Source: Bacteroidota bacterium | GTDB lineage: Bacteria > Bacteroidota > Bacteroidia > Cytophagales > Cyclobacteriaceae | Direction: 5' to 3' | DNA: 64,000 nucleotides | NCBI GenBank assembly: GCA_018266055.1 | Contig: JAFDYT010000002.1 | Span: forward strand, 1-64,000 | In this document: one piece after another, positions 1-64,000 of the stretch | Layout of the letters: the number at the start of each line of letters is the position of its first letter | How positions within the stretch are numbered: the first letter of the stretch is position 1 | Made by a program: the position numbers and the translations under genes | Notes under the pieces: generated by a model | Seen by the model: the letters and a program-made list of their open reading frames with translations, nothing else | Databases searched by the model: none | What the model was told of the DNA's origin: nothing

Positions 1-578
1 GTATTGCGCACCATGAACTCTTTCAGAATATCGTTTTGAATGGTTCCGTTAAGTTGATGCGGCTTCACTCCTTGCTCTTCGGCTGCTACGATATAAAAAG
101 CAAGAATAGGAATCACAGCGCCATTCATCGTCATTGACACAGACATCTGATCAAGTGGAATCTGATCAAACAAAATCTTCATGTCAAGAACAGAATCAAT
201 AGCTACGCCCGCCTTGCCCACGTCGCCTTCCACGCGCGGGTGATCGGAGTCGTAGCCGCGATGCGTTGCCAGATCAAATGCAACCGAAAGTCCTTTTTGT
301 CCGGCGGCAAGGTTGCGTCGATAAAAAGCGTTTGATTCTTTCGCCGTAGAAAACCCGGCGTATTGCCGGATTGTCCACGGGCGCACGGTGTACATTGATG
401 CATAAGGCCCACGAAGAAAAGGAGGAATACCTGCAGTGTAATTTTTCAACGAAGAATTGTCGCCTGCATCAAATCCTGCCGCAACGGAAATTTTTTCAGC
501 CGTGAGCCAGGGCTCTGCCGGAGAAGAGATTACCGTACGGATAGGTTTGTATTGAAAGGTAGAAAAGTCGGGTTTCAT
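1..578 (-). CDS. mutB: Methylmalonyl-CoA mutase large subunit, N-terminal part (cut by window edge)
   Basis: The catalytic subunit of methylmalonyl-CoA mutase interconverts succinyl-CoA and (R)-methylmalonyl-CoA using adenosylcobalamin. About 192 N-terminal residues are visible and the frame stays open to the left edge. The sequence follows the family's TIM-barrel start closely: [14 protein letters not shown] near residue 70, then [20 protein letters not shown] and [12 protein letters not shown]. The C-terminal B12-binding domain is outside the window. The start is the ATG at 576-578, which overlaps the stop of the small-subunit gene in an ATGA, so the two are almost certainly translationally coupled. 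Confidence 0.95.
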
Positions 579-1657
579 ACAGTTTTCTGAAATTTTTCCC
601 AAGCAGCAGCCGCTACCTCGTGGGTAAGGTGATCGACGAAATAAGAACCAGCGAGCGGATCGACCACTTTACCAAGATGGGATTCGTCATTGAGAATGGC
701 CGAAACATTGCGCGCTATGCGAACCATCATAGGGTTACCCAAATCTTCAGCTTCTACAGTCAGCGCATCACAGCCTGCCATGAAAGCCGCCATCGATGCC
801 GTAGTCTGCTTTAACAAATTCCCGTGAGGCTGAAAACTTTCTTTTATCCAGGGCGATGAAAGACCGTGAACAAACACTGGCGACGGAGTGGCAACTCCAT
901 ACGCTTGTTGAAGTGTAATCCAAAGTTCTTGAAGCGCTCTGATCTTGGCTATTGATAAGAAGAAGTTGGTATCGATAGAGACGGAAAATGCGATTAATGA
1001 AAATGCATCTGACGACTTATCGTTAATTAATTTGTGATGCTCAACGATATCCACAGCCACACACAAAGCATCCACAATTTCATCCACAATATTCTCCCTA
1101 GCAGCGACAACGACGCCGTGCTTCCTGAACTTTCTTCCTCCAAATAAAACTGAATCAGTTTTTTGTCTTTTAAATGCAGCCTCTGTGAAAAATGCACCAT
1201 TGATTTTATCAGTCAGTTTATGCTTTTCAATGTACTGATGAAGTGAAAAGATAAATTCATCCCGATACAAATTCCGGCATTCAAAAAAAACAGAGCAGAT
1301 CGTTAAATCAACGTCTTTCAGAAGAACATTTGGAGCGAGGTTTCCCTCCACCTTGAAGTAAATTCCATCGGCACCGGCAAGTAAATGTGCCAAGGCTGTT
1401 TCATTTGCGGATTTTGCATCGTGTGCTACAACTTTGGGCACATTGGCTACAGCGCCTGATTTTATTGTATCTCGCAGAAGAATATTTTCTTCTGGGCGCT
1501 GATCGAGAACATCATAGTATGGTTTGATGAGAAAACCTGATGTTTGTTTGGTTAGACTTTGCCACGGATCTTTATTTCCCAATTCAAGCCGAGCCACCTT
1601 CTCCCAATCGTGTACTGAGTGAGCCGTGAAATCATCTTGAAAATTATTTTTTGTCAT
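575..1657 (-). CDS. mutA: Methylmalonyl-CoA mutase small subunit, short form without B12 domain
   Basis: This is the non-catalytic beta subunit that pairs with MutB. The 360 residues cover only the mutase barrel. The protein ends just after the conserved [13 protein letters not shown] segment followed by AWEKFQ, where longer homologues continue into a degenerate cobalamin-binding-like domain. Small subunits of around 600 residues are common, so this is a short version, as in some other Bacteroidota. It lies first in the mutA-mutB operon with a 4-base ATGA overlap. The 257 bases separating it from the divergent dnaA are AT-rich and should hold both promoters; I see no strong consensus match for this gene. 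Confidence 0.88.
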
Positions 1658-1914
1658 GAAAATCGTTTGAAATGGCGCTTAATTTTTTGTTTTTAATTCC
1701 GGTATAAAAATATATTAAAAAAAATAAATTTCTCAGCGCATTATTCCTGAAAAAACACCATCTTAATGACTACATCGATCATAATTTGGTGATTGGGTTT
1801 GACATAGAAAACAAGGCGAAAATTTATTTTTTGTTCTTTAATTTTTTTACACCTTTGTCACCCTTTCAAAAAAAATTTTCGATTCGATTCAACCATAAGA
1901 ACCTCATAAAATAA

Positions 1915-3342
1915 ATGGAAGTTGCCACTACTGCTGTCTGGACCGATTGCCTCGAAATCATCAAGGAAAATGTAGACGAACAAAGTTTTAACACATGGTT
2001 CAAACCGATTGTACCGGTTCGCAACGATGGCGATGTTTTGACTATTCAGGTTCCTTCGCAATTTTTTTATGAGTGGCTCGAAGAAAACTACGTGCCCGTG
2101 CTAAAAAAAGCGGTGCGTACGGTGTTAGGTGAAAACGGACGGCTTGAATACTCGGTAGTGGTTGACAGCGGAAATCAGATGAGTCCTCCGGTTACGGTAA
2201 ATTACCCGAACGGAAACGGAATCAAAAAAAATACGCCAACCAACGGCACCAGCCATCATTCAGAATATTCTCCTTTTGCATACAAAGCTCTTGATCCGCG
2301 CACAGTCAATTCAAGATTAAATCCGAATTACCTGTTTGACAACTTTGTGGAAGGCGATTGTAACCGCCTGGCTCGGTCGGCGGGAGTGGCTGTGGCTAAA
2401 AAGCCGGGTACCACCTCGTTCAACCCATTGATGCTCTACGGAGGAGTTGGCGTAGGTAAAACACACCTGGTGCAAGCCATTGGCAACGAAATCAAAAAGA
2501 ATATGCCGGACAAAGTAGTCCTGTATGTAGATCAAAACGATTTCACCAATCAGTTTTTGAATGCCTTGCAAAACCTGAAAATGCAGGAATTTCAAAATTT
2601 TTACCTGCAGGTTGACCTTTTGATCCTTGACGATGTTCAGTTTTTGGCTGGACGCGAAAAAACGCAGGAAATATTCTTTAACATCTTCAATCAGCTTCAC
2701 CAATCCGGCAAGCAGATTATCATGACCAGCGATTGCCCGCCCCGCGATTTGAAAGGATTTCAGGAGAGGCTTCTTTCGCGCTTCAAATGGGGGTTGACCG
2801 CTGACTTGCAGGAACCCGATTTTGAAACCAAGCTGGCGATCATCAACAACAAGATGCAGTCGGATGGAATTGAAATTCCCACCGAAGTAGCCGAATACCT
2901 TGCTTATAGCGTGGATACCAACCTGCGCGACATGGAGGGCGTACTTAACTCATTGCTGTTTCACGCCACATTATTAAAGAGAAACATCGATCTTGATCTC
3001 GCCAAAGAGGTTCTCAAGAACATTATTAAAGAAATTCAAAGCGACGTAAGCGTTGATTATATCCAAAAAACCGTGGCCGACTACTTCAAAGTAGAAATGG
3101 AGCAGATGAAAGGCAAAGTGAAGAAGCGCGAAATCGTGATCCCGCGGCAAACAGCCATGTATTTCTGCAAGCGCTACACGCAACTAACCCTTGCGCTGAT
3201 CGGCGAGAATTTTGGCGGTCGCGACCACAGCACGGTAATCCACGCGCTTGAGTCGGTGGAAGACATGATGAAAGTGGATCCTAACTTTAAAAACAGTGTG
3301 GACGAGCTGACCAAAAAGTTTAAATCCAGAATGTCGGCCTAG
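1915..3342 (+). CDS. dnaA: Chromosomal replication initiator protein DnaA
   Basis: AAA+ ATPase that binds DnaA boxes and opens the replication origin. All four domains are visible in 475 residues: an N-terminal interaction domain (VWTDCLEIIKENVDEQSF), a variable linker to about residue 120, the AAA+ core with Walker A GGVGVGKTH near residue 176, Walker B LLILDDVQF near 237 and the arginine-finger region LLSRFKWGL, and a C-terminal DNA-binding domain with the signature GGRDHSTVIHA. The start is the ATG at 1915. A weak promoter candidate (CACCTTTG at 1850-1857, TTG at 1831) lies upstream. No dnaN, recF or rpmH neighbour is present and I see no cluster of DnaA boxes, so the gene alone does not mark the origin. 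Confidence 0.98.
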   Translation: MEVATTAVWTDCLEIIKENVDEQSFNTWFKPIVPVRNDGDVLTIQVPSQFFYEWLEENYVPVLKKAVRTVLGENGRLEYSVVVDSGNQMSPPVTVNYPNGNGIKKNTPTNGTSHHSEYSPFAYKALDPRTVNSRLNPNYLFDNFVEGDCNRLARSAGVAVAKKPGTTSFNPLMLYGGVGVGKTHLVQAIGNEIKKNMPDKVVLYVDQNDFTNQFLNALQNLKMQEFQNFYLQVDLLILDDVQFLAGREKTQEIFFNIFNQLHQSGKQIIMTSDCPPRDLKGFQERLLSRFKWGLTADLQEPDFETKLAIINNKMQSDGIEIPTEVAEYLAYSVDTNLRDMEGVLNSLLFHATLLKRNIDLDLAKEVLKNIIKEIQSDVSVDYIQKTVADYFKVEMEQMKGKVKKREIVIPRQTAMYFCKRYTQLTLALIGENFGGRDHSTVIHALESVEDMMKVDPNFKNSVDELTKKFKSRMSA

Positions 3343-3373
3343 CCAGAAAAGAAACAATCCAAACAACTGTCTT

Positions 3374-3718
3374 ATGATCCGCTCGATTCTTATTCTGCTT
3401 TGTTTCAGCGTAATGTTAGGATGCGCATCATCAAAAAAAGCAACCAGCAGCAGCGCCAGTTCAGTATTTATCTCCAACAAAAGCGAAAACGACGGTTCTT
3501 CGTATGAGAAAGCGATTGTTATTGAAGAAAAGACTGAAAGTGCAGGTGTGGCTGCAGAATACGAGTGGATCAGAAAAAATTACCCGGGAAGCCAATCGGG
3601 CGGGCAGGCGCTGACTTTTAAAGACAAAACACCCTACGACATACTTGACATCGTCACGGCAAGTGGCGAAAAGAAGAAAATCTACTTTAACATCGCCAAT
3701 TACTTCGGCAAGTTCTGA
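3374..3718 (+). CDS. Small predicted lipoprotein of unknown function
   Basis: A 114-residue protein with a short hydrophobic leader and a lipobox ending LGCA (Cys near residue 17), followed by a Ser/Lys-rich linker. This predicts a lipid-anchored periplasmic protein. The rest is a compact domain with the pattern YEKAIVIEEKTE and a C-terminal DILDIVTASGEKKKIYFNI, which looks like a small folded domain. It begins 31 bases after dnaA on the same strand and may be cotranscribed with it. I do not recognise a named family and assign no function. Confidence 0.75.
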   Translation: MIRSILILLCFSVMLGCASSKKATSSSASSVFISNKSENDGSSYEKAIVIEEKTESAGVAAEYEWIRKNYPGSQSGGQALTFKDKTPYDILDIVTASGEKKKIYFNIANYFGKF

Positions 3719-3855
3719 TTTCGCGATAGCGTCGTCCTTTATTTATCGCTTCATTCGGTAAAAATTACCTTAGGTTACAAAATCTATTTCCAGCCGAAGA
3801 AAAGAGTTCCGTATGAATTCTTTTGAATAAATTGCTACGTTAAAAAAAGTAAATC

Positions 3856-4980
3856 TTGGCTTCCCGAAGTTTATTTGTTGTTCTTCTGCTGCTCGCAGGC
3901 CTCTCATTTCAGGTCAACGGCCAACGGATTCAACGATTTCGATTTTGGTCAGACACTTCGAAAAACGTCAGAAACATCGTTTTACCTGTAGTTATCTTCA
4001 CCCCTGAAACCCGCCTGGGTGTAGGATTATTAGGCGTGAAATTATGGAAGAATCTTCACCCAACGGAGTTCACGCGCACGTCCAACGCCGAGCTGGTCAT
4101 GCTTTACACCAGCCGCCATCAGCTCATCATCATTCCTCGCTACACTATATTCACCCGCGGCGAAAAATATTTGATCGAAGGGTTTGGTGAGGAATTGATC
4201 AATTTCCGTGATTTTTATTTCGGACGCGGCAATGCTACGTTATCTTCCAACCGCGAGCATATAACCTACAATGTAATCGGCTGGGAAAACCGGATCGGAC
4301 GAAGAATTTTTAAAAGCAAAAAGCTTTTCATCGGCGCTGAAACGCGATTCATACGATACTATGATTTCAAAACCGAACCGGGCAGTAATCTTGTAGTTGA
4401 AAAAGCTACTGGCTTTGACGGATCTACCTCCATTGGTCTGGGGCCCTCCGTAACTTGGGACGAGCGCGACAACGTGGTCAATCCTGGCAAAGGCTTTTAT
4501 GTTGACATGCGGTACTCGAGTTACTCGCAGAGCCTGGGTAGCAGCGTAAACTACCACCGGCTTCTTATTGATCTGCGGAAATATCTGAACGTAGTGCCTC
4601 GCTACCGGCATATCCTGGCTATGGAATTTTTCGGGAACTTCGTGCGCGGCGATGCACCTTTCAAAGAGCTGGCTGAATTTGGTGGCTCACGCATGATGCG
4701 CGGCTACTACCGAGGGCGCTACCGCGACAACTACATGACGGCCTTTCAAACTGAATACCGCATGCCCGTGTATAAGCGAGTTGGTGTGGTTGCTTTCGCT
4801 GGCTTGGGAAAAGTTTACGATCCATCCTCCGTAAACTTTGATGGGCTGCACTACTCGTATGGCGGCGGCTTGCGGTTTAACATCAACAAAAGAGAGCGAC
4901 TTAACCTGCGCATGGATTATGCGCTGGGCGATCCACATTACCTCGGCTATTTCTATCTCGGCTTCGCCGAAAGCTTCTGA
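3856..4980 (+). CDS. Omp85/BamA-like outer-membrane barrel protein (surface antigen type)
   Basis: A secreted 374-residue protein: hydrophobic signal peptide (residues 1-22, cleavage after VNG), then a chain resembling the C-terminal 16-strand barrel of the Omp85/TamA/BamA superfamily. The diagnostic part is GLGPSVTWDERDNVVNPGKG near residue 195, then the glycine-rich MRGYYRGRYRD and a final aromatic FAESF, as expected for an outer-membrane strand. It has no POTRA repeats, so it is not BamA itself. The only plausible start is TTG at 3856, because an in-frame stop lies just upstream at 3850 and the signal peptide follows at once. It ends 4 bases from the convergent chloride-channel gene. Confidence 0.82.
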   Translation: MASRSLFVVLLLLAGLSFQVNGQRIQRFRFWSDTSKNVRNIVLPVVIFTPETRLGVGLLGVKLWKNLHPTEFTRTSNAELVMLYTSRHQLIIIPRYTIFTRGEKYLIEGFGEELINFRDFYFGRGNATLSSNREHITYNVIGWENRIGRRIFKSKKLFIGAETRFIRYYDFKTEPGSNLVVEKATGFDGSTSIGLGPSVTWDERDNVVNPGKGFYVDMRYSSYSQSLGSSVNYHRLLIDLRKYLNVVPRYRHILAMEFFGNFVRGDAPFKELAEFGGSRMMRGYYRGRYRDNYMTAFQTEYRMPVYKRVGVVAFAGLGKVYDPSSVNFDGLHYSYGGGLRFNINKRERLNLRMDYALGDPHYLGYFYLGFAESF

Positions 4981-4984
4981 AAAT

Positions 4985-6766
4985 TTATAATGTATGATTC
5001 ATTAACTCTTCACGATACTTGGAGAGGATGCTTGATTTAGAAACAAATCCAACATATCGACCATCTTCAATCACAGGTAAGTTCCACTGATGGGCTTCAT
5101 CAAATTTTCGCAACACGTCGTGAACACTTTCGTCAGGCGCGATAATCGCATGGGGCGCCACCATCAGATCTTTTAGTAAAGCTGAATCATAGAGTTCCGT
5201 CTGAAAAATGGTAGCGCGCACGTGATCCAGGTAAATCAATCCTACCAAACTACCTTGCGCATCCAAAACCGGAAAAGTATTTCGATGTGATTTTGAAATG
5301 GCGGTGATCAGAGACTGAAGTTTATCGCCGGCGTGAAGTGAAATAAAATCGGTTTCAATTAATTTGTTAAGCTCCATCTTACCCAGCAAAAACTGATCGC
5401 GGTTTTCAATGGAGTGTTTGAGTTTGTCAGCAAGTTTTCTGGCCTCCATCGACAGTGGCTCAAAATACTTGGCCAGCGTAAGGCTAAGCGCCGACACTAG
5501 CATAAGCGGAATCATCAGTTCGTAGCCACCGGTAATTTCTGCAATCAGGAATATCGCGCTAAGCGGGGCATGAAATATTCCACTTAAAATTCCAGCCATC
5601 CCTACCAGAGTGAAATTGGTTTCAGGAATGTGAGCGAGACCTGTAAGATTGACAAAGCGTGCAAATGAAAAGCCAAGGTATGCGCCCATAAAGAGCGAGG
5701 GCCCGAAGTTGCCTCCATTGCCTCCGCTTCCCAGTGTAAGTCCCGCCGCTACGGATTTTACAATCATTACCATGACAAGAAATAAAAGCAAAAGCCAGGG
5801 GCCGTTTATCCAACCGGAAATCAAACTCTGCTGAGTTAATACCGAAGGATCAAGGTTGGCAAGAATAGAAACCGTAGAGTACCCTTCGCCAAACAAAGGA
5901 GGAAAAACAATAATCAATAACGCAAGTACGACACCCCCAGTGATCGCACGCGCCCACGGATTAGTAATGCGCTGCACCCATCGGTTAGTACCGGTAAATG
6001 ATTTGATGTAGTACGCCGAAAGTCCACCGGCCAGCAAGCCGAGCATCACATAATAGGGCACATTGTGATAATCGAACGGTTGGCGTAAGGTAAAACTCAT
6101 CACCACCCCTTCTTTCAAAATCATTTTAGACACAAGCGCTCCGCTGGCGGCTGCGATTATCAATGGAATAAAAGCGGTAAGACTGATATCGGTAAGCACC
6201 ACTTCTATGGCAAACAACACGCCGGCGATCGGAGCATTAAACACGGCGGCTATTCCAGCCGCAACTCCGCACGCCAACAATACGGTACGCTCCTTATAAC
6301 TCAGCGTATAAGCCCGGGCATAATTGGCGCCAACCGCCGCCCCTGTACTCACAATCGGCGACTCCAGCCCGGTGGAACCTCCGAGGCCAACGGTAAGCGC
6401 ACTGGTCACCACGTGGCTATACATTTGTGACGACGGCAATAGACTAGAATTTTTTGCAATGCTGTATTGAATATCGGAGGTTCCTTTGAGAAACTCTCCT
6501 TTCAGTATTTTGTTGATATAAATCGCCGACAACAAAATTCCGATCATCGGCAGAAATGCTACCGCCCACGCCAAATGATTGGTGGCCGATAAGGTGACAG
6601 CTAAAGCCGACACCTGATGCACCAGGTATTTCAGCGCCACCGCAATCAACCCTGCCGAAAGACCAACGATAATACTTGAAAAGACAAAAAACTGGCGTTC
6701 GGATAAGCGATGTCTTATCCCTAACACTCCCCTACGGACAATCTGATGAAGCGGATTACTCAACAT
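4985..6766 (-). CDS. CLC-family chloride channel/transporter with C-terminal CBS pair
   Basis: An inner-membrane CLC protein of 593 residues with about ten hydrophobic segments, followed from about residue 460 by two CBS domains that in this family sense nucleotides. Motifs include GSTGLESPIV (gating glutamate in the GxExP position) and GSGGNGGNFGPSLFMGA (the GxFxP chloride-site loop). The frame is open further upstream, to 6928, but that extension would overlap the divergent BatA-like gene and has no CLC character. I therefore choose the ATG at 6764-6766 (MLSNPLHQ); an ATG at 6832 is the alternative. Whether it is a channel or a Cl-/H+ exchanger cannot be told from the sequence. Confidence 0.92.
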   Translation of the reverse strand: MLSNPLHQIVRRGVLGIRHRLSERQFFVFSSIIVGLSAGLIAVALKYLVHQVSALAVTLSATNHLAWAVAFLPMIGILLSAIYINKILKGEFLKGTSDIQYSIAKNSSLLPSSQMYSHVVTSALTVGLGGSTGLESPIVSTGAAVGANYARAYTLSYKERTVLLACGVAAGIAAVFNAPIAGVLFAIEVVLTDISLTAFIPLIIAAASGALVSKMILKEGVVMSFTLRQPFDYHNVPYYVMLGLLAGGLSAYYIKSFTGTNRWVQRITNPWARAITGGVVLALLIIVFPPLFGEGYSTVSILANLDPSVLTQQSLISGWINGPWLLLLFLVMVMIVKSVAAGLTLGSGGNGGNFGPSLFMGAYLGFSFARFVNLTGLAHIPETNFTLVGMAGILSGIFHAPLSAIFLIAEITGGYELMIPLMLVSALSLTLAKYFEPLSMEARKLADKLKHSIENRDQFLLGKMELNKLIETDFISLHAGDKLQSLITAISKSHRNTFPVLDAQGSLVGLIYLDHVRATIFQTELYDSALLKDLMVAPHAIIAPDESVHDVLRKFDEAHQWNLPVIEDGRYVGFVSKSSILSKYREELMNHTL

Positions 6767-6850
6767 GCGGTGGCAATATAGTGCATCATGTTTTGACCGG
6801 AAGATTTTTTTTAGGGACGGAAAACATGGCATAAATCGGCCTGGGTGTTG

Positions 6851-6858
6851 TAACTTGC
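6851..6858 (+). promoter_or_regulatory. Candidate -7 element TAACTTGC very close to a start codon
   Basis: A TAnnTTTG-like octamer ends four bases before the ATG at 6863. No TTG is seen 19 bases upstream, so this is a weaker promoter call. If real, transcription would begin at or next to the start codon. Confidence 0.35.
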
Positions 6859-6862
6859 GGCG

Positions 6863-8833
6863 ATGAGTTTGGGCTATCCTTCCTTTTTGTGGGCACTCCT
6901 GGTTCTCGCTATCCCCATCCTCATTCATTTATTCAACTTCCGCAAAACCACCCGGGTTTATTTCTCAAATACCCGTTTTTTAAAACAAGTAAAGGAAGAA
7001 ACCACCAAAAAAAGGAAACTCAAACAATACCTGGTGCTGCTGTCGCGGCTCCTGTTTCTTTTCTTTTTGGTGCTCGCGTTTTGTCAGCCGTTTCTACCGG
7101 CCAAAGAGCAAATGGCCGATCAGCAAAACATCGTCATTTACCTAGACAATTCGCTTAGCATGTCATCGCCGGCTGGCGAAAAGAAACGTGCCCTTGACGA
7201 GGCCATTCAGATGGCACAAAACATCCTGGATTTATTTCCGGCTAACACGCGATACCGACTAATCACCAACGATTTTGCTCCGTTTTCCAACTCGTATAAA
7301 TCTAAAGAAGAGGTGGGAGATCTTTTATCGCAAATAAAATTGTCGGCCATTAGCCGCTCGGCAAGCGAAATCACGCGGCGGATAAACGACAAACACATCA
7401 CACTTTTCTGGCTCTCTGATTTTCAACAATCTACATTTGGCCCACCTGTCAACGTAGATTCCACCTGGCAGGTAAGATTGGTAGCCACTGAACTCGAAGC
7501 CAATCCGAATGTATTCATCGATTCGGTGTACCTCGAAAATCCATTTGCTATTACCGGCGAAAGAAACACGATGAAAGTGCGGCTGCGCAACGTGGGCCGC
7601 AAAAAAATCGAAGGGCTTGTAACAAAGCTTACTATAAACCAGGTGCAGGCGGCTTCCACTTCGGTAAACATTGAGCCCAATAGCTTTACAGAAATTCCTT
7701 TCGATCTGGCTTCAGGCTTGAAAGCAAGTAACACTGGCGTGATCAGCTTCAGCGATTTCCCCGTAAGTTTCGACAACGAGTTCTTTGTTGCGCTCAACTT
7801 CACCGGCAGGCTTGGAGTGCTGGAAATAAAATCTGCGGCCGCTCCCACGTATGTGGAAAAAGTATTTGGTAACAAAGACCTCTTTGCCTTCCGCAGCTTC
7901 ACTGCTTCCAATCTTAATTACAGTTTGCTAGCCTCTGCCGACCTCGTGGTAATTAATGGAATCGATAAAATTGAAGGTCCATTGGCCGAAGCCATCAACT
8001 CGTACAAAACCAATTATGGCGCCTTGCTGCTGGTGCCCGGTACCAAGCCTGAGGTTGGGTCATACCAACAAATCATGACGTTGCCGCTGACGAAAGCAGC
8101 GCCTTCAGAACAAACAGAGCTTGACAAGCCTGATTTTCAGAACCCGATTTTTTATCATGTGTTTGAAGAGAAGACTGCCACCATTGCCATGCCACATGCC
8201 AGTCCGGTGATCGAATGGGGTGCCGATCGCTCGGCAGTTTTTAAATTCAAAAACAACAAACCTTTTCTTTCTCAATTCGGCAAGACTTTTCTCATGGCCT
8301 CGCCGCTGGAGAAAGGGTTTACCGACTTTTACAACCACGCGCTGTTTGTGCCCGTGATGTACCGGATTGCCGCGCAGGGAAAAAAATCAGAGCAACCGCT
8401 GTATTATTCGCTTACTACTACCACACTCACATTACCCTCCGACAGCCTTATCGGCGAAGATCCGTTGCGATTGATTGGAGCTCAAGAGATTGTTCCTTCA
8501 CAGCGAAAAAACAATGGTGCTGTAGTCATGGAACTTCCCAAAGATGAAGTGTCGGCAGGTTTCTATAGAGTCACCAACAAAAAAGACACGTTAGGTTTGC
8601 TCGCCTTCGACCTGGATAAAAATGAGTCACTCCTTACTCAACTTACACCGGAGGCAGCAAAGACTAACCTTGGCGGGAAAAACAACATCTCCTTGTTCAA
8701 GGCTTCGTCGGTGGAAGCTTTCAGCACTGAAATAAAAGAAAGATATTTGGGTACTCCATTGTGGAAGTACGCCATCGTTTTGTCGCTCTTGTTTTTACTA
8801 GCCGAAGTTCTATTGATCCGGTTTCTAAAATAA
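6863..8833 (+). CDS. BatA-like membrane protein with aerotolerance N-terminal domain
   Basis: A 656-residue inner-membrane protein. The first 80 residues are the two-helix BatA N-terminal domain (hydrophobic stretches at about 5-25 and 56-75 flanking IHLFNFRKTTRVYFSN). A von Willebrand-like region follows with a MIDAS-type D95-N-S97-L-S99. The middle part is periplasmic or extracellular in appearance and a last helix lies at about 632-652. Proteins of this type are widespread in Bacteroidota and their exact role is unsettled; some are linked to stress tolerance. The dihydroorotase-like gene starts 25 bases downstream and is probably in the same operon. The start is the ATG at 6863. Confidence 0.88.
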   Translation: MSLGYPSFLWALLVLAIPILIHLFNFRKTTRVYFSNTRFLKQVKEETTKKRKLKQYLVLLSRLLFLFFLVLAFCQPFLPAKEQMADQQNIVIYLDNSLSMSSPAGEKKRALDEAIQMAQNILDLFPANTRYRLITNDFAPFSNSYKSKEEVGDLLSQIKLSAISRSASEITRRINDKHITLFWLSDFQQSTFGPPVNVDSTWQVRLVATELEANPNVFIDSVYLENPFAITGERNTMKVRLRNVGRKKIEGLVTKLTINQVQAASTSVNIEPNSFTEIPFDLASGLKASNTGVISFSDFPVSFDNEFFVALNFTGRLGVLEIKSAAAPTYVEKVFGNKDLFAFRSFTASNLNYSLLASADLVVINGIDKIEGPLAEAINSYKTNYGALLLVPGTKPEVGSYQQIMTLPLTKAAPSEQTELDKPDFQNPIFYHVFEEKTATIAMPHASPVIEWGADRSAVFKFKNNKPFLSQFGKTFLMASPLEKGFTDFYNHALFVPVMYRIAAQGKKSEQPLYYSLTTTTLTLPSDSLIGEDPLRLIGAQEIVPSQRKNNGAVVMELPKDEVSAGFYRVTNKKDTLGLLAFDLDKNESLLTQLTPEAAKTNLGGKNNISLFKASSVEAFSTEIKERYLGTPLWKYAIVLSLLFLLAEVLLIRFLK

Positions 8834-8858
8834 TGTAAAAAGGTAATTTGAAATACTG

Positions 8859-10121
8859 ATGAAAATCCTGCTTCAATCTCCGCGCATCGTCAACACCTCG
8901 TCTCCTTTTCATCTAAAGAAAAAAAACGTACTGATCGTCAACGGTCGTATTGCAGAAATCGGTGATAAGAATTTCACAGCCGATAAAGTAATCGATGCGG
9001 ACGGAATGATTCTGAGTGCAGGCTGGTTTGACCTCGGAACTTTTGTTGGCGACCCTGGATTGGAACACCGTGAAGACCTGATTTCATTGGCGCGAGCGGC
9101 TGCCAACGGAGGCTTTACCGAAGTGGCTGTGCTACCCAATACACACCCTACTGTACAAACTAAAAACGAGGTAAGCTACATTACTCAAAACAACGACACG
9201 CGCATGGTGCAGATCCACGCGCTGGCTGCCGTTTCAAAAAATTGTAAAGGAGAAGAGCTTACCGACATGATCGACCTGAACGAAGCAGGAGCGGTTGCTT
9301 TTACCGATGGGCTAAAGCAACTCTGGCACACCGATATTTTTTTGAAATCATTACAGTATCTACAAAAATTCAACGGCTTGCTGATCGACCATCCGGAAGA
9401 CCTTTGGCTCAATTTGTTCGGACAAATGCACGAAGGGCCTCAAAGTGCATCCCTCGGACTTAAAGGAATGCCTCGCATCGCCGAAGAAATATCCGTGAGC
9501 CGAAGTTTACAACTTTTAGAATACGCGGGAGGCCGGCTGCATTTTTCGCGCATCTCTTCAGCCAAAAGTGTTAACCTGATTCGTCAGGCAAAAAAGAAAG
9601 GCCTTAATGTAAGTTGCGATGTCACGGGTTATCAAGCCCTGCTGACCGACGAGCAATTGGCCACCTTTGATACCAATTACAAAACAAATCCTCCGCTACG
9701 CGAAGCCGAAGACATCGACGCGCTGATCAAAGGGCTCAACGACGGAACCATCGACTCTATTTGCAGCGGGCACATTCCCGTGGACGACGAAAGCAAGTTT
9801 CTAGAATTTGACCAGGCCGATTTCGGTATCATCAACCTGCAAACATTCGGATCGCAACTGTCTTTGCTCGCGGCGGAAGTAAAGCTGGAAGACCTCATCC
9901 TCAAAGTAGCCGAAGCGCCGCGACAACTTCTCTCGCTGGAAATTCCAAAGATTGATATCGAAGAAAAAGCAAACCTCACGCTATTCGATCCCTCCTACAC
10001 CTGGGAATTCAAAACTGAAAACAATTTTTCGAAATCGAAAAACTCACCCTGGCTTGGAAAAAAATTGAAAGGCAAAGCCGTGGCTGTTTTCAACAACGGG
10101 AAAGCCCGACTTGAAGATTAG
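8859..10121 (+). CDS. Dihydroorotase-like amidohydrolase, probably catalytically inactive
   Basis: Belongs to the class I dihydroorotase family (pyrimidine synthesis, carbamoyl-aspartate to dihydroorotate), with the family's order of segments over 420 residues: IVNGRIAEIGD, DADGMILSAGWFDLG, AANGGFTEVAVLPNTHP, LNVSCDVT, and a C-terminal amidohydrolase strand region. Key residues are missing. The metal-binding D-x-H-x-H after the first strand reads D58-L-G60-T-F62, and the catalytic Asp before the last conserved His is replaced by G304 (SGH instead of TDH). This resembles non-catalytic PyrX-type homologues that support aspartate transcarbamoylase. It probably shares an operon with the BatA-like gene upstream. 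Confidence 0.85.
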   Translation: MKILLQSPRIVNTSSPFHLKKKNVLIVNGRIAEIGDKNFTADKVIDADGMILSAGWFDLGTFVGDPGLEHREDLISLARAAANGGFTEVAVLPNTHPTVQTKNEVSYITQNNDTRMVQIHALAAVSKNCKGEELTDMIDLNEAGAVAFTDGLKQLWHTDIFLKSLQYLQKFNGLLIDHPEDLWLNLFGQMHEGPQSASLGLKGMPRIAEEISVSRSLQLLEYAGGRLHFSRISSAKSVNLIRQAKKKGLNVSCDVTGYQALLTDEQLATFDTNYKTNPPLREAEDIDALIKGLNDGTIDSICSGHIPVDDESKFLEFDQADFGIINLQTFGSQLSLLAAEVKLEDLILKVAEAPRQLLSLEIPKIDIEEKANLTLFDPSYTWEFKTENNFSKSKNSPWLGKKLKGKAVAVFNNGKARLED

Positions 10122-10125
10122 CTAC

Positions 10126-10353
10126 CTATTCAGATTCTTTTCCCCCGCTCGTCAGGTATCCAACCAACGTGTAGACTGCTGCAATCAGCAAGTCGCTAAG
10201 CAACCAATTCCTGATTGTATCACTAGCAGAATGCGAGGTTGAATCGATTCGGGTAAACATAAAAACAGAACCTACCACCGCGAAGACAAGAATCATCCAG
10301 CCCATGAGCGAAACCGGCTGATAGAAAATCCCTTTTCGGATGAACCATTTCAT
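10126..10353 (-). CDS. Small two-helix membrane protein, end of efflux operon
   Basis: A 75-residue protein with two hydrophobic segments (about residues 14-34 and 50-68) separated by a polar loop, ending in a charged tail GGKESE. It starts 15 bases after the czcA-like stop on the same strand and so is likely the last gene of the metal-efflux operon. It converges with the dihydroorotase-like gene, leaving 4 bases between the stops. I do not recognise a family. Confidence 0.65.
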   Translation of the reverse strand: MKWFIRKGIFYQPVSLMGWMILVFAVVGSVFMFTRIDSTSHSASDTIRNWLLSDLLIAAVYTLVGYLTSGGKESE

Positions 10354-10368
10354 ATTCGTCAGGTAACG

Positions 10369-13300
10369 TTACGCAGTCACTTTTTTATAATGCTTAAACT
10401 TGCGATGGTTGAGTACTTTGTAAATCGCAGGCAAGATCAACAACGTAAGCAACGTAGCAGACACCAGACCGCAGATCACCACCACCGCCAGAGGTCGCTG
10501 AGTTTCTGAACCAATGCCGGTAGAAAGCGCCGCAGGCAACAACCCGAGGCCCGCCATCAGTGCCGTCATCACCACAGGTCGCACGCGCGATAAAGCTCCA
10601 TTAAATATCGCTTCGTCGAGATGCATGCCCATGTCCACATTTTTATTGAACACCGATACGAGGATCACGCCGTTCTGCACGCACACACCAAACAAGGCGA
10701 TGAATCCTACTCCTGCCGAAATACTGAAGTTGATTCCTGTGAAGTACAAACCAAGGATACCTCCAATCAAGGCAAAGGGAACATTCATTAACACAATGCC
10801 AGCAAACTTCGCCGAGTTGAACATGAAGAACAGCCACATGAAAATCAGCACGATCGAAATAGGCACTACAATTCTCAACTGGCTTGTAGCGCGAACCTGA
10901 TTCTCAAACTCACCATTCCAACTCATGGAATATCCTTTCCCCAATTTTATCGCACGGTTCACGCGGGTCTGGGCTTCCGCAATTGTGCTGCCCAAGTCGC
11001 GCCCGCGCACTGAAAACTTAATGGGAATGAATCGCAGGTTTCCCTCGCGGTACACAAAAGCCGGTCCGGTCTGCAGCTTAATATCGGCGATTTCGCGCAT
11101 CGGAATTTTAGTGCCGTTGGTACACGGCACTAAAAGTTTCCCGATTTCTTTTTCGTTCAAGCGATACTCTGGCGAAAACCTGAGGCGAATATCAAACCGC
11201 CTTTCTCCTTCATACATGATCGAAGCCTGCTTACCACCCACGGCCATTTCAATAATACTATTGGCGTCGGCAATGTTGGCGCCGTACCGCGCAAGCTTGA
11301 TCCGATCGATTTCAATTCTAAGCTCAGGTTGGCCAAGACTTTTGAATATCCCTAAGTCTTCCACCCCGTCAATCTTACGCATAATGCTGTTGACGCTATC
11401 GGCAATCTGTTCGAGCTTCACCAGGTTGTCGCCAAAAATCTTGATGGCCATTTCGCCTTTCACTCCCGATACCGCTTCCTGCACATTGTCGGAGATTGGT
11501 TGCGAAAATCCAAAGACAACACCAGGAAACTCAGCCTCCAGTTTGTCTTGCATATCTTTTATGATCTCATCCTTACTTACACCTCTCTTCCAATCATCCT
11601 TGGGATAGAGATCGACAAAAAACTCGACGTTAAAAAAACCAGTAGGATCAGTGCCATCGTTGGGTCGGCCATTTTGTGAAATAACTCCTTTCACTTCCGG
11701 GTAAGCCTGAAAAATGTGGCGCATCTTTTCGGATTGCACATTGGCTTTTGAGAAGGCGATACTCTGCGGCATGCTTGCACGCACGTAGATAGAACCTTCG
11801 TTAAGCTGTGGCAAAAATTCTGAGCCAAGCCCGGCGGCGACGAGCAAGCTTGCCGCCAGCAATGCCAGCGAAAACGTAATACTCAACACGGGATGTTGCA
11901 ACGTCCAGAATACGGAAGGCCGGTAGATTTTTTCAAGACCACTCACCAGCGGGTTCTTCCTTTCCTTCACATTTTTTCCCAATAGCATTTTACAAAGCAA
12001 GGGGACTAACGTCAACGTAAAAATCAAAGCGCCCATCAAGGCAAAGCCCATGGTGTACGCCAAAGGCGAAAACATTTTGCCTTCAACTTTTTGGAAAGCA
12101 AATATTGGAATGAGCGCAGTGATGATAATGAGCTTGGAGAAAAAAATCGGTTTACCCATTTCGATGGAGATTTTCTTTACAAATCCCATCTTCGAAATAT
12201 TCTTAAATCGCTCCACGCCAAGCTCCTCTTGCTTGTGTGCAAGGAATACAAATACACCTTCCACCATCACCACCGCACCGTCGATGATGATACCAAAGTC
12301 AATGGCACCGATAGAAAGCAAGTTGGCCGACATTCCTTTAATCCGCATGCAAATGAAAGCGAACAGCAATGCGAGTGGAATAATAATCGCCACCATGATG
12401 GTAGTACGCCAGTCGAGCAAGAAAATGGAGAGGATAAACGTTACGAGCAACATCCCCACCACAAGATTTTCCATTACCGTGTGGATGGTGAGGTTCACTA
12501 ATGTTGTGCGATCGTAAAATACTTTGATCTTCACACCGGAAGGAAGCACCCGGCTGTTGATGTCATCAATGGTCGCATTCAGATCTTTCAATACCTGGCT
12601 TGGATTTTCGCCTTTGCGCAAGAGCACGATCCCTTCCACCACGTCTTGTTCGTCGCCACGGCCAACCTTACCCAAACGTGGCTTGAACGACTCACTGACT
12701 TTGCCAACCTCGCGCACGAAAATGGGCGTACCATTTATATTCTTGATGATGATATTTTCGATATCACTCATGTCATTGATTAAGCCCAGGCCGCGCACCA
12801 GGTAAGCCTGTGTTCCTTTTTCCACCACATCGCCGCCTACGTTGTCGTTGTTTGTTTTAATGGCTTTGTAAACGTCGTCAGCAGTAAAGCCGAAGGCAGT
12901 AAGTTTATTCGGGTCGAGTGTTACCTCATATGTTTTTACTTCGCCGCCAAAGCTGACCACGTCGGCCACGCCTTGCACCGCTTTAAGCCGCTTGTCGATT
13001 ACCCAATCCTGTATTTCTTTAAGTTGCCTTACGGTATGATCCTTACCTTCCAACGTATAGCGATAAATTTCACCGGTCGGGCCTGAAGGCGGCTGCACTT
13101 CAGGCGAGGCACCTTCCGGCAAATCAACGTTCACCAATTGATTGTTCACCATCTGACGCGCGCGGAAGTCATCCACCTCATCTTCAAAAATCAATGTCAC
13201 CACCGACAACCCAAAAAGTGAAATAGAACGCAAGCTGGTTTTGCGCGGCACTACGTTCATCTCGGTCTCAATTGGGATGGTTACAAATTTTTCGAGCTCC

Positions 13301-13485
13301 TCGGCGCTGCGCCCTGGCCACTGTGTGATGATCACCACGCGCGTGTTGATCACATCCGGAAAGGCCTCAATCGGAGTATTCAGAAAACTTCGTACACCGG
13401 CAATAATGATGATTAGCGTAAAGAGAAAAATCATCAACTTATTTTTCAGCGAGAAGCTGATGATGCCTTTGATAAAATTATTCAT
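10369..13485 (-). CDS. czcA: CzcA/CusA-type heavy-metal efflux RND transporter
   Basis: Inner-membrane RND pump of 1038 residues that uses the proton gradient to export metal cations through a periplasmic adaptor and an outer-membrane channel. The usual plan is visible: N-terminal helix, large periplasmic domain beginning NTPIEAFPDVINTRVVI, a block of helices, and a repeat of this arrangement. The helix 4 signature AIDFGIIIDGAVVMVEG matches the CzcA-type pattern, in which DFG and DG carry the proton-relay aspartates. The substrate metal cannot be read from sequence; Co/Zn/Cd is the family default and Cu/Ag pumps are related. It lies 5 bases from the adaptor gene, in order C-B-A. Confidence 0.95.
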   Translation of the reverse strand: MNNFIKGIISFSLKNKLMIFLFTLIIIIAGVRSFLNTPIEAFPDVINTRVVIITQWPGRSAEELEKFVTIPIETEMNVVPRKTSLRSISLFGLSVVTLIFEDEVDDFRARQMVNNQLVNVDLPEGASPEVQPPSGPTGEIYRYTLEGKDHTVRQLKEIQDWVIDKRLKAVQGVADVVSFGGEVKTYEVTLDPNKLTAFGFTADDVYKAIKTNNDNVGGDVVEKGTQAYLVRGLGLINDMSDIENIIIKNINGTPIFVREVGKVSESFKPRLGKVGRGDEQDVVEGIVLLRKGENPSQVLKDLNATIDDINSRVLPSGVKIKVFYDRTTLVNLTIHTVMENLVVGMLLVTFILSIFLLDWRTTIMVAIIIPLALLFAFICMRIKGMSANLLSIGAIDFGIIIDGAVVMVEGVFVFLAHKQEELGVERFKNISKMGFVKKISIEMGKPIFFSKLIIITALIPIFAFQKVEGKMFSPLAYTMGFALMGALIFTLTLVPLLCKMLLGKNVKERKNPLVSGLEKIYRPSVFWTLQHPVLSITFSLALLAASLLVAAGLGSEFLPQLNEGSIYVRASMPQSIAFSKANVQSEKMRHIFQAYPEVKGVISQNGRPNDGTDPTGFFNVEFFVDLYPKDDWKRGVSKDEIIKDMQDKLEAEFPGVVFGFSQPISDNVQEAVSGVKGEMAIKIFGDNLVKLEQIADSVNSIMRKIDGVEDLGIFKSLGQPELRIEIDRIKLARYGANIADANSIIEMAVGGKQASIMYEGERRFDIRLRFSPEYRLNEKEIGKLLVPCTNGTKIPMREIADIKLQTGPAFVYREGNLRFIPIKFSVRGRDLGSTIAEAQTRVNRAIKLGKGYSMSWNGEFENQVRATSQLRIVVPISIVLIFMWLFFMFNSAKFAGIVLMNVPFALIGGILGLYFTGINFSISAGVGFIALFGVCVQNGVILVSVFNKNVDMGMHLDEAIFNGALSRVRPVVMTALMAGLGLLPAALSTGIGSETQRPLAVVVICGLVSATLLTLLILPAIYKVLNHRKFKHYKKVTA

Positions 13486-13490
13486 GACGA

Positions 13491-14600
13491 CTACAGTCTG
13501 TTGTAAGCGGTTAACACAAACAGCGATCCTTCGGACACCACGCGATCGCCAATTTTCAACCCGCTACTCACTTCATAGTAATTGCCAAAGGTTTTGCCAA
13601 TGGTGATCACTACTTTCTCAAACTTTCTGTCGCCAAGATCCCGCATCACGTAATAGTGATTATTCTCTAATATCACCGCCGATTGTGGCACTGCTTTTAT
13701 TGAGCTACGCTGGCGGGATGTCACCACGATGGAAGCAAACATTTCCGGTTTGAGAAGACCTTCGCTGTTATTCAATTCAGTCCGGATTTTAATTACACGA
13801 GAGCTCGGGTCAAGCATCGTACCGATCTTCTTAACATTTCCACGAAATATCTTGTCGGGATAAGCGATAGTCTTCACCTGCACTTCATCGCCTTCCGCTA
13901 CTTTGGATAAATCACTCTCCGGAATGTTGGCCCAAACCCACACTACTTTCAGGTCTGAGATTGTAAATATGTTTGTGTTATTGTCATTTCGAATCTGTGT
14001 GCCTTCCGTCACGTTACGTTCTACAATGTAGCCCGAGCGGGGCGCCAATACATTATAGATGGCATCAAGGTCGCTGGACGAGCCACCGTACAACTTCAAA
14101 ATCTGCGTGCGCTCATTGAGTTCAGACAGTGCATTATTATAATCCTTGCGGGCGTTGGCAAATTCCTTTTCACTCATCATGCCGGCAGAAAAAAGTTCTT
14201 GTGCACGCGCCAGGTTTTTTTCTTCTACAGAGAAATTTGATTTTGCAACGTTGTAGTCGCGTTGAATCTGGCTCATGTCCATACTCAACAGCGTAGCAAG
14301 TCGTTGTCCCTTTTGAACATAATCACCCAACGAAGCGAATGTCTTTTCGACCGTGCCGCTCACAACAGGATAAATCCGTACCACGTTGTCTTCGGCAAAA
14401 CTCACCTCACCCACAGCCGTGAGTTGCTCGGCCATCATTTGCTGGCGAATGCTATCGATTTTGATGTGCGCCATCTGACTTTCACTGAGTTCGAGCTTTG
14501 TCTTGCCAGATTGGTCGTCTTGCTTAGTTGCTTTTTTATCGCTGCTGCACGAAATCCAAACGGCGCTAGCTACAAAAAATAAAAGAATGTTCTTCCTCAT
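13491..14600 (-). CDS. czcB: CzcB-type periplasmic adaptor lipoprotein of the RND efflux pump
   Basis: Membrane-fusion subunit linking the RND pump to the outer-membrane factor. The 369 residues begin with a signal peptide and lipobox (VWISC, Cys near 18). A lipoyl/barrel-sandwich half (VSGTVEKTFASLGDYVQKGQ), an alpha-helical hairpin rich in Glu, Lys and Ala (about 115-170), the second half-motif (LAPRSGYIVERNVTEGTQI), and a beta-barrel domain (VQVKTIAYPDKIFRGNVKKI) follow. I see no His-rich metal-binding N-terminal stretch such as some CzcB proteins carry. Operon position between czcC and czcA supports the call. Confidence 0.92.
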   Translation of the reverse strand: MRKNILLFFVASAVWISCSSDKKATKQDDQSGKTKLELSESQMAHIKIDSIRQQMMAEQLTAVGEVSFAEDNVVRIYPVVSGTVEKTFASLGDYVQKGQRLATLLSMDMSQIQRDYNVAKSNFSVEEKNLARAQELFSAGMMSEKEFANARKDYNNALSELNERTQILKLYGGSSSDLDAIYNVLAPRSGYIVERNVTEGTQIRNDNNTNIFTISDLKVVWVWANIPESDLSKVAEGDEVQVKTIAYPDKIFRGNVKKIGTMLDPSSRVIKIRTELNNSEGLLKPEMFASIVVTSRQRSSIKAVPQSAVILENNHYYVMRDLGDRKFEKVVITIGKTFGNYYEVSSGLKIGDRVVSEGSLFVLTAYNRL

Positions 14601-14609
14601 AAATACTAA

Positions 14610-15863
14610 TTAATAATCGATAACGGTTTCGCCTACACTAAAATTTAAGTTGTTAACACTATTCAAAAACTGCTGACGCAGTTCTATCAAAGCAATGTTG
14701 GTACTGATATAAATACGCTGGTAATCGATAAACTCCAGCAAGCTAATGTCGCGCTTTTGAAAATACGTGTTGGTATTTTTGTTGAGTTGCGTGAGACTAT
14801 TGATGTACTCATCCGAATAGTTCGTCAATCCTTCAAAGTTCTTCTTGTATTGTTTATAAGCCGATATCACTTGGTTAGTGATATTTATTTTAAGGTAATC
14901 GCGCTGCAACTGTGATTGTTTGATCGAATACTTTGCTCCTTTGATGGCACCTTGATTGCGATTGAATACCGGCAAAGGCATTTGCAAAATAAGGCCCGAA
15001 TAGTTGGGCGTATAGTTTGCGCCCTTGTCGTAATCGTAGCCAATGGTAAGATCAGGAACGCCAAGAGATCGCTGCAGCTTTAAATTTTGAAGTTGATATT
15101 CCTGGTATAAGTTGGATACTTTCAGATCAGGCCGTACGAGCATGGATCGCGAAATCAAACTATCAAGCACGAGGGTATTGTTGAACAATGGAATCTTCTG
15201 CACCACTTCCAGCAATGAATCTTTGGGATATTGCAACAAGGTGCGCAGTTGCGAAAGGTATTGCTCTTTCTGATTGGCATTATCAAGAGCCTGAGCTTTC
15301 ACGGCAATATACTCCGATTTAATACGAAGGTCTTCGGTAACTGAAATGGCGCCCACTTCCAATTCCTTTTTGCTTGCCGCAATCAGGCGCTGATAGCTAT
15401 TGAGCACTTCCGTGTACAATTTTTCTTTTGCTTCAAGCGCAGCGAGGTTGTTATAGTCGTTGCTCAATTCGAAAAGCAAACTGCGGATCACATCCGTAAA
15501 TTGTACTTTATTAATTTCCAGATTCAAGCGCGCCAGCTTCACCGTATTGGTGTGCTTTCCAGCGATCGAGATGGTCTGCGACAATTGAGTTTCAAACTGA
15601 TTGTTCGCTTTCAAGAAACTCTTTTCCACTTTGTTGTAGGCTTCCTGATTCCAATACACAGTGGGGTTGGGCCAGAGCTTAGCCTGAAGCACCTGAGCTT
15701 CGGCCTGATTGATTTCATAGTAAGCGGCCAGTAAGTAAAAATTCTTTTTCAAAAGCCTTTCTTTCGCCTGCTGCATGGTAAGCACAGAGTCTTTTTGCTG
15801 TGCTAAGAGCGGCGAAGAAAGGAGAAAAATAATAAAACAGCCGGTGAGGGACTTTGGGATCAT
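14610..15863 (-). CDS. czcC: CzcC/TolC-type outer-membrane efflux protein
   Basis: Outer-membrane channel subunit of the tripartite efflux system. The 417-residue protein has a signal peptide (residues 1-21, ending LLAQQ) and the duplicated helical layout of the OEP/TolC family: long amphipathic helices (INQAEAQVLQAK; LEINKVQFTDVIRSLLFELS) alternate with short strands, and the half repeats begin near KERLLKKNFYLLAAYYEI and LVRPDLKVSNLYQEY. It is ten bases upstream of the adaptor gene. Confidence 0.92.
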   Translation of the reverse strand: MIPKSLTGCFIIFLLSSPLLAQQKDSVLTMQQAKERLLKKNFYLLAAYYEINQAEAQVLQAKLWPNPTVYWNQEAYNKVEKSFLKANNQFETQLSQTISIAGKHTNTVKLARLNLEINKVQFTDVIRSLLFELSNDYNNLAALEAKEKLYTEVLNSYQRLIAASKKELEVGAISVTEDLRIKSEYIAVKAQALDNANQKEQYLSQLRTLLQYPKDSLLEVVQKIPLFNNTLVLDSLISRSMLVRPDLKVSNLYQEYQLQNLKLQRSLGVPDLTIGYDYDKGANYTPNYSGLILQMPLPVFNRNQGAIKGAKYSIKQSQLQRDYLKINITNQVISAYKQYKKNFEGLTNYSDEYINSLTQLNKNTNTYFQKRDISLLEFIDYQRIYISTNIALIELRQQFLNSVNNLNFSVGETVIDY

Positions 15864-15922
15864 ATTCTAAAATGTGGAGTAAAAAAATATACAACGGGCC
15901 TGAGAGGCCTGGCGTGTAATCG

Positions 15923-16273
15923 TCAGATCAACAGTTGTCGGTGCCAAAGGTAAACCTGGCATTTGATTACGCTTGCTTCGCGTGATCGCGAAGGCTGTAC
16001 CGATTCGCCGACATCTATAAGAGATGGAAGAGCATGGATTAATCCTGAATATTCTGGCAGTTCAACGCTATTATCATCATCAATGTCTTCTTTGTCATCG
16101 GCCGACAAGGCCAGCAGGTAATTATCGGAAACAGGGGAATGCGATTTCACAAAGATCCGGTTGACCGCGCAGACATTACTCTCGCACATCATCACAGAAC
16201 TCACACTCAACGCCAGTAGCGCACCGGCTACAAAGCGAAAGAGTGATACTTTTATGAAATTCAGATTTGACAC
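15923..16273 (-). CDS. Small membrane-anchored or secreted protein leading the efflux operon
   Basis: A 116-residue protein with a hydrophobic N-terminal segment (about residues 10-28) ending MMCE, then an acidic stretch DDKEDIDDDNSVELPEY and a basic C-terminus. The GTG at 16271-16273 is the only start that keeps the leader. A good -7 promoter element lies five bases upstream of it. The gene precedes czcC by 59 bases on the same strand, so it probably heads the operon. The acidic stretch could bind metal ions, but that is a guess from composition. The family is not recognised. Confidence 0.6.
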   Translation of the reverse strand: MSNLNFIKVSLFRFVAGALLALSVSSVMMCESNVCAVNRIFVKSHSPVSDNYLLALSADDKEDIDDDNSVELPEYSGLIHALPSLIDVGESVQPSRSREASVIKCQVYLWHRQLLI

Positions 16274-16278
16274 AATTG

Positions 16279-16310
16279 CAAAAGTAGGTTAAAAACGCAT
16301 ACTGATGCAA
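16279..16310 (-). promoter_or_regulatory. Bacteroidota-type promoter for the metal-efflux operon
   Basis: On the minus strand, TTG (16308-16310) is followed after 21 bases by TACTTTTG (16279-16286), a perfect TAnnTTTG -7 match. The usual spacer is about 19. Only five bases separate the octamer from the GTG start at 16273, so the mRNA would have little or no leader. Confidence 0.6.
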
Positions 16311-16331
16311 ATGGTTATGAATCGGGGGTTT

Positions 16332-17651
16332 CTACAATCCAAAGAGTCCCTCGTTAAGGAGGTTAAGCGCCTTCTCTTTTTGCGAGGTCTCTACCAGCAG
16401 CGAGATGTTATTCGTGCTGCCGCCATAGCTTACCATGCGGATAGGCACCGAGGCCAGCGCCTGAAACACTTCTTTCAGCACACCTTCCTTTTCGGCCAGC
16501 ATGTTTCCTACAATACAGATTATCGTCTGGTCTTTATCGACGTCGATTACGCCAAACGTGTTAAGTTCCTTTACAATCTCGGCCAGGTACTTGCTGTCGT
16601 CGATGGTGACAGACACCGCTACTTCCGAGGTGCTGATCATGTCGATCGGTGTTTTGTATTTTTCAAACACGCCGAACACTTGTCTTAAAAATCCATACGC
16701 CAGCAACATGCGCGATGATTTTATTTTCACGGCAGTGATCCCGTCTTTTGCAGCGATGGCTTTAAACTGGCCTCGGCTGCCACGCTCACTAATCAACGTG
16801 CCGGCGGCTTTTTCATCCATCGTATTTTTCAGGCGTACGGGCACGTTATATTTCTGGGCTGGCACAATAGTGGAAGGGTGCAAAATCTTCGCACCGAAAT
16901 AAGCGAGCTCAGAAGCTTCATCAAAGGTAAGTTCAGCAATGGGCAAAGTCTTCTTCACGATGCGCGGATCGTTGTTGTGCATGCCGTCGATGTCAGTCCA
17001 TATCTGGATTTCTTCTGCACGCACTGCCGCTCCGATCAGCGATGCTGTGTAATCGCTACCGCCACGTTTCAGGTTATCGATTTCGTTTTTATTGTTGCGG
17101 CAAATGTATCCTTGCGTCACCAGCATGCTGGCTCCAGTCATGGTTTCCAGTATGGGCTTGAGTCGCTCGGCAATTTTTTCCAGTTCAGGTTCGTGATTTT
17201 CATCGATCGACATGAAATGAAGTGCCGGCAACAGCCGTGCATTGATCTTCCGCTCCTGGCAATGATGATAGAACAACTCGGTAGAGATGAGTTCGCCTTG
17301 CGCCAGCAATTCGCGGTAACCGCGATCATCAAATTTTCCGGCGGCCAATAGTCTGAATAAACTGAAATAACGGCTCACAATTTCCTGGCCGATGGCCTGA
17401 TAGGAAGGCGATTCAAAAAGCTCCTGAATGAAGTTCTGATAGTGTTTTTCGAGTGCTACTATTTCATCCTCGGCGGCCGGGTGATTGTTGGCCAGCAAGG
17501 CATCGCCAATGCGCACCAGCGCATTAGTAGTTCCGCTCAGCGCAGAGAGAACCACAATCTTCTGACCGGGCATGCCTAATACCAGTTCCGCAATTTTTTT
17601 CATGCGCTCAGGCTTGCCTACGGATGTACCACCAAATTTTACGACGAGCAT
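16332..17651 (-). CDS. lysC: Aspartate kinase (monofunctional)
   Basis: Phosphorylates aspartate, the first step toward lysine, threonine, methionine and diaminopimelate. The 439 residues begin with the ATP-binding strand MLVVKFGGTSVG. The kinase region includes KRGGSDYTASLIGAAV and WTDIDGMHNNDPRIV. Two C-terminal ACT domains follow from about residue 290 (AVKIKSSRMLL and VSVTIDDSKYLAEI), which sense pathway end products. No homoserine dehydrogenase is fused. An in-frame ATG at 17723 exists, but the start at 17651 is preferred because the catalytic motif begins there and a perfect -7 promoter element lies between the two. Confidence 0.95.
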   Translation of the reverse strand: MLVVKFGGTSVGKPERMKKIAELVLGMPGQKIVVLSALSGTTNALVRIGDALLANNHPAAEDEIVALEKHYQNFIQELFESPSYQAIGQEIVSRYFSLFRLLAAGKFDDRGYRELLAQGELISTELFYHHCQERKINARLLPALHFMSIDENHEPELEKIAERLKPILETMTGASMLVTQGYICRNNKNEIDNLKRGGSDYTASLIGAAVRAEEIQIWTDIDGMHNNDPRIVKKTLPIAELTFDEASELAYFGAKILHPSTIVPAQKYNVPVRLKNTMDEKAAGTLISERGSRGQFKAIAAKDGITAVKIKSSRMLLAYGFLRQVFGVFEKYKTPIDMISTSEVAVSVTIDDSKYLAEIVKELNTFGVIDVDKDQTIICIVGNMLAEKEGVLKEVFQALASVPIRMVSYGGSTNNISLLVETSQKEKALNLLNEGLFGL

Positions 17652-17671
17652 ATATTTTGTTTTTGAGGCCG

Positions 17672-17679
17672 CAAAGTTA
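17672..17679 (-). promoter_or_regulatory. -7 promoter element TAACTTTG for aspartate kinase
   Basis: Perfect TAnnTTTG match on the minus strand, 20 bases before the chosen ATG. A TTC, one base off TTG, lies 19 bases further upstream. It supports the internal start of the aspartate kinase. Confidence 0.5.
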
Positions 17680-17933
17680 TTGTCTATCATCAAATTACGA
17701 AGGAATGGAAAGTGATTTTTCAAAAAAGTTAACCGCTTCCCTTTCCTAATGACCGTTCACCAAAGCGCTATCCGGCCTGGCGTTGCATATACAACGGTTG
17801 CATTCGCCACGTACTCTAAATCCGGTCTGATTAACATCATTTATTTTAGTTGGGAATAGTTTTCTTTTTGAGGGGGTTGAATGATAACTTCGCGACCACA
17901 ATTCTAAAAGGACTAACTCAAACTGATAAGATT

Positions 17934-18866
17934 ATGAAAATAACTGTTGTAGGCGCGGGCAACGTAGGCGCTACCTGTGCCGATGTATTGGCTTACCGCG
18001 AAGTAGCCAATGAAATAGTATTAGTGGATATTAAGGAAGGTTTGGCGGAAGGCAAAGCCCTCGACATCTGGCAAAAAGCCCCCATCAACCTCTACGACAG
18101 CCGCACCATCGGATCGACCAACGACTATACCAAAAGCGCCAATTCAGATGTGGTGGTGATTACCTCAGGCTTGCCACGCAAACCCGGCATGACCCGTGAT
18201 GACCTTATCAGCACTAACGCCGGAATAGTAAAAACGGTGACTGAAAACGTGGTGAAGCATTCGCCCAACGCTATCATTATAGTAGTGAGCAATCCGCTGG
18301 ACGTAATGACTTACCAAGCTCACCTTATTTCGAAGTTCCCCCGCACACGCGTGATGGGTATGGCCGGAATCCTTGACACTGCCCGCTATCGCGCGTTCCT
18401 CGCCGAGGCGTTGTCGGTTTCTCCAAAAGATATTCAGGCTATGATTTTGGGTGGTCATGGCGACACCATGGTGCCACTGCCTCGCTACACTACCGTAGGA
18501 GGTATTCCTGTCACTGAGCTTATCGCAAAAGATAAACTTGACGCTATCATTGAGCGCACTAAAGTGGGCGGTGGCGAGTTGGTGAAACTGATGGGTACTT
18601 CGGCCTGGTATGCTCCCGGATCGGCTGCAGCCCAAATGGTAGAAAGCATTGTAAAAGACCAACGTCGTGTATTGCCGGTATGTATCCAACTCAACGGCGA
18701 GTACGGCATCAAAGACTGCTACCTTGGCGTGCCGGTAGTGCTTGGCAAGAATGGCGTAGAAAGAGTAATCGAACTCGATCTGAATGCCGACGAGAAAGCA
18801 TTGCTTGAGACCAGCCGTAAACACGTGAAAGAAGTGATGGACGTGCTTGACAAGCTGCCGAAATAA
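17934..18866 (+). CDS. mdh: Malate dehydrogenase (NAD-dependent, LDH-like type)
   Basis: Oxidises malate to oxaloacetate in the TCA cycle. The 310 residues carry the Rossmann start MKITVVGAGNVGAT, the NAD-contacting Asp in EIVLVDI, the substrate arginines in GLPRKPGMTRDDL, the ISNP-like VVSNPLDVMTY loop with an Arg downstream, and the catalytic His in ILGGHGDTMVPLPR. The Met at 17934 is chosen; an open extension to 17850 upstream has no family similarity, and a -7-like TAACTTCG at 17885-17892 lies inside it. A terminator hairpin follows the stop. Confidence 0.96.
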   Translation: MKITVVGAGNVGATCADVLAYREVANEIVLVDIKEGLAEGKALDIWQKAPINLYDSRTIGSTNDYTKSANSDVVVITSGLPRKPGMTRDDLISTNAGIVKTVTENVVKHSPNAIIIVVSNPLDVMTYQAHLISKFPRTRVMGMAGILDTARYRAFLAEALSVSPKDIQAMILGGHGDTMVPLPRYTTVGGIPVTELIAKDKLDAIIERTKVGGGELVKLMGTSAWYAPGSAAAQMVESIVKDQRRVLPVCIQLNGEYGIKDCYLGVPVVLGKNGVERVIELDLNADEKALLETSRKHVKEVMDVLDKLPK

Positions 18867-18891
18867 AACGACTGATCTAAAATTCAGCTAG

Positions 18892-18925
18892 AAAAGTGCC
18901 GGTTTACGCCGGCATTTTTTGTTTT
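18892..18925 (+). terminator. Rho-independent terminator after mdh
   Basis: The stem TGCCGG (18897-18902) pairs with CCGGCA (18909-18914) around a six-base loop and is followed by a T run, six Ts then G then five Ts. Confidence 0.85.
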
Positions 18926-19008
18926 TCAGCTATAGCAAGTCAGATTTTATAATAAGGTTATTTGAATTCTCGGAGTAAATAATTAATTATGTATCAGTAA
19001 TTACGATT

Positions 19009-19560
19009 GTGAAAAAAGCCGTTGCCTTATTTTTAACCATTGTTTTCCTGTTCAATGTAATAGGATACTATGGTATTTATCTGGCCATGGTGACCAAAGC
19101 ACAATCGGCAATGAATCAAAAAATTGATAGCGAAAGCTATAGCGCCGATCAGACACTCACCATCAAAGTGCCTCTCAGCCTGCCTTATCCGGTGCAGCAA
19201 AATGAATATCAGAGTGTTCAAGGCGATTTTGAGCACGGCGGAGAGTTTTACAAACTCGTAAAGCAAAAGTATTCCAACGACACCTTATATATTGTCTGCC
19301 TTAAAAACACAGAAGAGAAGAAGGCTTTCAAGACTCTTAAAGAGTTTGTCAACCTTTCGACAGACCAATCCAACGCGACGGGTAATCAAAACGCCAAAAC
19401 CATCGTCAACATTATTAAAGACTACAATCCCGTTGTAGCTCAGATTCACTTCACTCAGCGTGAAGCCATAGCGCTTGTGAAACCCGCTGCTTTCCATAGC
19501 AGCAAAATTCTTGTTCAGGACTTTCCTGAGTTTTCGCCTCCTCCGGAATCAGCCTGCTGA
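19009..19560 (+). CDS. Membrane-anchored protein of unknown function
   Basis: A 183-residue protein starting at GTG 19009 with one N-terminal hydrophobic helix (about residues 4-28), so it is inner-membrane anchored or secreted. The rest is polar with beta-strand-like alternation (TLTIKVPLSLPY, YKLVKQKYSNDTLYIVCLK) and a proline-rich C-terminus (FPEFSPPPESAC). It lies alone between the mdh terminator and the structured intergenic region, and its stop codon sits inside the left arm of an inverted repeat. The TPR-less, cysteine-poor sequence gives no functional hint and I do not recognise the family. Confidence 0.7.
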   Translation: MKKAVALFLTIVFLFNVIGYYGIYLAMVTKAQSAMNQKIDSESYSADQTLTIKVPLSLPYPVQQNEYQSVQGDFEHGGEFYKLVKQKYSNDTLYIVCLKNTEEKKAFKTLKEFVNLSTDQSNATGNQNAKTIVNIIKDYNPVVAQIHFTQREAIALVKPAAFHSSKILVQDFPEFSPPPESAC

Positions 19561-19693
19561 ATTTTACAGCAGCAATACACACACATCAGAAATGGATTTT
19601 GATTTTACTTCGTCATTGAAGTAATTGATTTCATACCATTCGGATTCTTTAAAACGACTGTTGTAAAATTCTAATTCGTCATTCACGACGAAT
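19559..19693. repeat. Nested stem-loops following the 19009 gene
   Basis: Arms at 19559-19572 and 19658-19671 (GAATTTTACAGCAG and CTGTTGTAAAATTC) pair at all positions with one G-T wobble. Inside lies TTACTTC/GAAGTAA (19605-19611 and 19618-19624). Directly after the right arm lies ATTCGTC/GACGAAT (19674-19680 and 19687-19693). There is no strong T run after any of them, so this is not a simple terminator. No open reading frame of note is present. Confidence 0.6.
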
Positions 19694-19740
19694 CCGTCAG
19701 TCCATCATTTCTATATATTTTTTTGAATAGTTGAGGGGAA

Positions 19741-19852
19741 AAGTGAAAGCCCGTATTAGGGTCGGGCCAAACCAACACTCCCCATTTCGTGAATAGTTTA
19801 GGAAACAGATTACGTGGCACCAGTTCTTGTTAGGGTCAAGACTGGTGTCCAC
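19741..19852 (+). repeat. Tandem hairpin unit, copy 1 (two stem-loops with TTAGGGT loops)
   Basis: The first hairpin is GCCCG (19749-19753) with CGGGC (19763-19767) around TA plus TTAGGGT. The second spans 19814-19852: CACCAGT, a bulged T and CTTG pair with CAAG and ACTGGTG around the loop TTAGGGT (19830-19836), extended outward by GTGG/CCAC. Copy 2 repeats the same order 177-178 bases downstream. Strand is given as that of the downstream genes; the stems read on either strand. Confidence 0.8.
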
Positions 19853-19910
19853 CAAGTCTGAGAAAGCCAGAATTTTTTTACATGAATCATAATTGAATTT
19901 GAAAATAAGA

Positions 19911-20028
19911 AAGTGAACCAGCCAAAGCCCGTTAGGGTCGGGCCTGGCGGCGACACTTTCAAAGTAGTAAATAGTTTAGGGTAAAGATGCGTGGCGCCAG
20001 TTCTTGTTAGGGTCAAGACTGGCGTCAC
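19911..20028 (+). repeat. Tandem hairpin unit, copy 2, directly upstream of the AhpD-like cluster
   Basis: The first hairpin is GCCCG (19927-19931), loop TTAGGGT, CGGGC (19939-19943), enclosed by GCCA/TGGC. The second spans 19991-20028: CGCCAGT, a bulged T and CTTG pair with CAAG and ACTGGCG around TTAGGGT (20007-20013). Relative to copy 1, an A-T pair in the stem has become G-C on both sides, a compensatory change. The linker shares only short words such as AATAGTTTAGG. The unit ends 28 bases before the ATG at 20057. Confidence 0.8.
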
Positions 20029-20056
20029 AAATTTTGAGGGAAAAAATTTAGACAAT

Positions 20057-20623
20057 ATGCCATACATTCCATTAGAAGAACACCTTCCGGGCATCACCGG
20101 GCTACTTGAGTACCGAAGAGACACCGCTGAACCCATTCGGGAACTCACTCAATTTTTATTGCGCGGGCCGTCTTCGCTTACTGAAGGCGAACGTGAACTC
20201 ATCGCTACGATCGTGTCGCACGGCAACCAATGCCGCTTCTGTACCGCGGCTCATACCGCCGCGGCCAACGTGCTGCTCGGCGAATGCGAGACCACTGAAA
20301 AAATCAAGGAGAACATCGCTACAGCGCCCGTCAGTGAAAAAATGAAAGCGCTGCTCACCATCGCCTCACAAGTGCAAAAGAGTGGAAAGGCGGTAACGAC
20401 CGAATCGATTGCTGTGGCCAAAGCTGCGGGAGCAACCGACATCGAAATTCACGACACGGTGTTGATTGCGGCATTGTTCTGTCTGTACAATCGCTACGTG
20501 GATGGATTATCCACCGTAACACCCACCGATCCGAAATTTTATGAAGGGCTTGCATCGCGTATCGCGAAAGGATACCAGCGGTTGCCACAAGGGTACGATC
20601 ATCTAAAGAAAAATATAATTTAA
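20057..20623 (+). CDS. AhpD-like / carboxymuconolactone decarboxylase family protein, paralogue 1
   Basis: A 188-residue all-helical protein of the peroxidase-related AhpD/CMD superfamily, whose characterised members reduce peroxides or disulfides through a CxxC-His site. The motif E47-x11-C59-R-F-C62-x3-H66 matches the AhpD spacing, and IHDTVLIAALF followed by NRYVDGL is shared with all four other copies here. The N-terminus LPGITGLLEYRRDTAEPIREL places it in the same subgroup as paralogue 5. The start is the ATG at 20057; the frame is open upstream but runs into the hairpin repeat. The next paralogue begins 2 bases after the stop. Confidence 0.9.
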   Translation: MPYIPLEEHLPGITGLLEYRRDTAEPIRELTQFLLRGPSSLTEGERELIATIVSHGNQCRFCTAAHTAAANVLLGECETTEKIKENIATAPVSEKMKALLTIASQVQKSGKAVTTESIAVAKAAGATDIEIHDTVLIAALFCLYNRYVDGLSTVTPTDPKFYEGLASRIAKGYQRLPQGYDHLKKNII

Positions 20624-20625
20624 TC

Positions 20626-21171
20626 ATGGCACACATCGCAGTACCCGAAGGAGTTCCCGGCATTCGCAGCCTGGTCATGTTTCGCCCCGAGTCGGGCCAG
20701 CATCTTTATGCATTAGCACAGACTTTACTCAGAGGCGAATCGCCATTGAGCCCTGCCGTGCGTGAATTAATTGCTGCCTTTGTTTCATCTGGAAATGAAT
20801 GTGGCTTTTGTCGCGATAGTCATGCTGCGGCGGCACGGTACTTATTCAAAGACAAAAAAGAAGTAGTCGATTTTGTATTGGATGAATATCATCATGCACC
20901 CATCAGCGAAAAGCTGAAGGCTCTTTTGAACATCGCCGGTAAGGTGAGGAAAAATGGAAAAGAAGTTTCGCCCGAGGATGTGGCGCGCGCGCGGGCGGAA
21001 GGCGCTGACGACCGCGAAATCCACGACACGGTTTTGATCGCTGCTACCTTCAGCATGTTTAATCGCTACGTGGACGGTCTGGCCAGCTTCACCCCTACCG
21101 ACCCCAAAGCTTACGAAGAAATGGGCGTGCGCCTGGGGGAGAAAGGATACGCGTTACCAAAGCCGCAGTAA
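20626..21171 (+). CDS. AhpD-like / CMD family protein, paralogue 2
   Basis: A 181-residue paralogue with the redox motif E47 ... C59-G-F-C62-x3-H66 and the C-terminal signature IHDTVLIAATFSMFNRYVDGL. Its N-terminus (VPGIRSLVMFRPESGQ) belongs to the second subgroup shared with paralogues 3 and 4. It starts 2 bases after paralogue 1, so translation is probably coupled. The physiological substrate and reducing partner are unknown; AhpD itself is recycled by lipoamide, and no such partner gene is nearby. Confidence 0.9.
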   Translation: MAHIAVPEGVPGIRSLVMFRPESGQHLYALAQTLLRGESPLSPAVRELIAAFVSSGNECGFCRDSHAAAARYLFKDKKEVVDFVLDEYHHAPISEKLKALLNIAGKVRKNGKEVSPEDVARARAEGADDREIHDTVLIAATFSMFNRYVDGLASFTPTDPKAYEEMGVRLGEKGYALPKPQ

Positions 21172-21215
21172 GTTGTACGTGATAAGTCTAACGTCTAACA
21201 ACCACCAACTAAAAT

Positions 21216-21764
21216 ATGGCACACATTAATTTACCAGAAGGTCTTCCCGGCATCCGGGGGCCCATGGCATTCCGACCAGAAACGGCAAAGCCTCTCAATC
21301 AGCTGGCGGAAGTTTTGCTTCGCAGTGAAAACTCGTTGACGCGAGGAGAACGCGAATTGATTGCGACGTATGTGTCGTCGCTCAACGATTGTTTCTTCTG
21401 CCAGAACGCGCACGGAGGAATCGCCCAGCATTATCTGCAATGCGACATGAGTTATATCGATGCCGTGAAAAAGGATTTTCAGTCCACCTCTATTTCAGAG
21501 AAGCTCAAATCTCTTTTGGCGATCGCCGGAAGTGTTCAAAAAGGTGGTAAGCATGTAACACCAGAACAGATTGCACAAGCTAAATTCTTTGGGGCAACGG
21601 ATATTGAGATTCACGATACTGTTTTGATTGCTGCGGCCTTCTGTATGTTCAACCGCTATGTGGACGGCCTCGGTACATGGGCTCCTCAAGATCGCAATAT
21701 CTATGTAGCACGTGGGCCACGACGCGCCGAAGAAGGATATATCAATTTTGATCTGTACAAGTAA
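21216..21764 (+). CDS. AhpD-like / CMD family protein, paralogue 3
   Basis: A 182-residue protein with E47 ... C59-F-F-C62-x3-H66 and IHDTVLIAAAFCMFNRYVDGL. It shares LPGIRGPMAFRPETAKPLNQL with subgroup two. The 44-base gap before it contains an imperfect inverted repeat (GTTGT ... ACAAC) around TAAGTCTAACGTCTAAC but no clear promoter. The MetE-like gene follows after 29 bases. Confidence 0.9.
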   Translation: MAHINLPEGLPGIRGPMAFRPETAKPLNQLAEVLLRSENSLTRGERELIATYVSSLNDCFFCQNAHGGIAQHYLQCDMSYIDAVKKDFQSTSISEKLKSLLAIAGSVQKGGKHVTPEQIAQAKFFGATDIEIHDTVLIAAAFCMFNRYVDGLGTWAPQDRNIYVARGPRRAEEGYINFDLYK

Positions 21765-21793
21765 TACATCTCATAAACCAAAACCAATTGATT

Positions 21794-22858
21794 ATGAAAA
21801 TCGCAACGGAACCAGTTGGCAGCATCCCACGGCCGGGCTATCTCATCGAAGCGATGGGAGCATTTCAAAAGGGTCAAATCAAAGAACATGAATTGGAGCA
21901 GCTCACCGAGCAGGCCTTGAAAGAAACAATCAAATTGTTTGAGCAAACCGGATCACCCGTAATCTCCGATGGCGAGCAATCGAAACCAAGTTTTGTAACA
22001 TACCCAATTCATGGCTCAAAATACCTCGCACCGGATGGTGTCGTGATTCCCTTTGCCGACGGGCACACACGGCAGTTGCCGAAGCTTACGGCTGGACCTT
22101 TTCACTATCAAAGCTACGCCAGTCGCTATTTTGAAAAAGCTAAAACATTCACGCATTTGCCGTTGAAACAAGCCGTCATATCTTCTTCAGCCATCAGCCT
22201 GTTGTATCCTCAAGAAGGAATTTCCGGATATTCAAGAGACAAGTTCATCAGTGATCTGGTCAACGAGGCTGAGGCAGACATCCGGAAATGTTTGAATGCC
22301 GGCGCGCACAACGTGCAGATTGATTTTACCGAAGCCCGACTGGCGATCAAACTTGATCCTTCAAAAGGGTTGCTGAAAATGTTTATTGACTTGAATAATC
22401 AGGTGCTTGACCGGTTTACAGCATCCGAGAAAAAAAGAATAGGCGTACACACGTGCCCTGGCGGTGATCATGACTCCACGCATAGCGCAGACATCAGCTA
22501 CACGGATTTGCTGCCGTTGTTATTTCAGCTCCATGCAGGAAATTTCTATCTGGAGTACGCGGCTGAAAAAGATAAGATCAACACCTTGAAGGCGATTCGC
22601 GAATTTTCTACGCCGGATCAAAAAATTTTTATTGGAGTAACCAACGTGCTAAGTCCACGAGTTGAAACTCCAGAAGAAATATGTGACTTGATTCTGGAAG
22701 CGGCCGAATACATTCCTGCAGATCGCCTGGGCTCGACTGACGACTGCGGCTTCTCTCCTTTTGCCGATGACGTTTCTACAGCACGTGAAACGGCATTTGC
22801 TAAAATAAGAGCGCGAGTGGAGGGAACAGCGATGGCCGAAAGGAAACTAGCCGTCTAA
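21794..22858 (+). CDS. MetE C-terminal-like (cobalamin-independent methionine synthase family) protein
   Basis: A single-domain 354-residue member of the UROD/MetE-like superfamily. Zinc ligands are conserved: H219-T-C221 (in VHTCPGG), E254 (in YLEYA) and C318 (in TDDCGF), spaced as in MetE. The fold starts with ATEPVGSIPRPGYL and has ISDGEQSKPSF. Family members use zinc to activate a thiol for alkyl transfer: MetE methylates homocysteine, and the related epoxyalkane:coenzyme M transferase conjugates epoxides. The N-terminal half of a true MetE is absent, so methionine synthesis is only one option. The ATG at 21794 is preferred over a TTG six bases earlier. Confidence 0.88.
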   Translation: MKIATEPVGSIPRPGYLIEAMGAFQKGQIKEHELEQLTEQALKETIKLFEQTGSPVISDGEQSKPSFVTYPIHGSKYLAPDGVVIPFADGHTRQLPKLTAGPFHYQSYASRYFEKAKTFTHLPLKQAVISSSAISLLYPQEGISGYSRDKFISDLVNEAEADIRKCLNAGAHNVQIDFTEARLAIKLDPSKGLLKMFIDLNNQVLDRFTASEKKRIGVHTCPGGDHDSTHSADISYTDLLPLLFQLHAGNFYLEYAAEKDKINTLKAIREFSTPDQKIFIGVTNVLSPRVETPEEICDLILEAAEYIPADRLGSTDDCGFSPFADDVSTARETAFAKIRARVEGTAMAERKLAV

Positions 22859-22916
22859 AAAATCCTATACTTCGTAACTCGAAGAGTAATTAACTTTAGA
22901 AGACAAAAATTAACCC

Positions 22917-24062
22917 ATGAAAAAACTCTTTTACATCGGCATCGTCGGAATCATTCTTTTTGAATTATTCAACGTGTATTTCATCATGCCCATGCCGGGA
23001 AGTCAGCGTATGCAAAGTATTGACGTAGCCTACTTTCTTTACAGCTATCGATGGTACTTCAGAATTGTATTCGGACTGATGATTGTTGCCGGAGTAAAGC
23101 CGTCCTTCCAAACCAAGCAAAAATGGGTGCCGGCGTTGGCGATCGTTGCAGTCCTAGTCGCGATCTATATGTTCAACTTTGTGATGGCTGCCGATGCCAT
23201 GTTCAAACAGCCTACACAACTCACTTTTCTTCCGAAAGAAAAAAACCTGCTGAGCGACAGCAGTATGGTGATCGGCGTAGAACATAACGGCGAAGTAAAA
23301 GCCTATCCCATTCGCTTTATTGTGTATCATCATCAGGTGCAGGACGTAATCGGAGGGAAGTCAGTGATCGTAACTTATTGCAGTGTATGCCGCACCGGGC
23401 GCGTGTATGAGCCTTCAGTAAAAGGCAAACCTGAAAAATTCCGTCTGGTAGGTATGGACCATTTCAACGCAATGTTTGAAGATGCAGCTACCAAAAGCTG
23501 GTGGCGTCAGGTGAACGGTGAAGCAATCACCGGTTCGCTGAAAGGAGAAGTACTACCAGAAGTTCCTTCGTTTCAGATTTCCTTAAGGAAATTATTCGAG
23601 TTGTATCCCAACGCGCTGGTGATGCAAATCGATCAGGAATCGAAGTCCCATTACGATTCACTTGGAAAATTTGAGCGAGGCAAAAGCAAAAGCGACCTTA
23701 CCCGTACTGACAGTCTTTCGTGGAAAGACAAATCGTGGGTAGTCGGAATTCAGGTAGGATCAGCGAGCAAAGCTTACGACTGGAACAAACTCAAAGAAGT
23801 GCATGTCATCAACGATGAAGTGGGAGGCAAAGCTATCGTGCTGGTGCTGTCTGCCGACAATCAGAGTTTTGCAGCCTACGAGCGATCTGCCGGAGAATCT
23901 TTCGCTTTCCGCAATGACACGCTATTAGTCAGCACCTCACGGTATAATTTTTCCGGCGCTAATCTTTCAGGCTCCGGGTCTTCGTTAAAAAAAATCAACG
24001 CTTATCAGGAGTTCTGGCACAGTTGGAAGACATTCCACCCGAAGACAGATCAGTATAAGTAG
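22917..24062 (+). CDS. DUF3179 membrane protein
   Basis: A 381-residue protein with three hydrophobic helices in the first 95 residues (about 5-25, 43-60 and 70-92) and a large domain beyond them. The hallmark of the DUF3179 family is present: MVIGVEHNGEVKAYPIRFI, then VTYCSVCRTGRVYEP, then MDHFNAMFEDAATKSWWRQ. The CSVC pair and the following His/Trp-rich segment suggest a metal or redox site, but no function is established for the family. A TAACTTTA (22891-22898), one mismatch from the -7 consensus, may supply an internal promoter. It is enclosed by AhpD-like genes on both sides. Confidence 0.88.
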   Translation: MKKLFYIGIVGIILFELFNVYFIMPMPGSQRMQSIDVAYFLYSYRWYFRIVFGLMIVAGVKPSFQTKQKWVPALAIVAVLVAIYMFNFVMAADAMFKQPTQLTFLPKEKNLLSDSSMVIGVEHNGEVKAYPIRFIVYHHQVQDVIGGKSVIVTYCSVCRTGRVYEPSVKGKPEKFRLVGMDHFNAMFEDAATKSWWRQVNGEAITGSLKGEVLPEVPSFQISLRKLFELYPNALVMQIDQESKSHYDSLGKFERGKSKSDLTRTDSLSWKDKSWVVGIQVGSASKAYDWNKLKEVHVINDEVGGKAIVLVLSADNQSFAAYERSAGESFAFRNDTLLVSTSRYNFSGANLSGSGSSLKKINAYQEFWHSWKTFHPKTDQYK

Positions 24063-24087
24063 TAAACCAAAAAAATCAATTTCAGTT

Positions 24088-24648
24088 ATGCCACACATTG
24101 ATCTTCCTAAAGAATATCCGGGCATCCGAAGCTTGTTTATGTTTCGACCAGAAACGGCTGCGCCATTGAATGCGCTCGTGCAAATTCTGCTACACAATCC
24201 TCATCCTTCGCTTACGCCGGGTGAGCGAGAACTTATCGCTACGCGCGTATCAAGTCTGAACAATTGCAAGTATTGCGCTACCATTCATGGAGCAATCGCC
24301 AAGCATCACCTCCACAATGGCGATGTAGTAGAAATTGTAAAAGTTGATCCTGACGCAGCGCCGATCAGTTCAAAACTAAAAGCACTGTTAAAAATCGCAG
24401 GAAAAGTACAGCTGAGCGGCAAAGAGGTTTCCTCCGCTGACGTTGACGCAGCCAGAAAGGAAGGCGCAACCGACCTGGAGATTCATGACACTGTGTTGAT
24501 CGCTGCTGCCTTTTGCCTTTTCAATCGATACGTCGATGGCCTGGCTACATGGGCACCTGATGATCTGGATGTTTATGATCGCATGGGCAAGCAGCGGGCG
24601 GAAGAAGGCTACCTGACACCTCCTTTTAAAATTCAACCAAAGCCTTGA
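24088..24648 (+). CDS. AhpD-like / CMD family protein, paralogue 4
   Basis: A 186-residue protein with E48 ... C60-K-Y-C63-x3-H67 (shifted by one residue owing to an extra proline) and IHDTVLIAAAFCLFNRYVDGL. The N-terminus YPGIRSLFMFRPETAAPLNAL places it in subgroup two with paralogues 2 and 3. It lies 25 bases downstream of the DUF3179 gene. Confidence 0.9.
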   Translation: MPHIDLPKEYPGIRSLFMFRPETAAPLNALVQILLHNPHPSLTPGERELIATRVSSLNNCKYCATIHGAIAKHHLHNGDVVEIVKVDPDAAPISSKLKALLKIAGKVQLSGKEVSSADVDAARKEGATDLEIHDTVLIAAAFCLFNRYVDGLATWAPDDLDVYDRMGKQRAEEGYLTPPFKIQPKP

Positions 24649-24674
24649 GCACTAACAAACCAAACTAAATAAGT

Positions 24675-25235
24675 ATGCCACATATTCCTTTGGATGCGAA
24701 CCTGCCGGGGATCACAGGTATTCTCAACTACAGAACAGACACGGCTTTGCCAATCCGTGAGCTAACACACTTGCTTCTGCGGGGCGAATCTACCTTAACA
24801 CGCGCTGAACGCGAGTTGATTGCAACGGTAGTGTCGTACGGAAACGAATGCAAATTTTGCACCGCTGCCCATGCTGCCACCGCAGATTTGCTACTGGGTG
24901 AAAAAGAGACTGTTGAAAAAGTTAAACACAACCACGAGCACGCGCCCGTGAGCACCAAGATGAAAACCTTACTGACCATTGCACGCGCGGTTCAGGTGAG
25001 CGGAAAAAATGTAACAACAGAAATGATTCAGCACGCCAAGGCTGAAGGTGCAAGCGATCTTGAAATTCACGACACCGTGCTAATCGCTGCGTTGTTTTCA
25101 CTGTACAATCGACTTGTCGATGGATTAGCCAGCATTACACCAACAGAGCCTGCATTCTATGATCGTCTGGCCCACATTCTGGTGGAAAAGGGTTACCTCC
25201 CTTCCGAGAATCGATACGCTTCATTAAATTCATGA
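24675..25235 (+). CDS. AhpD-like / CMD family protein, paralogue 5
   Basis: A 186-residue protein with E47 ... C59-K-F-C62-x3-H66 and IHDTVLIAALFSLYNRLVDGL. Its N-terminus LPGITGILNYRTDTALPIREL is closest to paralogue 1, so the array reads A-B-B, two other genes, B-A. It is 26 bases after paralogue 4. Confidence 0.9.
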   Translation: MPHIPLDANLPGITGILNYRTDTALPIRELTHLLLRGESTLTRAERELIATVVSYGNECKFCTAAHAATADLLLGEKETVEKVKHNHEHAPVSTKMKTLLTIARAVQVSGKNVTTEMIQHAKAEGASDLEIHDTVLIAALFSLYNRLVDGLASITPTEPAFYDRLAHILVEKGYLPSENRYASLNS

Positions 25236-25282
25236 CAATATTATCCTCAACCTAAAAAACTAAACATCTAAATCAAAAAACA

Positions 25283-25546
25283 ATGGCTACACAAAACGAT
25301 GCGGTTATCAGCAACCAAAAAGTAATCAAAAACAATCAAGGTGCTATTCTGAAAAATCAGGGCGACTTGAAATCCAATCAAAAAGTGATTATCGACAATC
25401 AAAAATCACTCAAGCAAAACCAGCAGTCAATTCTTGCAAATCAAAAAGCAATCATCAACAACCAGAACAACATTCTGAAAAACCAGAAAACACTAGACTT
25501 GATCGTAAAGAATCAGCAAGCGATTCTTAAATTGCTGAAAAAATAA
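25283..25546 (+). CDS. Asn-Gln heptad-repeat peptide of unknown function
   Basis: An 87-residue protein made almost entirely of a seven-residue repeat N-Q-x-x-[ILV]-x-x. The N-Q pairs fall at residues 11, 18, 25, 32, 39, 46, 53, 60 and 67, and a final one at 77 after a ten-residue step. Aliphatic residues lie at 15, 22, 29, 36, 43, 50, 57, 64 and 71. As a coiled coil this would give alternating aliphatic and asparagine core layers; a repetitive beta structure is an alternative. It has no signal peptide, cysteine or aromatic residue. It sits 47 bases after paralogue 5 and 19 bases before the transporter gene. No function is assigned. Confidence 0.8.
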   Translation: MATQNDAVISNQKVIKNNQGAILKNQGDLKSNQKVIIDNQKSLKQNQQSILANQKAIINNQNNILKNQKTLDLIVKNQQAILKLLKK

Positions 25547-25565
25547 CAAGCCCATTTTCCTTAAG

Positions 25566-26546
25566 ATGTCCGGCAAGAAAATACCAAAGCTTTATTTCTC
25601 GTTTCTGATAATTGTTTTGATCTGCTGGACATCTTACATGGTATCCACGCAGAGTTTTGGTCTTTACTTAAAGCACTATTACGCTGTGCTCACGATGGTG
25701 TTCGGTTCATTCATCGCAGGCTCAAGCCCCGAAGGAAGTGCCGCCATCGCGTATCCCATCTTCACGTTATTGTTAAAGATTTCGCCGGCCATCGCGCGTA
25801 ATTTTGCTTTCGCTATTCAAAGCATTGGCATGACGTCGGCCAGTCTTTTGATCCTTGGGCTTGCTATTAAAGTCGAGTGGAATTATATCCGTTACGTCAC
25901 CATCGGTGGTATATTCGGTTTAGTCTTTGGCACCTACTACATCGTGCCGTTGATCTCTCCTCCGCTCGCTAAGCTCTTTTTCGTTTCTCTGTGGCTAAGC
26001 TTTGGTCTTGTGCTGTGGTTCGAAAATCGAAAACCCAAACGGGAAGTGTTTGACTCCATTCAGCACTTTGCGCAATCTGACATGGTGCGCCTGCTTTTCT
26101 TTGGTTTAATCGGCGGAATGATTTCCTCCATTTTCGGAACCGGCATTAATATCTTCACCTTTTGCCTGATGACGATCTATTACCGCATCAATGAAAAAGT
26201 AGCTGTACCGTCTTCTGTGATCATCATGACCATCGAAACACTGCTCGGATTTTTCTTGCATGCAGGCGTAATCGGCGACTTTCAATTGCAGTCGTTCGAG
26301 ATGTGGCTGGTGTGTGTGCCGGTGGTGGCTGTGTTTGCACCGTTAGGCGCATTCGTCATCAGCAAGGTGCCGCGCAAAGGCGTCGCCGCATTTCTTTACC
26401 TTATCCTGGTGGTGCAATTTTTCGGCGCGATGATCGTGATTAAACCCAACCTAATCCAGTTAAGCATGTGCCTTGGCGTCCTGGTGATGGGTCTTTCCAC
26501 CTTCTTCTATCTTTCTCGCATGCAGCGCCAAAGTGTGCAAGGCTAA
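25566..26546 (+). CDS. TauE/SafE-family membrane transporter
   Basis: A 326-residue inner-membrane protein with about nine hydrophobic segments. The paired family motifs are visible: an early FGSFIAGSSPEGSAAIAYP near residue 46 and a second GLIGGMISSIFGTGINIF near residue 180. TauE/SafE proteins are proposed exporters of sulfite, sulfoacetate or other sulfur-containing organic anions. As the last of nine co-directional genes it hints that the cluster handles a sulfur compound; that link is inference. Its stop overlaps the stop of the convergent methyltransferase gene. Confidence 0.85.
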   Translation: MSGKKIPKLYFSFLIIVLICWTSYMVSTQSFGLYLKHYYAVLTMVFGSFIAGSSPEGSAAIAYPIFTLLLKISPAIARNFAFAIQSIGMTSASLLILGLAIKVEWNYIRYVTIGGIFGLVFGTYYIVPLISPPLAKLFFVSLWLSFGLVLWFENRKPKREVFDSIQHFAQSDMVRLLFFGLIGGMISSIFGTGINIFTFCLMTIYYRINEKVAVPSSVIIMTIETLLGFFLHAGVIGDFQLQSFEMWLVCVPVVAVFAPLGAFVISKVPRKGVAAFLYLILVVQFFGAMIVIKPNLIQLSMCLGVLVMGLSTFFYLSRMQRQSVQG

Positions 26547-27313
26547 GCCTTCTCTGCCTTGTAAATAACTTCCTGCCGTACGATGCCAAAATGAAAGGCT
26601 TTTTCCGCAGAGAACGACTGACCAAAAGTATCTTCTAGCGCTTTTAATCCGCTTTGTGTAATTCGCTGCGGATAATCTGATCCGTATTTGCGAACATGAT
26701 CATCCTGACCAAATATTTTTTCGCGTTCGCGAGGATCGGTAATGGAATTGTCTTCAAAAGTTTTCTCTGGCACCGGCTTAAAAAAAGGAACTTGTAAAAT
26801 AGCCCACCCTCCGGGCTTGAGTACGCGGCGAAACTCTTTCATCACCTGGATGTCGTCTTTCACATGCTCGAGCACGTGATTGCATAGGATCGCATCAAAA
26901 TGATTATCCCCGAAAGGAATCTGATGAACATCCATTTTCACTTTGGCTAACGGCGACTCAATGTCGGCCGTGATATAGCCGTCGCCATGTTGCTTTTCAA
27001 AGGGCTTCATGTAGCAATGCTCCGGGGCGATGTGCAAAACCGTAAGTTTTTCAGAAAAGAAATTAGTCTTCTCCCGCAGGTAAAGCCAGATTAGCCGATG
27101 ACGCTCCAGACTCAGGCAGTTAGGGCAAAGTGCATTTTCGCGCGACTTCAGCCGGCCGTAAGGAAGAAATTTTTTGTAGTGATGGTTGCAGATCGGGCAC
27201 TCCACGGCATTCCCTTTATAAAAGAAGCCAAGGGTTTTTAGTCCGATTCCGGTAAAAAGCTGGAGGTATTTTCGGGGAACAAAGCGTACCAGCAGGGAAA
27301 TTACTTTTTTCAT
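26543..27313 (-). CDS. SAM-dependent methyltransferase (class I, methyltransferase type 11)
   Basis: A 256-residue protein. The N-terminal third carries a zinc-ribbon-like pattern CPICNHHYKKFLPYG plus ALCPNCLSLERHRL (two CxxC pairs near residues 36 and 63). The C-terminal two thirds are a Rossmann methyltransferase with VLHIAPEH (motif I), DAILCNHVLEHVKDD and LKPGGWAILQVP. The substrate is unknown; such zinc-ribbon methyltransferases often act on glycans or small molecules. The ATG at 27313 is used; a TTG three codons upstream overlaps the promoter octamer. Confidence 0.88.
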   Translation of the reverse strand: MKKVISLLVRFVPRKYLQLFTGIGLKTLGFFYKGNAVECPICNHHYKKFLPYGRLKSRENALCPNCLSLERHRLIWLYLREKTNFFSEKLTVLHIAPEHCYMKPFEKQHGDGYITADIESPLAKVKMDVHQIPFGDNHFDAILCNHVLEHVKDDIQVMKEFRRVLKPGGWAILQVPFFKPVPEKTFEDNSITDPREREKIFGQDDHVRKYGSDYPQRITQSGLKALEDTFGQSFSAEKAFHFGIVRQEVIYKAEKA

Positions 27314-27319
27314 CGGCGG

Positions 27320-27327
27320 CAAAGATA
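27320..27327 (-). promoter_or_regulatory. -7 promoter element TATCTTTG, six bases from the start codon
   Basis: Perfect TAnnTTTG match on the minus strand with a TCG, one base off TTG, 19 bases upstream. The start codon at 27313 follows after six bases. Confidence 0.5.
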
Positions 27328-27453
27328 AAAACCCAATGCTTTATTCCGATACAGGCAGCCATTGGCCTGGGAAACAAAAATCATTTCGGCATTTAAAACT
27401 ATTTGGCATTATCCGCCATCTTTATAGCATATTAACCTGAAACCAGGGTTTTT

Positions 27454-28083
27454 GTGGCCGAAACACTACCTGACATTGCCATGATGCATTCCGATAGGCT
27501 CATCGCTAGCGCTCGCGAAGGGGATAAGAATGCCCAGGGCAAACTGGTGCAGCTCTGGTACAAGCGCATCTACAACTTCAGCTACAAGTTTTTCTATGAT
27601 CACGACATGGCTATGGAAGTGTCGCAGAAAACCTTTATCAGCATGCATAAAAATCTCGCCGGCCTGCAGGATGTAGCCCGCTTCAAATCATGGCTTTACA
27701 CCATAGCTGTAAACTCATGCCGCGAAGAAGTGAGAAAAAAGAAAGCCAGCCGGTCTCATTCGCTTCACGACCTTAACCCGGGAGAAGGTGAAGACAGCTA
27801 TCGTTGGGAAGAAAGTCACCACCGCAATGAAAATCCCGAGCGTGTGCTGAGACACAGCGAGCTTTCGGATCTGCTGCAGTCGTGCCTGTTGCAACTCAAC
27901 CCCGAACAACGCGAGGTGGTTATCATGAAGGAATACGAAGGCCTGAAATTCAGAGAAATTGCCGAAGCACTTAACATCTCTGAAAATACAGTGAAGTCGC
28001 GAATGTATTACGGGCTGGATGCGCTGAAGAAAATTTTTGAACAGAAAAAGATTACCAAAGAAACGATTGGTTATGAACTATAA
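27454..28083 (+). CDS. ECF-type RNA polymerase sigma factor
   Basis: A 209-residue sigma-70 family factor with region 2 (YNFSYKFFYDHDMAMEVSQKTF, then FKSWLYTIAVNSCREEVRKKK) and region 4 (LNPEQREVVIMKEYEGLKFREIAE, helix-turn-helix ALNISENTVKSRMYYGLDAL) separated by a charged linker. It has no region 1 or 3, typical of extracytoplasmic-function sigmas. The start is taken as GTG 27454; ATGs at 27481 and 27484 would shorten it by about ten residues outside the conserved core. Its end overlaps the anti-sigma gene, and the two probably form a regulatory pair with the secreted protein downstream. Confidence 0.93.
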   Translation: MAETLPDIAMMHSDRLIASAREGDKNAQGKLVQLWYKRIYNFSYKFFYDHDMAMEVSQKTFISMHKNLAGLQDVARFKSWLYTIAVNSCREEVRKKKASRSHSLHDLNPGEGEDSYRWEESHHRNENPERVLRHSELSDLLQSCLLQLNPEQREVVIMKEYEGLKFREIAEALNISENTVKSRMYYGLDALKKIFEQKKITKETIGYEL

Positions 28084-28903
28084 ACCTGATGAACGTACGT
28101 TGATCGCTTACCTGTATGGTGAGCTCAACCATGAGGAAACAGAAAAGGTAGAGGCTTACTTGCTCCAACATCCTGAAGAGCGAGCAAAATACACAGCCCT
28201 TAGCGACGTGAGCGAAATACTAGGCCACGTGCAAGATAAGGAAGTAATCGCGCCGCCGGTTTTTGTGAGCGACCCTTCCATCAAGCCACTATGGTCCTAT
28301 TCCTCGATTCGGTTTGCAGCGGGTATAGCAGCGTCTATTCTGTTCATTTTAGTGGCCGGAAAAATTCTTGGTCCTGAAATAAGCTATTCGAAAGGAGAGT
28401 TACGGATCAGCTTTGGGAAACCGCAACAAAGCCAGCCTGCGCCAGTTCAGCAGGCTAGCCTCACCGAACAAAAAGTAGCGGAGATGATCAGCACATCACT
28501 CGCGAAGAACAACGAAGAACAAAGCAAAGGCAAAACAGAAGAGCAGAAAAAACTACTGCAGACCATTGCTGACTTCAACTCGAAGAAAATCGATGCCATG
28601 ACCAAGCAAGCGTCGCTGGCCAGCCAGGAACAGGTTCGGTCATTCGTGGCAGGCCTGCAAGAGCAAAACCTGAAACTGATGAAAGATTATTTTCAACTTT
28701 CGTCAGCCGACCAAAAGAAATACATGGAAAATCTGCTCGTAGATTTCTCGAGCTACCTGCAAGAGCAACGCAAGCAAGATCTGCAGTTTGTACAAAACAA
28801 AATGAACTATCTGGAAAAGAACAACAATCAATTCAAACAGGAAACGGAACAAATCCTGACCAGTTTGATCTCTAATCCAGGCAAAAAGAAAAACAATTAT
28901 TAA
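28073..28903 (+). CDS. Putative anti-sigma factor, single-pass membrane protein
   Basis: A 276-residue protein whose N-terminal 60 residues (YKPDERTLIAYLYGELNHEE then VEAYLLQHPEERAKYTAL) resemble the cytoplasmic sigma-binding domain of ZAS-type anti-sigma factors but without the zinc-binding His-x3-Cys-x2-Cys. One transmembrane helix lies at about residues 80-100 (FAAGIAASILFILVAGKIL). The C-terminal part is Gln/Lys-rich and probably coiled coil. The ATG at 28073 overlaps the last 11 bases of the sigma-factor gene, indicating translational coupling. Confidence 0.82.
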   Translation: MNYKPDERTLIAYLYGELNHEETEKVEAYLLQHPEERAKYTALSDVSEILGHVQDKEVIAPPVFVSDPSIKPLWSYSSIRFAAGIAASILFILVAGKILGPEISYSKGELRISFGKPQQSQPAPVQQASLTEQKVAEMISTSLAKNNEEQSKGKTEEQKKLLQTIADFNSKKIDAMTKQASLASQEQVRSFVAGLQEQNLKLMKDYFQLSSADQKKYMENLLVDFSSYLQEQRKQDLQFVQNKMNYLEKNNNQFKQETEQILTSLISNPGKKKNNY

Positions 28904-28921
28904 TCCTTAAATAGAAAGTTT

Positions 28922-30127
28922 ATGAAAAAGGTGTTGATGGTGTTGATGGCGGCGGCAAGCACAATGGTGTTTGCACAAAATAAAGTCGATGAAGTACGCA
29001 TGCAACGCGACATCGAAGTGGCCGAAAATATTTTGGGCACATTGATCAAACAACAGTACGGGAAGCGTCAGTTTTTCCCCATGGAAGTGCAAGGCAGCTA
29101 TCTGCCAGGGTACGGTGTTACTTTTCATGTGCCTTCGGAAATGTTTGGCAACATGTTTCTCATGCAAAGCGGCGATGAAGTATGGAATATAGAGCCAATG
29201 CCTCCCATGCCGCCCGGAGCAGTTTCTATCTCCGGAACTTTCACCTCCGGTGATAATTTAGCCAGAGATCAGGCCGAGAGCAACGCCATCATTGCCAAAA
29301 AACAAGCCATACGGTCTAAAACTCAAGCCAACAAACGCAAAGCCAAAGAAGACAGCACGCGCAATTCGTACCATGAGAAATTGCTCGAAGCAGCCAAAAC
29401 GTTTATTGCAGACTACGGCGACTTGCTTACCCAATTGCAGCCTAATGAAAAAATAATCGTCACCAACAAAAGTGAAAATGCGAACCTCCGCATGACGTGG
29501 ATCGGAGCTTTAGACGGAGGCCAAAATCAAAACCTGGTCATTGTGGAAGGAAACAAAGCCGACGTAAACCAATTCCGTCAGGGAAAAATGAGCCGGAACG
29601 AATTGATTGGCAAGATCAAAGTGGTGAACAGCGAAATCAGCGATGAGACTCAGCCTGATCTTGAACTGATGTCGAGCATTTTGAACAGGCTCTACAGCCG
29701 CGATCTTTCCAAAACTTTCTTCGCCGACGGAAATATTTACTATGAACGCTTAAAAGATTTCGGCGCACTGTATCACATGCAAGTGTATGCCAGTTCACAA
29801 ACCGACGAAGACATGTTTGACATGCCTACGCTTCGTCTTCAGGATTTGAACCAAGACCAACGTGATCAAAAAGTAAAAGAGATGTATCCGGATTTTGAGC
29901 GGAGCATCAAAGAAGATGTGTTGGAGTATGGCCGTACGATCAAAAGTCTGAAAGAAGAAGAGACCTTGATGGTAGAAGTAAACCTGACGCGGTGCCCCCA
30001 TTGCGGGATCCCTTCAACGCTGGAACTCTCCATCAAGAGTGCAGTATTGAGAGATTATTCTTCAGGTAAGATCACCAAAGAAACAGCCCTGTCGAAAATG
30101 GAAGTCAAAAAAGGCGCTGAACAATAA
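28922..30127 (+). CDS. Secreted protein of unknown function, third gene of the sigma operon
   Basis: A 401-residue protein with a clear signal peptide (residues 1-19, STMVFAQ). A conserved-looking N-terminal domain follows (RDIEVAENILGTLIKQQYGK, YLPGYGVTFHVPSEMF), then a helical basic stretch and a C-terminal CPHCGIPSTLELS near residue 357, an isolated CxxC that may bind metal or form a disulfide. It begins 19 bases after the anti-sigma gene and ends at a strong terminator, so it is the last gene of a three-gene operon. It may be the signal sensor or an output of the sigma factor. The family is not recognised. Confidence 0.78.
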   Translation: MKKVLMVLMAAASTMVFAQNKVDEVRMQRDIEVAENILGTLIKQQYGKRQFFPMEVQGSYLPGYGVTFHVPSEMFGNMFLMQSGDEVWNIEPMPPMPPGAVSISGTFTSGDNLARDQAESNAIIAKKQAIRSKTQANKRKAKEDSTRNSYHEKLLEAAKTFIADYGDLLTQLQPNEKIIVTNKSENANLRMTWIGALDGGQNQNLVIVEGNKADVNQFRQGKMSRNELIGKIKVVNSEISDETQPDLELMSSILNRLYSRDLSKTFFADGNIYYERLKDFGALYHMQVYASSQTDEDMFDMPTLRLQDLNQDQRDQKVKEMYPDFERSIKEDVLEYGRTIKSLKEEETLMVEVNLTRCPHCGIPSTLELSIKSAVLRDYSSGKITKETALSKMEVKKGAEQ

Positions 30128-30147
30128 TACATACTCGCTCAAAGAGT

Positions 30148-30184
30148 AAAGGGCTTTCTTAACCGAAAGCCCTTTTTGTTTTTT
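30148..30184 (+). terminator. Rho-independent terminator of the sigma-factor operon
   Basis: Perfect 11-base-pair stem AAAGGGCTTTC (30148-30158) with GAAAGCCCTTT (30165-30175), a six-base loop, and a long T-rich tail to 30184. Confidence 0.92.
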
Positions 30185-30212
30185 ACCGTTGGCTGTGAAA
30201 TAGAAATCCCTT

Positions 30213-30241
30213 TTGATTTGAATTCAATGCTACTAACTTTA
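30213..30241 (+). promoter_or_regulatory. Candidate promoter of the GH109-like gene
   Basis: TTG (30213-30215), 18-base spacer, TAACTTTA (30234-30241), which differs from TAnnTTTG only in the last base. The start codon is 23 bases downstream. Confidence 0.45.
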
Positions 30242-30264
30242 AGCACGTCAATAACCCAAGAAAC

Positions 30265-31617
30265 ATGAAATCAAGAAGAGACTTTATCAAAACAACCGCA
30301 CTGGCCGGAGCCGCATTTTCCATCTTACCTTCAAAATCCGTGTTCGCCGGCAACCTTGAAAATAAAGTACGCCTTGGATTTATCGGTGTTGGCCTGCGAG
30401 GCCAAAGCCATCTTGAACTGGCCCTAAAACGCGATGATGTGGAAGTAGTCGCTATCTGCGACATTCAACAACGCATGATTGACATGAGCCTCGGCCTGGT
30501 GGCTCAGGAAGGTAAAGCTAAGCCCAGTGTAATTTTAGAAGGACCACAAGGATATAAGAAACTTTTGGACCGCAAAGACATCGACGCAGTCATCATCGCC
30601 ACTCCGTGGGAATGGCACAAAGTCATGTGCATCGATGCGATGAATGCCAAAAAATATGTAGGCTGCGAAGTGATCACCGGCATGACGGTGGACGAATGTT
30701 GGGAACTCGTTCGCACCTCCGAAAAAACCGGAATGCCGCTGATGATGCTGGAGAACGTTTGCTATCGCCGCGATGTGATGGCCGTGCTTAACATGGTTCG
30801 CCAAAATGTTTTTGGTGAACTGATTCACCTGCAAGGTGGTTATCAGCACGACCTACGTGAAGTGAAATTCAACGACGGCAAAAGCGGTGGCCGCGGAGCA
30901 GAGTTTGGCGAAAAGGGTTTCTCAGAAGCGCAATGGCGCACGCAACATTCTGTCGATCGCAACGGCGACCTCTACCCTACTCACGGCATCGGGCCTGTGG
31001 CCATGATGACGAACATAAATCGGGGTAACCGTTTTACTCAGTTAGTTTCTTATTCTACAAAAGCGCGTGGCCTTCACGAATACGTGACTAAAGTTGGTGG
31101 CGAAAATCATCCTAACGCCAAAATAAATTTTAAGCTTGGCGATGTAGTCACCACGATGATACGAACTGCTAACGACGAAACCATTTTACTACAACATGAC
31201 ACCAACTTGCCTCGGCCTTACTCCCTCGGGTTCAGGGTGCAAGGAACGAAGGGCATCTGGATGGACGTGAACAAATCCATTTACATAGATGGACAAAGTG
31301 CAAAACCCCATCAGTGGGAAGAAGCCAAAGCGTGGCTCGATAAATACGATCATCCTCTATGGAAAAAATATGGCAACGATGCTGCCGGTGCCGGCCATGG
31401 TGGTATGGACTGGTTTGTGTTGAACGCCTTCATCGAATCCATAAAAAGAAAAACCACACCTCCACAAGACGTGTACGATGCAGTAACCTGGAGTGTCATT
31501 ACCCCCTTGTCGGAAAAATCCATCGCACAAAACGGAGCAAGCATCGATTTCCCAGACTTCACGAACGGGCAATGGAAAGCGCGCAAAAATAATTTCGCTC
31601 TCGACGATTCGTATTAG
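30265..31617 (+). CDS. Gfo/Idh/MocA-family oxidoreductase, GH109-like, Tat-exported
   Basis: A 450-residue NAD(P)-dependent sugar oxidoreductase-like protein exported in folded form: the N-terminus has the twin-arginine motif SRRDFIKTTALAGAAF. The Rossmann domain begins VRLGFIGVGLRGQSH, and the C-terminal half shows the GH109 pattern (MMLENVCYRRDVMAVLNMVR, GGYQHDLRE, DLYPTHGIGP). GH109 enzymes use tightly bound NAD to hydrolyse alpha-N-acetylgalactosaminides by a redox mechanism; many family members are untested. The catalytic-region Tyr and His residues appear to be present. It is flanked by terminator and promoter signals and so is probably monocistronic. Confidence 0.88.
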   Translation: MKSRRDFIKTTALAGAAFSILPSKSVFAGNLENKVRLGFIGVGLRGQSHLELALKRDDVEVVAICDIQQRMIDMSLGLVAQEGKAKPSVILEGPQGYKKLLDRKDIDAVIIATPWEWHKVMCIDAMNAKKYVGCEVITGMTVDECWELVRTSEKTGMPLMMLENVCYRRDVMAVLNMVRQNVFGELIHLQGGYQHDLREVKFNDGKSGGRGAEFGEKGFSEAQWRTQHSVDRNGDLYPTHGIGPVAMMTNINRGNRFTQLVSYSTKARGLHEYVTKVGGENHPNAKINFKLGDVVTTMIRTANDETILLQHDTNLPRPYSLGFRVQGTKGIWMDVNKSIYIDGQSAKPHQWEEAKAWLDKYDHPLWKKYGNDAAGAGHGGMDWFVLNAFIESIKRKTTPPQDVYDAVTWSVITPLSEKSIAQNGASIDFPDFTNGQWKARKNNFALDDSY

Positions 31618-31727
31618 GATACCGCCTTAACAAGTGTTAGCCCTAACTAAATTAGGGGTAAGCGAAATTTTCAAATTGGCTGATTGATCGTTACCTTGCC
31701 GGACTTTTTACCAACCTATCACGGCTT

Positions 31728-32294
31728 ATGATCAATCTTGTACTCTTTGGCCCTCCGGGCGCAGGCAAAGGAACTCAAAGCGAAAAGCTCATCAAGAAAT
31801 ACGGCTTCGTTCATATTTCTACCGGCGATCTTTTCCGTTGGCATACCAAAAATGATACGGCCCTGGGCAAAAGAGTAAAAGAAATAATGAACAGTGGCGC
31901 CTTGGTGCCCGATGAAATTACCATCGCGATGCTCAAGGAAGAGTTAGACAAAAATCCGCAGGCAAAGGGATTTTTGTTTGATGGCTTTCCACGCACAGTA
32001 CCTCAGGCCGAAGCGCTGGATAAATTCATGAAAGACAATGGTTCGGCAATTCACTTTGTGGTAGCCCTCGATGTGACTGAAGAAGAACTGAGAGTACGGA
32101 TTGCTAAGCGCAAACAGACCGAGAATCGCGCTGATGACGAAGAAGAAAAATTAAACAAAAGGGTAAACGAATATTTCACTAAGACCATTCACGTATTGCC
32201 CTATTACGAAAAGCAAAAGCGACTGAACACCGTGCACGGCATTGGCGAGATTGAAGAAATTTTTGGCAACATCTGCAAAGTAATAGATAAATAA
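31728..32294 (+). CDS. adk: Adenylate kinase (short, LID-less type)
   Basis: Catalyses ATP + AMP = 2 ADP. The 188 residues carry the P-loop GPPGAGKGTQ at 8-17, the AMP-binding STGDLFRWH, and GFLFDGFPRTVPQAEALD. The lid is reduced to a short loop (RKQTENRADDEEEKLNKRV), as in other Bacteroidota short-form enzymes. The obgE gene starts 43 bases downstream and may share its transcript; the gap holds a GC-rich inverted repeat (GGTTGC 32302-32307, GCAACC 32323-32328) without a T run. Confidence 0.96.
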   Translation: MINLVLFGPPGAGKGTQSEKLIKKYGFVHISTGDLFRWHTKNDTALGKRVKEIMNSGALVPDEITIAMLKEELDKNPQAKGFLFDGFPRTVPQAEALDKFMKDNGSAIHFVVALDVTEEELRVRIAKRKQTENRADDEEEKLNKRVNEYFTKTIHVLPYYEKQKRLNTVHGIGEIEEIFGNICKVIDK

Positions 32295-32337
32295 TACACG
32301 GGGTTGCCGATGCCGGTAACCCGCAACCGGAATCCCA

Positions 32338-33327
32338 ATGTCCTCCCCCAACTTCATAGATTACATTAAATTTTATTCCCGATCGGGACATGGAGGCGCC
32401 GGGTGCAGGCATTTTCATCGCGAAAAATTCATCGACAAAGGAGGACCCGACGGCGGCGATGGCGGTCGCGGCGGCCACGTTATCTTACGTGGCAATGCTC
32501 AGCTCTGGACTCTTCTACATTTAAAATACCGAAAGCACGTCATTGCCGAAGCTGGAAAGAGCGGCGAAGGCCAAAACATGACGGGCTCCTTTGGCAAAGA
32601 CGAAATCCTGGAAGTTCCTCTCGGGACGGTAGCTCGTCGCTTTGAGACCGGCGAGTTGCTTTGTGAAATCAATACCGACGGGCAAGAAGTAATCCTCACC
32701 CCCGGCGGCCGTGGAGGAAAAGGAAATGCCCATTTCGCCACCTCCACCAACCAGGCGCCCCAGCATGCTCAGCCCGGAGAACCCGGTATAGAAGAGTGGA
32801 TTGTCCTGGAATTAAAGCTACTTGCCGACGTTGGCCTCGTGGGGTTTCCTAATGCAGGTAAATCAACGTTGCTTTCAGTGGTTTCGGCTGCCAAACCAAA
32901 AATTGCCGATTACGCATTCACCACCCTTACACCAAACCTGGGTGTAGTGCCTTATCGGGATGAAAAATCGTTCGTCATGGCCGACATTCCCGGCATCATC
33001 GAAGGCGCCGCCGAAGGCAAAGGACTTGGTATCCGCTTCCTCCGCCACATCGAGCGAAATTCTTTACTGCTCTTCCTGGTGCCCGCCGATGCAAAAGACA
33101 TCCGACAAGAGTTCGCTATCTTATTAAACGAGCTTAAAAAGTATAACCCTGAATTGCTGGATAAGAAAAGAGTGTTGGCCATATCCAAAGCAGACATGCT
33201 GGACGATGAACTGAAGGAGGAAATCAAAAAGGAGCTACCCACTGAAATCCCAACGGTATTTATTTCAGCACTCACCAATCAGGGCATAAAAGAATTGAAA
33301 GATTTGATCTGGAAAGAACTGCATTAA
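32338..33327 (+). CDS. obgE: GTPase ObgE/CgtA
   Basis: Ribosome-associated GTPase involved in 50S assembly and stress control. The 329 residues begin with the glycine-rich Obg fold ([31 protein letters not shown]). The G domain follows with G1 [11 protein letters not shown]3 [16 protein letters not shown] and G4 ISKAD. It lacks the variable C-terminal OCT domain of some homologues, as is usual for this phylum. Confidence 0.96.
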
Positions 33328-33401
33328 TCAGGTCAACCTGTCATTTTTGAATGGTTTGGCAAAATTCTTGTCATTTTTGAGGCTCAATTAAGCGATATCT
33401 A

Positions 33402-33965
33402 ATGGAAAACACTGTTCATCCCGAACCAGAACTTGGAAAACACGAAGCTACCATGCCTGAAGGCACGCCTCTGCAAAGCGACGAGCCTTCAGTGGCTGAA
33501 AAGAATGGGCCTACGGACAACCCGTTATCGAAGCTTCAAGACGAATTGGCAGAAGCCAAGGACAAATACGTGCGCCTTTATGCGGAATTTGATAACCACC
33601 GCCGGAGGTCAGCCAAAGAGAAACTGGAGATGATTCAGTCTGCCAATGAGCAATTGCTCAAGTCGCTTCTCACTGTGGTTGATGATTTTGAGCGGGCCGA
33701 AAAATCATTCAAAGACAAAACCGATAAAGAGTCAGAGGGATTCTTCCTTATCCAGAATAAATTCAAAAAGATCCTTGACCAATACAACGTCAAGGCGATG
33801 GATGTTTCTCAAGGCTCAGAGTTTAACCCCGATTTCCACGAAGCCATTACTCAAATCCCGTCACCAGACGAAAAGCTAAAAGGAAAAATTGTGGATGTAG
33901 TTGAGAAGGGATACCTGCTCAATGACAAAGTGATTCGTTTCGCCAAAGTAGTAACCGGTAGTTGA
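33402..33965 (+). CDS. grpE: Nucleotide exchange factor GrpE
   Basis: Promotes ADP release from DnaK. The 187-residue protein has a disordered acidic N-terminus, a long coiled coil (LQDELAEAKDKYVRLYAEFDN), the family's RRRSAKEK region, and the C-terminal beta wing ending KGKIVDVVEKGYLLNDKVIR. dnaJ follows 43 bases downstream; dnaK is not in the window. No CIRCE or other heat-shock operator was seen in the 74-base gap upstream. Confidence 0.95.
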   Translation: MENTVHPEPELGKHEATMPEGTPLQSDEPSVAEKNGPTDNPLSKLQDELAEAKDKYVRLYAEFDNHRRRSAKEKLEMIQSANEQLLKSLLTVVDDFERAEKSFKDKTDKESEGFFLIQNKFKKILDQYNVKAMDVSQGSEFNPDFHEAITQIPSPDEKLKGKIVDVVEKGYLLNDKVIRFAKVVTGS

Positions 33966-34008
33966 TCACGAGAAGCTTCATGGTTATTTCACCCCTTAAT
34001 TTTTAACA

Positions 34009-35124
34009 ATGTCAACCAAGCGAGATTATTACGAAATATTAGGCGTAAGCAAAACGGCCACTGCCGATGAAATAAAAAAGGCGTATCGCAAAACGGCCAT
34101 CCAATTTCACCCGGACAAAAATCCAGGCAATAAAGAGGCGGAAGAAAAATTCAAGGAGGCAGCCGAAGCCTACGAAGTTCTTAGCGACGAAAACAAGCGC
34201 GCTCAATACGATCGCTTTGGCCACTCCAAAGGCGGTAGCGGTGGCTTCCAGGGGCACGACATGAATATGGAAGATATCTTCAGTCAGTTTGGAGATATTT
34301 TTGGAGGAAGTGGTTTTGAAAGCTTCTTCGGAGGCGGCGGGGGCGGTCGCTCAAGGCAACGCAAAGGATCAAACCTTAGGATAAAACTGAAGTTGACTCT
34401 GGAAGAAATCTCTCACGGAGTAGAAAAAAAACTAAAGGTTAATCGCCTCATTCACGCCGAAGGAGTGACCTTCAAGAACTGCACCACCTGCAACGGTCAG
34501 GGTCAGGTGCGAAAAGTTGTAAACACGATGCTCGGCCAAATGGTATCCACCACCACGTGCCCGGCTTGTAATGGAGCAGGCCAATTGATCGACAAGCGGC
34601 CTCCCGGGGTGGACAGTTCGGGGCTGGTATCCAAAGAAGATTTAATCTCTGTAAAAATCCCAGCCGGAGTAGCCGACGGTATGCAGCTCTCCATGTCTGG
34701 GAAAGGAAATGAAGCACCCGGTGGGGGGATTCCTGGAGACCTGCTGATCGTGATTGAGGAAATTGAGGATAAGGAATTGAAGCGTGATGGCAATAACTTA
34801 GTGTATGACCTACACATTAGCTTCATCGACGCTGCTCTGGGCACCTCAGTAGAGGTTCCTTCCGTAGGCGGAAAAGTCCGGCTGAAGATAGAACCCGGCA
34901 CACAGAGCGGCAAAATACTGCGCTTGCGCGGTAAAGGAATAAAGGACATCAATGGCTATGGCTCTGGAGATCAGCTCATTTACGTGAATGTGTGGACCCC
35001 CAAGAAGCTTACTTCCGATGAGAAGGCAAAGCTCGAAGCATTCCGCTCGTCGCCGAATTTCCAGCCTCATCCCGATCATAATGAGAAGGGATTTTTCGAA
35101 CGCATGAAAGAGTATTTCGGCTAA
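34009..35124 (+). CDS. dnaJ: Chaperone DnaJ with reduced zinc-finger domain
   Basis: Hsp40 co-chaperone that delivers clients to DnaK and stimulates its ATPase. The 371 residues show a J-domain with HPD ([14 protein letters not shown]), a Gly/Phe-rich linker (SGGFQG to GGGGGGRS), a central region and C-terminal client-binding barrels ending [10 protein letters not shown]. The cysteine-rich region has only two CxxCxGxG repeats (CTTCNGQG near residue 158, CPACNGAG near 184) where classical DnaJ has four. It could therefore bind one zinc ion instead of two. The gene ends at a strong terminator. Confidence 0.94.
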
Positions 35125-35146
35125 AATTTCTTTGAACCTTTTAAAA

Positions 35147-35183
35147 AATAACCCGTATAAGCCCTATTACGGGTTATTTTTTT
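35147..35183 (+). terminator. Rho-independent terminator after dnaJ
   Basis: Perfect stem AATAACCCGTA (35147-35157) with TACGGGTTATT (35168-35178) around a ten-base loop, followed by a T run. The A run on the left would also allow termination from the other strand. Confidence 0.9.
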
Positions 35184-35247
35184 AACAAAAACTTAACCTT
35201 CCTTACATCAGAACAACTTAAACCATCGCCTAACGTAAGATCGTTAC

Positions 35248-36141
35248 ATGTGGAAGACATTTATTTTGATTTTTGCTGGGGGGGTCGCTGACCTGGGTAT
35301 TTACGCGCAAGTAAAAAAGCAATTCACGGTTGAGAAGAACCAACAATGCAACCGGGTTGAACTCAGTCTTAAAGCCAAAACAGGCAACTGTTTCATTCGC
35401 CCAAGCCAAAACAATGAACTTCTCAACATCTATAGCAATCAGGATCTCGAAGAATATTCACACTCCTTTAGTAACGAAGTAAAAGGGAAAGCCTGTATCG
35501 TGAAATTATCCCTTGAGCAGGAAAGCAAACGAGGCGTTGGCCGTAAAATTTCTTATCACGTTTTTGGCTCAGAAGAAAAACCAAACGATAAATTCTGGAA
35601 AGTCTACCTGGCCGAAGATATGCCCTACTCTCTCAATCTGGATTATGGCCTCGGCAACGCCAATGTTGATCTGGCCGGTCTTTCAATCAGCAAACTTAAA
35701 ATTAATACAGGGAGCGCCGATGTTAATGTGTCTTACAGTGCAGATATAGAGAATAAAGTGGACATGGACACTTTCTTCATCAAAGTAGACATGGGTTCGC
35801 TCACAGCGCGGCAGCTAAATCTGACTCGTTCAAAACTTGTGCTGGCCGACGTAGGGTTCGGCAACATGCTTCTTGACTTCAGCGACAAATCGACGATGAG
35901 TCATCATATCAAAGGAAGTGTTGGTGCAGGTAATTTGGTTATCCACTTGCCGGGTAACGAAATCCCTGTGATGGTAAAAATTTCTGATTCCTGGTTATGT
36001 AGTGTAAGCCTTTCTCATAACCTCAAAAAAATTGGCGAGAATACATTCGCCAATGCAGCGTATCACAAAAATCCTAAAGATGCCCTCACCTTCGATCTGG
36101 ATGTATCGATGGGTAAAATCATTTTTAAAGACAAAAACTAA
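35248..36141 (+). CDS. Secreted beta-rich protein, DUF4097/toast-rack-like
   Basis: A 297-residue protein with a signal peptide (residues 1-20, ending IYAQ). From about residue 125 it has repeating strands typical of toast-rack adhesin-like domains: LDYGLGNANVDLAGLSISKL, INTGSADVNVSYS, VDMGSLTARQLNLTRSKLVL, GSVGAGNLVIHLPG. Proteins of this fold are often envelope-stress or surface proteins, but no precise role can be named. It stands alone between the dnaJ terminator and the ABC exporter genes. Confidence 0.75.
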   Translation: MWKTFILIFAGGVADLGIYAQVKKQFTVEKNQQCNRVELSLKAKTGNCFIRPSQNNELLNIYSNQDLEEYSHSFSNEVKGKACIVKLSLEQESKRGVGRKISYHVFGSEEKPNDKFWKVYLAEDMPYSLNLDYGLGNANVDLAGLSISKLKINTGSADVNVSYSADIENKVDMDTFFIKVDMGSLTARQLNLTRSKLVLADVGFGNMLLDFSDKSTMSHHIKGSVGAGNLVIHLPGNEIPVMVKISDSWLCSVSLSHNLKKIGENTFANAAYHKNPKDALTFDLDVSMGKIIFKDKN

Positions 36142-36269
36142 GTAGCCCTTCAACAAATTTTGTTTCGTACCCCAGTTGGGATAAAACCATTGGTCACGAT
36201 TTGAATTCGTTTAAGATTTGATTTTGAACTTTTTGTCAAAATTAACCGCCCATCTTTTACCCGATTACG

Positions 36270-36277
36270 TATTTTTG
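36270..36277 (+). promoter_or_regulatory. -7 promoter element TATTTTTG for the ABC exporter
   Basis: Perfect TAnnTTTG match, 19 bases before the GTG start at 36297. No TTG is seen at the expected upstream distance. Confidence 0.45.
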
Positions 36278-36296
36278 TTTTACACAAACCAATCCC

Positions 36297-37241
36297 GTGG
36301 AACCATTACTAGTAAAAGGAGTAACCAAGCAATATGCTGAGCATAAAGCGCTGGACAACGTGAGTATCACCATCCCCGAACAAAGCATCTTCGGTCTTTT
36401 AGGACCTAATGGCGCAGGGAAAACCACACTGATACGCATCATCAACCAAATCATCAATTCTGACTCTGGCGAGGTTTTAGTTTTCGGTGAGAAATTGAAG
36501 CCACAGCACGTGGAGATTATAGGCTACCTTCCGGAAGAACGAGGGCTGTATAAAAAAATGAAGGTAGGCGACCAGTTGCTTTATTTAGCTCAACTCAAAG
36601 GACTGAGCCGTAAAGATGCCTTAGCAAGAATTAAAGTATGGTTGGAGAAATTTGAGATTAAGGACTGGTGGAATAAAAAAGTGGAAGACCTTAGTAAAGG
36701 TATGGCTCAGAAGGTACAGTTTATCAGCACAGTTTTACACGAACCTAAGCTCATCATCCTCGACGAACCATTTTCAGGATTTGACCCGGTGAATGCTGAA
36801 TTGATTACAGAAAAAATCCTGGAACTCAAAGCCAACGGAAGTACAATAATTTTTTCCACTCACCGAATGGAGACAGTGGAAAGTCTTTGCGACCACATCG
36901 CTTTGATCAATAAATCAAAAAAGATTTTAGAAGGCCCTAAAAAGTCAGTAAAAGAACAGTATCGCTCGAATACATTTCTAGTAGAACACCGCGGAAACCA
37001 TTTTGCTCTGCCGAGTGAAAAATACGAATTGAAAAAGCAGTCAGTTATTGAAGATGGACTATTCTCTTCTACCATTCAAGCCAAAGGTGACATCAAAGGC
37101 AATCAGTTGATCCGCGACCTGATAGACCTTACCGAGGTATATAGCTTCCAAGAAAAACTACCCAGCATGGCCGATATCTTTATCAGTCTTGTAAAAGGAG
37201 AGGGTGATGACGCCCTGAAAAAGCACTTGCAGGAAGCATAA
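36297..37241 (+). CDS. ABC transporter ATP-binding protein (NatA-like)
   Basis: A 314-residue ATPase with Walker A GPNGAGKTTL near residue 39, signature LSKGMAQKVQF, Walker B LIILDEPFSGFDP and the H-loop STHRMETVE. A C-terminal DUF4162-like extension follows from about residue 225. Translation starts at GTG 36297. It pairs with the ABC-2 permease 41 bases downstream. NatAB-like pairs export sodium, drugs or peptides; the substrate here is unknown. Confidence 0.92.
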   Translation: MEPLLVKGVTKQYAEHKALDNVSITIPEQSIFGLLGPNGAGKTTLIRIINQIINSDSGEVLVFGEKLKPQHVEIIGYLPEERGLYKKMKVGDQLLYLAQLKGLSRKDALARIKVWLEKFEIKDWWNKKVEDLSKGMAQKVQFISTVLHEPKLIILDEPFSGFDPVNAELITEKILELKANGSTIIFSTHRMETVESLCDHIALINKSKKILEGPKKSVKEQYRSNTFLVEHRGNHFALPSEKYELKKQSVIEDGLFSSTIQAKGDIKGNQLIRDLIDLTEVYSFQEKLPSMADIFISLVKGEGDDALKKHLQEA

Positions 37242-37282
37242 GATTTCATTTTAAGGCACTACACCAATTACCATTATCCATC

Positions 37283-38623
37283 ATGAATAAAGTTTGGTTA
37301 ATTATTCAAAGAGAGTTTTTAATCCGCGTAAGAAAAAAATCTTTTCTTATTGCCACGATCATTGTTCCACTAATCATCCCGGCGGTAATTGGCGGATTAG
37401 TAACCATCATGATAAAAGAAGCCGAATCGGCCAAGGCCGACACGGTGATGGTGGTAGACGAAAGTGGCGTTTTCAATTTAGACAGCACCAAAAACACAAA
37501 GCGCTTTTTGTTTGTACCCCTGCAAATGCCGTTGGAGCAAGCAAAAAAGGTGTATAATGAAACGAAAGATTTCGCCTTGCTTTATGTGCCAAAGTTTGAA
37601 GTTGCCAAACCTGAGGGTTTTGTGATCTATACCCAGGAAAACCCAAGCATAGAAAAGATCGGAGACCTAGAGGGATTGCTTGGTGACCGAATTCGCGATT
37701 TAAAACTTCAAGAATATAAAATCGACAAAGAGATTCTAAAAAATCTCAAAACAAACGTAAGCCTCAAACAAATCAACTTGTCTAAAACAGGTGAAGAAAA
37801 ATCCGGTAACGCAGGAATCCTGTATGTTTTAGGTTTTGTTCTGGGGATTTTGATTTACATCTTCGTACTGGTCTACGGCATACAAATTATGCAGGGTGTC
37901 ATCGACGAAAAAACGTCTAAAGTTGTAGAGGTTATTGTCTCTTCTGTCAAACCATTCCAACTCATGCTTGGTAAAATACTTGGCATCGCGGCTGTGGGTG
38001 TTTTACAATTCCTGATTTGGATTGTCCTTATCACCTTTCTTTCCTCTGGTGTACTTGCCTACTTTGGACTAAAGATGCCTCAAAAACAGGCCATGGAGCA
38101 AGTGACAAAGAAAATGCAACAGAATGAAGATGTAAAGCAGGCGATGGACCAGCAAAACGTGAAGATCAATGAAATTCTCGGGCATATCGGAGAAATCCCC
38201 TTTACCAAAATTGCATTTGTCTTTGTGTTTTTCTTTGTGGGCGGTTACCTGCTTTACGGTGCACTGTTTGCTGCCGTCGGTTCTGCCGTAGAATCGATGC
38301 AGGAATCACAGCAATTTCAGTTTCCTATCACAATGCCTTTGCTAATTGGATACTTCGGGCTTTTCATGTTCATTCTTCGCGACCCGCATGGAACCGTAAG
38401 CTTCTGGCTGTCCATCATTCCTTTTACATCTCCTGTAGCGATGGTAGGACGAATAGCCTTTGACGTACCCAACTGGCAGTTGGCGCTTTCCATGATCTTA
38501 TTGATTGCTGGATTCATTCTAACCACATGGATCGCAGGTCGCATTTACCGGGTAGGAATTTTGATGACGGGCACCAAAGTAAACTGGAAGGTAATGGCCA
38601 AGTGGTTTATGATGCGCGAATAA
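37283..38623 (+). CDS. ABC-2 type transporter permease (NatB-like)
   Basis: A 446-residue membrane protein: an N-terminal helix (SFLIATIIVPLIIPAVIGGL), a large extracytoplasmic domain to about residue 175, then five or six helices (GILYVLGFVLGILIYIFVLV, ILGIAAVGVLQFLIWIVLIT, FVFVFFFVGGYLLYGALFAAV, PLLIGYFGLFMFIL). The layout and EVIVSSVKPFQLMLGKI match the NatB/ABC2_membrane_3 family. It partners the ATPase gene directly upstream. Confidence 0.9.
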   Translation: MNKVWLIIQREFLIRVRKKSFLIATIIVPLIIPAVIGGLVTIMIKEAESAKADTVMVVDESGVFNLDSTKNTKRFLFVPLQMPLEQAKKVYNETKDFALLYVPKFEVAKPEGFVIYTQENPSIEKIGDLEGLLGDRIRDLKLQEYKIDKEILKNLKTNVSLKQINLSKTGEEKSGNAGILYVLGFVLGILIYIFVLVYGIQIMQGVIDEKTSKVVEVIVSSVKPFQLMLGKILGIAAVGVLQFLIWIVLITFLSSGVLAYFGLKMPQKQAMEQVTKKMQQNEDVKQAMDQQNVKINEILGHIGEIPFTKIAFVFVFFFVGGYLLYGALFAAVGSAVESMQESQQFQFPITMPLLIGYFGLFMFILRDPHGTVSFWLSIIPFTSPVAMVGRIAFDVPNWQLALSMILLIAGFILTTWIAGRIYRVGILMTGTKVNWKVMAKWFMMRE

Positions 38624-38642
38624 AGTCAGTTCCGCCTGACCA

Positions 38643-38672
38643 TTGACTGGTCAATTTTTTGTTTTACTTTTA
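38643..38672 (+). promoter_or_regulatory. Promoter of the histidine kinase gene (TTG-N19-TACTTTTA)
   Basis: TTG at 38643-38645 and TACTTTTA at 38665-38672 with an ideal 19-base spacer. The octamer ends four bases before the ATG at 38677, so the transcript would be nearly or fully leaderless. Confidence 0.6.
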
Positions 38673-38676
38673 AAAG

Positions 38677-39900
38677 ATGGCAAGGAAAATCGCATCCCCA
38701 TCTTCCTTTGACTTTTACCAGAACAACACCAATCTGAAATGGATCATTCTGGTGGTTTCGGTATTGATCAGCATTGGCTCCATTTACTTCACTGACATTC
38801 TGGTCAAGGAACTGAAGGAAAGAGAAGGCAATCAGGTAAGGCTTTTCGCACGAGCGCTGGAGTATAGCATCAATGATACCGAAAACAATATTGTCTTCAT
38901 CACAGAAGAAATCATTAACAAAAACAATTTCATTCCTACTATCCTGACGGACAAAAAGGGAGCTATTGTATTTTCAAATAACATCGACCTTGACCCTACC
39001 TGGAGCAAATCCAAAAAAGATGAATACCTGCAAGCGGAACTTGCTTCCATGAAGAAAAGCTTTCAGCCCATTGAAATTCTTCTGAAGGATCCAGCCACGC
39101 AAAAAGTATTCGATAAGCAATACGTCTATTACAAGAATTCATTTCTTCTTACTCAACTTATAGTTTATCCGTACATCCAGATATTGGTGCTCTCTATTTT
39201 TGGCTTCATCTCTTATCTCGCCTTTAACTACTCTAGAACTGCCGAACAAAATCAGGTTTGGGTTGGCTTAACGAAAGAGACAGCGCATCAATTAGGTACT
39301 CCTATCTCTTCGTTGATGGCGTGGATTGAAGTACTCCGCGATGACCCTGACATTCGCAATAAAGGCATCGTGGAGGAACTGGATAAAGACATTCGCAAAC
39401 TTCAAATGGTGACGGAGCGTTTTTCGAGTATTGGAAGTGCCCCTACCCTTAGAAGTGAAAATGTGTACAGTCTTGTCAACCGGGTAGTCGGCTATTTGCA
39501 ACCACGGGTTTCTTCCAAGATTAACTTTGAAGTCTACACGCTCTCTGAAACCATCCACGCGATGATCCACCCGCCCTTGTTTGAATGGGTGCTGGAAAAT
39601 TTATGCAAGAATGCCATTGATGCGATGGGCAGCACAGGTACTATTGCGATAAAAATTCTACGCGGTAATGAAGGAAAAGTACTGATCGATATTTCGGATA
39701 CCGGAAAAGGAATTCCCAAGACCATTCTCTCCAATGTTTTTAAACCTGGGTTTACTACAAAAAAAAGAGGATGGGGCCTTGGGCTCACTCTCGCCAAGCG
39801 AATCATTGAACTATACCACCAGGGAAAAATCTTTGTGAAATCTTCCGAAGAGAATGAGGGAACGACATTTCGGATTGAACTGAAAAGTTCTACGAATTAG
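38677..39900 (+). CDS. Sensor histidine kinase
   Basis: A 407-residue inner-membrane kinase: helix at about 25-43 (WIILVVSVLISIGSIYFTDI), periplasmic sensor region to about 150, second helix (LIVYPYIQILVLSIFGFISY), then H-box KETAHQLGTPISSLMAW (phosphorylated His), N-box ENLCKNAIDAMG, G1 DISDTGKGIPK and G2 GWGLGLTLAKRI. No response regulator is adjacent, so it is an orphan kinase. Its last four bases overlap the stop of the convergent permease gene. Confidence 0.92.
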   Translation: MARKIASPSSFDFYQNNTNLKWIILVVSVLISIGSIYFTDILVKELKEREGNQVRLFARALEYSINDTENNIVFITEEIINKNNFIPTILTDKKGAIVFSNNIDLDPTWSKSKKDEYLQAELASMKKSFQPIEILLKDPATQKVFDKQYVYYKNSFLLTQLIVYPYIQILVLSIFGFISYLAFNYSRTAEQNQVWVGLTKETAHQLGTPISSLMAWIEVLRDDPDIRNKGIVEELDKDIRKLQMVTERFSSIGSAPTLRSENVYSLVNRVVGYLQPRVSSKINFEVYTLSETIHAMIHPPLFEWVLENLCKNAIDAMGSTGTIAIKILRGNEGKVLIDISDTGKGIPKTILSNVFKPGFTTKKRGWGLGLTLAKRIIELYHQGKIFVKSSEENEGTTFRIELKSSTN

Positions 39901-41156
39901 TTTGCCCTTATGGCAATTACCGGATCAAGTCGTGCTGCCACAGCTGCCGGTATTATTCCCGCGACCAATCCGATAATGGACGATACACCAAGCCCAAGAA
40001 TAATATTTTTGATGGACAGTACTACCTGCAGACTTCCGAACGGCGCAAAGGTCAGCAGCCAAACCAGGAGTAATCCAGCCAAGCCTCCGATCAAGCTGAG
40101 GAAAATTGACTCAAACAAGAATTGAAACAAAATGAAATAGTTCTTTGCGCCAAGCGACTTCTGCAACCCTATGATACTTGTTCTTTCCTTCACCGAAACA
40201 AACATGATATTGGCTATTCCAAATCCACCTACGAGCATTGAAAAGCCGCCGATGATCCATCCTGCAACTCCCAATACATCAAAAAGCCCTGCGATTACTT
40301 TCACCAGCGCTTCGGGCCTGTTCATCGTGAAGTTATCCTTCTTGGCTGGCTTAAGTCCACGCTTTACACGGAGATAACCACGTGCTTCATTTTCCAACTC
40401 CACCAGCCCCAAATCATTTTCATACCCTTTCAAACCGATCGTAGAGCCAAGTTCATTCCAGCGGCCTGTTCCAGTTTGGTATAATTTCCGAAACGAATCA
40501 TATGGTATAAAGCAGGAATAATCCTTACTTGACCAGCCCATGAAACTTTCTCCTTCCTTCTTCACAATTCCAACCACAGTAAATTTCAGATTTTTGATTT
40601 TCACATATTGGCCGATTGGGTTTGACTTCGGAAAAAGTGCTTTGGCAATTTCACTGCCGATGATTACCACATTTCTTCCGCTCTCTAATTCAGCAGAAGT
40701 AAAATACCTTCCGCTCTCGATATTGATTTCAAATAGTCTGTCGTAGTCTTCACCAATTCCATTCAGTGTGATTTTGTTGATCCCATTGCTGCCAGCCTTT
40801 ACTGTTATTGGCTGATAGTCGGCGAAGATGGAAATGGTCTGTCCATTCTTCAGATTTGTTTTCAGGAATTTATATTCTTCGAATGAAACATTCGGGCGCT
40901 TGATATAATCTTTCCACCAGTCACGGCTATTGCCGCCCGTCCACGGCCATTTCTCCACATAGATTACATCGGAGCCGAGGAAGTTAAGGCTGTCAACAAT
41001 ATTTTTTTGTAACGAATCAACCAGGGTGAGTACGGCGATGATCGAAAAAATTCCGATGGTCACGCCGAGTAGTGAAAGAATTGTGCGCAGCAGGTTTGAC
41101 TTCAATGCCTTCCAGGCAAAACCAAGGCTTTCAAAAATCAAACGAAGTGCAAGCAT
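39897..41156 (-). CDS. MacB/FtsX-type ABC permease, tandem copy 3
   Basis: A 419-residue permease: N-terminal helix in LLRTILSLLGVTIGIFSIIA, a MacB-like periplasmic core (about 50-280) and three C-terminal helices with the FtsX signature (GGFGIANIMFVSVKERTSIIG, LFESIFLSLIGGLAGLLLVW). It contains no ATPase domain. It is strongly similar over its whole length to the two genes upstream of it. Such proteins need a MacB/LolD-type ATPase, which must be encoded elsewhere. Substrates of such permeases include lipoproteins, peptides and signals at the membrane surface. Confidence 0.9.
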   Translation of the reverse strand: MLALRLIFESLGFAWKALKSNLLRTILSLLGVTIGIFSIIAVLTLVDSLQKNIVDSLNFLGSDVIYVEKWPWTGGNSRDWWKDYIKRPNVSFEEYKFLKTNLKNGQTISIFADYQPITVKAGSNGINKITLNGIGEDYDRLFEINIESGRYFTSAELESGRNVVIIGSEIAKALFPKSNPIGQYVKIKNLKFTVVGIVKKEGESFMGWSSKDYSCFIPYDSFRKLYQTGTGRWNELGSTIGLKGYENDLGLVELENEARGYLRVKRGLKPAKKDNFTMNRPEALVKVIAGLFDVLGVAGWIIGGFSMLVGGFGIANIMFVSVKERTSIIGLQKSLGAKNYFILFQFLFESIFLSLIGGLAGLLLVWLLTFAPFGSLQVVLSIKNIILGLGVSSIIGLVAGIIPAAVAARLDPVIAIRAN

Positions 41157-41183
41157 AGAATTTTATTAGATGATTGATTACGT

Positions 41184-42449
41184 TTAAGTAGAGCGGATCG
41201 CGATCACAGGATCCATCCGCGCCGCTAATGCGGCCGGAACAATCCCTGCCACCAGACCAATGGTTGAGGAGACACCAAGTCCCAACACAATATTTTTAAA
41301 GGTCAATATTACCTTCAAACTTCCAAATGGGGCAAGCGTTAGCAGCCACACCAAAAACAAACCCGCGAGCCCTCCAATCAAACTTAGAAAAACAGATTCA
41401 AACAAAAATTGAAACAGGATAAAGTAATTTTTTGCGCCTAGCGATTTTTGAAGTCCGATGACACTTGTTCGTTCTTTCACAGACACAAACATGATGTTAG
41501 CGATTCCAAATCCGCCCACCAAAATAGAGAATCCTCCGATGATCCATCCTGCTACTCCCAACACATCAAACACACCGTCGAGAGATTTAGCTACCGCTTC
41601 CGGCCGATTCATTGTGAAGTTATCCTTCTTCTGCGGCTTGAGTCCGCGCTTAATGCGCAGTAAGCCGCGTGCCTCATTTTCCAACTCTACTAATCCCACA
41701 TCCGTTTTATAACCCTTCAATCCGATCACAGACCCGAGCTCATTCCACCTTCCGGTTCCAGTCTGATAAATTTTTCTGAATGCGTCGTAAGGAATGATGC
41801 AACTGTAATCCTTGCTGGTGAAGCCAATGAAGCTTTCTCCTTCGCGCTTCAACACACCGACAATTTTAAACCGAAGGTTTTTAATTTTTACATACTGATC
41901 AACCGGGTTGTCCAACTTGGGAAACAAAGCTTTGGCCACCTCGGCACCGAGCACAACTACGTTGCGACCTCCTTCCACTTCAGCACTTGTGAGGTAACGT
42001 CCTCTTTCGATGTTGATGTCAAATAATTTTTCGTAGTCGAGAGAGGCACCATCTACTTCAATTTTATTAATGCCGTTGCTTCCCGCTTTGATGGTGTTGG
42101 ATTCTGATTCTGCATAGATGCAAACAACCTGTTGCTTTTGCATATTGGCTCTTAAAAACCGGTATTCGGCGTAAGAGCTATTGGGGCGTTTGATGTAGTC
42201 TTTCCACCAGTCGCGACTTTTTCCTCCTGCACCCCACGGCCATTTGTGAACGTAGATCACATCCGAACCTAAAAAGTTGAGACTATCCAATACGTTTGAC
42301 TTCAGCGAATCGACCAGCGTGAGTACGGCTATAATTGAAAATATCCCAATGGTTACTCCCAACAATGAAAGTATCGTTCTAAGCAAATTTGATTTTAACG
42401 CTCGCCAGGCGAAACCAAGACTCTCACCAATTAATCGAATAACCAACAT
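41184..42449 (-). CDS. MacB/FtsX-type ABC permease, tandem copy 2
   Basis: A 421-residue paralogue of its two neighbours, with the same start (RLIGESLGFAWRALKSNLLR), MacB-like core and three C-terminal helices (VGGFGIANIMFVSVKERTSV). Differences cluster in the periplasmic core (for example YIKRPNSSYAEYRFLRANMQ), where ligand or partner specificity would lie. It is separated from copy 3 by 27 bases and from copy 1 by 14, so all three form an operon. Confidence 0.9.
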   Translation of the reverse strand: MLVIRLIGESLGFAWRALKSNLLRTILSLLGVTIGIFSIIAVLTLVDSLKSNVLDSLNFLGSDVIYVHKWPWGAGGKSRDWWKDYIKRPNSSYAEYRFLRANMQKQQVVCIYAESESNTIKAGSNGINKIEVDGASLDYEKLFDINIERGRYLTSAEVEGGRNVVVLGAEVAKALFPKLDNPVDQYVKIKNLRFKIVGVLKREGESFIGFTSKDYSCIIPYDAFRKIYQTGTGRWNELGSVIGLKGYKTDVGLVELENEARGLLRIKRGLKPQKKDNFTMNRPEAVAKSLDGVFDVLGVAGWIIGGFSILVGGFGIANIMFVSVKERTSVIGLQKSLGAKNYFILFQFLFESVFLSLIGGLAGLFLVWLLTLAPFGSLKVILTFKNIVLGLGVSSTIGLVAGIVPAALAARMDPVIAIRST

Positions 42450-42463
42450 ACAATCCTATTTTA

Positions 42464-43726
42464 TTAATTCGCTCTAATCGCAATCACCGGGTCAAGCCTT
42501 GCGGCCACGGCTGCCGGAACAATTCCGGCTACTAAACCAATTACTGAAGACACACCCAAGCCTAAAATAATATTAGGCATGGATAATACCACTTGCAGAC
42601 TTCCGAACGGCGCAAAGGTAAGGAGCCAGACCAACAAAAGCCCCGACAATCCGCCAATTAAACTCAACAATACTGACTCAAACAGAAACTGAAAAAGGAT
42701 AAAATAATTTTTAGCTCCAAGTGATTTTTGAAGACCGATCACACTCGTCCGCTCTTTGACAGAAACGAACATAATATTGGCAATGCCAAAGCCCCCAACC
42801 AACATTGAAAATCCGCCGATGATCCAGCCTGCAGTACTTAACACATCGAAAACACTGCCGATGGCGTTGGCAATTGCCTCAGGCCGGTTGAGCGAGAAGT
42901 TGTCCTTCTTAGAGGGTTTCAAGCCGCGCTTTACGCGCATGTAGCCGCGAATTTCATTTTCAAGATTGACAAGGCCGAAGTCATCTTCATAGCCTTTTAA
43001 CCCGATGTGCGAACCCAATTCATCCCAACGGCCGGTGCCGGTTTGATACAACTTCCGAAAGGCGTCGTACGGAATTAAACATTCATAATCGCTGCTGCTT
43101 ACCCCCAGAAAACTCTCCCCCTGCTTTTTATTGACACCTACGACTTTGAACCGGAGGTTCTTTATTTTCACAAATTCACCCACAGGGTTATCCTGTTTGG
43201 GAAAAAGAGCTTTGGCCACTTCGTACCCAATCAGTACTACATTTCGTCCGCCTTCAATTTCATCATTGGTCAGGTACCGGCCCTTCTCAACCACCACATC
43301 GCGAAGGTTTTCATAGTCCAGCGATACACCTCGCAAGGCAATTTTATTAATGCCGTTGCTGCCCGCCTTTACAGTGATTTCGTTGGTGATGGCATAGATC
43401 GACACGTGACGGCCCGTTTTCAGATTGGCTTTCAAAAATTTGTATTCGCTGTACGACACGTTAGGCCGACGGATGAAATCCTTCCACCAATCGCGCGAAT
43501 TGCCACCGGTAAAAGGCCATTTGTCCAGATAAATTACATTCGAGCCAAGAAAATTGAAGCTGTCGCGGATGTTTCGCTCCAGCGAATCGACCAGGGTGAG
43601 CACCGCGATGATGGAGAAGATTCCGATGGTTACGCCCAAAAGCGACAAAACAGTGCGTAGCAAGTTTGATTTCAAAGCCTTCCAGGCGAAGCCGAGGCTT
43701 TCGTAAATCAAACGTAGGGTAAGCAT
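42464..43726 (-). CDS. MacB/FtsX-type ABC permease, tandem copy 1 (first in operon)
   Basis: A 420-residue permease starting MLTLRLIYESLGFAWKALK; the ATG at 43726 is chosen over one two codons upstream because the paralogues begin at this point. The core reads DFIRRPNVSYSEYKFLKANL and the C-terminus VIGLVAGIVPAAVAARLDP. As first gene of the tandem operon it is read away from queA, with a 137-base shared regulatory gap. Confidence 0.9.
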   Translation of the reverse strand: MLTLRLIYESLGFAWKALKSNLLRTVLSLLGVTIGIFSIIAVLTLVDSLERNIRDSFNFLGSNVIYLDKWPFTGGNSRDWWKDFIRRPNVSYSEYKFLKANLKTGRHVSIYAITNEITVKAGSNGINKIALRGVSLDYENLRDVVVEKGRYLTNDEIEGGRNVVLIGYEVAKALFPKQDNPVGEFVKIKNLRFKVVGVNKKQGESFLGVSSSDYECLIPYDAFRKLYQTGTGRWDELGSHIGLKGYEDDFGLVNLENEIRGYMRVKRGLKPSKKDNFSLNRPEAIANAIGSVFDVLSTAGWIIGGFSMLVGGFGIANIMFVSVKERTSVIGLQKSLGAKNYFILFQFLFESVLLSLIGGLSGLLLVWLLTFAPFGSLQVVLSMPNIILGLGVSSVIGLVAGIVPAAVAARLDPVIAIRAN

Positions 43727-43818
43727 GGGCATTTAAACGCGGTTTATGAACACTTTGGTTACGAATTCATTGAATTTTAAAAAGAATCAAGCCTGTTCCG
43801 AAAGCGTTTTCGGATAAT

Positions 43819-43849
43819 TTGGGAGTTCACCCTCATTTCCTTACTTTTG
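43819..43849 (+). promoter_or_regulatory. Promoter of queA (TTG-N20-TACTTTTG)
   Basis: TTG at 43819-43821, a 20-base spacer and a perfect -7 TACTTTTG at 43842-43849, fourteen bases before the ATG at 43864. Confidence 0.6.
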
Positions 43850-43863
43850 CGCCTCCAAATTAA

Positions 43864-44940
43864 ATGTCCTTACAGGACAAAGCCCGTAAGCTTATGAAGT
43901 TATCCGAATTTAAGTTTGACCTCCCCAACAGTTTAATTGCCACCCACCCCGCTGAGAACAGAGACGAAGCCCGCATGATGGTGTTACACCGCAACACGGG
44001 AAAAATTGAGCATAAGATATTCAAAGACATCGTCAATTATTTTGACGAAGGCGATGTGATGGTAGCCAACGATACGCTGGTATTTCCGGCGCGTTTGTAC
44101 GGCCGTAAGGAAAAGACCGGTGCAAAGATCGAGGTGTTTTTACTTCGTGAATTGAATGCCGAAATGCACTTGTGGGACGTGCTGGTTGACCCAGCCCGTA
44201 AAATCCGTGTAGGCAACAAACTTTATTTCGGTGATGGAGACCTCGTAGCTGAGGTTATTGACAATACTACCTCACGCGGACGTACCATTCGCTTCCTGTT
44301 TGACGGTGACTCTGCCGCTTTTGACAAAGTGGTAGAAACCTTAGGCGAAACGCCACTTCCCAAATACATCAAAAGAAAAGTTGAGGCGGCCGACAAAGAA
44401 AGATTTCAAACCATTTTCGCAAAAAATAAAGGAGCCGTTTCTGCCCCTACTGCCGGTATGCACTTTACCCGTCAACTGGTGAAACGCCTGCAATTGAAGG
44501 GTGTGGACATGTCGTATGTAACGCTGCACATCGGGCTTGGCACCTTCCGGGCGGTCGATGTAGAAGACCTTACCAAGCACAAAATGGATTCGGAGAATTA
44601 CATCGTGGGAACCGATGTAGTAAACCGCGTGAATACCGCTCTGGATAACAAGAACCGCGTGTGCGCCATCGGCACTACTGCCATGCGATCCCTGGAGTCG
44701 GCTGTATCGGCCAACAACAGATTGAAAGAACGCGAAGGCTGGACAGACCGGTTTATCTTCCCTCCATATGATTTTAAAATCTGCAGTGCGATGGTCACCA
44801 ATTTTCAGCAACCTGAGTCAACCCTGTTGATGATGGCGGCGGCTTTTGGCGGATACGACCATGTGATGAAAGCATATGAAGTGGCCAAAAAGGAAAAATA
44901 CAAGTTCCTTACCTACGGCGACGCCCTGCTGATTATCTGA
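43864..44940 (+). CDS. queA: S-adenosylmethionine:tRNA ribosyltransferase-isomerase
   Basis: Transfers and isomerises the ribosyl group of SAM onto preQ1 in tRNA to give epoxyqueuosine. Family motifs are clear in 358 residues: [63 protein letters not shown], and near the end [17 protein letters not shown]. Either the ATG at 43864 or the one at 43894 ([11 protein letters not shown]) could be the start; the second is where many homologues begin, while the first sits at a natural distance from the promoter. Confidence 0.96.
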
Positions 44941-45025
44941 TTCTTTTTCTGAATTGCCGGATTTGTTTGATCTTTGATACGCATTGGATGATTCTATCCT
45001 TTGAGGAAAGATTAAACCGTGGCTT

Positions 45026-46381
45026 GTGATTAAATCTACACTTCTCGCTTTTTTTGTATTGGGCGTTGTGGCTGTTGGAGCGGCTCAAACGTACTCGTTC
45101 AAAAGCCATGATCCTTATCGGAATTCTGAAATACAACCAGAAGGCAACGGATTGTATTGCATGTTTCAGGTAAGCGTCAACAAAGCCCCTGTTACGGTTT
45201 TCAGAAAAGTTTTTCTTAATCAGGAATTACAGCCCATTGACTCCGTCGATTACGCTGTTGAGGGACAAGCTGTATTATTAACGTCGGGAGGCGATGAGCA
45301 ATATGTTTTTCACGCCTTCTATTCCAAAACAAAACCGATTGATAAGATTCAATTTATTGTCTGCGACAATGCCGGCAAAATTGTGTCCACGTTTTATAAA
45401 ACGGCCAATGATTTCGCTCCTTTGTTTTCAAAATCGGTAAGCAAGGCAAAACAAATTCAACTGTCATTTTTGCCAAACACCGGAAGCCCGGGAATGATGC
45501 TGGTACAGCCTTTTCTCATGAAAGGCTCCGTTCGCTATCCGGGAAAATTTTTCGCGATGAACAGCGAAGACGGAAAATTACTCTGGACTTCCAATGCGCT
45601 GTATTTTTCGCGCGTTCAGGTGACGGACAAGTTGATTATGGGATTATCTGCCGTAAGCCCAGGATATTCTTACTTCCCAACCTATCAGGTTCAATTCATT
45701 GACAAAGCCGACGGATCGCTGCTTAAAACAACGCCCGTATCAAATCCATCCAAAGGGCATCGGGCTGTATCGGTCTTCGCAACCAACGGACAGGAGTTGA
45801 TGCTTGGCGGAAGTGAATTTGAAACCAGCAATTCAAAGCACGGCAAATTTTTTATGACCATGCTTTCGCTGAACGGCGAAAAGATTTTTGACAAGGTGGA
45901 TTCAGCAGAGCGGCTCTCCACACGCCGCATGCAGCTGATGGGAAGCTTGTTTGATCAAGACGGAAATCTGGTATTGGTAGCCGAAGGATGGAAACCAGAC
46001 GTGTCGCGGGCGGTGGCGGCCACGGCAGCCAGTGTATTATTCTCTGCGGCGTTTGGTACGTACACCAGAGTTTATGCCGGTGTGGATCACAAAATCGACA
46101 ATGTAATTTTTGCGACGATGTCGCCGATGGATGGTAAGCTCGTCAATTTCAAAAGTTTTCCTGTTGGGCCTTGGCTTAGTTTTGGTAGGTTGCTTACCGA
46201 AGGGAGTCATGCAGTCCTTGCCGTCAACCGGGATGTGTTGATGTATGATGTAAACTCACCGAATACACCACCTTCTATTTTAACCGTTGTGAACTACAAC
46301 GAAAATTTGATTCTTACTTCATTTGGTCCGATTGTCGCCCGGTGGTCAAACTCCAAAATCACGCTTAAAAAAATTCGATGA
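45026..46381 (+). CDS. Secreted protein of unknown function, propeller-like
   Basis: A 451-residue protein starting at GTG 45026 with a signal peptide (residues 1-21, VVAVGAAQ). The mature part consists of repeating strand-turn patterns (GKLLWTSNALYF, GSLLKTTPVSNP, GNLVLVAEGWKPD, GKLVNFKSFPVG) that suggest a beta-propeller-like fold, as in PQQ-type repeats. Two short Ala-rich or hydrophobic stretches near residue 335 could be membrane-associated. Its stop overlaps the ispD start in an ATGA, so the two genes are translationally coupled despite having no evident functional link. No family is confidently recognised. Confidence 0.72.
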   Translation: MIKSTLLAFFVLGVVAVGAAQTYSFKSHDPYRNSEIQPEGNGLYCMFQVSVNKAPVTVFRKVFLNQELQPIDSVDYAVEGQAVLLTSGGDEQYVFHAFYSKTKPIDKIQFIVCDNAGKIVSTFYKTANDFAPLFSKSVSKAKQIQLSFLPNTGSPGMMLVQPFLMKGSVRYPGKFFAMNSEDGKLLWTSNALYFSRVQVTDKLIMGLSAVSPGYSYFPTYQVQFIDKADGSLLKTTPVSNPSKGHRAVSVFATNGQELMLGGSEFETSNSKHGKFFMTMLSLNGEKIFDKVDSAERLSTRRMQLMGSLFDQDGNLVLVAEGWKPDVSRAVAATAASVLFSAAFGTYTRVYAGVDHKIDNVIFATMSPMDGKLVNFKSFPVGPWLSFGRLLTEGSHAVLAVNRDVLMYDVNSPNTPPSILTVVNYNENLILTSFGPIVARWSNSKITLKKIR

Positions 46382-47046
46382 AAGAATACGCGCTGATTGT
46401 AGCCGGAGGAAAAGGAACTCGTATTAAAAGCGCTTTGCCAAAGCAGTTTATCGAACTGTGCGGTAAGCCGATTCTCCTTCATACCATTGAAGCCTTTTTG
46501 CGCTATTCTCCTGCGCTTACCATCGTGCTTGTGCTACCCGAAGAAGACGTCAGTATTTGGGAAACGATTTGTAAGAAATTTGATGTCAAGACCCCTATCA
46601 TTTTGCAACACGGCGGAGAGACTCGCTTTCAGTCGGTAAAAAATGGACTGGACAAAATTGGAGGCGAAGGTATAGTGGCGATTCATGATGGAGTGCGGCC
46701 ACTGGTGAGCGCCGACCTGATCGGGGCGTCGTTCCGGCTGGCGGCGGTGCATGGATCGGCGGTGGCGGCGGTGCGATTGAAGGAATCGATTCGCATGACG
46801 GACCAGGACAACACGAAGGCTATGGATCGCTCGCGCTTTAGGCTGATACAAACGCCGCAGACGTTCGATGTATCGTTAATCAAGAAAGCATACCAGATCA
46901 AAGAAGATGTGAGCCTGACCGACGACGCCAGCGTGGCAGAAAAATCGGGGCACGTGATTTCCCTTTTTGAAGGGAGCTATGAAAACATCAAAATCACTAC
47001 GCCGGAAGATTTGATTGTGGCAGAAGCGCTCATGAAATCGAGGTGA
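46378..47046 (+). CDS. ispD: 2-C-methyl-D-erythritol 4-phosphate cytidylyltransferase
   Basis: Third step of the non-mevalonate isoprenoid pathway: MEP + CTP to CDP-ME. The 222 residues start with the nucleotide-binding loop YALIVAGGKGTRIKSALPKQ and carry VAIHDGVRPLVS and the late IQTPQTFDVSLIKKAY and SLTDDASVAEKSG motifs, with ITTPEDLIVAEAL at the end. The ATG overlaps the preceding stop. A structured GC-rich repeat follows the gene. Confidence 0.95.
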   Translation: MKEYALIVAGGKGTRIKSALPKQFIELCGKPILLHTIEAFLRYSPALTIVLVLPEEDVSIWETICKKFDVKTPIILQHGGETRFQSVKNGLDKIGGEGIVAIHDGVRPLVSADLIGASFRLAAVHGSAVAAVRLKESIRMTDQDNTKAMDRSRFRLIQTPQTFDVSLIKKAYQIKEDVSLTDDASVAEKSGHVISLFEGSYENIKITTPEDLIVAEALMKSR

Positions 47047-47062
47047 ATTTGGTAAAGCCGAT

Positions 47063-47141
47063 GCGGCAGGGATAGCAGCGGAAAGCCCGAAGCGGGCTGC
47101 GTGCGCGTAGCCGGACTTGTAGCGGATAGCCCGGCTGCCGC
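47063..47141 (+). repeat. Dispersed GC-rich structured repeat, copy 1
   Basis: Contains GGGATAGCAGCGGAAAGCCC and, later, GCCGGACTTGTAGCGGATAG followed by CCCGG. Outer arms GCGGCAG (47063-47069) and CTGCCGC (47135-47141) pair perfectly. Inside are AGCCCG-AAG-CGGGCT (47084-47098) and GCCGG/CCGGC (47110-47114, 47131-47135). The second copy is at 61911-61986 in opposite orientation. No coding potential is apparent. Confidence 0.85.
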
Positions 47142-47142
47142 C

Positions 47143-47171
47143 AAAATAAAAAAGGGCAGTTGCCCGCCCTT
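47143..47171 (-). terminator. Rho-independent terminator of the DUF2795 gene
   Basis: On the minus strand, AAGGGC (47166-47171) pairs with GCCCTT (47152-47157), with an inner GGGCA/TGCCC alternative. It is followed by TTTTTTATTTT. It lies just beyond the structured repeat and could also stop ispD transcripts. Confidence 0.8.
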
Positions 47172-47204
47172 AGTCACATCAGTCATCCTGATTTTAATCT
47201 TATT

Positions 47205-47426
47205 CTAATATTCGTCTTCGTTGAAGAAGAAGTCCTCCTTAGTCGGATAGTCTGGCCAAATCTCTTCGATGCTTTCGTAGGGCTGTCCGTCGTCTTCCAG
47301 CTCTTGAAGGTTTTCCACCACTTCCAACGGTGCACCCGATCGGATAGAGAAGTCGATCAGTTCATCTTTTGTAGCCGGCCAAGGCGCATCTTCCAGGTAG
47401 GAAGCTAGTTCCAATGTCCAATACAT
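47205..47426 (-). CDS. DUF2795 family small protein
   Basis: A 73-residue acidic cytosolic protein starting MYWTLELASYLEDAPWPATK and continuing DELIDFSIRSGAPLEVVENL and ESIEEIWPDYPTKEDFFFNE. This sequence is highly conserved across Bacteroidota as a DUF2795-type protein; the biochemical function is not known. The gene is a single transcription unit with its own consensus promoter and terminator. Confidence 0.92.
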   Translation of the reverse strand: MYWTLELASYLEDAPWPATKDELIDFSIRSGAPLEVVENLQELEDDGQPYESIEEIWPDYPTKEDFFFNEDEY

Positions 47427-47446
47427 AGTACCCTTTTAATTTTGCG

Positions 47447-47476
47447 CAAAAATAAGATTAATTAACCCATAGTCAA
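47447..47476 (-). promoter_or_regulatory. Consensus Bacteroidota promoter (TTG-N19-TATTTTTG)
   Basis: On the minus strand, TTG (47474-47476), exactly 19 bases, then a perfect TAnnTTTG octamer (47447-47454). The ATG at 47426 is 20 bases downstream. This is the best promoter match in the window. Confidence 0.75.
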
Positions 47477-47604
47477 TAGGCAGGTGTGCATAGTTAATTT
47501 TTAAATAAAGTAACCGCCGAGGGCGGCGAATGGCCGTCACTTATTTTGTGGACTATTGCTTTAAAAAAGCAATATTTGTCGGCTCAAACGATTGACAAAA
47601 CTCC

Positions 47605-49287
47605 ATGGCTGACGAAAAAATAATTTTCTCGATGACGGGCGTAAACAAGATTTACCCGCCTCAAAAACAAGTTCTCAAAAACATTTACCTCTCGTTCTTT
47701 TACGGTGCCAAAATTGGCGTGCTGGGTCTCAATGGCTCGGGAAAATCGTCACTGCTACGCATTATTGCCGGAATTGACAAAGAATTTCAGGGCGAGGTGG
47801 TATCTGATCTGGGGTACTCCGTGGGCCTTTTGGAACAAGAACCGCAGCTCGACAAAGGCAAAACGGTGAAAGAAATAGTAGAAGAAGGAGTGCAAGAAAC
47901 GGTTGCGCTGCTGAAAGAATTTGAAGCCATCAACGAGAAGTTTGCAGACCCTGAGGTACTTGAAGATCCTGACAAAATGGATAAGCTCATTGCCCGTCAG
48001 GGGGAAGTGCAGGAAAAACTCGACGCCATCGGCGCGTGGGAACTTGACCACAAACTGGAGCGCGCCATGGACGCCTTGCGATGCCCACCCGCGGATTCAA
48101 AAGTGGATAATCTATCAGGTGGTGAAAAAAGAAGAGTGGCCCTATGCCGGCTTTTGCTGCAAGAGCCTGATGTACTGCTGCTTGACGAACCTACCAACCA
48201 CCTTGATGCCGAGTCGGTACTGTGGCTGGAGGAACACTTGCGTCAATACAAAGGCACGATCATCGCCGTGACGCACGACCGCTATTTTCTTGACAATGTT
48301 GCCGGGTGGATTCTGGAGCTGGACCGTGGCGAAGGCATTCCCTGGAAAGGAAATTATTCGAGCTGGCTCGAACAAAAACAAAAACGCCTGATGCAGGAAG
48401 AGAAAACCGAAAGCAAACGGCAGAAGGCATTGGAGCGTGAATTGGAATGGGTGCGCATGAACCCGAAAGGCAGACAGGCCAAAGGCAAAGCACGCTTGAA
48501 TGCGTATGAAAAACTGATCGGCGCCGAAGGCCGCGAAAAAGAAGAGAAACTCGAACTCTACATTCCGCCAGGCCCTCGCCTTGGTAATAAGGTAATTGAG
48601 GCTACTGGTGTGGCGAAAGGCTACGGCGACAAGCTGCTTTACGAAAACCTGACGTTCTCACTCCCGCCCGCAGGCATTGTAGGAATCATAGGTCCTAACG
48701 GCGCAGGAAAAACCACGCTGTTCAAAATGATCATTGGTAAAGAAAAACCGGATGCCGGATCATTTAGCGTAGGCGAAACTGTAAAAATCGCGTATGTGGA
48801 TCAGGAGCATGACGACCTGAAACCAGAAGATACCGTGTATCAGGCCATCACCGGTGGAAATGATTTGATGATGGTGGGTGGCAAAGAGATCAACTCGCGC
48901 GCCTACGTGAGCAAATTCAACTTCAGCGGTACCGATCAACAGAAAAAAGTAAAGGAACTGTCGGGTGGTATGCGCAACCGCGCCCACCTGGCCATCGCTC
49001 TTAAGCAAGGCGGCAACTTATTGTTGCTCGATGAGCCCACCAACGATCTTGATGTGAATACGCTGCGAGCGCTGGAAGAAGCGCTGGAAAATTTTGGAGG
49101 CTGCGCCGTGATTATCTCGCACGACCGTTGGTTCCTTGACCGTGTGTGCACGCATATTCTCGCCTTTGAAGGCGACTCGCAAGTATATTGGTTTGAAGGG
49201 ACGTTCAGCGAATACGAAGAAAACCGCAAGAAGCGCCTAGGCGACGATCAGCCGCACCGGATCAAGTATAAGAAACTGGTAAAATAG
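47605..49287 (+). CDS. ettA: Energy-dependent translational throttle protein EttA (ABC-F ATPase)
   Basis: A cytosolic ABC-F protein of 560 residues that binds the ribosomal E site and gates elongation according to the ATP/ADP ratio. It contains two ABC domains without membrane segments: Walker A GLNGSGKSS and GPNGAGKTT, signatures LSGGEKRRVALCR and LSGGMRNRAHLAI, and Walker B VLLLDEPTNHLDAESV and LLLLDEPTNDLDVNTL. The charged inter-domain linker (SKRQKALERELEWVRMN, GRQAKGKARL) and the end motif YEENRKKRLGDD are typical of EttA. An 8-base-pair inverted repeat (47555-47573) lies 31 bases upstream. Confidence 0.95.
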   Translation: MADEKIIFSMTGVNKIYPPQKQVLKNIYLSFFYGAKIGVLGLNGSGKSSLLRIIAGIDKEFQGEVVSDLGYSVGLLEQEPQLDKGKTVKEIVEEGVQETVALLKEFEAINEKFADPEVLEDPDKMDKLIARQGEVQEKLDAIGAWELDHKLERAMDALRCPPADSKVDNLSGGEKRRVALCRLLLQEPDVLLLDEPTNHLDAESVLWLEEHLRQYKGTIIAVTHDRYFLDNVAGWILELDRGEGIPWKGNYSSWLEQKQKRLMQEEKTESKRQKALERELEWVRMNPKGRQAKGKARLNAYEKLIGAEGREKEEKLELYIPPGPRLGNKVIEATGVAKGYGDKLLYENLTFSLPPAGIVGIIGPNGAGKTTLFKMIIGKEKPDAGSFSVGETVKIAYVDQEHDDLKPEDTVYQAITGGNDLMMVGGKEINSRAYVSKFNFSGTDQQKKVKELSGGMRNRAHLAIALKQGGNLLLLDEPTNDLDVNTLRALEEALENFGGCAVIISHDRWFLDRVCTHILAFEGDSQVYWFEGTFSEYEENRKKRLGDDQPHRIKYKKLVK

Positions 49288-49298
49288 ACTGTATAAAT

Positions 49299-49385
49299 TA
49301 GACGTAAGACATAAGTAGCAAGACATAGGACGTAAGACGCAACTAGTCAAGTCAAGTCTTGTGTCTTATGTCTTGAGTCTTATGC
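49299..49385. repeat. Degenerate palindromic repeat between ettA and the DUF486 gene
   Basis: The 10-base word GACGTAAGAC occurs at 49301-49310 and 49329-49338. AAGACATAAG (49306-49315) is inverted as CTTATGTCTT (49365-49374), and CAAGACATA (49319-49327) as TATGTCTTG. The result is an imperfect hairpin of about 85 bases built from related short words. Confidence 0.7.
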
Positions 49386-49403
49386 CAAACATCTGAACAC
49401 AAC

Positions 49404-49772
49404 ATGAAATCACTTTACACCATCATTCTTCTCGTGCTTTCCAACACGTTCATGACGTTTGCGTGGTACGGGCATTTGAAGTTTAAAGAGATGAGCTGGA
49501 GCCAGAACCTGGGGCTGGTCAGCATCATTGTAATCAGCTGGGGAATTGCCTTGTTTGAATACGCCCTGCAAGTGCCTGCTAATCGGATTGGCTTTAAAGA
49601 AAACGGCGGACCATTTTCGCTGGTGGAGTTGAAAGTAATTCAGGAAGTGATCACGCTTTCCGTGTTTGTGATTTTCTCCGTTATATTTTTCAAGAACGAA
49701 GCTTTGCGGCTCAATCACTTCATCGGCTTTTTCTTTCTGATTCTGGCCGTGTATTTTATTTTTAAGAAATAG
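49404..49772 (+). CDS. DUF486 / DMT-like small membrane protein
   Basis: A 122-residue protein with four hydrophobic helices (about 3-22, 34-52, 68-90 and 100-120). It matches the DUF486 group of the drug/metabolite transporter superfamily: SNTFMTFAWYGHLKF, the conserved FEYALQVPANRIG, FSLVELKVIQEVITL, and LNHFIGFFFLILAVYFIF. The family's transport activity is not characterised. The gene stands alone after the palindromic repeat. Confidence 0.9.
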   Translation: MKSLYTIILLVLSNTFMTFAWYGHLKFKEMSWSQNLGLVSIIVISWGIALFEYALQVPANRIGFKENGGPFSLVELKVIQEVITLSVFVIFSVIFFKNEALRLNHFIGFFFLILAVYFIFKK

Positions 49773-49803
49773 AACGGCCTCGCCGCGTGAAGCAAATCAC
49801 CGA

Positions 49804-50748
49804 TCACTTTTTCTTGCTAGGAAGAAAATTCTTACGACGCTCCAGCACCGTTTCTAATCCTTTCGAACTAAAGTAAATTCCGTTTTGATGTGTGGAGTTC
49901 AGCGCCCAGTCGTTGGTGCGTTTCCAACCCTGAATCGTCGAGAGCACTCCCGCCGATCCGCTCAGTTGAATGGACAACGATGCCTCACCGGAAGGGGAAA
50001 AATCATCGGCGAAGGCAGTTGCATTTTTGAATTCCAGTTGAGCCAGATAGGCCTTCACTTTCGTGGAATCGGCTTCGCTGTTGCCCAGCCACCATTTTTT
50101 GTCGCGTTTCTCTAACACGAAACCCGAATCGGCCGGATAAACAAAGGACACTTTGGTAATCTGATTTTGCTTCACGCGAAGAAAAGCCTTGTCGCGCCAG
50201 TCGTTGTAGGGTTTATTGAATATGGATTCAAGGAACCCATCTACCGAATACACTTCGTCTTCGGCGCTCAAGCGCACGTAAGTGAACACACCGCCGCGGC
50301 CATAGGGTGGCTGCCCTTGTTGGTTAAACCCAATTCTTCCGATGCGCACATCGGCCAGTACGTCATTTCCTTTCATGAATTTTACTCGTGTGCTGGTGTC
50401 GGCCACATTGAATTCTTTCCACTTTGTTTTTTTTCGCGAGATCAAGTTTATAGGCTTCATGTGAATGAAATAACTCATCGCGGTCATCGCGCCGCCTTGC
50501 TCCACGACGGCGCTGCGATTGCCCATCTTCACATTCCATTTTTTTCCTTCGCGCACCAGCGTGATCTCCTGATTCTTTTCGGCGCTGGGATAAATTTTTA
50601 TTTCGGTTACCGCTGCCGTGTCGATCGCTACTAATTCTTTCCGTGCATTGCCATCGCGCGAAGACGCACGAAATAAACGCGACAACACAAATACAGCGGC
50701 TAGCGCCACCAGCACGATCAATAGTATTTTGTTATTAAGCTTCTTCAT
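49804..50748 (-). CDS. DUF4340 domain protein, end of the Gld operon
   Basis: A 314-residue protein with one N-terminal helix (ILLIVLVALAAVFVLSRLF) and a periplasmic DUF4340 domain made of repeats such as VTEIKIYPSAEKNQEITLVR, KWNVKMGN, ITKVSFVYPADSGFVLEKR and WWLGN. The ATG at 50748 overlaps the end of gldG by 14 bases (a GTG nine bases earlier is possible). DUF4340 genes often follow gldFG-like ABC-2/auxiliary genes, and the protein probably works with that transporter. Confidence 0.85.
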   Translation of the reverse strand: MKKLNNKILLIVLVALAAVFVLSRLFRASSRDGNARKELVAIDTAAVTEIKIYPSAEKNQEITLVREGKKWNVKMGNRSAVVEQGGAMTAMSYFIHMKPINLISRKKTKWKEFNVADTSTRVKFMKGNDVLADVRIGRIGFNQQGQPPYGRGGVFTYVRLSAEDEVYSVDGFLESIFNKPYNDWRDKAFLRVKQNQITKVSFVYPADSGFVLEKRDKKWWLGNSEADSTKVKAYLAQLEFKNATAFADDFSPSGEASLSIQLSGSAGVLSTIQGWKRTNDWALNSTHQNGIYFSSKGLETVLERRKNFLPSKKK

Positions 50749-52252
50749 AGTTTTCACTCATCCACTTGTAACGTTTCATTTTATTGCGTTGCATGCGATA
50801 CACTCCATAGCCGATGGCTAAAAGAACAGGCAACAAGAAGTTGATATACTTGAGAAGTGTTTTGGTAGAATCTTCCAGTTGGCGAATGGGCCGCGCCGTA
50901 GCGCCTTTGGTACGGAGTGCAATAAGCCCGGTATCGTCGGATAGCCAGTCGATGGAATTGACGAGTAGGCTCACGTTATCTTGCTGTAATCGTTGGGCGC
51001 GCTCGCCCGGGCCGTTGATCGGGAAGTCGCCGTCAGCGATGACAATCATTTTCCCATTGGGGTTGCCGGCCATTTTTCCTTCGAGTGCTGCAGCCACTAC
51101 TAAATTTCGCGCCGGCAAGTCGGCCTCTGTCCACTGCTTTTGAATATCAAAATACTGAGGTGCTTTAAGTGCATTCGATTTTTCAGAGGTGTATGCCATC
51201 GGGAAATAGCGCACCGAAGTATCGCCTACAAAGTTGATCGTGCTGGCAAATTTCATCACGACCGACTCAAGTCCTTTGGCTGCAGGATGGCTGGAGAAAC
51301 TGGAAATGATCGGCAGGTAAGGAAACGAAATTTGCTGCTGCAACATTCCAAAACCCATCTGCTGTTGTACCGTCACCGAGCCGCACTTGGCATCGATCAC
51401 AAAATTATCCTCTACTTCTATTCCCTTATTTTTCAACCAGGCTTCCAGACCCGTGGTTATGGCCGAGCCGGTGGAGTTCTGCAGGTTCCCTTCAACACGG
51501 TTGATCGCCACAAAAATTCGCCCGCCACGCTGAATGAAGTTTTCAATCTTTTGAAAATGCGAAGCCGGTATGCTGTCGGTGGGCCTTACAATCGCCAGTG
51601 TCTTTACTCCTTGCGGAATGTCGGTGGTGTCAGAAAGTTTTACCTCCTGCACCGTGTACAATATTTCAAGCTCTTCCCTGGCCTGCACCATTTCGCTGAT
51701 GGAGGGTTCGCCATGGCCCTGCAAAAAACCGATTACGGGTTTCTCCTTTACAGAAAGTTTTTTGATGGCCGTGGAGAGCGCATACTCCATGGCCGCACCA
51801 GGTTGAATTACTGGGATTACTTCTTGTTTGCCTCCGTAGCTGAGCTGCGCACCGAGAAATGCTTTTTGTTGTTTCACCTGATCTTTCTCGCGCACATTGA
51901 TCATCACGGGCTGAATGCCGGCGCGCGTGGCCTCCTCTTCGGTGGTTTCTTTTTCACCAGGATTAATGAACTCGAACACCACTTTGCCATCAGAGCGATT
52001 CGCATATTCGACTAACATCTCCTGAAACTCACGTCGTGTACTGGCAATTCCCGGAGGGAGATTGGCTGAAAAATACGCTTTCACGGTAACAGGATCTTCA
52101 AGGTCGTCTAGAATGTCGCGGGTAGATTTGCTGAGGGTGTACTCGTGGTCTTCGGTGAAGTCGAGACGAAGGTGAAACTCATTGCTCACCAGGTTAAGCG
52201 CAATGATAATCAGAATGACTAGGCCTGTGCTGATGTATAATTTCTTCGACAT
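50735..52252 (-). CDS. gldG: Gliding motility-associated ABC transporter substrate-binding protein GldG
   Basis: A 505-residue membrane-anchored protein: helix at 5-25 (YISTGLVILIIIALNLV), a large periplasmic ABC_transp_aux domain (LRLDFTEDHEYTLSKSTRD, VTVKAYFSANLPPG, VIGFLQGHGEPSISEM, RIFVAINRVEG), and a C-terminal helix near residue 475 (YINFLLPVLLAIGYGVYR). This is the GldG layout, required with GldA and GldF for gliding in Flavobacterium johnsoniae. Non-gliding relatives also keep these genes, so motility cannot be concluded from this operon alone. Confidence 0.9.
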   Translation of the reverse strand: MSKKLYISTGLVILIIIALNLVSNEFHLRLDFTEDHEYTLSKSTRDILDDLEDPVTVKAYFSANLPPGIASTRREFQEMLVEYANRSDGKVVFEFINPGEKETTEEEATRAGIQPVMINVREKDQVKQQKAFLGAQLSYGGKQEVIPVIQPGAAMEYALSTAIKKLSVKEKPVIGFLQGHGEPSISEMVQAREELEILYTVQEVKLSDTTDIPQGVKTLAIVRPTDSIPASHFQKIENFIQRGGRIFVAINRVEGNLQNSTGSAITTGLEAWLKNKGIEVEDNFVIDAKCGSVTVQQQMGFGMLQQQISFPYLPIISSFSSHPAAKGLESVVMKFASTINFVGDTSVRYFPMAYTSEKSNALKAPQYFDIQKQWTEADLPARNLVVAAALEGKMAGNPNGKMIVIADGDFPINGPGERAQRLQQDNVSLLVNSIDWLSDDTGLIALRTKGATARPIRQLEDSTKTLLKYINFLLPVLLAIGYGVYRMQRNKMKRYKWMSENYEEA

Positions 52253-52255
52253 AAA

Positions 52256-52978
52256 TCAGTTAAGGTTTCGTTTGGTCAATGACAATTCGGATAAGATCAG
52301 GCCGATGGCGGTGATCGAAAAGAAGTACAGCAAGTCGCGCGTGTCAACCACTCCGCGCGAGATACTTTCAAAGTGATCAGACAAACTAAGCGTGGTAAAA
52401 AACTGCCCCGCGAATCCGGTGAGGTTGTTGCCGATCACACCGAAGATGATGTGAAAGAACAAGCCGATAAACAGCGACGACAAAAAGGCCACGATCTGAT
52501 TGTTAGTCACACTGCTGGCATACAAGCCGATGCTCACGTACGACGCACTCATCAGCATCAGGCCAAGATACCCGCACGCAATCTCACCCTGATCGATGTT
52601 GCCGAGGTTGGCCAAGGTGATCACGTATGGCAAAGTGAACAACAGAGCAATGACAATCAGGCCGAGCGCGGCGAGAAATTTACCGACTACGACCTGTCGG
52701 TCAGACACGGGTTTGGTCAGCAGCCACTCGATGGTGCCGGTTTTTCTTTCTTCGGCCAACAGCCGCATGGTGAGCGCCGGCGCAAAAAAGAAAAGCGTCC
52801 AGAAGGCGATACCAAAAAATCCATGTAACGATGCTTCGCCGGTCAGGAAAACATCGGAGCCAAACATCCATGTAAAAAATCCGCTGAAGCCTAAAAACAA
52901 GGTCAGTAAAATGTACGCGATAAGCGAATCAAAAAAAGATTGCAGCTCGCGGGAGGCGATAATCCAAACGGCGCGCAT
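52256..52978 (-). CDS. gldF: Gliding motility-associated ABC transporter permease GldF
   Basis: A 240-residue ABC-2-type permease with six hydrophobic helices, beginning IIASRELQSFFDSLIAYILL and including the conserved RLLAEERKTGTIEWLLTKPV coupling segment. It starts one base before the gldA coding end region and is followed after 3 bases by gldG, so the operon order is gldA-gldF-gldG-DUF4340. Confidence 0.92.
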   Translation of the reverse strand: MRAVWIIASRELQSFFDSLIAYILLTLFLGFSGFFTWMFGSDVFLTGEASLHGFFGIAFWTLFFFAPALTMRLLAEERKTGTIEWLLTKPVSDRQVVVGKFLAALGLIVIALLFTLPYVITLANLGNIDQGEIACGYLGLMLMSASYVSIGLYASSVTNNQIVAFLSSLFIGLFFHIIFGVIGNNLTGFAGQFFTTLSLSDHFESISRGVVDTRDLLYFFSITAIGLILSELSLTKRNLN

Positions 52979-52979
52979 A

Positions 52980-53909
52980 TCAATTCATGGTTAAGTTTCT
53001 GAAAATATCTTCGAGGCGGGTTTCAAGCGGGATAAGTTCCGTAAGGATCCATCCTTTGCTGACGCACAGCGTAAAAATGTCGCGCTTGCTGGACTGTCCT
53101 GGCTTGCTTTGTACTTCGAGGCGGCTGGTAGCCACGTCAATCAAATCTACTTTAGCCACCGAAGGCAACGCCTTTAGCGCGGTTTCTACTTCTGCGGCCG
53201 CGGCCTCCTCAATCCTCACCTTGATCAACTCGCTTCCCTCCGCTTGCTTGCGCAACGTGTCGGATGTTCCGTCGGCCACGATCTTTCCTTTGTTGATGAT
53301 CAGGATACGGTCGCACGTAGCCTCTACTTCCGGCAGAATGTGTGTGCTGAGGATAACCGTCTTTTCTTTCCCAATTTCGCGGATCAGCTTGCGGATCTCC
53401 ACGATCTGATTCGGGTCGAGACCAGTAGTGGGTTCATCCAACACCAGGATTTCCGGATCGTGGATCATGGCTTGTGCCAGTCCCACGCGCTGGCGATATC
53501 CTTTTGACAACTCGCCAATCTTTTTGTGCTTCTCGGCATTGAGCCCGCACTTGCTCACCATACTACGGATGCGTTCTTCAATTTTTGATTCGGTCACACC
53601 TTGCAAGGCAGCACAAAAGCGCAGGTACTCAATCACCGGCATATCAAGGTACAGCGGATTGTTCTCCTGAAGGTAGCCAATGTGGTGTTTGATTTCGTCG
53701 CCTGCTTCCTTCAGCGATTTTCCACCGATCAGGATGTCTCCTTCCGTAGCCGAAAGATATCCGGTGATCATTTTCATCGTAGTCGTTTTGCCGGCTCCGT
53801 TCGGGCCTAGGAATCCCAGGACTTCACCGGTTTTGACTTCAAACGAAATGCTATCGACTGCCCGTTGAGGACCGTAGCGTTTCGAAAGGTTCTCAATTTT
53901 TATATCCAT
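52980..53909 (-). CDS. gldA: Gliding motility-associated ABC transporter ATP-binding protein GldA
   Basis: A 309-residue ATPase with Walker A GFLGPNGAGKTTTMK, signature LSKGYRQRVGLAQAM, Walker B ILVLDEPTTGLDPNQI and H-loop LSTHILPE, followed by a C-terminal ACT-like extension (VDLIDVATSRLEVQSK). The ATG at 53909 (MDIKIENLSKRYG) is chosen; the frame is open further upstream but only through a low-complexity G/T-rich stretch with no family match. Confidence 0.93.
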   Translation of the reverse strand: MDIKIENLSKRYGPQRAVDSISFEVKTGEVLGFLGPNGAGKTTTMKMITGYLSATEGDILIGGKSLKEAGDEIKHHIGYLQENNPLYLDMPVIEYLRFCAALQGVTESKIEERIRSMVSKCGLNAEKHKKIGELSKGYRQRVGLAQAMIHDPEILVLDEPTTGLDPNQIVEIRKLIREIGKEKTVILSTHILPEVEATCDRILIINKGKIVADGTSDTLRKQAEGSELIKVRIEEAAAAEVETALKALPSVAKVDLIDVATSRLEVQSKPGQSSKRDIFTLCVSKGWILTELIPLETRLEDIFRNLTMN

Positions 53910-54071
53910 AAACAGAGGGTTGAATACCCCGGGTTTTTTTTGCGGGGCAAAATAAATTTTTTCAGAAAAAAAAATCAAGACCCCTGAGATTTTACCAAAG
54001 CACCCCCTTCGCACAACTTTCATTTCTTAGTCTGTCAAACTTTTGCGTTCTTCCAGAATTAATTCCAACCT

Positions 54072-56159
54072 ATGAAATATCTCTTTGGTCTTTTCCTCCT
54101 CCTGAGCATGGGCTCTTTTGCTCAATCGCTTACAGGCTTCACACCGGCTTCCTCTGAAAAAGAAAAACAAGCCGAAACTTTTTTCCTGAATCAGCAGGAA
54201 AGTGACCGCTATAAAAATCATTTAAAAACCATCACCAAAGAGCCGCACATCGCAGCCTCCAAAGCCAACGAACGCGTGCGCGACTACATGGCCGACGTGA
54301 TGCGCAAGGCAGGCTTTCAGGTGGAGATATTTCCGTACGACCTTTACCTTCCGGTAATGCCGGGTTCGGCTTCAGCCGAAATTGTGGAACCGATACGCAT
54401 TCCGCTCAACAACAAAGAATATATTCATCCCGAAGATCCGTATTCGTCGGATCCAAATTTGAATTTTGGATTCAATGCCTACAGCGGCACCGGCGATGTC
54501 ACTGCCGAAGTAGTCTACGCCAACTTTGGCCGCAAAGAAGACTTTGAAAAACTTCAGGCGATGGGCATCTCCGTCAAAGGAAAAGTAGTCATCGCGCGCT
54601 ACGGAGGAAACTTCCGCGGCTACAAAGCGAAATACGCCGAAGCGGCAGGCGCTGCTGCGCTGATCATCTTCACTGATCCGGGCGACAGCGGCTACGTCAA
54701 AGGACTCGTTTATCCGGAAGGACCTTTTTATAATGAAAGCGACATTCAACGCGGCTCATTGCTCACGCTCGACTGGACTGGCGACCCGCTCACTCCTTTC
54801 GAGCCGTCGCTGCCCGTAGATGGAAAAAAGAAAATCGCCCGCAAGAAACCTGAAGAAGTGACCGGCATGCACAACATCCCCGTGTTGCCATTACCGTATG
54901 GATCGGCGAAAGAAATCTTCGCCCGCATGAAAGGAAAGCCCGTGCCCGCCGGCTGGCAGGGAGGACTTCCCTACACGTATCGCCTTGAAGGCGGCGCTGA
55001 CCTGAAGGTGCGCGTGAACGTGGTACAGAAAAGAGAAATCCAACGCGTGTACAACGTGGTCGGTACGCTGACTGGCGCTGAACTTCCAGACGAATGGATT
55101 ATGGCGGGCGCGCACTACGACTCGTGGGGCTTTGGTGCCACCGATCCCAACAGTGGTACGGCTATGCTGATGGCGCTGAGTGAATCGCTCGGCAAACTCG
55201 CGCAAGCCGGATACAAACCGCGTCGTACAATTAAGATCGCTCACTGGGATGCTGAAGAACAAGGTGTGATTGGCTCTACCGAATGGGTAGAACAATTTCG
55301 TGATGAACTCAATGCCAAAGGTGTTGCCTACTTCAATGCCGACGGAGCCGTGTCCGGAAAATCGTTTGGCGCTGCATCCAGCCCGTCGCTGAAGGGATTG
55401 ATCATTGAAGCTACCAAGTCGGTGCCCTATCCTGACTCGGCGAAAACAGTGTATGACCATTGGCTCGGAAAGAAAAGTCAGAAAGAACCTGCGCTGGGAA
55501 ATCTTGGCGGTGGCTCTGATCACATCGCCTTCTATACGCACGTGGGCATCCCATCGTGGGGTGGCGGCACAGGTGGCCCAACGATCTATCACTCCAACCA
55601 CGACAGTTTTTCGTTTTACGAGCGCTTTGCTGATCCCAGCTTTAAAATGGGTCCGCTGGTAGAGCGCGTGTTTGGCATCGTGGCCTTACGGCTCGCCAAT
55701 GCCGACGTGATTCCCTACAATGTAAGTCGCTACGGCGCTGACTTGCATACACACTTTGAAGGACTTCAGAAATTAACCAAAGTGTACGACAACGGCCCGA
55801 ACGCCTTCTCCTTCGATGCACTGATCAAAGCTTCCGATGATTTGAAAAAAGCAGGTGAAGATGCAGAGGCCGCCATCAAGTCGGCTAATGCATCCAATCT
55901 GAAAGCCATCAACGCCGAACTTCTTTTGCTGGAACGTCAATGGATTGACGAAAAGGGAATGCCTTACGGGAATTGGTACCGCTCGCTCTATGCGTCGCCG
56001 GATCCGTACAGTGGCTACGCTTCGTGGATGATGCCTGCGTTTCAATACGAAGCGTCGATTAAATCGACTGCGAATTTGAAAGCCTACGAACAGCGTTACC
56101 TCGATGCCATCAGCCGGTTGAAAGTGAAGTTGGAGAATGTGACGAAGTTAGCGAAGTAG
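54072..56159 (+). CDS. M28-family metallopeptidase, glutamate carboxypeptidase II-like
   Basis: A secreted zinc peptidase of 695 residues: signal peptide (1-18, GSFAQ), a PA (protease-associated) domain inserted at about 130-260 (VTAEVVYANFGRKEDFEKLQ, GKVVIARYGGNFRGYKAKYA), the M28 catalytic domain, and a C-terminal helical dimerisation domain. Metal and catalytic residues are visible: His and Asp in AGAHYDSWGFGATDPNSG, Glu-Glu in WDAEEQGVIGSTEW, Asp in FNADG and His in GGGSDHIAFY. Homologues cleave C-terminal glutamate from peptides; the substrate here is probably environmental peptide. Confidence 0.93.
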   Translation: MKYLFGLFLLLSMGSFAQSLTGFTPASSEKEKQAETFFLNQQESDRYKNHLKTITKEPHIAASKANERVRDYMADVMRKAGFQVEIFPYDLYLPVMPGSASAEIVEPIRIPLNNKEYIHPEDPYSSDPNLNFGFNAYSGTGDVTAEVVYANFGRKEDFEKLQAMGISVKGKVVIARYGGNFRGYKAKYAEAAGAAALIIFTDPGDSGYVKGLVYPEGPFYNESDIQRGSLLTLDWTGDPLTPFEPSLPVDGKKKIARKKPEEVTGMHNIPVLPLPYGSAKEIFARMKGKPVPAGWQGGLPYTYRLEGGADLKVRVNVVQKREIQRVYNVVGTLTGAELPDEWIMAGAHYDSWGFGATDPNSGTAMLMALSESLGKLAQAGYKPRRTIKIAHWDAEEQGVIGSTEWVEQFRDELNAKGVAYFNADGAVSGKSFGAASSPSLKGLIIEATKSVPYPDSAKTVYDHWLGKKSQKEPALGNLGGGSDHIAFYTHVGIPSWGGGTGGPTIYHSNHDSFSFYERFADPSFKMGPLVERVFGIVALRLANADVIPYNVSRYGADLHTHFEGLQKLTKVYDNGPNAFSFDALIKASDDLKKAGEDAEAAIKSANASNLKAINAELLLLERQWIDEKGMPYGNWYRSLYASPDPYSGYASWMMPAFQYEASIKSTANLKAYEQRYLDAISRLKVKLENVTKLAK

Positions 56160-56201
56160 TGTCGCACCGATTTCGATTAACAATTAACCCATAACAGGAT
56201 A

Positions 56202-57122
56202 TCACCTGATTTCCTGACCTGGCTGTGTCTTCCACCGCTCGTGCATCCACACCCATTGTTCGGGATGCTCGCGCACGATACGCTCAGTGAAGTCAGTGAA
56301 GTTTTGTGTGTTGATGATTAAATCCTGCTCCTCATCACCGGTGTACACCAACGGTATCTCCGGAAGGATGTGCATCTGCTGCTTGTAGTTCTCATCGAGG
56401 TAAACGTAGGTGGGCACCACGGCACATCCTGACTTCAACGCCATCACGGTAGCGCCGATAGGTGTGGCGGCAGGCTTTCCGAAAAAATTAACAAACCGGC
56501 TTTTCACCTTCGTATCCTGATCGATGAGAATCGCGATCGAGCCGCCGGACTTCAACGCCTTAAAAAGCCGCACACTTTCTTTTCCACGTTCAATGGCTAT
56601 GGCGCCGTAGGCATTTCTGTATTTCACGAGCAACTGGTTGAGCCGTTCGTCGCCAAGTGCAGTGCCGATGATGTTGGGTTTTAATCCGCGCAGCGCCATG
56701 TTGGTGATCTGCAAATCGAATGCGCCGAGATGCGCCGTCAGAAACATCACCCCTTTCCCCTTCGCATGTGCCTTTTCATAGTTTTCAATCCCGGTGGTGA
56801 CGAGAAATTTGTTCAGGTCGTCGAGTGTTTTCACCGTAAGGGAACGGATGATATCGCCCGCATTTTTGCCGAGCATCTCAAATGTTTTCTTACTAAGCTT
56901 CTTTATTTCTTCGGGCGATTTCTCGTTACCGAATGCAATGGTCAGGTGCTTGATCATTCGCTCGGCAGGCTTCGGTGAGAAACGGTAAGCCACACGTCCT
57001 AGCACGCCGCAGAAGCGTAACCATATTTTTCGTGGCGTAATTCCCGCCGAAAAAATCAGGAACCGGACGAAGTAATAGAGGGCCGTGTATTTAATTTCCT
57101 TGCGCAGCGGGCGTTTTTCCAT
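56202..57122 (-). CDS. Lysophospholipid/lipid A acyltransferase (LpxL/HtrB family)
   Basis: A 306-residue inner-membrane acyltransferase with one N-terminal hydrophobic region (YFVRFLIFSAGITP) and the HxxxxxD-type catalytic motif TAHLGAFDLQ near residue 132. The downstream pieces IAILIDQDTKVKSRFVNFFG and ATPIGATVMALKSGCAVVP are typical of the LpxL/LpxM group. It adds a secondary acyl chain to lipid A or a related lipid. The ATG at 57122 is preceded by a perfect -7 element. Confidence 0.9.
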   Translation of the reverse strand: MEKRPLRKEIKYTALYYFVRFLIFSAGITPRKIWLRFCGVLGRVAYRFSPKPAERMIKHLTIAFGNEKSPEEIKKLSKKTFEMLGKNAGDIIRSLTVKTLDDLNKFLVTTGIENYEKAHAKGKGVMFLTAHLGAFDLQITNMALRGLKPNIIGTALGDERLNQLLVKYRNAYGAIAIERGKESVRLFKALKSGGSIAILIDQDTKVKSRFVNFFGKPAATPIGATVMALKSGCAVVPTYVYLDENYKQQMHILPEIPLVYTGDEEQDLIINTQNFTDFTERIVREHPEQWVWMHERWKTQPGQEIR

Positions 57123-57134
57123 AGCCTAAAAGGG

Positions 57135-57142
57135 CAAAGATA
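57135..57142 (-). promoter_or_regulatory. -7 promoter element TATCTTTG for the acyltransferase
   Basis: Perfect TAnnTTTG match on the minus strand, twelve bases before the ATG at 57122, in a 45-base gap shared with a divergent gene. Confidence 0.5.
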
Positions 57143-57155
57143 CAGCGCAAAAACG

Positions 57156-57163
57156 TAACTTCG
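57156..57163 (+). promoter_or_regulatory. Candidate -7 element TAACTTCG next to a start codon
   Basis: One base off TAnnTTTG and four bases before the ATG at 57168. It may form a compact divergent promoter pair with the minus-strand element at 57135-57142. Confidence 0.35.
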
Positions 57164-57167
57164 AGGT

Positions 57168-57674
57168 ATGAAAAAAGTGTACCTGGTACGTCATGCCAAA
57201 TCAAGCTGGGCCGATATGGGCATGGACGATTTTGACCGGCCACTCAACGAGCGCGGCGAAAAAGATGCGCCGCACATGGCGAAGCTCCTGAAGCATCACG
57301 GCGTGGTGCCCGACCGCATGATCAGCAGTCCCGCCAAACGGGCCTTGTCGACCTGCCTGGCATTCGCCGACGTGTTGAAGTTTGACGAAGCCAGTATTGT
57401 CACCGACAAAAAATTATATCACGCCAGCGCCGACGCTATTCTTCGTGTGCTGGCACAAATGAAAGAACACAAAGGCGAAGAGGAGGATGTAGTGTTGCTC
57501 TTCGGGCATAATCCCGGCATTACTGATTTTGCCAATGCATTACTCAACATAGGAATTGACAACATACCGACCTGCGGAATTGTGGGAGCAACGCTGAACA
57601 TCGACCGTTGGGCAGACATTGCATTCGGCTGCGGAAAGCTGACGTCGTTTGAGTATCCTAAAAAAGGAGGCTAA
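57168..57674 (+). CDS. SixA-like histidine phosphatase
   Basis: A 168-residue phosphatase of the RHG superfamily with the catalytic start YLVRHAKSSWAD (nucleophilic His), LNERGEKDAPHMAKLL, and the second His in LFGHNPGITDFAN. SixA-type enzymes dephosphorylate histidine phosphotransfer domains; whether this one acts on a phosphorelay or a small metabolite is not shown. It converges with the DUF6787 gene, 3 bases apart. Confidence 0.92.
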   Translation: MKKVYLVRHAKSSWADMGMDDFDRPLNERGEKDAPHMAKLLKHHGVVPDRMISSPAKRALSTCLAFADVLKFDEASIVTDKKLYHASADAILRVLAQMKEHKGEEEDVVLLFGHNPGITDFANALLNIGIDNIPTCGIVGATLNIDRWADIAFGCGKLTSFEYPKKGG

Positions 57675-57677
57675 GGA

Positions 57678-57983
57678 TTATTCCTTCTTGCGAAAGAGTC
57701 CGCGCATCCGCGTGAAAAATCGCTTTTCAAAAGCGTAGAAAAAATGAAATTGTCCGAACAAGAATCCATACATCAGCAGCACGATGTTGTACACCGGGAG
57801 AATCAAAATGTAATACACCACTTTGGCCCAGGTAGGAATTTCGGCACCAAAGAAAAAATGCAACAAGGGCCGAGCCAACGCTACCACCGTCATCCCGGTA
57901 CAGCAAAACACCAGCAGGATGGCAATTACCTGCCAGATATTTTTGGCGTTCCAGCGCGTCTGAAGTTTCTGTAACCAGCTCAT
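57678..57983 (-). CDS. DUF6787-like small membrane protein
   Basis: A 101-residue protein starting MSWLQKLQTRWN at the ATG of 57983 (a TTG four codons upstream is less likely). It has two long helices (WQVIAILLVFCCTGMTVVAL; WAKVVYYILILPVYNIVLLM) and a conserved basic tail FEKRFFTRMRGLF. This type is common in Bacteroidota and uncharacterised. It is the last gene of a three-gene operon with the pseudouridine synthase and the M20 peptidase. Confidence 0.82.
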   Translation of the reverse strand: MSWLQKLQTRWNAKNIWQVIAILLVFCCTGMTVVALARPLLHFFFGAEIPTWAKVVYYILILPVYNIVLLMYGFLFGQFHFFYAFEKRFFTRMRGLFRKKE

Positions 57984-57995
57984 CTCAGCGTTCAA

Positions 57996-58673
57996 TTAAC
58001 TAAAAAGATTCCAGAATTCATTCTTCGGCAATGGCGCTTCGATAGAAACGGGCTCTTTTTTCACCGGATGAACAAACTGAAGTCGCCGAGCATGCAGGCA
58101 AATGCTATGGTCGGCATTCGGTTGTTCGGCGCCATACTTTACGTCACCCACAATGGGGCAACCCATCGATGCGAGTTGCACACGAATTTGGTGCGGTCTT
58201 CCCGTAAGGGGATTCACTTCCAACAGGAAATATCCCGACTGACTTTTGATCACCCGGTAACTTAGCTCCGATCGCTGACCGTCTTTGTTCTCGCGTGCAT
58301 ACGCGGTGACCTTGTTGTTCTTTTCGTTTTTTATAAGCCAGTGTACCAACGTGCCCGATTGGTGTTGAGGTTTGCTTCGCACGATAGCCCAATATGTTTT
58401 TTTGGTTTCGCGTTCGCGAAACTGTTCGTTCATGCGTTCCAACGCCTTTGACGTTCGCCCAAAAATCACCACACCACTTACAGGCCTGTCGAGGCGATGC
58501 ACCACACCCAGAAAAACATCGCCGGGTTTATTGTACTTTTCTTTGATATACTTTTTGCAAGTTTCAACTAAAGGTTCGTCGCCGGTTTCGTCGCCCTGCA
58601 CTAGTTCACCGGCGCGTTTATTCACGGCAAGTAAATGATTGTCTTCGTAGAGGATACGCGTACTGATATCCAT
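57996..58673 (-). CDS. RluA-family RNA pseudouridine synthase
   Basis: A 225-residue enzyme that isomerises uridine to pseudouridine in rRNA or tRNA. The catalytic aspartate lies in GVVHRLDRPVSGVVIFGRT near residue 62, preceded by EDNHLLAVNKRAGELVQGD and followed by NPLTGRPHQIRVQLASMGCP. There is no N-terminal S4 domain, so it is the short RluA/TruC-like form; the exact target site cannot be read from the sequence. Confidence 0.93.
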   Translation of the reverse strand: MDISTRILYEDNHLLAVNKRAGELVQGDETGDEPLVETCKKYIKEKYNKPGDVFLGVVHRLDRPVSGVVIFGRTSKALERMNEQFRERETKKTYWAIVRSKPQHQSGTLVHWLIKNEKNNKVTAYARENKDGQRSELSYRVIKSQSGYFLLEVNPLTGRPHQIRVQLASMGCPIVGDVKYGAEQPNADHSICLHARRLQFVHPVKKEPVSIEAPLPKNEFWNLFS

Positions 58674-58678
58674 GGCAC

Positions 58679-60121
58679 TCAGAGTCCGCGGATCAATTGC
58701 TCATAAAACCAAAGACTCGTTTTGAAACTCTCCACACTCACACGCTCGTCGATGCCATGAAATCCGATCGGGTCAACCATAGGGCTGAACTTGATGATAT
58801 TGGACGAAACTTCGTCGAACTTGCGTGAGTCGGTTGCGCCGATCATCAGGAAAGGCGAAACCAATGTTTCCGGATAGGCTTTACGGATAGCGCCTGCTAC
58901 TTGCTGAAATCCACTTCCTGCCTCATCCGTCACACCGGACGCTTCGGTGAAGAATCCGTTTTTGTACTCCACCTTCACGCGCGGATCATCAATGAGGGCG
59001 ATTACTTTTTCGCGGATGTCTGCTCCCTTGTCGCCGGGCAGCAACCGGAAGTTGATATACGCCGACGCCATTGTGGGGATGACGTTATCTTTAATTCCGG
59101 CATTAATAATCGTAGGTGCGGCCGTGGTGCGCACCATGGCGTTGCCCGGTCCTGTTTTTTCATAGATGCCTACCAATACGCCTTTGAACAACCACGTGTT
59201 GGCAAAAACCATCTTTTGCAAGAACGGCAATTCCGGTCCTACAGCGCGGATAAATCCTTGCATCGGTGTCGTGAATTTCGCGTCGAACGGTTTAGCTCTC
59301 ACCTTCACGATGGCCTTTGTTAAAATATCAATCGAGGTTTCTTTCTCCGGCATCGACGAGTGACCTCCACTCTTCTCCACCGACAAGATCAGCGACATGT
59401 ATCCTTTTTCTGCTGTGCCCAGCAATGCCACTGGTTTGGCTAGGTTAGGAATTTTCTCTTTGGTGATTACACCGCCTTCGTCCAGCACCAGGTCCACTTG
59501 AATCTTCCTTTCTTTCATCAGCGTGGCAATGGCTTCAGCCCCTTTTCCGCCGATCTCCTCATCATGACCAAACGCCAGGTAAACGGTGCGCTCAGGTTTA
59601 AAACCGGCTGCCAAAAGTTTCTCAACCGACTCCATGATCGAGATGAGATTAATTTTGTCGTCGGCCGTACCGCGTCCCCAGATGAAATTGTCTTTCACCG
59701 TTCCGGCAAACGGGTCGACCGTCCACATCTTCTCGGTCCCTTCTTCAATTGGTACTACATCCTGATGCGCCATCAAGACAGACGGTTTCAATTGAGGATT
59801 TTTTCCCTCCCACGTGTAGAGCAAACTGAAGCGCGCTACTTTCTCAACTTTCAACTGCGCATGAACGAGCGGATATGTCTTTTCGAGATATTGATGAAAA
59901 GCGATAAACTGGGTAGTATCAATTTTCGACGCATCGAGATACGAAACAGTTTTGATATTGACCGCGCCTTTGAAATGGTCCAATGCCTGCTCAGCGACTT
60001 CAGGGGCAGGTAAGGCGGCAACCTTCTGTTGAATGGAAGAAAACCGAAAGGTGTTAATGAGTAAAACGGCCACCAGCGCCAGCAACGCGAAGAGCAAGCC
60101 AAGAAGAATTTTTTTGATCAT
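58679..60121 (-). CDS. M20 family peptidase, carboxypeptidase S / PM20D1-like
   Basis: A 480-residue zinc hydrolase with an N-terminal membrane anchor or signal (IKKILLGLLFALLALVAVLL). Metal sites are visible as LMAHQDVVPIE, GRGTADDKINLI, GHDEEIGGKGAEAI and late FHGIDERV. The lid/dimerisation domain lies at about 240-360. PM20D1-like enzymes act on N-acyl amino acids or dipeptides. The ATG at 60121 is chosen over one at 60160 because the hydrophobic leader and the promoter octamer upstream fit it best. It heads an operon, with the pseudouridine synthase gene 5 bases downstream. Confidence 0.9.
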   Translation of the reverse strand: MIKKILLGLLFALLALVAVLLINTFRFSSIQQKVAALPAPEVAEQALDHFKGAVNIKTVSYLDASKIDTTQFIAFHQYLEKTYPLVHAQLKVEKVARFSLLYTWEGKNPQLKPSVLMAHQDVVPIEEGTEKMWTVDPFAGTVKDNFIWGRGTADDKINLISIMESVEKLLAAGFKPERTVYLAFGHDEEIGGKGAEAIATLMKERKIQVDLVLDEGGVITKEKIPNLAKPVALLGTAEKGYMSLILSVEKSGGHSSMPEKETSIDILTKAIVKVRAKPFDAKFTTPMQGFIRAVGPELPFLQKMVFANTWLFKGVLVGIYEKTGPGNAMVRTTAAPTIINAGIKDNVIPTMASAYINFRLLPGDKGADIREKVIALIDDPRVKVEYKNGFFTEASGVTDEAGSGFQQVAGAIRKAYPETLVSPFLMIGATDSRKFDEVSSNIIKFSPMVDPIGFHGIDERVSVESFKTSLWFYEQLIRGL

Positions 60122-60137
60122 AAAAAAGCAGATGAGA

Positions 60138-60145
60138 CAAAAATA
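60138..60145 (-). promoter_or_regulatory. -7 promoter element TATTTTTG for the M20 peptidase operon
   Basis: Perfect TAnnTTTG match on the minus strand, 16 bases before the chosen ATG at 60121. It would fall inside the coding region if the ATG at 60160 were used. Confidence 0.5.
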
Positions 60146-60235
60146 CTTTTTAATGGCCAAAGAGTGGAATGAAGAGAGCGTTATTTAATAACCTCCGACT
60201 CCCCCTGCGTATCCGAGCCTTTGCGTGCCTTACCC

Positions 60236-61819
60236 TCAATCCTTAAACTCGCTCGTAAAATGGAAGTTGATCTCCGGGAAATTATCCTGCACCATCTGCA
60301 GCCAGGCCTTCGACTCCGCCATGAATACCAGCTTGCCGTCTTTGTCCAGCGCGATGTGCCGTTGCTTTGACGCAATGAACTCCTGCAACTTCTTTTCGTC
60401 GGGGCTGCTAAACCAACAGGCCTTATAAATGTGCTGAGGCAAAAATTCTACCGTAGCACCGTATTCTTCTTTCAACCGGAACTGAATCACTTCAAACTGA
60501 AGCGCACCCACGGTGCCCACTACTTTTTTCTTACCTAGCTCGTAGGTGAATAGCTGCGCTACCCCTTCTTCCATCAACTGCAGCAATCCTTTTTCAAGCT
60601 GCTTGGTTTTCATCGCATCGCGGTTCGACACCTCTTTGAAAATCTCGGGCGAGAAACTAGGTATGCCGGTGTAGAGCATCTTCTCTCCCTCCGTGAGTGT
60701 ATCGCCGATTTTCAAATTGCCGGTATCAAACAAACCGACGATGTCGCCAGGCCACGCTTCATCTACTGTCTCGCGGTCTTGCGCCATGAAAGCCGTAGCA
60801 TTCGAAAAGCGAATCGACTTGTCGTTGCGCACGTGCAGGTAGTTGTTGCCGCGCTCAAACTTGCCGGAGCACACGCGCAAAAACGCAATGCGGTTGCGGT
60901 GCTTCGGGTCCATGTTGGCGTGAATCTTAAAAATAAATCCGGTGAATTTTTTCTCGTCGGGTTTTACTTCGCGCGTCGTGGTGGTACGAATCAGCGGCGG
61001 CGGCGCCAGGCGGATGAACGTGTCGAGCAATTCTTTCACTCCGAAATTATTCACTGCACTTCCAAAAAATACCGGCGCTACTTTTCCGTCGAGGTAATCC
61101 TGTACATCCAGCTCAGGATAAACGCCGTTGAGCAGCTCCACATCTTCACGAAGTTTGATCGCGTAATTTTCGCCCACGTATTGATCCAACTCCGGCGAGT
61201 TGATGTCCGAAATTTCTATCGCTTCTTCCACCGTTGTTTTACTTGGCGTAAAAAGCTTCAGACTTTTTTCATAGAGACTATACACGCCTTTGAACGTCTT
61301 ACCCATACTGATGGGCCAGCTCAGCGGATGTACCTTGATTTTGAGTTTTGCTTCGATCTCGTCGAGCAAGTCAAAAGGATCTTGTCCTTCGCGGTCGAGC
61401 TTGTTGATAAAGCAGAGCACGGGAGTGTTGCGCATACGGCATACCTCCATCAGCTTTTCCGTTTGCATCTCCACACCCTTCACACAATCCACCACCATGA
61501 TTACGCTGTCTACCGCGGTGAGCGTGCGGTACGTATCTTCAGCAAAGTCCTGGTGACCGGGCGTATCGAGCAGATTGATTTTGATGTCTTTGTAGTTGAA
61601 CCCCATCACCGAGGTAGCCACTGAGATACCGCGTTGCTTTTCGATTTCCATCCAGTCGCTGCGGGCGTGGTCTTTGATTTTCGATGATTTTACGGCACCG
61701 GCCTTCTGGATTGCCCCACCAAAGAGGAGCAGTTTTTCCGTAAGGGTAGTTTTCCCGGCATCGGGGTGAGAGATGATGCCAAACGTGCGGCGTTTGGCTA
61801 TTTCCTGATCTAACGTCAT
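60236..61819 (-). CDS. prfC: Peptide chain release factor 3
   Basis: GTPase that recycles RF1/RF2 from the ribosome after termination. The 527 residues show G1 [15 protein letters not shown], switch-region [11 protein letters not shown]3 [15 protein letters not shown]4 [10 protein letters not shown], and RF3-specific C-terminal segments ([34 protein letters not shown]). A perfect-looking -7 is not present; AACTTTTG and TATCTTCG lie on the minus strand in the 40 bases upstream. The structured GC-rich repeat copy 2 lies further upstream. Confidence 0.97.
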
Positions 61820-62122
61820 GAGTAAAAATTCGGCGCGAAGATAGGCAAAAGTTAAAAGCTGAAAGAGGGAAAGAATAAAGAGGCGGCCTGGCGCGGTCGA
61901 GACGAGCGCGCCACCGGGCTATCCGTTACAAGTCCGGCCACACGCTGCGCCAGCGCACTTCGGGCTTTTCACTGCTATCCCTGGCCGGAAACCCTTGCCG
62001 TTGGTGAACTTACATTCTATTTGCTCTTCTTGATCAAGAGTTTACTACTCGACACTCCTCTCACTTCTCCCCAAAAATTCTTATCTTAATGGTGCACCAC
62101 CTAAACCCCAAAACCTAATACC
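61820..62122. other. 303-base gene-free gap between prfC and a lipoprotein gene
   Basis: Holds the likely prfC promoter region (about 61825-61860), the dispersed structured repeat copy 2 (61911-61986) and an AT-rich leader for the 62123 gene, with TATCTTAA at about 62082 as a weak -7 candidate. I see no coding frame or tRNA in it. Confidence 0.6.
61911..61986 (-). repeat. Dispersed GC-rich structured repeat, copy 2 (inverted)
   Basis: Read on the minus strand it contains GGGATAGCAGTGAAAAGCCC and GGCCGGACTTGTAACGGATA followed by GCCCGG, matching copy 1 at 47063-47141 with a few substitutions. The variable central hairpin is TGCGC-TG-GCGCA here instead of AGCCCG-AAG-CGGGCT, so the stem is kept with different bases. 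Confidence 0.82.
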
Positions 62123-62608
62123 ATGAAAAAAATTACGTTCACTCTTCTTGCAGCAGTTTTACTGTCGTTTGCAGGCTGCAACTTCAGCGCTGGCACAAAA
62201 AAAGACTTCGCTACCGGCCTTTCGCAAACCTACCATGGCTTTACCGTGGACGAAGTACTGTTGGTTGGCCCAGATAATAAAGCCATGAGCAACAACAAAG
62301 TTGCTGTAGGAACAAAGGTTGCAATAGTTATCCAAGGGTTAGCCGGCTATGAATTAAAAGACAACAAAGCCTATCCCGGCCTTTCGCTAAGCGTTACTGA
62401 TAAAGACGGCAAAACTGTACTGGGCGCCGAAGACTTGTTCGGACAAAATGAAGGTTTTTCCACTGCCGATGCGTCGGTGCTTCGCGGTACACTTACTGTG
62501 GGCGATCCGATGAAAGCAGGTGAAACCTATCATGTCAAAGTCCATGCGTGGGATAAAAACAATAAAGAAAATGAACTCACTGCCGAGGTGGACATAGTTG
62601 TTGAGTGA
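62123..62608 (+). CDS. Predicted lipoprotein of unknown function
   Basis: A 161-residue protein with a signal peptide and lipobox (LLSFAGC, Cys at 19), so it is lipid-anchored in the periplasm or outer membrane. The mature part looks like a single beta-sandwich domain (TVDEVLLVGPDNK, VAIVIQGLAGYEL, GLSLSVTDKDGKTVLGAEDL, ETYHVKVHAWDKNNKENELT). It is probably monocistronic. No named family is recognised. Confidence 0.78.
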   Translation: MKKITFTLLAAVLLSFAGCNFSAGTKKDFATGLSQTYHGFTVDEVLLVGPDNKAMSNNKVAVGTKVAIVIQGLAGYELKDNKAYPGLSLSVTDKDGKTVLGAEDLFGQNEGFSTADASVLRGTLTVGDPMKAGETYHVKVHAWDKNNKENELTAEVDIVVE

Positions 62609-62682
62609 TTCTCAATGATGCTTCCCCTTCTCTTCCAACGCAAAGGAAGATCGGTAGCCGGTGAGTAGATTCAAAAATCGCG

Positions 62683-62690
62683 TAGATTTA
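62683..62690 (+). promoter_or_regulatory. Candidate -7 element TAGATTTA next to a start codon
   Basis: One base off TAnnTTTG, ending five bases before the ATG at 62696. No TTG at the expected distance. Confidence 0.3.
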
Positions 62691-62695
62691 CTTGC

Positions 62696-63226
62696 ATGAA
62701 ACTAGTGTCGGTCATTCTTCTGAAGTTGCTTCTCTTCTCGTGTTGCCTCGCTCAACAAAAGTATAGCACATCGCAAGACACAGCGTATTCCGAATTAGTT
62801 TGGCGGTCAAACACACCTGACAAACTCTTTCAGTTTTATAATCAGGCTAACATCAAGGGTGCGTACGCTATTAACAGAGAGCTCAATCCCTTTTACTTAA
62901 GAGGCGACTTTGATGGCGACAAGAACATTGACTACGCAATTGCGGTAATTGAGAAAAAGTCAAGTAAAAAAGGAATTCTAATTTATCACCCATCGAGTAA
63001 AAAGTACTTTTTAGCCGGAGCTGGTCAGGCACTCGGTTATGGTGACGATTATCCATGGATGGACGCCTGGCAAGTGTATGAAAAAAAGTACGTCGGGTTA
63101 GGTGTTGGTGAAACGAAGAGAATCAAATTAAAAGGAGAAGCGATTCTTGTTGAAAAACTCGAATCCTCCAGCGGGCTGATCTATTGGGATGGAAAAAAAT
63201 ACGAATGGTATCAACAGGGCGATTGA
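62696..63226 (+). CDS. Secreted protein with calcium-loop-like motif, unknown function
   Basis: A 176-residue protein with a signal peptide (1-19, SCCLAQQ). The centre has LRGDFDGDKNIDYAIAVIEK, in which D-x-D-G-D-x-x-x-D resembles a calcium-binding loop as in FG-GAP/VCBS repeats, then GILIYHPSSKKYFLAGAG. The C-terminus YWDGKKYEWYQQGD is typical of the many small Bacteroidota proteins that report on a scalar value. It converges with the next gene. Function unknown. Confidence 0.72.
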   Translation: MKLVSVILLKLLLFSCCLAQQKYSTSQDTAYSELVWRSNTPDKLFQFYNQANIKGAYAINRELNPFYLRGDFDGDKNIDYAIAVIEKKSSKKGILIYHPSSKKYFLAGAGQALGYGDDYPWMDAWQVYEKKYVGLGVGETKRIKLKGEAILVEKLESSSGLIYWDGKKYEWYQQGD

Positions 63227-63235
63227 CAACTAGTC

Positions 63236-64000
63236 TTACAAGTTTCGCTTCTCCACCTTCCATGTAGACCACTGCGTCTTATTAATTAAAAACATCCATT
63301 TGAAATCGCGCTTTACCACACACTGAAGTTGCCCGGGCATCACGTTAACGTGTTGAATAGACGTCCACGATGCAAACGAGGTGCTGCCCATCTGATTTAC
63401 TTTCACTACCCGACCGCTCTGCTTATCCAATTTGACCAGTAAGGCCAGATCAAAATTATCGCGTTTATATTGTGCGCTGCCGCCCAGGTAAAGGAACGAT
63501 GAATCCACCGCCACATCGTACACGTGCACATCATCGGCCGATAAAGAGACCGAAGTCGTGCTTACCATTTTTCCGGTTGCCACATCCACTGCCGCCACGT
63601 GCACGGTAGCGTTTGAATCATTGGCAATCCGATACACGGCAAACACCCGACGCAACGTGGTGTCCACCCGGATCAAGACGTCAGCAGGATCCGGTGAATA
63701 GCGGTTTATTTTTTCAAAGAGCACTACCGACCAATGCAAGTTTGTTTTCGAAAAACAGCGCAGGGTTATCCGGGCGACTTCCTGCGGTGAAGGATGCGAG
63801 CATTCCGACACGATCGTCAGTGAGTCAACCCTCACTTCTTTCACAAAGGGATCTGCCGGCACCGCCTCTTTCTCTATCGGGCCCGAAATCACTTCTTCTT
63901 CGTATTGCGCAGTGCTTACGTGTGGAGCCTGAAAAATCATATCGCGGTGATGCAGGATTCCATAATACGCCCCATGTACAAATCGTGTGGCCGATGCATT
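63236..64000 (-). CDS. Hypothetical protein, C-terminal part (cut by window edge)
   Basis: The frame is open to the right edge and gives about 254 residues with no convincing start inside the window; an ATG at 63940 exists, but the upstream codons also read as protein (RFVHGAYYGILHHRD). The visible part has repeated strand-rich segments (VFAVYRIANDSNATVHVAAV, VYDVAVDSSFLYLGGSAQYK, LLVKLDKQSGRVVKVNQMG), suggesting a beta-propeller-type domain. The family is not recognised. Confidence 0.65.
   Translation of the reverse strand, partial: NASATRFVHGAYYGILHHRDMIFQAPHVSTAQYEEEVISGPIEKEAVPADPFVKEVRVDSLTIVSECSHPSPQEVARITLRCFSKTNLHWSVVLFEKINRYSPDPADVLIRVDTTLRRVFAVYRIANDSNATVHVAAVDVATGKMVSTTSVSLSADDVHVYDVAVDSSFLYLGGSAQYKRDNFDLALLVKLDKQSGRVVKVNQMGSTSFASWTSIQHVNVMPGQLQCVVKRDFKWMFLINKTQWSTWKVEKRNL

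Follow-up and report, generated by a model that had tools for sequence, protein, structure and literature searches.

To our knowledge, few leader RNAs have been described in the bacterial group to which the locus analysed here belongs. The closest known RNA in style is the pan motif, described as a simple hairpin that occurs mostly in tandem upstream of panB, panC and aspartate decarboxylase operons, whose stem is interrupted by two conserved bulged A residues and for which its authors suggest a dimeric protein-binding motif (PMC2864571). In the same source, guanidine-II (mini-ykkC) RNAs are described with ACGR loops (PMC2864571). ANTAR targets are pairs of hairpins whose conserved loops are alike and which, in the case of EutV, are recognised by a dimeric protein; their stems have 3 bp, their hexanucleotide loops carry A first and G fourth, the linker measures 5-12 nt in the E. 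faecalis eut genes, and a terminator is prevented (PMC3369931). Among RNA-binding proteins, RbpB of Bacteroides is reported to prefer single-stranded regions for binding, and its sRNA targets share a motif of 41 nt (PMC11697453).

The element analysed here lies in a 64-kb stretch of DNA, referred to as the window, in which four strong hairpins whose apical loops contain UUAGGGU occupy positions 19735-20028 and an AhpD-like gene of the carboxymuconolactone decarboxylase (CMD) family starts 28 bases downstream. The features of the locus are as follows, with folding energies of the hairpins.

19009 to 19560, + strand: upstream gene, 183 amino acids
19559 to 19671, + strand: long-range inverted repeat at the stop codon of the upstream gene, arms 19559-19572 and 19658-19671
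19735 to 19783, + strand: hairpin 1 of copy 1, outer stem GGGG 19735-19738 / CCCC 19780-19783, inner stem GCCCG 19749-19753 / CGGGC 19763-19767, loop TATTAGGGT, -17.1 kcal/mol
19814 to 19852, + strand: hairpin 2 of copy 1, long stem, loop TTAGGGT 19830-19836, -28.0 kcal/mol
19909 to 19960, + strand: hairpin 1 of copy 2, outer stem GAAAGTG 19909-19915 / CACTTTC 19954-19960, inner stem GCCCG 19927-19931 / CGGGC 19939-19943, loop TTAGGGT 19932-19938, -25.2 kcal/mol
19976 to 19982, + strand: fifth TTAGGGT, in the linker of copy 2, without a stable hairpin (-5.3 kcal/mol)
19991 to 20028, + strand: hairpin 2 of copy 2, long stem, loop TTAGGGT 20007-20013, -26.3 kcal/mol
20057 to 20623, + strand: first gene of the cluster, AhpD-like / CMD family, with CxxCxxxH
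20626 to 25235, + strand: rest of the cluster, two CMD genes, a MetE-like gene (21788-22858), a DUF3179 gene (22917-24062) and two CMD genes

An earlier sequence-only reading had placed four stem-loops at 19749, 19814, 19927 and 19991, and these were recovered on the sequence together with the period of 177-178 bases between the two copies and the 28 bases from the end of the last hairpin to the ATG at 20057. Its statement that all loops are TTAGGGT holds for three hairpins, while the loop of the first is TATTAGGGT, nine bases long and not exactly TTAGGGT. The two-sided change that it had noticed in the long stem, by which an A-T pair of one copy is G-C in the other (CACCAGT/ACTGGTG to CGCCAGT/ACTGGCG), is real. 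Beyond this description, closing stems flank both short hairpins, and the copy 2 linker holds a further TTAGGGT, the fifth, which is unpaired.

The element resembles the pan motif in that simple tandem hairpins stand upstream of one kind of operon, and differs from it in the conserved part, which is the apical loop UU[A/U]GGGU(U), and in the genes concerned; by eye on the folds, no bulged A common to the window hairpins and those of relatives was found. With the ANTAR-target RNA (the dual hexaloop antiterminator of EutV/NasR/AmiR) it shares paired hairpins with alike conserved loops, but its stems have at least 5 pairs, its loops have at least 7 bases with UU[A/U]GGGU(U), the folds put its linkers at about 17-48 nt (window: 30 nt) and the window is without a terminator-like site. 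The distance from loop to loop is 73-79 nt in the window and its genus and 60-95 nt in Chryseolinea. An ANTAR target was accordingly rejected on loop size, loop letters, stem and linker. A search for the ANTAR protein domain PF03861 gave no match in the window's own genome, but it gave none in any of 14 control genomes either. Guanidine-II was rejected likewise, since the four window loops contain no ACGR, no Rfam match was obtained and the genes are others. The earlier remark that no named RNA family is recognisable is borne out for Rfam 15, which gave no match over the window at the gathering cut-off; in 19500-20100, at E <= 5, only four matches far below the cut-off appeared (a microRNA, two snoRNAs and the sRNA SorX). 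A literature description of the element was not found among the open-licence papers searched, nor did that literature yield a paper on Chryseolinea together with a riboswitch.

The first gene of the cluster matches Pfam CMD PF02627 (E 2.7e-12) and scores above the cut-off of NCBIfam TIGR01926, peroxidase-related enzyme, and the same-strand cluster at 20057-25235 holds five CMD genes besides the DUF3179 and MetE-like genes. AhpD and DUF3179 are named together in selenoprotein reviews. After the CMD cluster, at 25283-25546, lies an 87-aa open reading frame composed almost entirely of NQK-type repeats (NNQGAILKNQGDLKSNQKV...). The 183-aa upstream gene has no Pfam or NCBIfam match; its relatives also precede the element in L156, L158, L159, L160, L161 and L147. 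The inverted repeat at its stop codon is of the type TTTACAGC..GCTGTAAA, and similar arms were seen by eye in the same-genus loci L034, L035, L039 and L040; this repeat may be part of the leader or of the upstream gene's 3' end. Next to the element no gene stood out as a candidate regulator, and patterns for sigma-70 and Bacteroidetes promoters gave nothing consistent between genomes.

Folding of 19730-20060 yields -108.2 kcal/mol as compared with -81.9 (sd 5.4) for shuffled sequences (z -4.9), with none of 100 shuffles as good. In the whole window TTAGGGT is not over-represented (5 found against 4.49 expected), and all five occurrences fall on a single strand within the 258 bases of 19756-20013, where four of the five motif sites close hairpins of -17.1 to -28.0 kcal/mol and the fifth reaches -5.3. 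At 302 motif sites outside leaders, taken on both strands from 80 fetched loci and the window, the mean is -5.1 kcal/mol (sd 4.4) and the lowest value -18.7. Hairpins of -15 kcal/mol or lower are closed at 10 of these 302 sites as against 21 of 35 motif sites in the 81 leaders scanned, the 21 coming from related leaders and hence not being 21 independent cases, and the scan pattern (TT[A/T]GGGT or TTTGGTT) being one that would miss other loops. In the window's own genome, three of 23 occurrences of GTTAGGGTC form strong hairpins (-25.2 to -28.0), all three in the window leader, and the remaining 20 range from 0 to -11.9, this pattern being blind to loops closed by other bases, such as that of the first window hairpin. 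A paralogue of the 183-aa gene (L183) is located on the minus strand of contig C19 of the same genome, and near it two GTTAGGGTC lie 108 bases apart without strong hairpins (0 and -8.0).

Searches in relatives place the element, or a degraded form of it, before the same gene in 10 further genomes of the family, comprising G001, G002, G033, G313 and G374 (where the gene is truncated) in the same genus and G072, G150, G192, G219 and G238 in the genus that holds Chryseolinea. A DNA search with the leader and first gene matched in 12 of 58 genomes, own included, and among the 13 loci whose upstream part was inspected, TTAGGGT hairpins precede the gene in the window, L004, L005 and L007. A protein search of named genomes, from which the best 80 of 307 matching stretches were taken and 500 upstream bases examined per locus (138 in L036), revealed TTAGGG upstream in seven of these best 80 and the hairpin pair in four, namely L034, L035 and L039, which are the same genomes as L004, L005 and L007, and L040, with which G313 was equated through coordinates. 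By folding, the same arrangement with UUUGGGUU loops is present in the Chryseolinea loci L048, L064 and L074, of which L064 comes from the culturable Chryseolinea serpens DSM 24574, and also in L038 (Chryseolinea), whose first hairpin is ambiguous, and the cut-off leader of L036 retains one UUUGGGUU-loop hairpin. Loops across the carriers are mostly UU[A/U]GGGU(U); the first hairpins of L064 and L074 show UUUGGUU instead of GGGU, and G374 has altered loops. Among the 81 leaders scanned, 10 have hairpins with this type of loop and 71 do not. Two hairpins sharing at least 7 loop letters are found in 9 of 81 leaders as compared with 1 among 382 control stretches taken from these loci; four of these nine carry the window-type element, L053 has another pair, and the others are L050, L060, L096 and L105.

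The number of hairpins is two in most carriers, four in the window, three in L038 (one weak, at 2617, -10.5) and five in L048 (one weak, at 2664, -9.9); in the window's genome the customary pair has been doubled. The sequence-only reading had taken a double hairpin as the repeat unit; the tandem period stands, and the unit is better taken as a single hairpin because the L048 leader has five.

A covarying structure stands at a fixed place before orthologous genes, as is characteristic of a leader RNA. In a seven-sequence alignment made without the window, 81.6% of cells are paired, 12 of 21 pairs show a two-sided change and the covariation score is 0.451 as against 0.300 (sd 0.037) when shuffled; further pair types, numbering 25, do not exceed the shuffled level (23.0), and 131 of 500 shuffles reached that number. 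In the 11-sequence alignment (A6) the corresponding values are 84.2% paired cells against 68.5% shuffled, two-sided changes in 15 of 21 pairs and a score of 0.542 against 0.266 (sd 0.030), falling to 0.07-0.21 (maximum 0.213) when partners are slid; the figures of A6 lean towards structure, because the alignment was made to fit the structure of the model and consists of related rows. Identity over nine sequences is 73-75% in the loops, 51% in the stems and 47% in the linker. Stem cells over 11 sequences contain 34 G-U as compared with 12 A-C, as expected of RNA on this strand. The earlier suggestion of selection on structure is thus supported by relatives at the same place with covarying stems and kept loops, as is its proposal of a structured leader RNA. 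Its second proposal, a protein-binding DNA element, has become less likely: single-stranded hairpins or operators for a DNA-binding protein could make use of inverted repeats, which would suit a dimer, but the stems diverge and still pair, G-U outnumbers A-C as given above and the members found read UUNGGGU on the coding strand, which makes this explanation highly improbable.

A covariance-model search, the kind of check put forward earlier, was carried out in the own genome and in relatives. Model R1, built from the seven-sequence alignment without the window and run over 88 sources (583,786 bases), gave 14 matches, in which ranks 1-7 are the training set, rank 8 is L038, an untrained Chryseolinea leader (44.5 bits), and ranks 9 and 10 are copy 1 (21.8 bits, E 0.094) and copy 2 (18.3 bits, E 0.57) of the window, both marginal. 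There follow a match in L036 (17.3 bits, E 0.97), two further L048 hairpins and one match on the opposite strand that looks like chance. The window matches are convincing despite their marginal E-values because they land in the expected leader, and hairpin 1 of copy 1 falls inside the cmsearch match 19738-19855. Over 62 genomes of the genus, R1 matched 13 places in 12 genomes at E <= 1, of which four strong ones belong to genomes of training members, one is G374 (E 0.0026), the window accounts for one more and the rest are weak (G025, G026, G393, G005, G031, G376 and a second place in G374); the G025 match was discounted, as it lies inside an open reading frame.

Model R2, built from nine sequences with the window included, gives better E-values but was trained on the window units. 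In 390 genomes of the family it found 14 places in 13 genomes at E <= 0.05, 12 of them being leaders of CMD genes (two in the window), and its matches in G285 and G026 were judged chance as no CMD gene follows. Across 390 genomes of the order, a set that overlaps in part with that of the family, three match, all of the own genus. In searches over 40 genomes, stricter filters applied and few candidates were scored per genome, so that weak members may be lost. A TTAGGGT pair pattern matched in 196 of 390 family genomes and was set aside as evidence, being mainly chance, since its read-backwards control also matches many of the rows listed; it did reveal G313.

Where found, the element occupies one locus per genome and is not a dispersed repeat. 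R2 at E <= 10 returned from the own genome the two window units only; copies next to unrelated genes, which had been named as a sign of a mobile repeat, did not appear there. A mobile or REP-like repeat would account for two tandem copies 177-178 bases apart, but the own genome holds no second copy of the 288 bases, and in the genus holding Chryseolinea five of the six genomes searched match R2 at one place each, four of the five being Chryseolinea (L038, L048, L064, L074); the small mobile element considered earlier is therefore scarcely credible. In a tree of the first CMD protein with 82 rows, the 11 carriers need 6 changes, at least 2 of them forced by starred branches, as compared with a mean of 10.6 for shuffled carrier labels (1 of 500 as low as 6); the element may be old with losses, or may have moved. 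Locus L147, on the minus strand of G374:C88 at 1501-1637, has a recognisable element before a broken CMD gene, the leader being judged kept beside a broken gene because the CMD reading leaves the family after about 40 residues.

A conserved structured leader is well supported by these results, and, with the loop retained in relatives whose stems have changed, the element is very probably a regulatory RNA, apparently undescribed so far. Since the stems change and still pair while the loops stay, something seems to read the loop. On balance we lean towards a protein-binding cis-acting leader RNA of the AhpD-like (CMD) operon, in which the loops would be repeated sites for a trans-acting factor. 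The region, which we infer to be transcribed, would act as RNA 5' of the operon and would display UU[A/U]GGGU(U) repeatedly on hairpins whose stems are free to vary as long as they pair. The factor reading the loops would most likely be an oligomeric RNA-binding protein, presumably favoured over a metabolite, to which two or more hairpins would offer avidity, and its binding would raise or lower expression of the operon through a controlled step that is presumably transcription, translation or decay. If true, this would be an undescribed structured RNA linking RNA-level control to AhpD-like, peroxidase-related operons, and the naturally varying number of same-loop hairpins would provide a clean test system for multivalent RNA sites in gene control.

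The main rival, in itself unlikely, is a small-molecule riboswitch whose hairpin loops dock on each other in the manner of guanidine-II (mini-ykkC). Two same-loop hairpins joined by a variable linker, at a single locus per genome before one kind of operon, would suit such a riboswitch, and it is likewise unlikely that the tandem copy of the window serves to sharpen a riboswitch response. The loop is, however, not ACGR and has no Rfam match, UUAGGGU is not self-complementary, and beyond the loops and two invariant stem pairs a complex conserved core was not seen. The variable hairpin number, with arrays of up to five, is easier to reconcile with separate sites that one factor binds independently than with one pocket for a ligand.

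Rather less probable still is that the hairpins serve the upstream gene, or a processed operon, as terminators or for RNA stability, with the loop kept because it is stable and not because it is recognised. The hairpin region begins about 170 bases after the stop codon of that gene, a T-rich tail follows the second hairpin in L034, L035 and L039, and terminator-like sites number 7 in L034 (1.0 expected) and 4 in L039 (0.7 expected), one and two of which, respectively, coincide with hairpin 2 on the coding strand. Against this, the window has no terminator-like site (1.3 expected), the L048 coding strand has none either, and termination does not require two to five hairpins to share one loop. 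An intrinsic terminator is not part of the element in the window.

Loop pairing within the mRNA was rejected. In the window, no loop complement of at least 6 bases is present in 560 bases upstream and 600 bases downstream of the start, and none is kept across all nine genomes compared, which speaks against such pairing. Complements of 8 bases in L034 and L039 (-329) and of 7 bases in L040 (-301) fall within the final codons of the upstream gene, a place at which L035, the window and the Chryseolinea loci have none. A G-quadruplex formed by the GGG loops was rejected, by reasoning, as a mechanism valid for all carriers: relatives with two hairpins offer only two GGG loops, and in L064 and L074 the first hairpin has GG.

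For the protein that the preferred reading, a protein-binding leader, calls for, RRM proteins may offer a lead, and only a lead, by analogy. Bacteroidota have RRM-type RNA regulators such as RbpB, and the own genome has two RRM_1 matches, one with a 70-residue matched piece that fits NCBIfam NF058537; RbpB differs in its preference for single-stranded regions and in the 41-nt motif of its sRNA targets, as compared with a short hairpin loop here. Eukaryotic RRM proteins can bind UUAGGG. A bolder proposal, to which we assign a low probability, is that AhpD-like operons of Bacteroidota are under an undescribed hairpin-counting RNA-binding regulator with clade-specific loop codes, whose reader would possibly be of a UUAGGG-recognising RRM type. 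At the same low probability, the code would be UUNGGGU in these Cytophagales and UAAUUC-type hairpins in some Chitinophagaceae leaders, and, no more probably, leaders would gain or lose hairpins and thereby set the response.

CMD leaders in records of Chitinophagaceae contain one or two copies of a different conserved hairpin, GGCGUUGUAAUUCUUUAC..GCC or a variant of it, and it is possible that this hairpin is a second loop code at the same place. Its positions from the CMD start are -188 and -59 in L052, -183 and -57 in L053, -63 in L046, -44 in L084 and -43 in L086.
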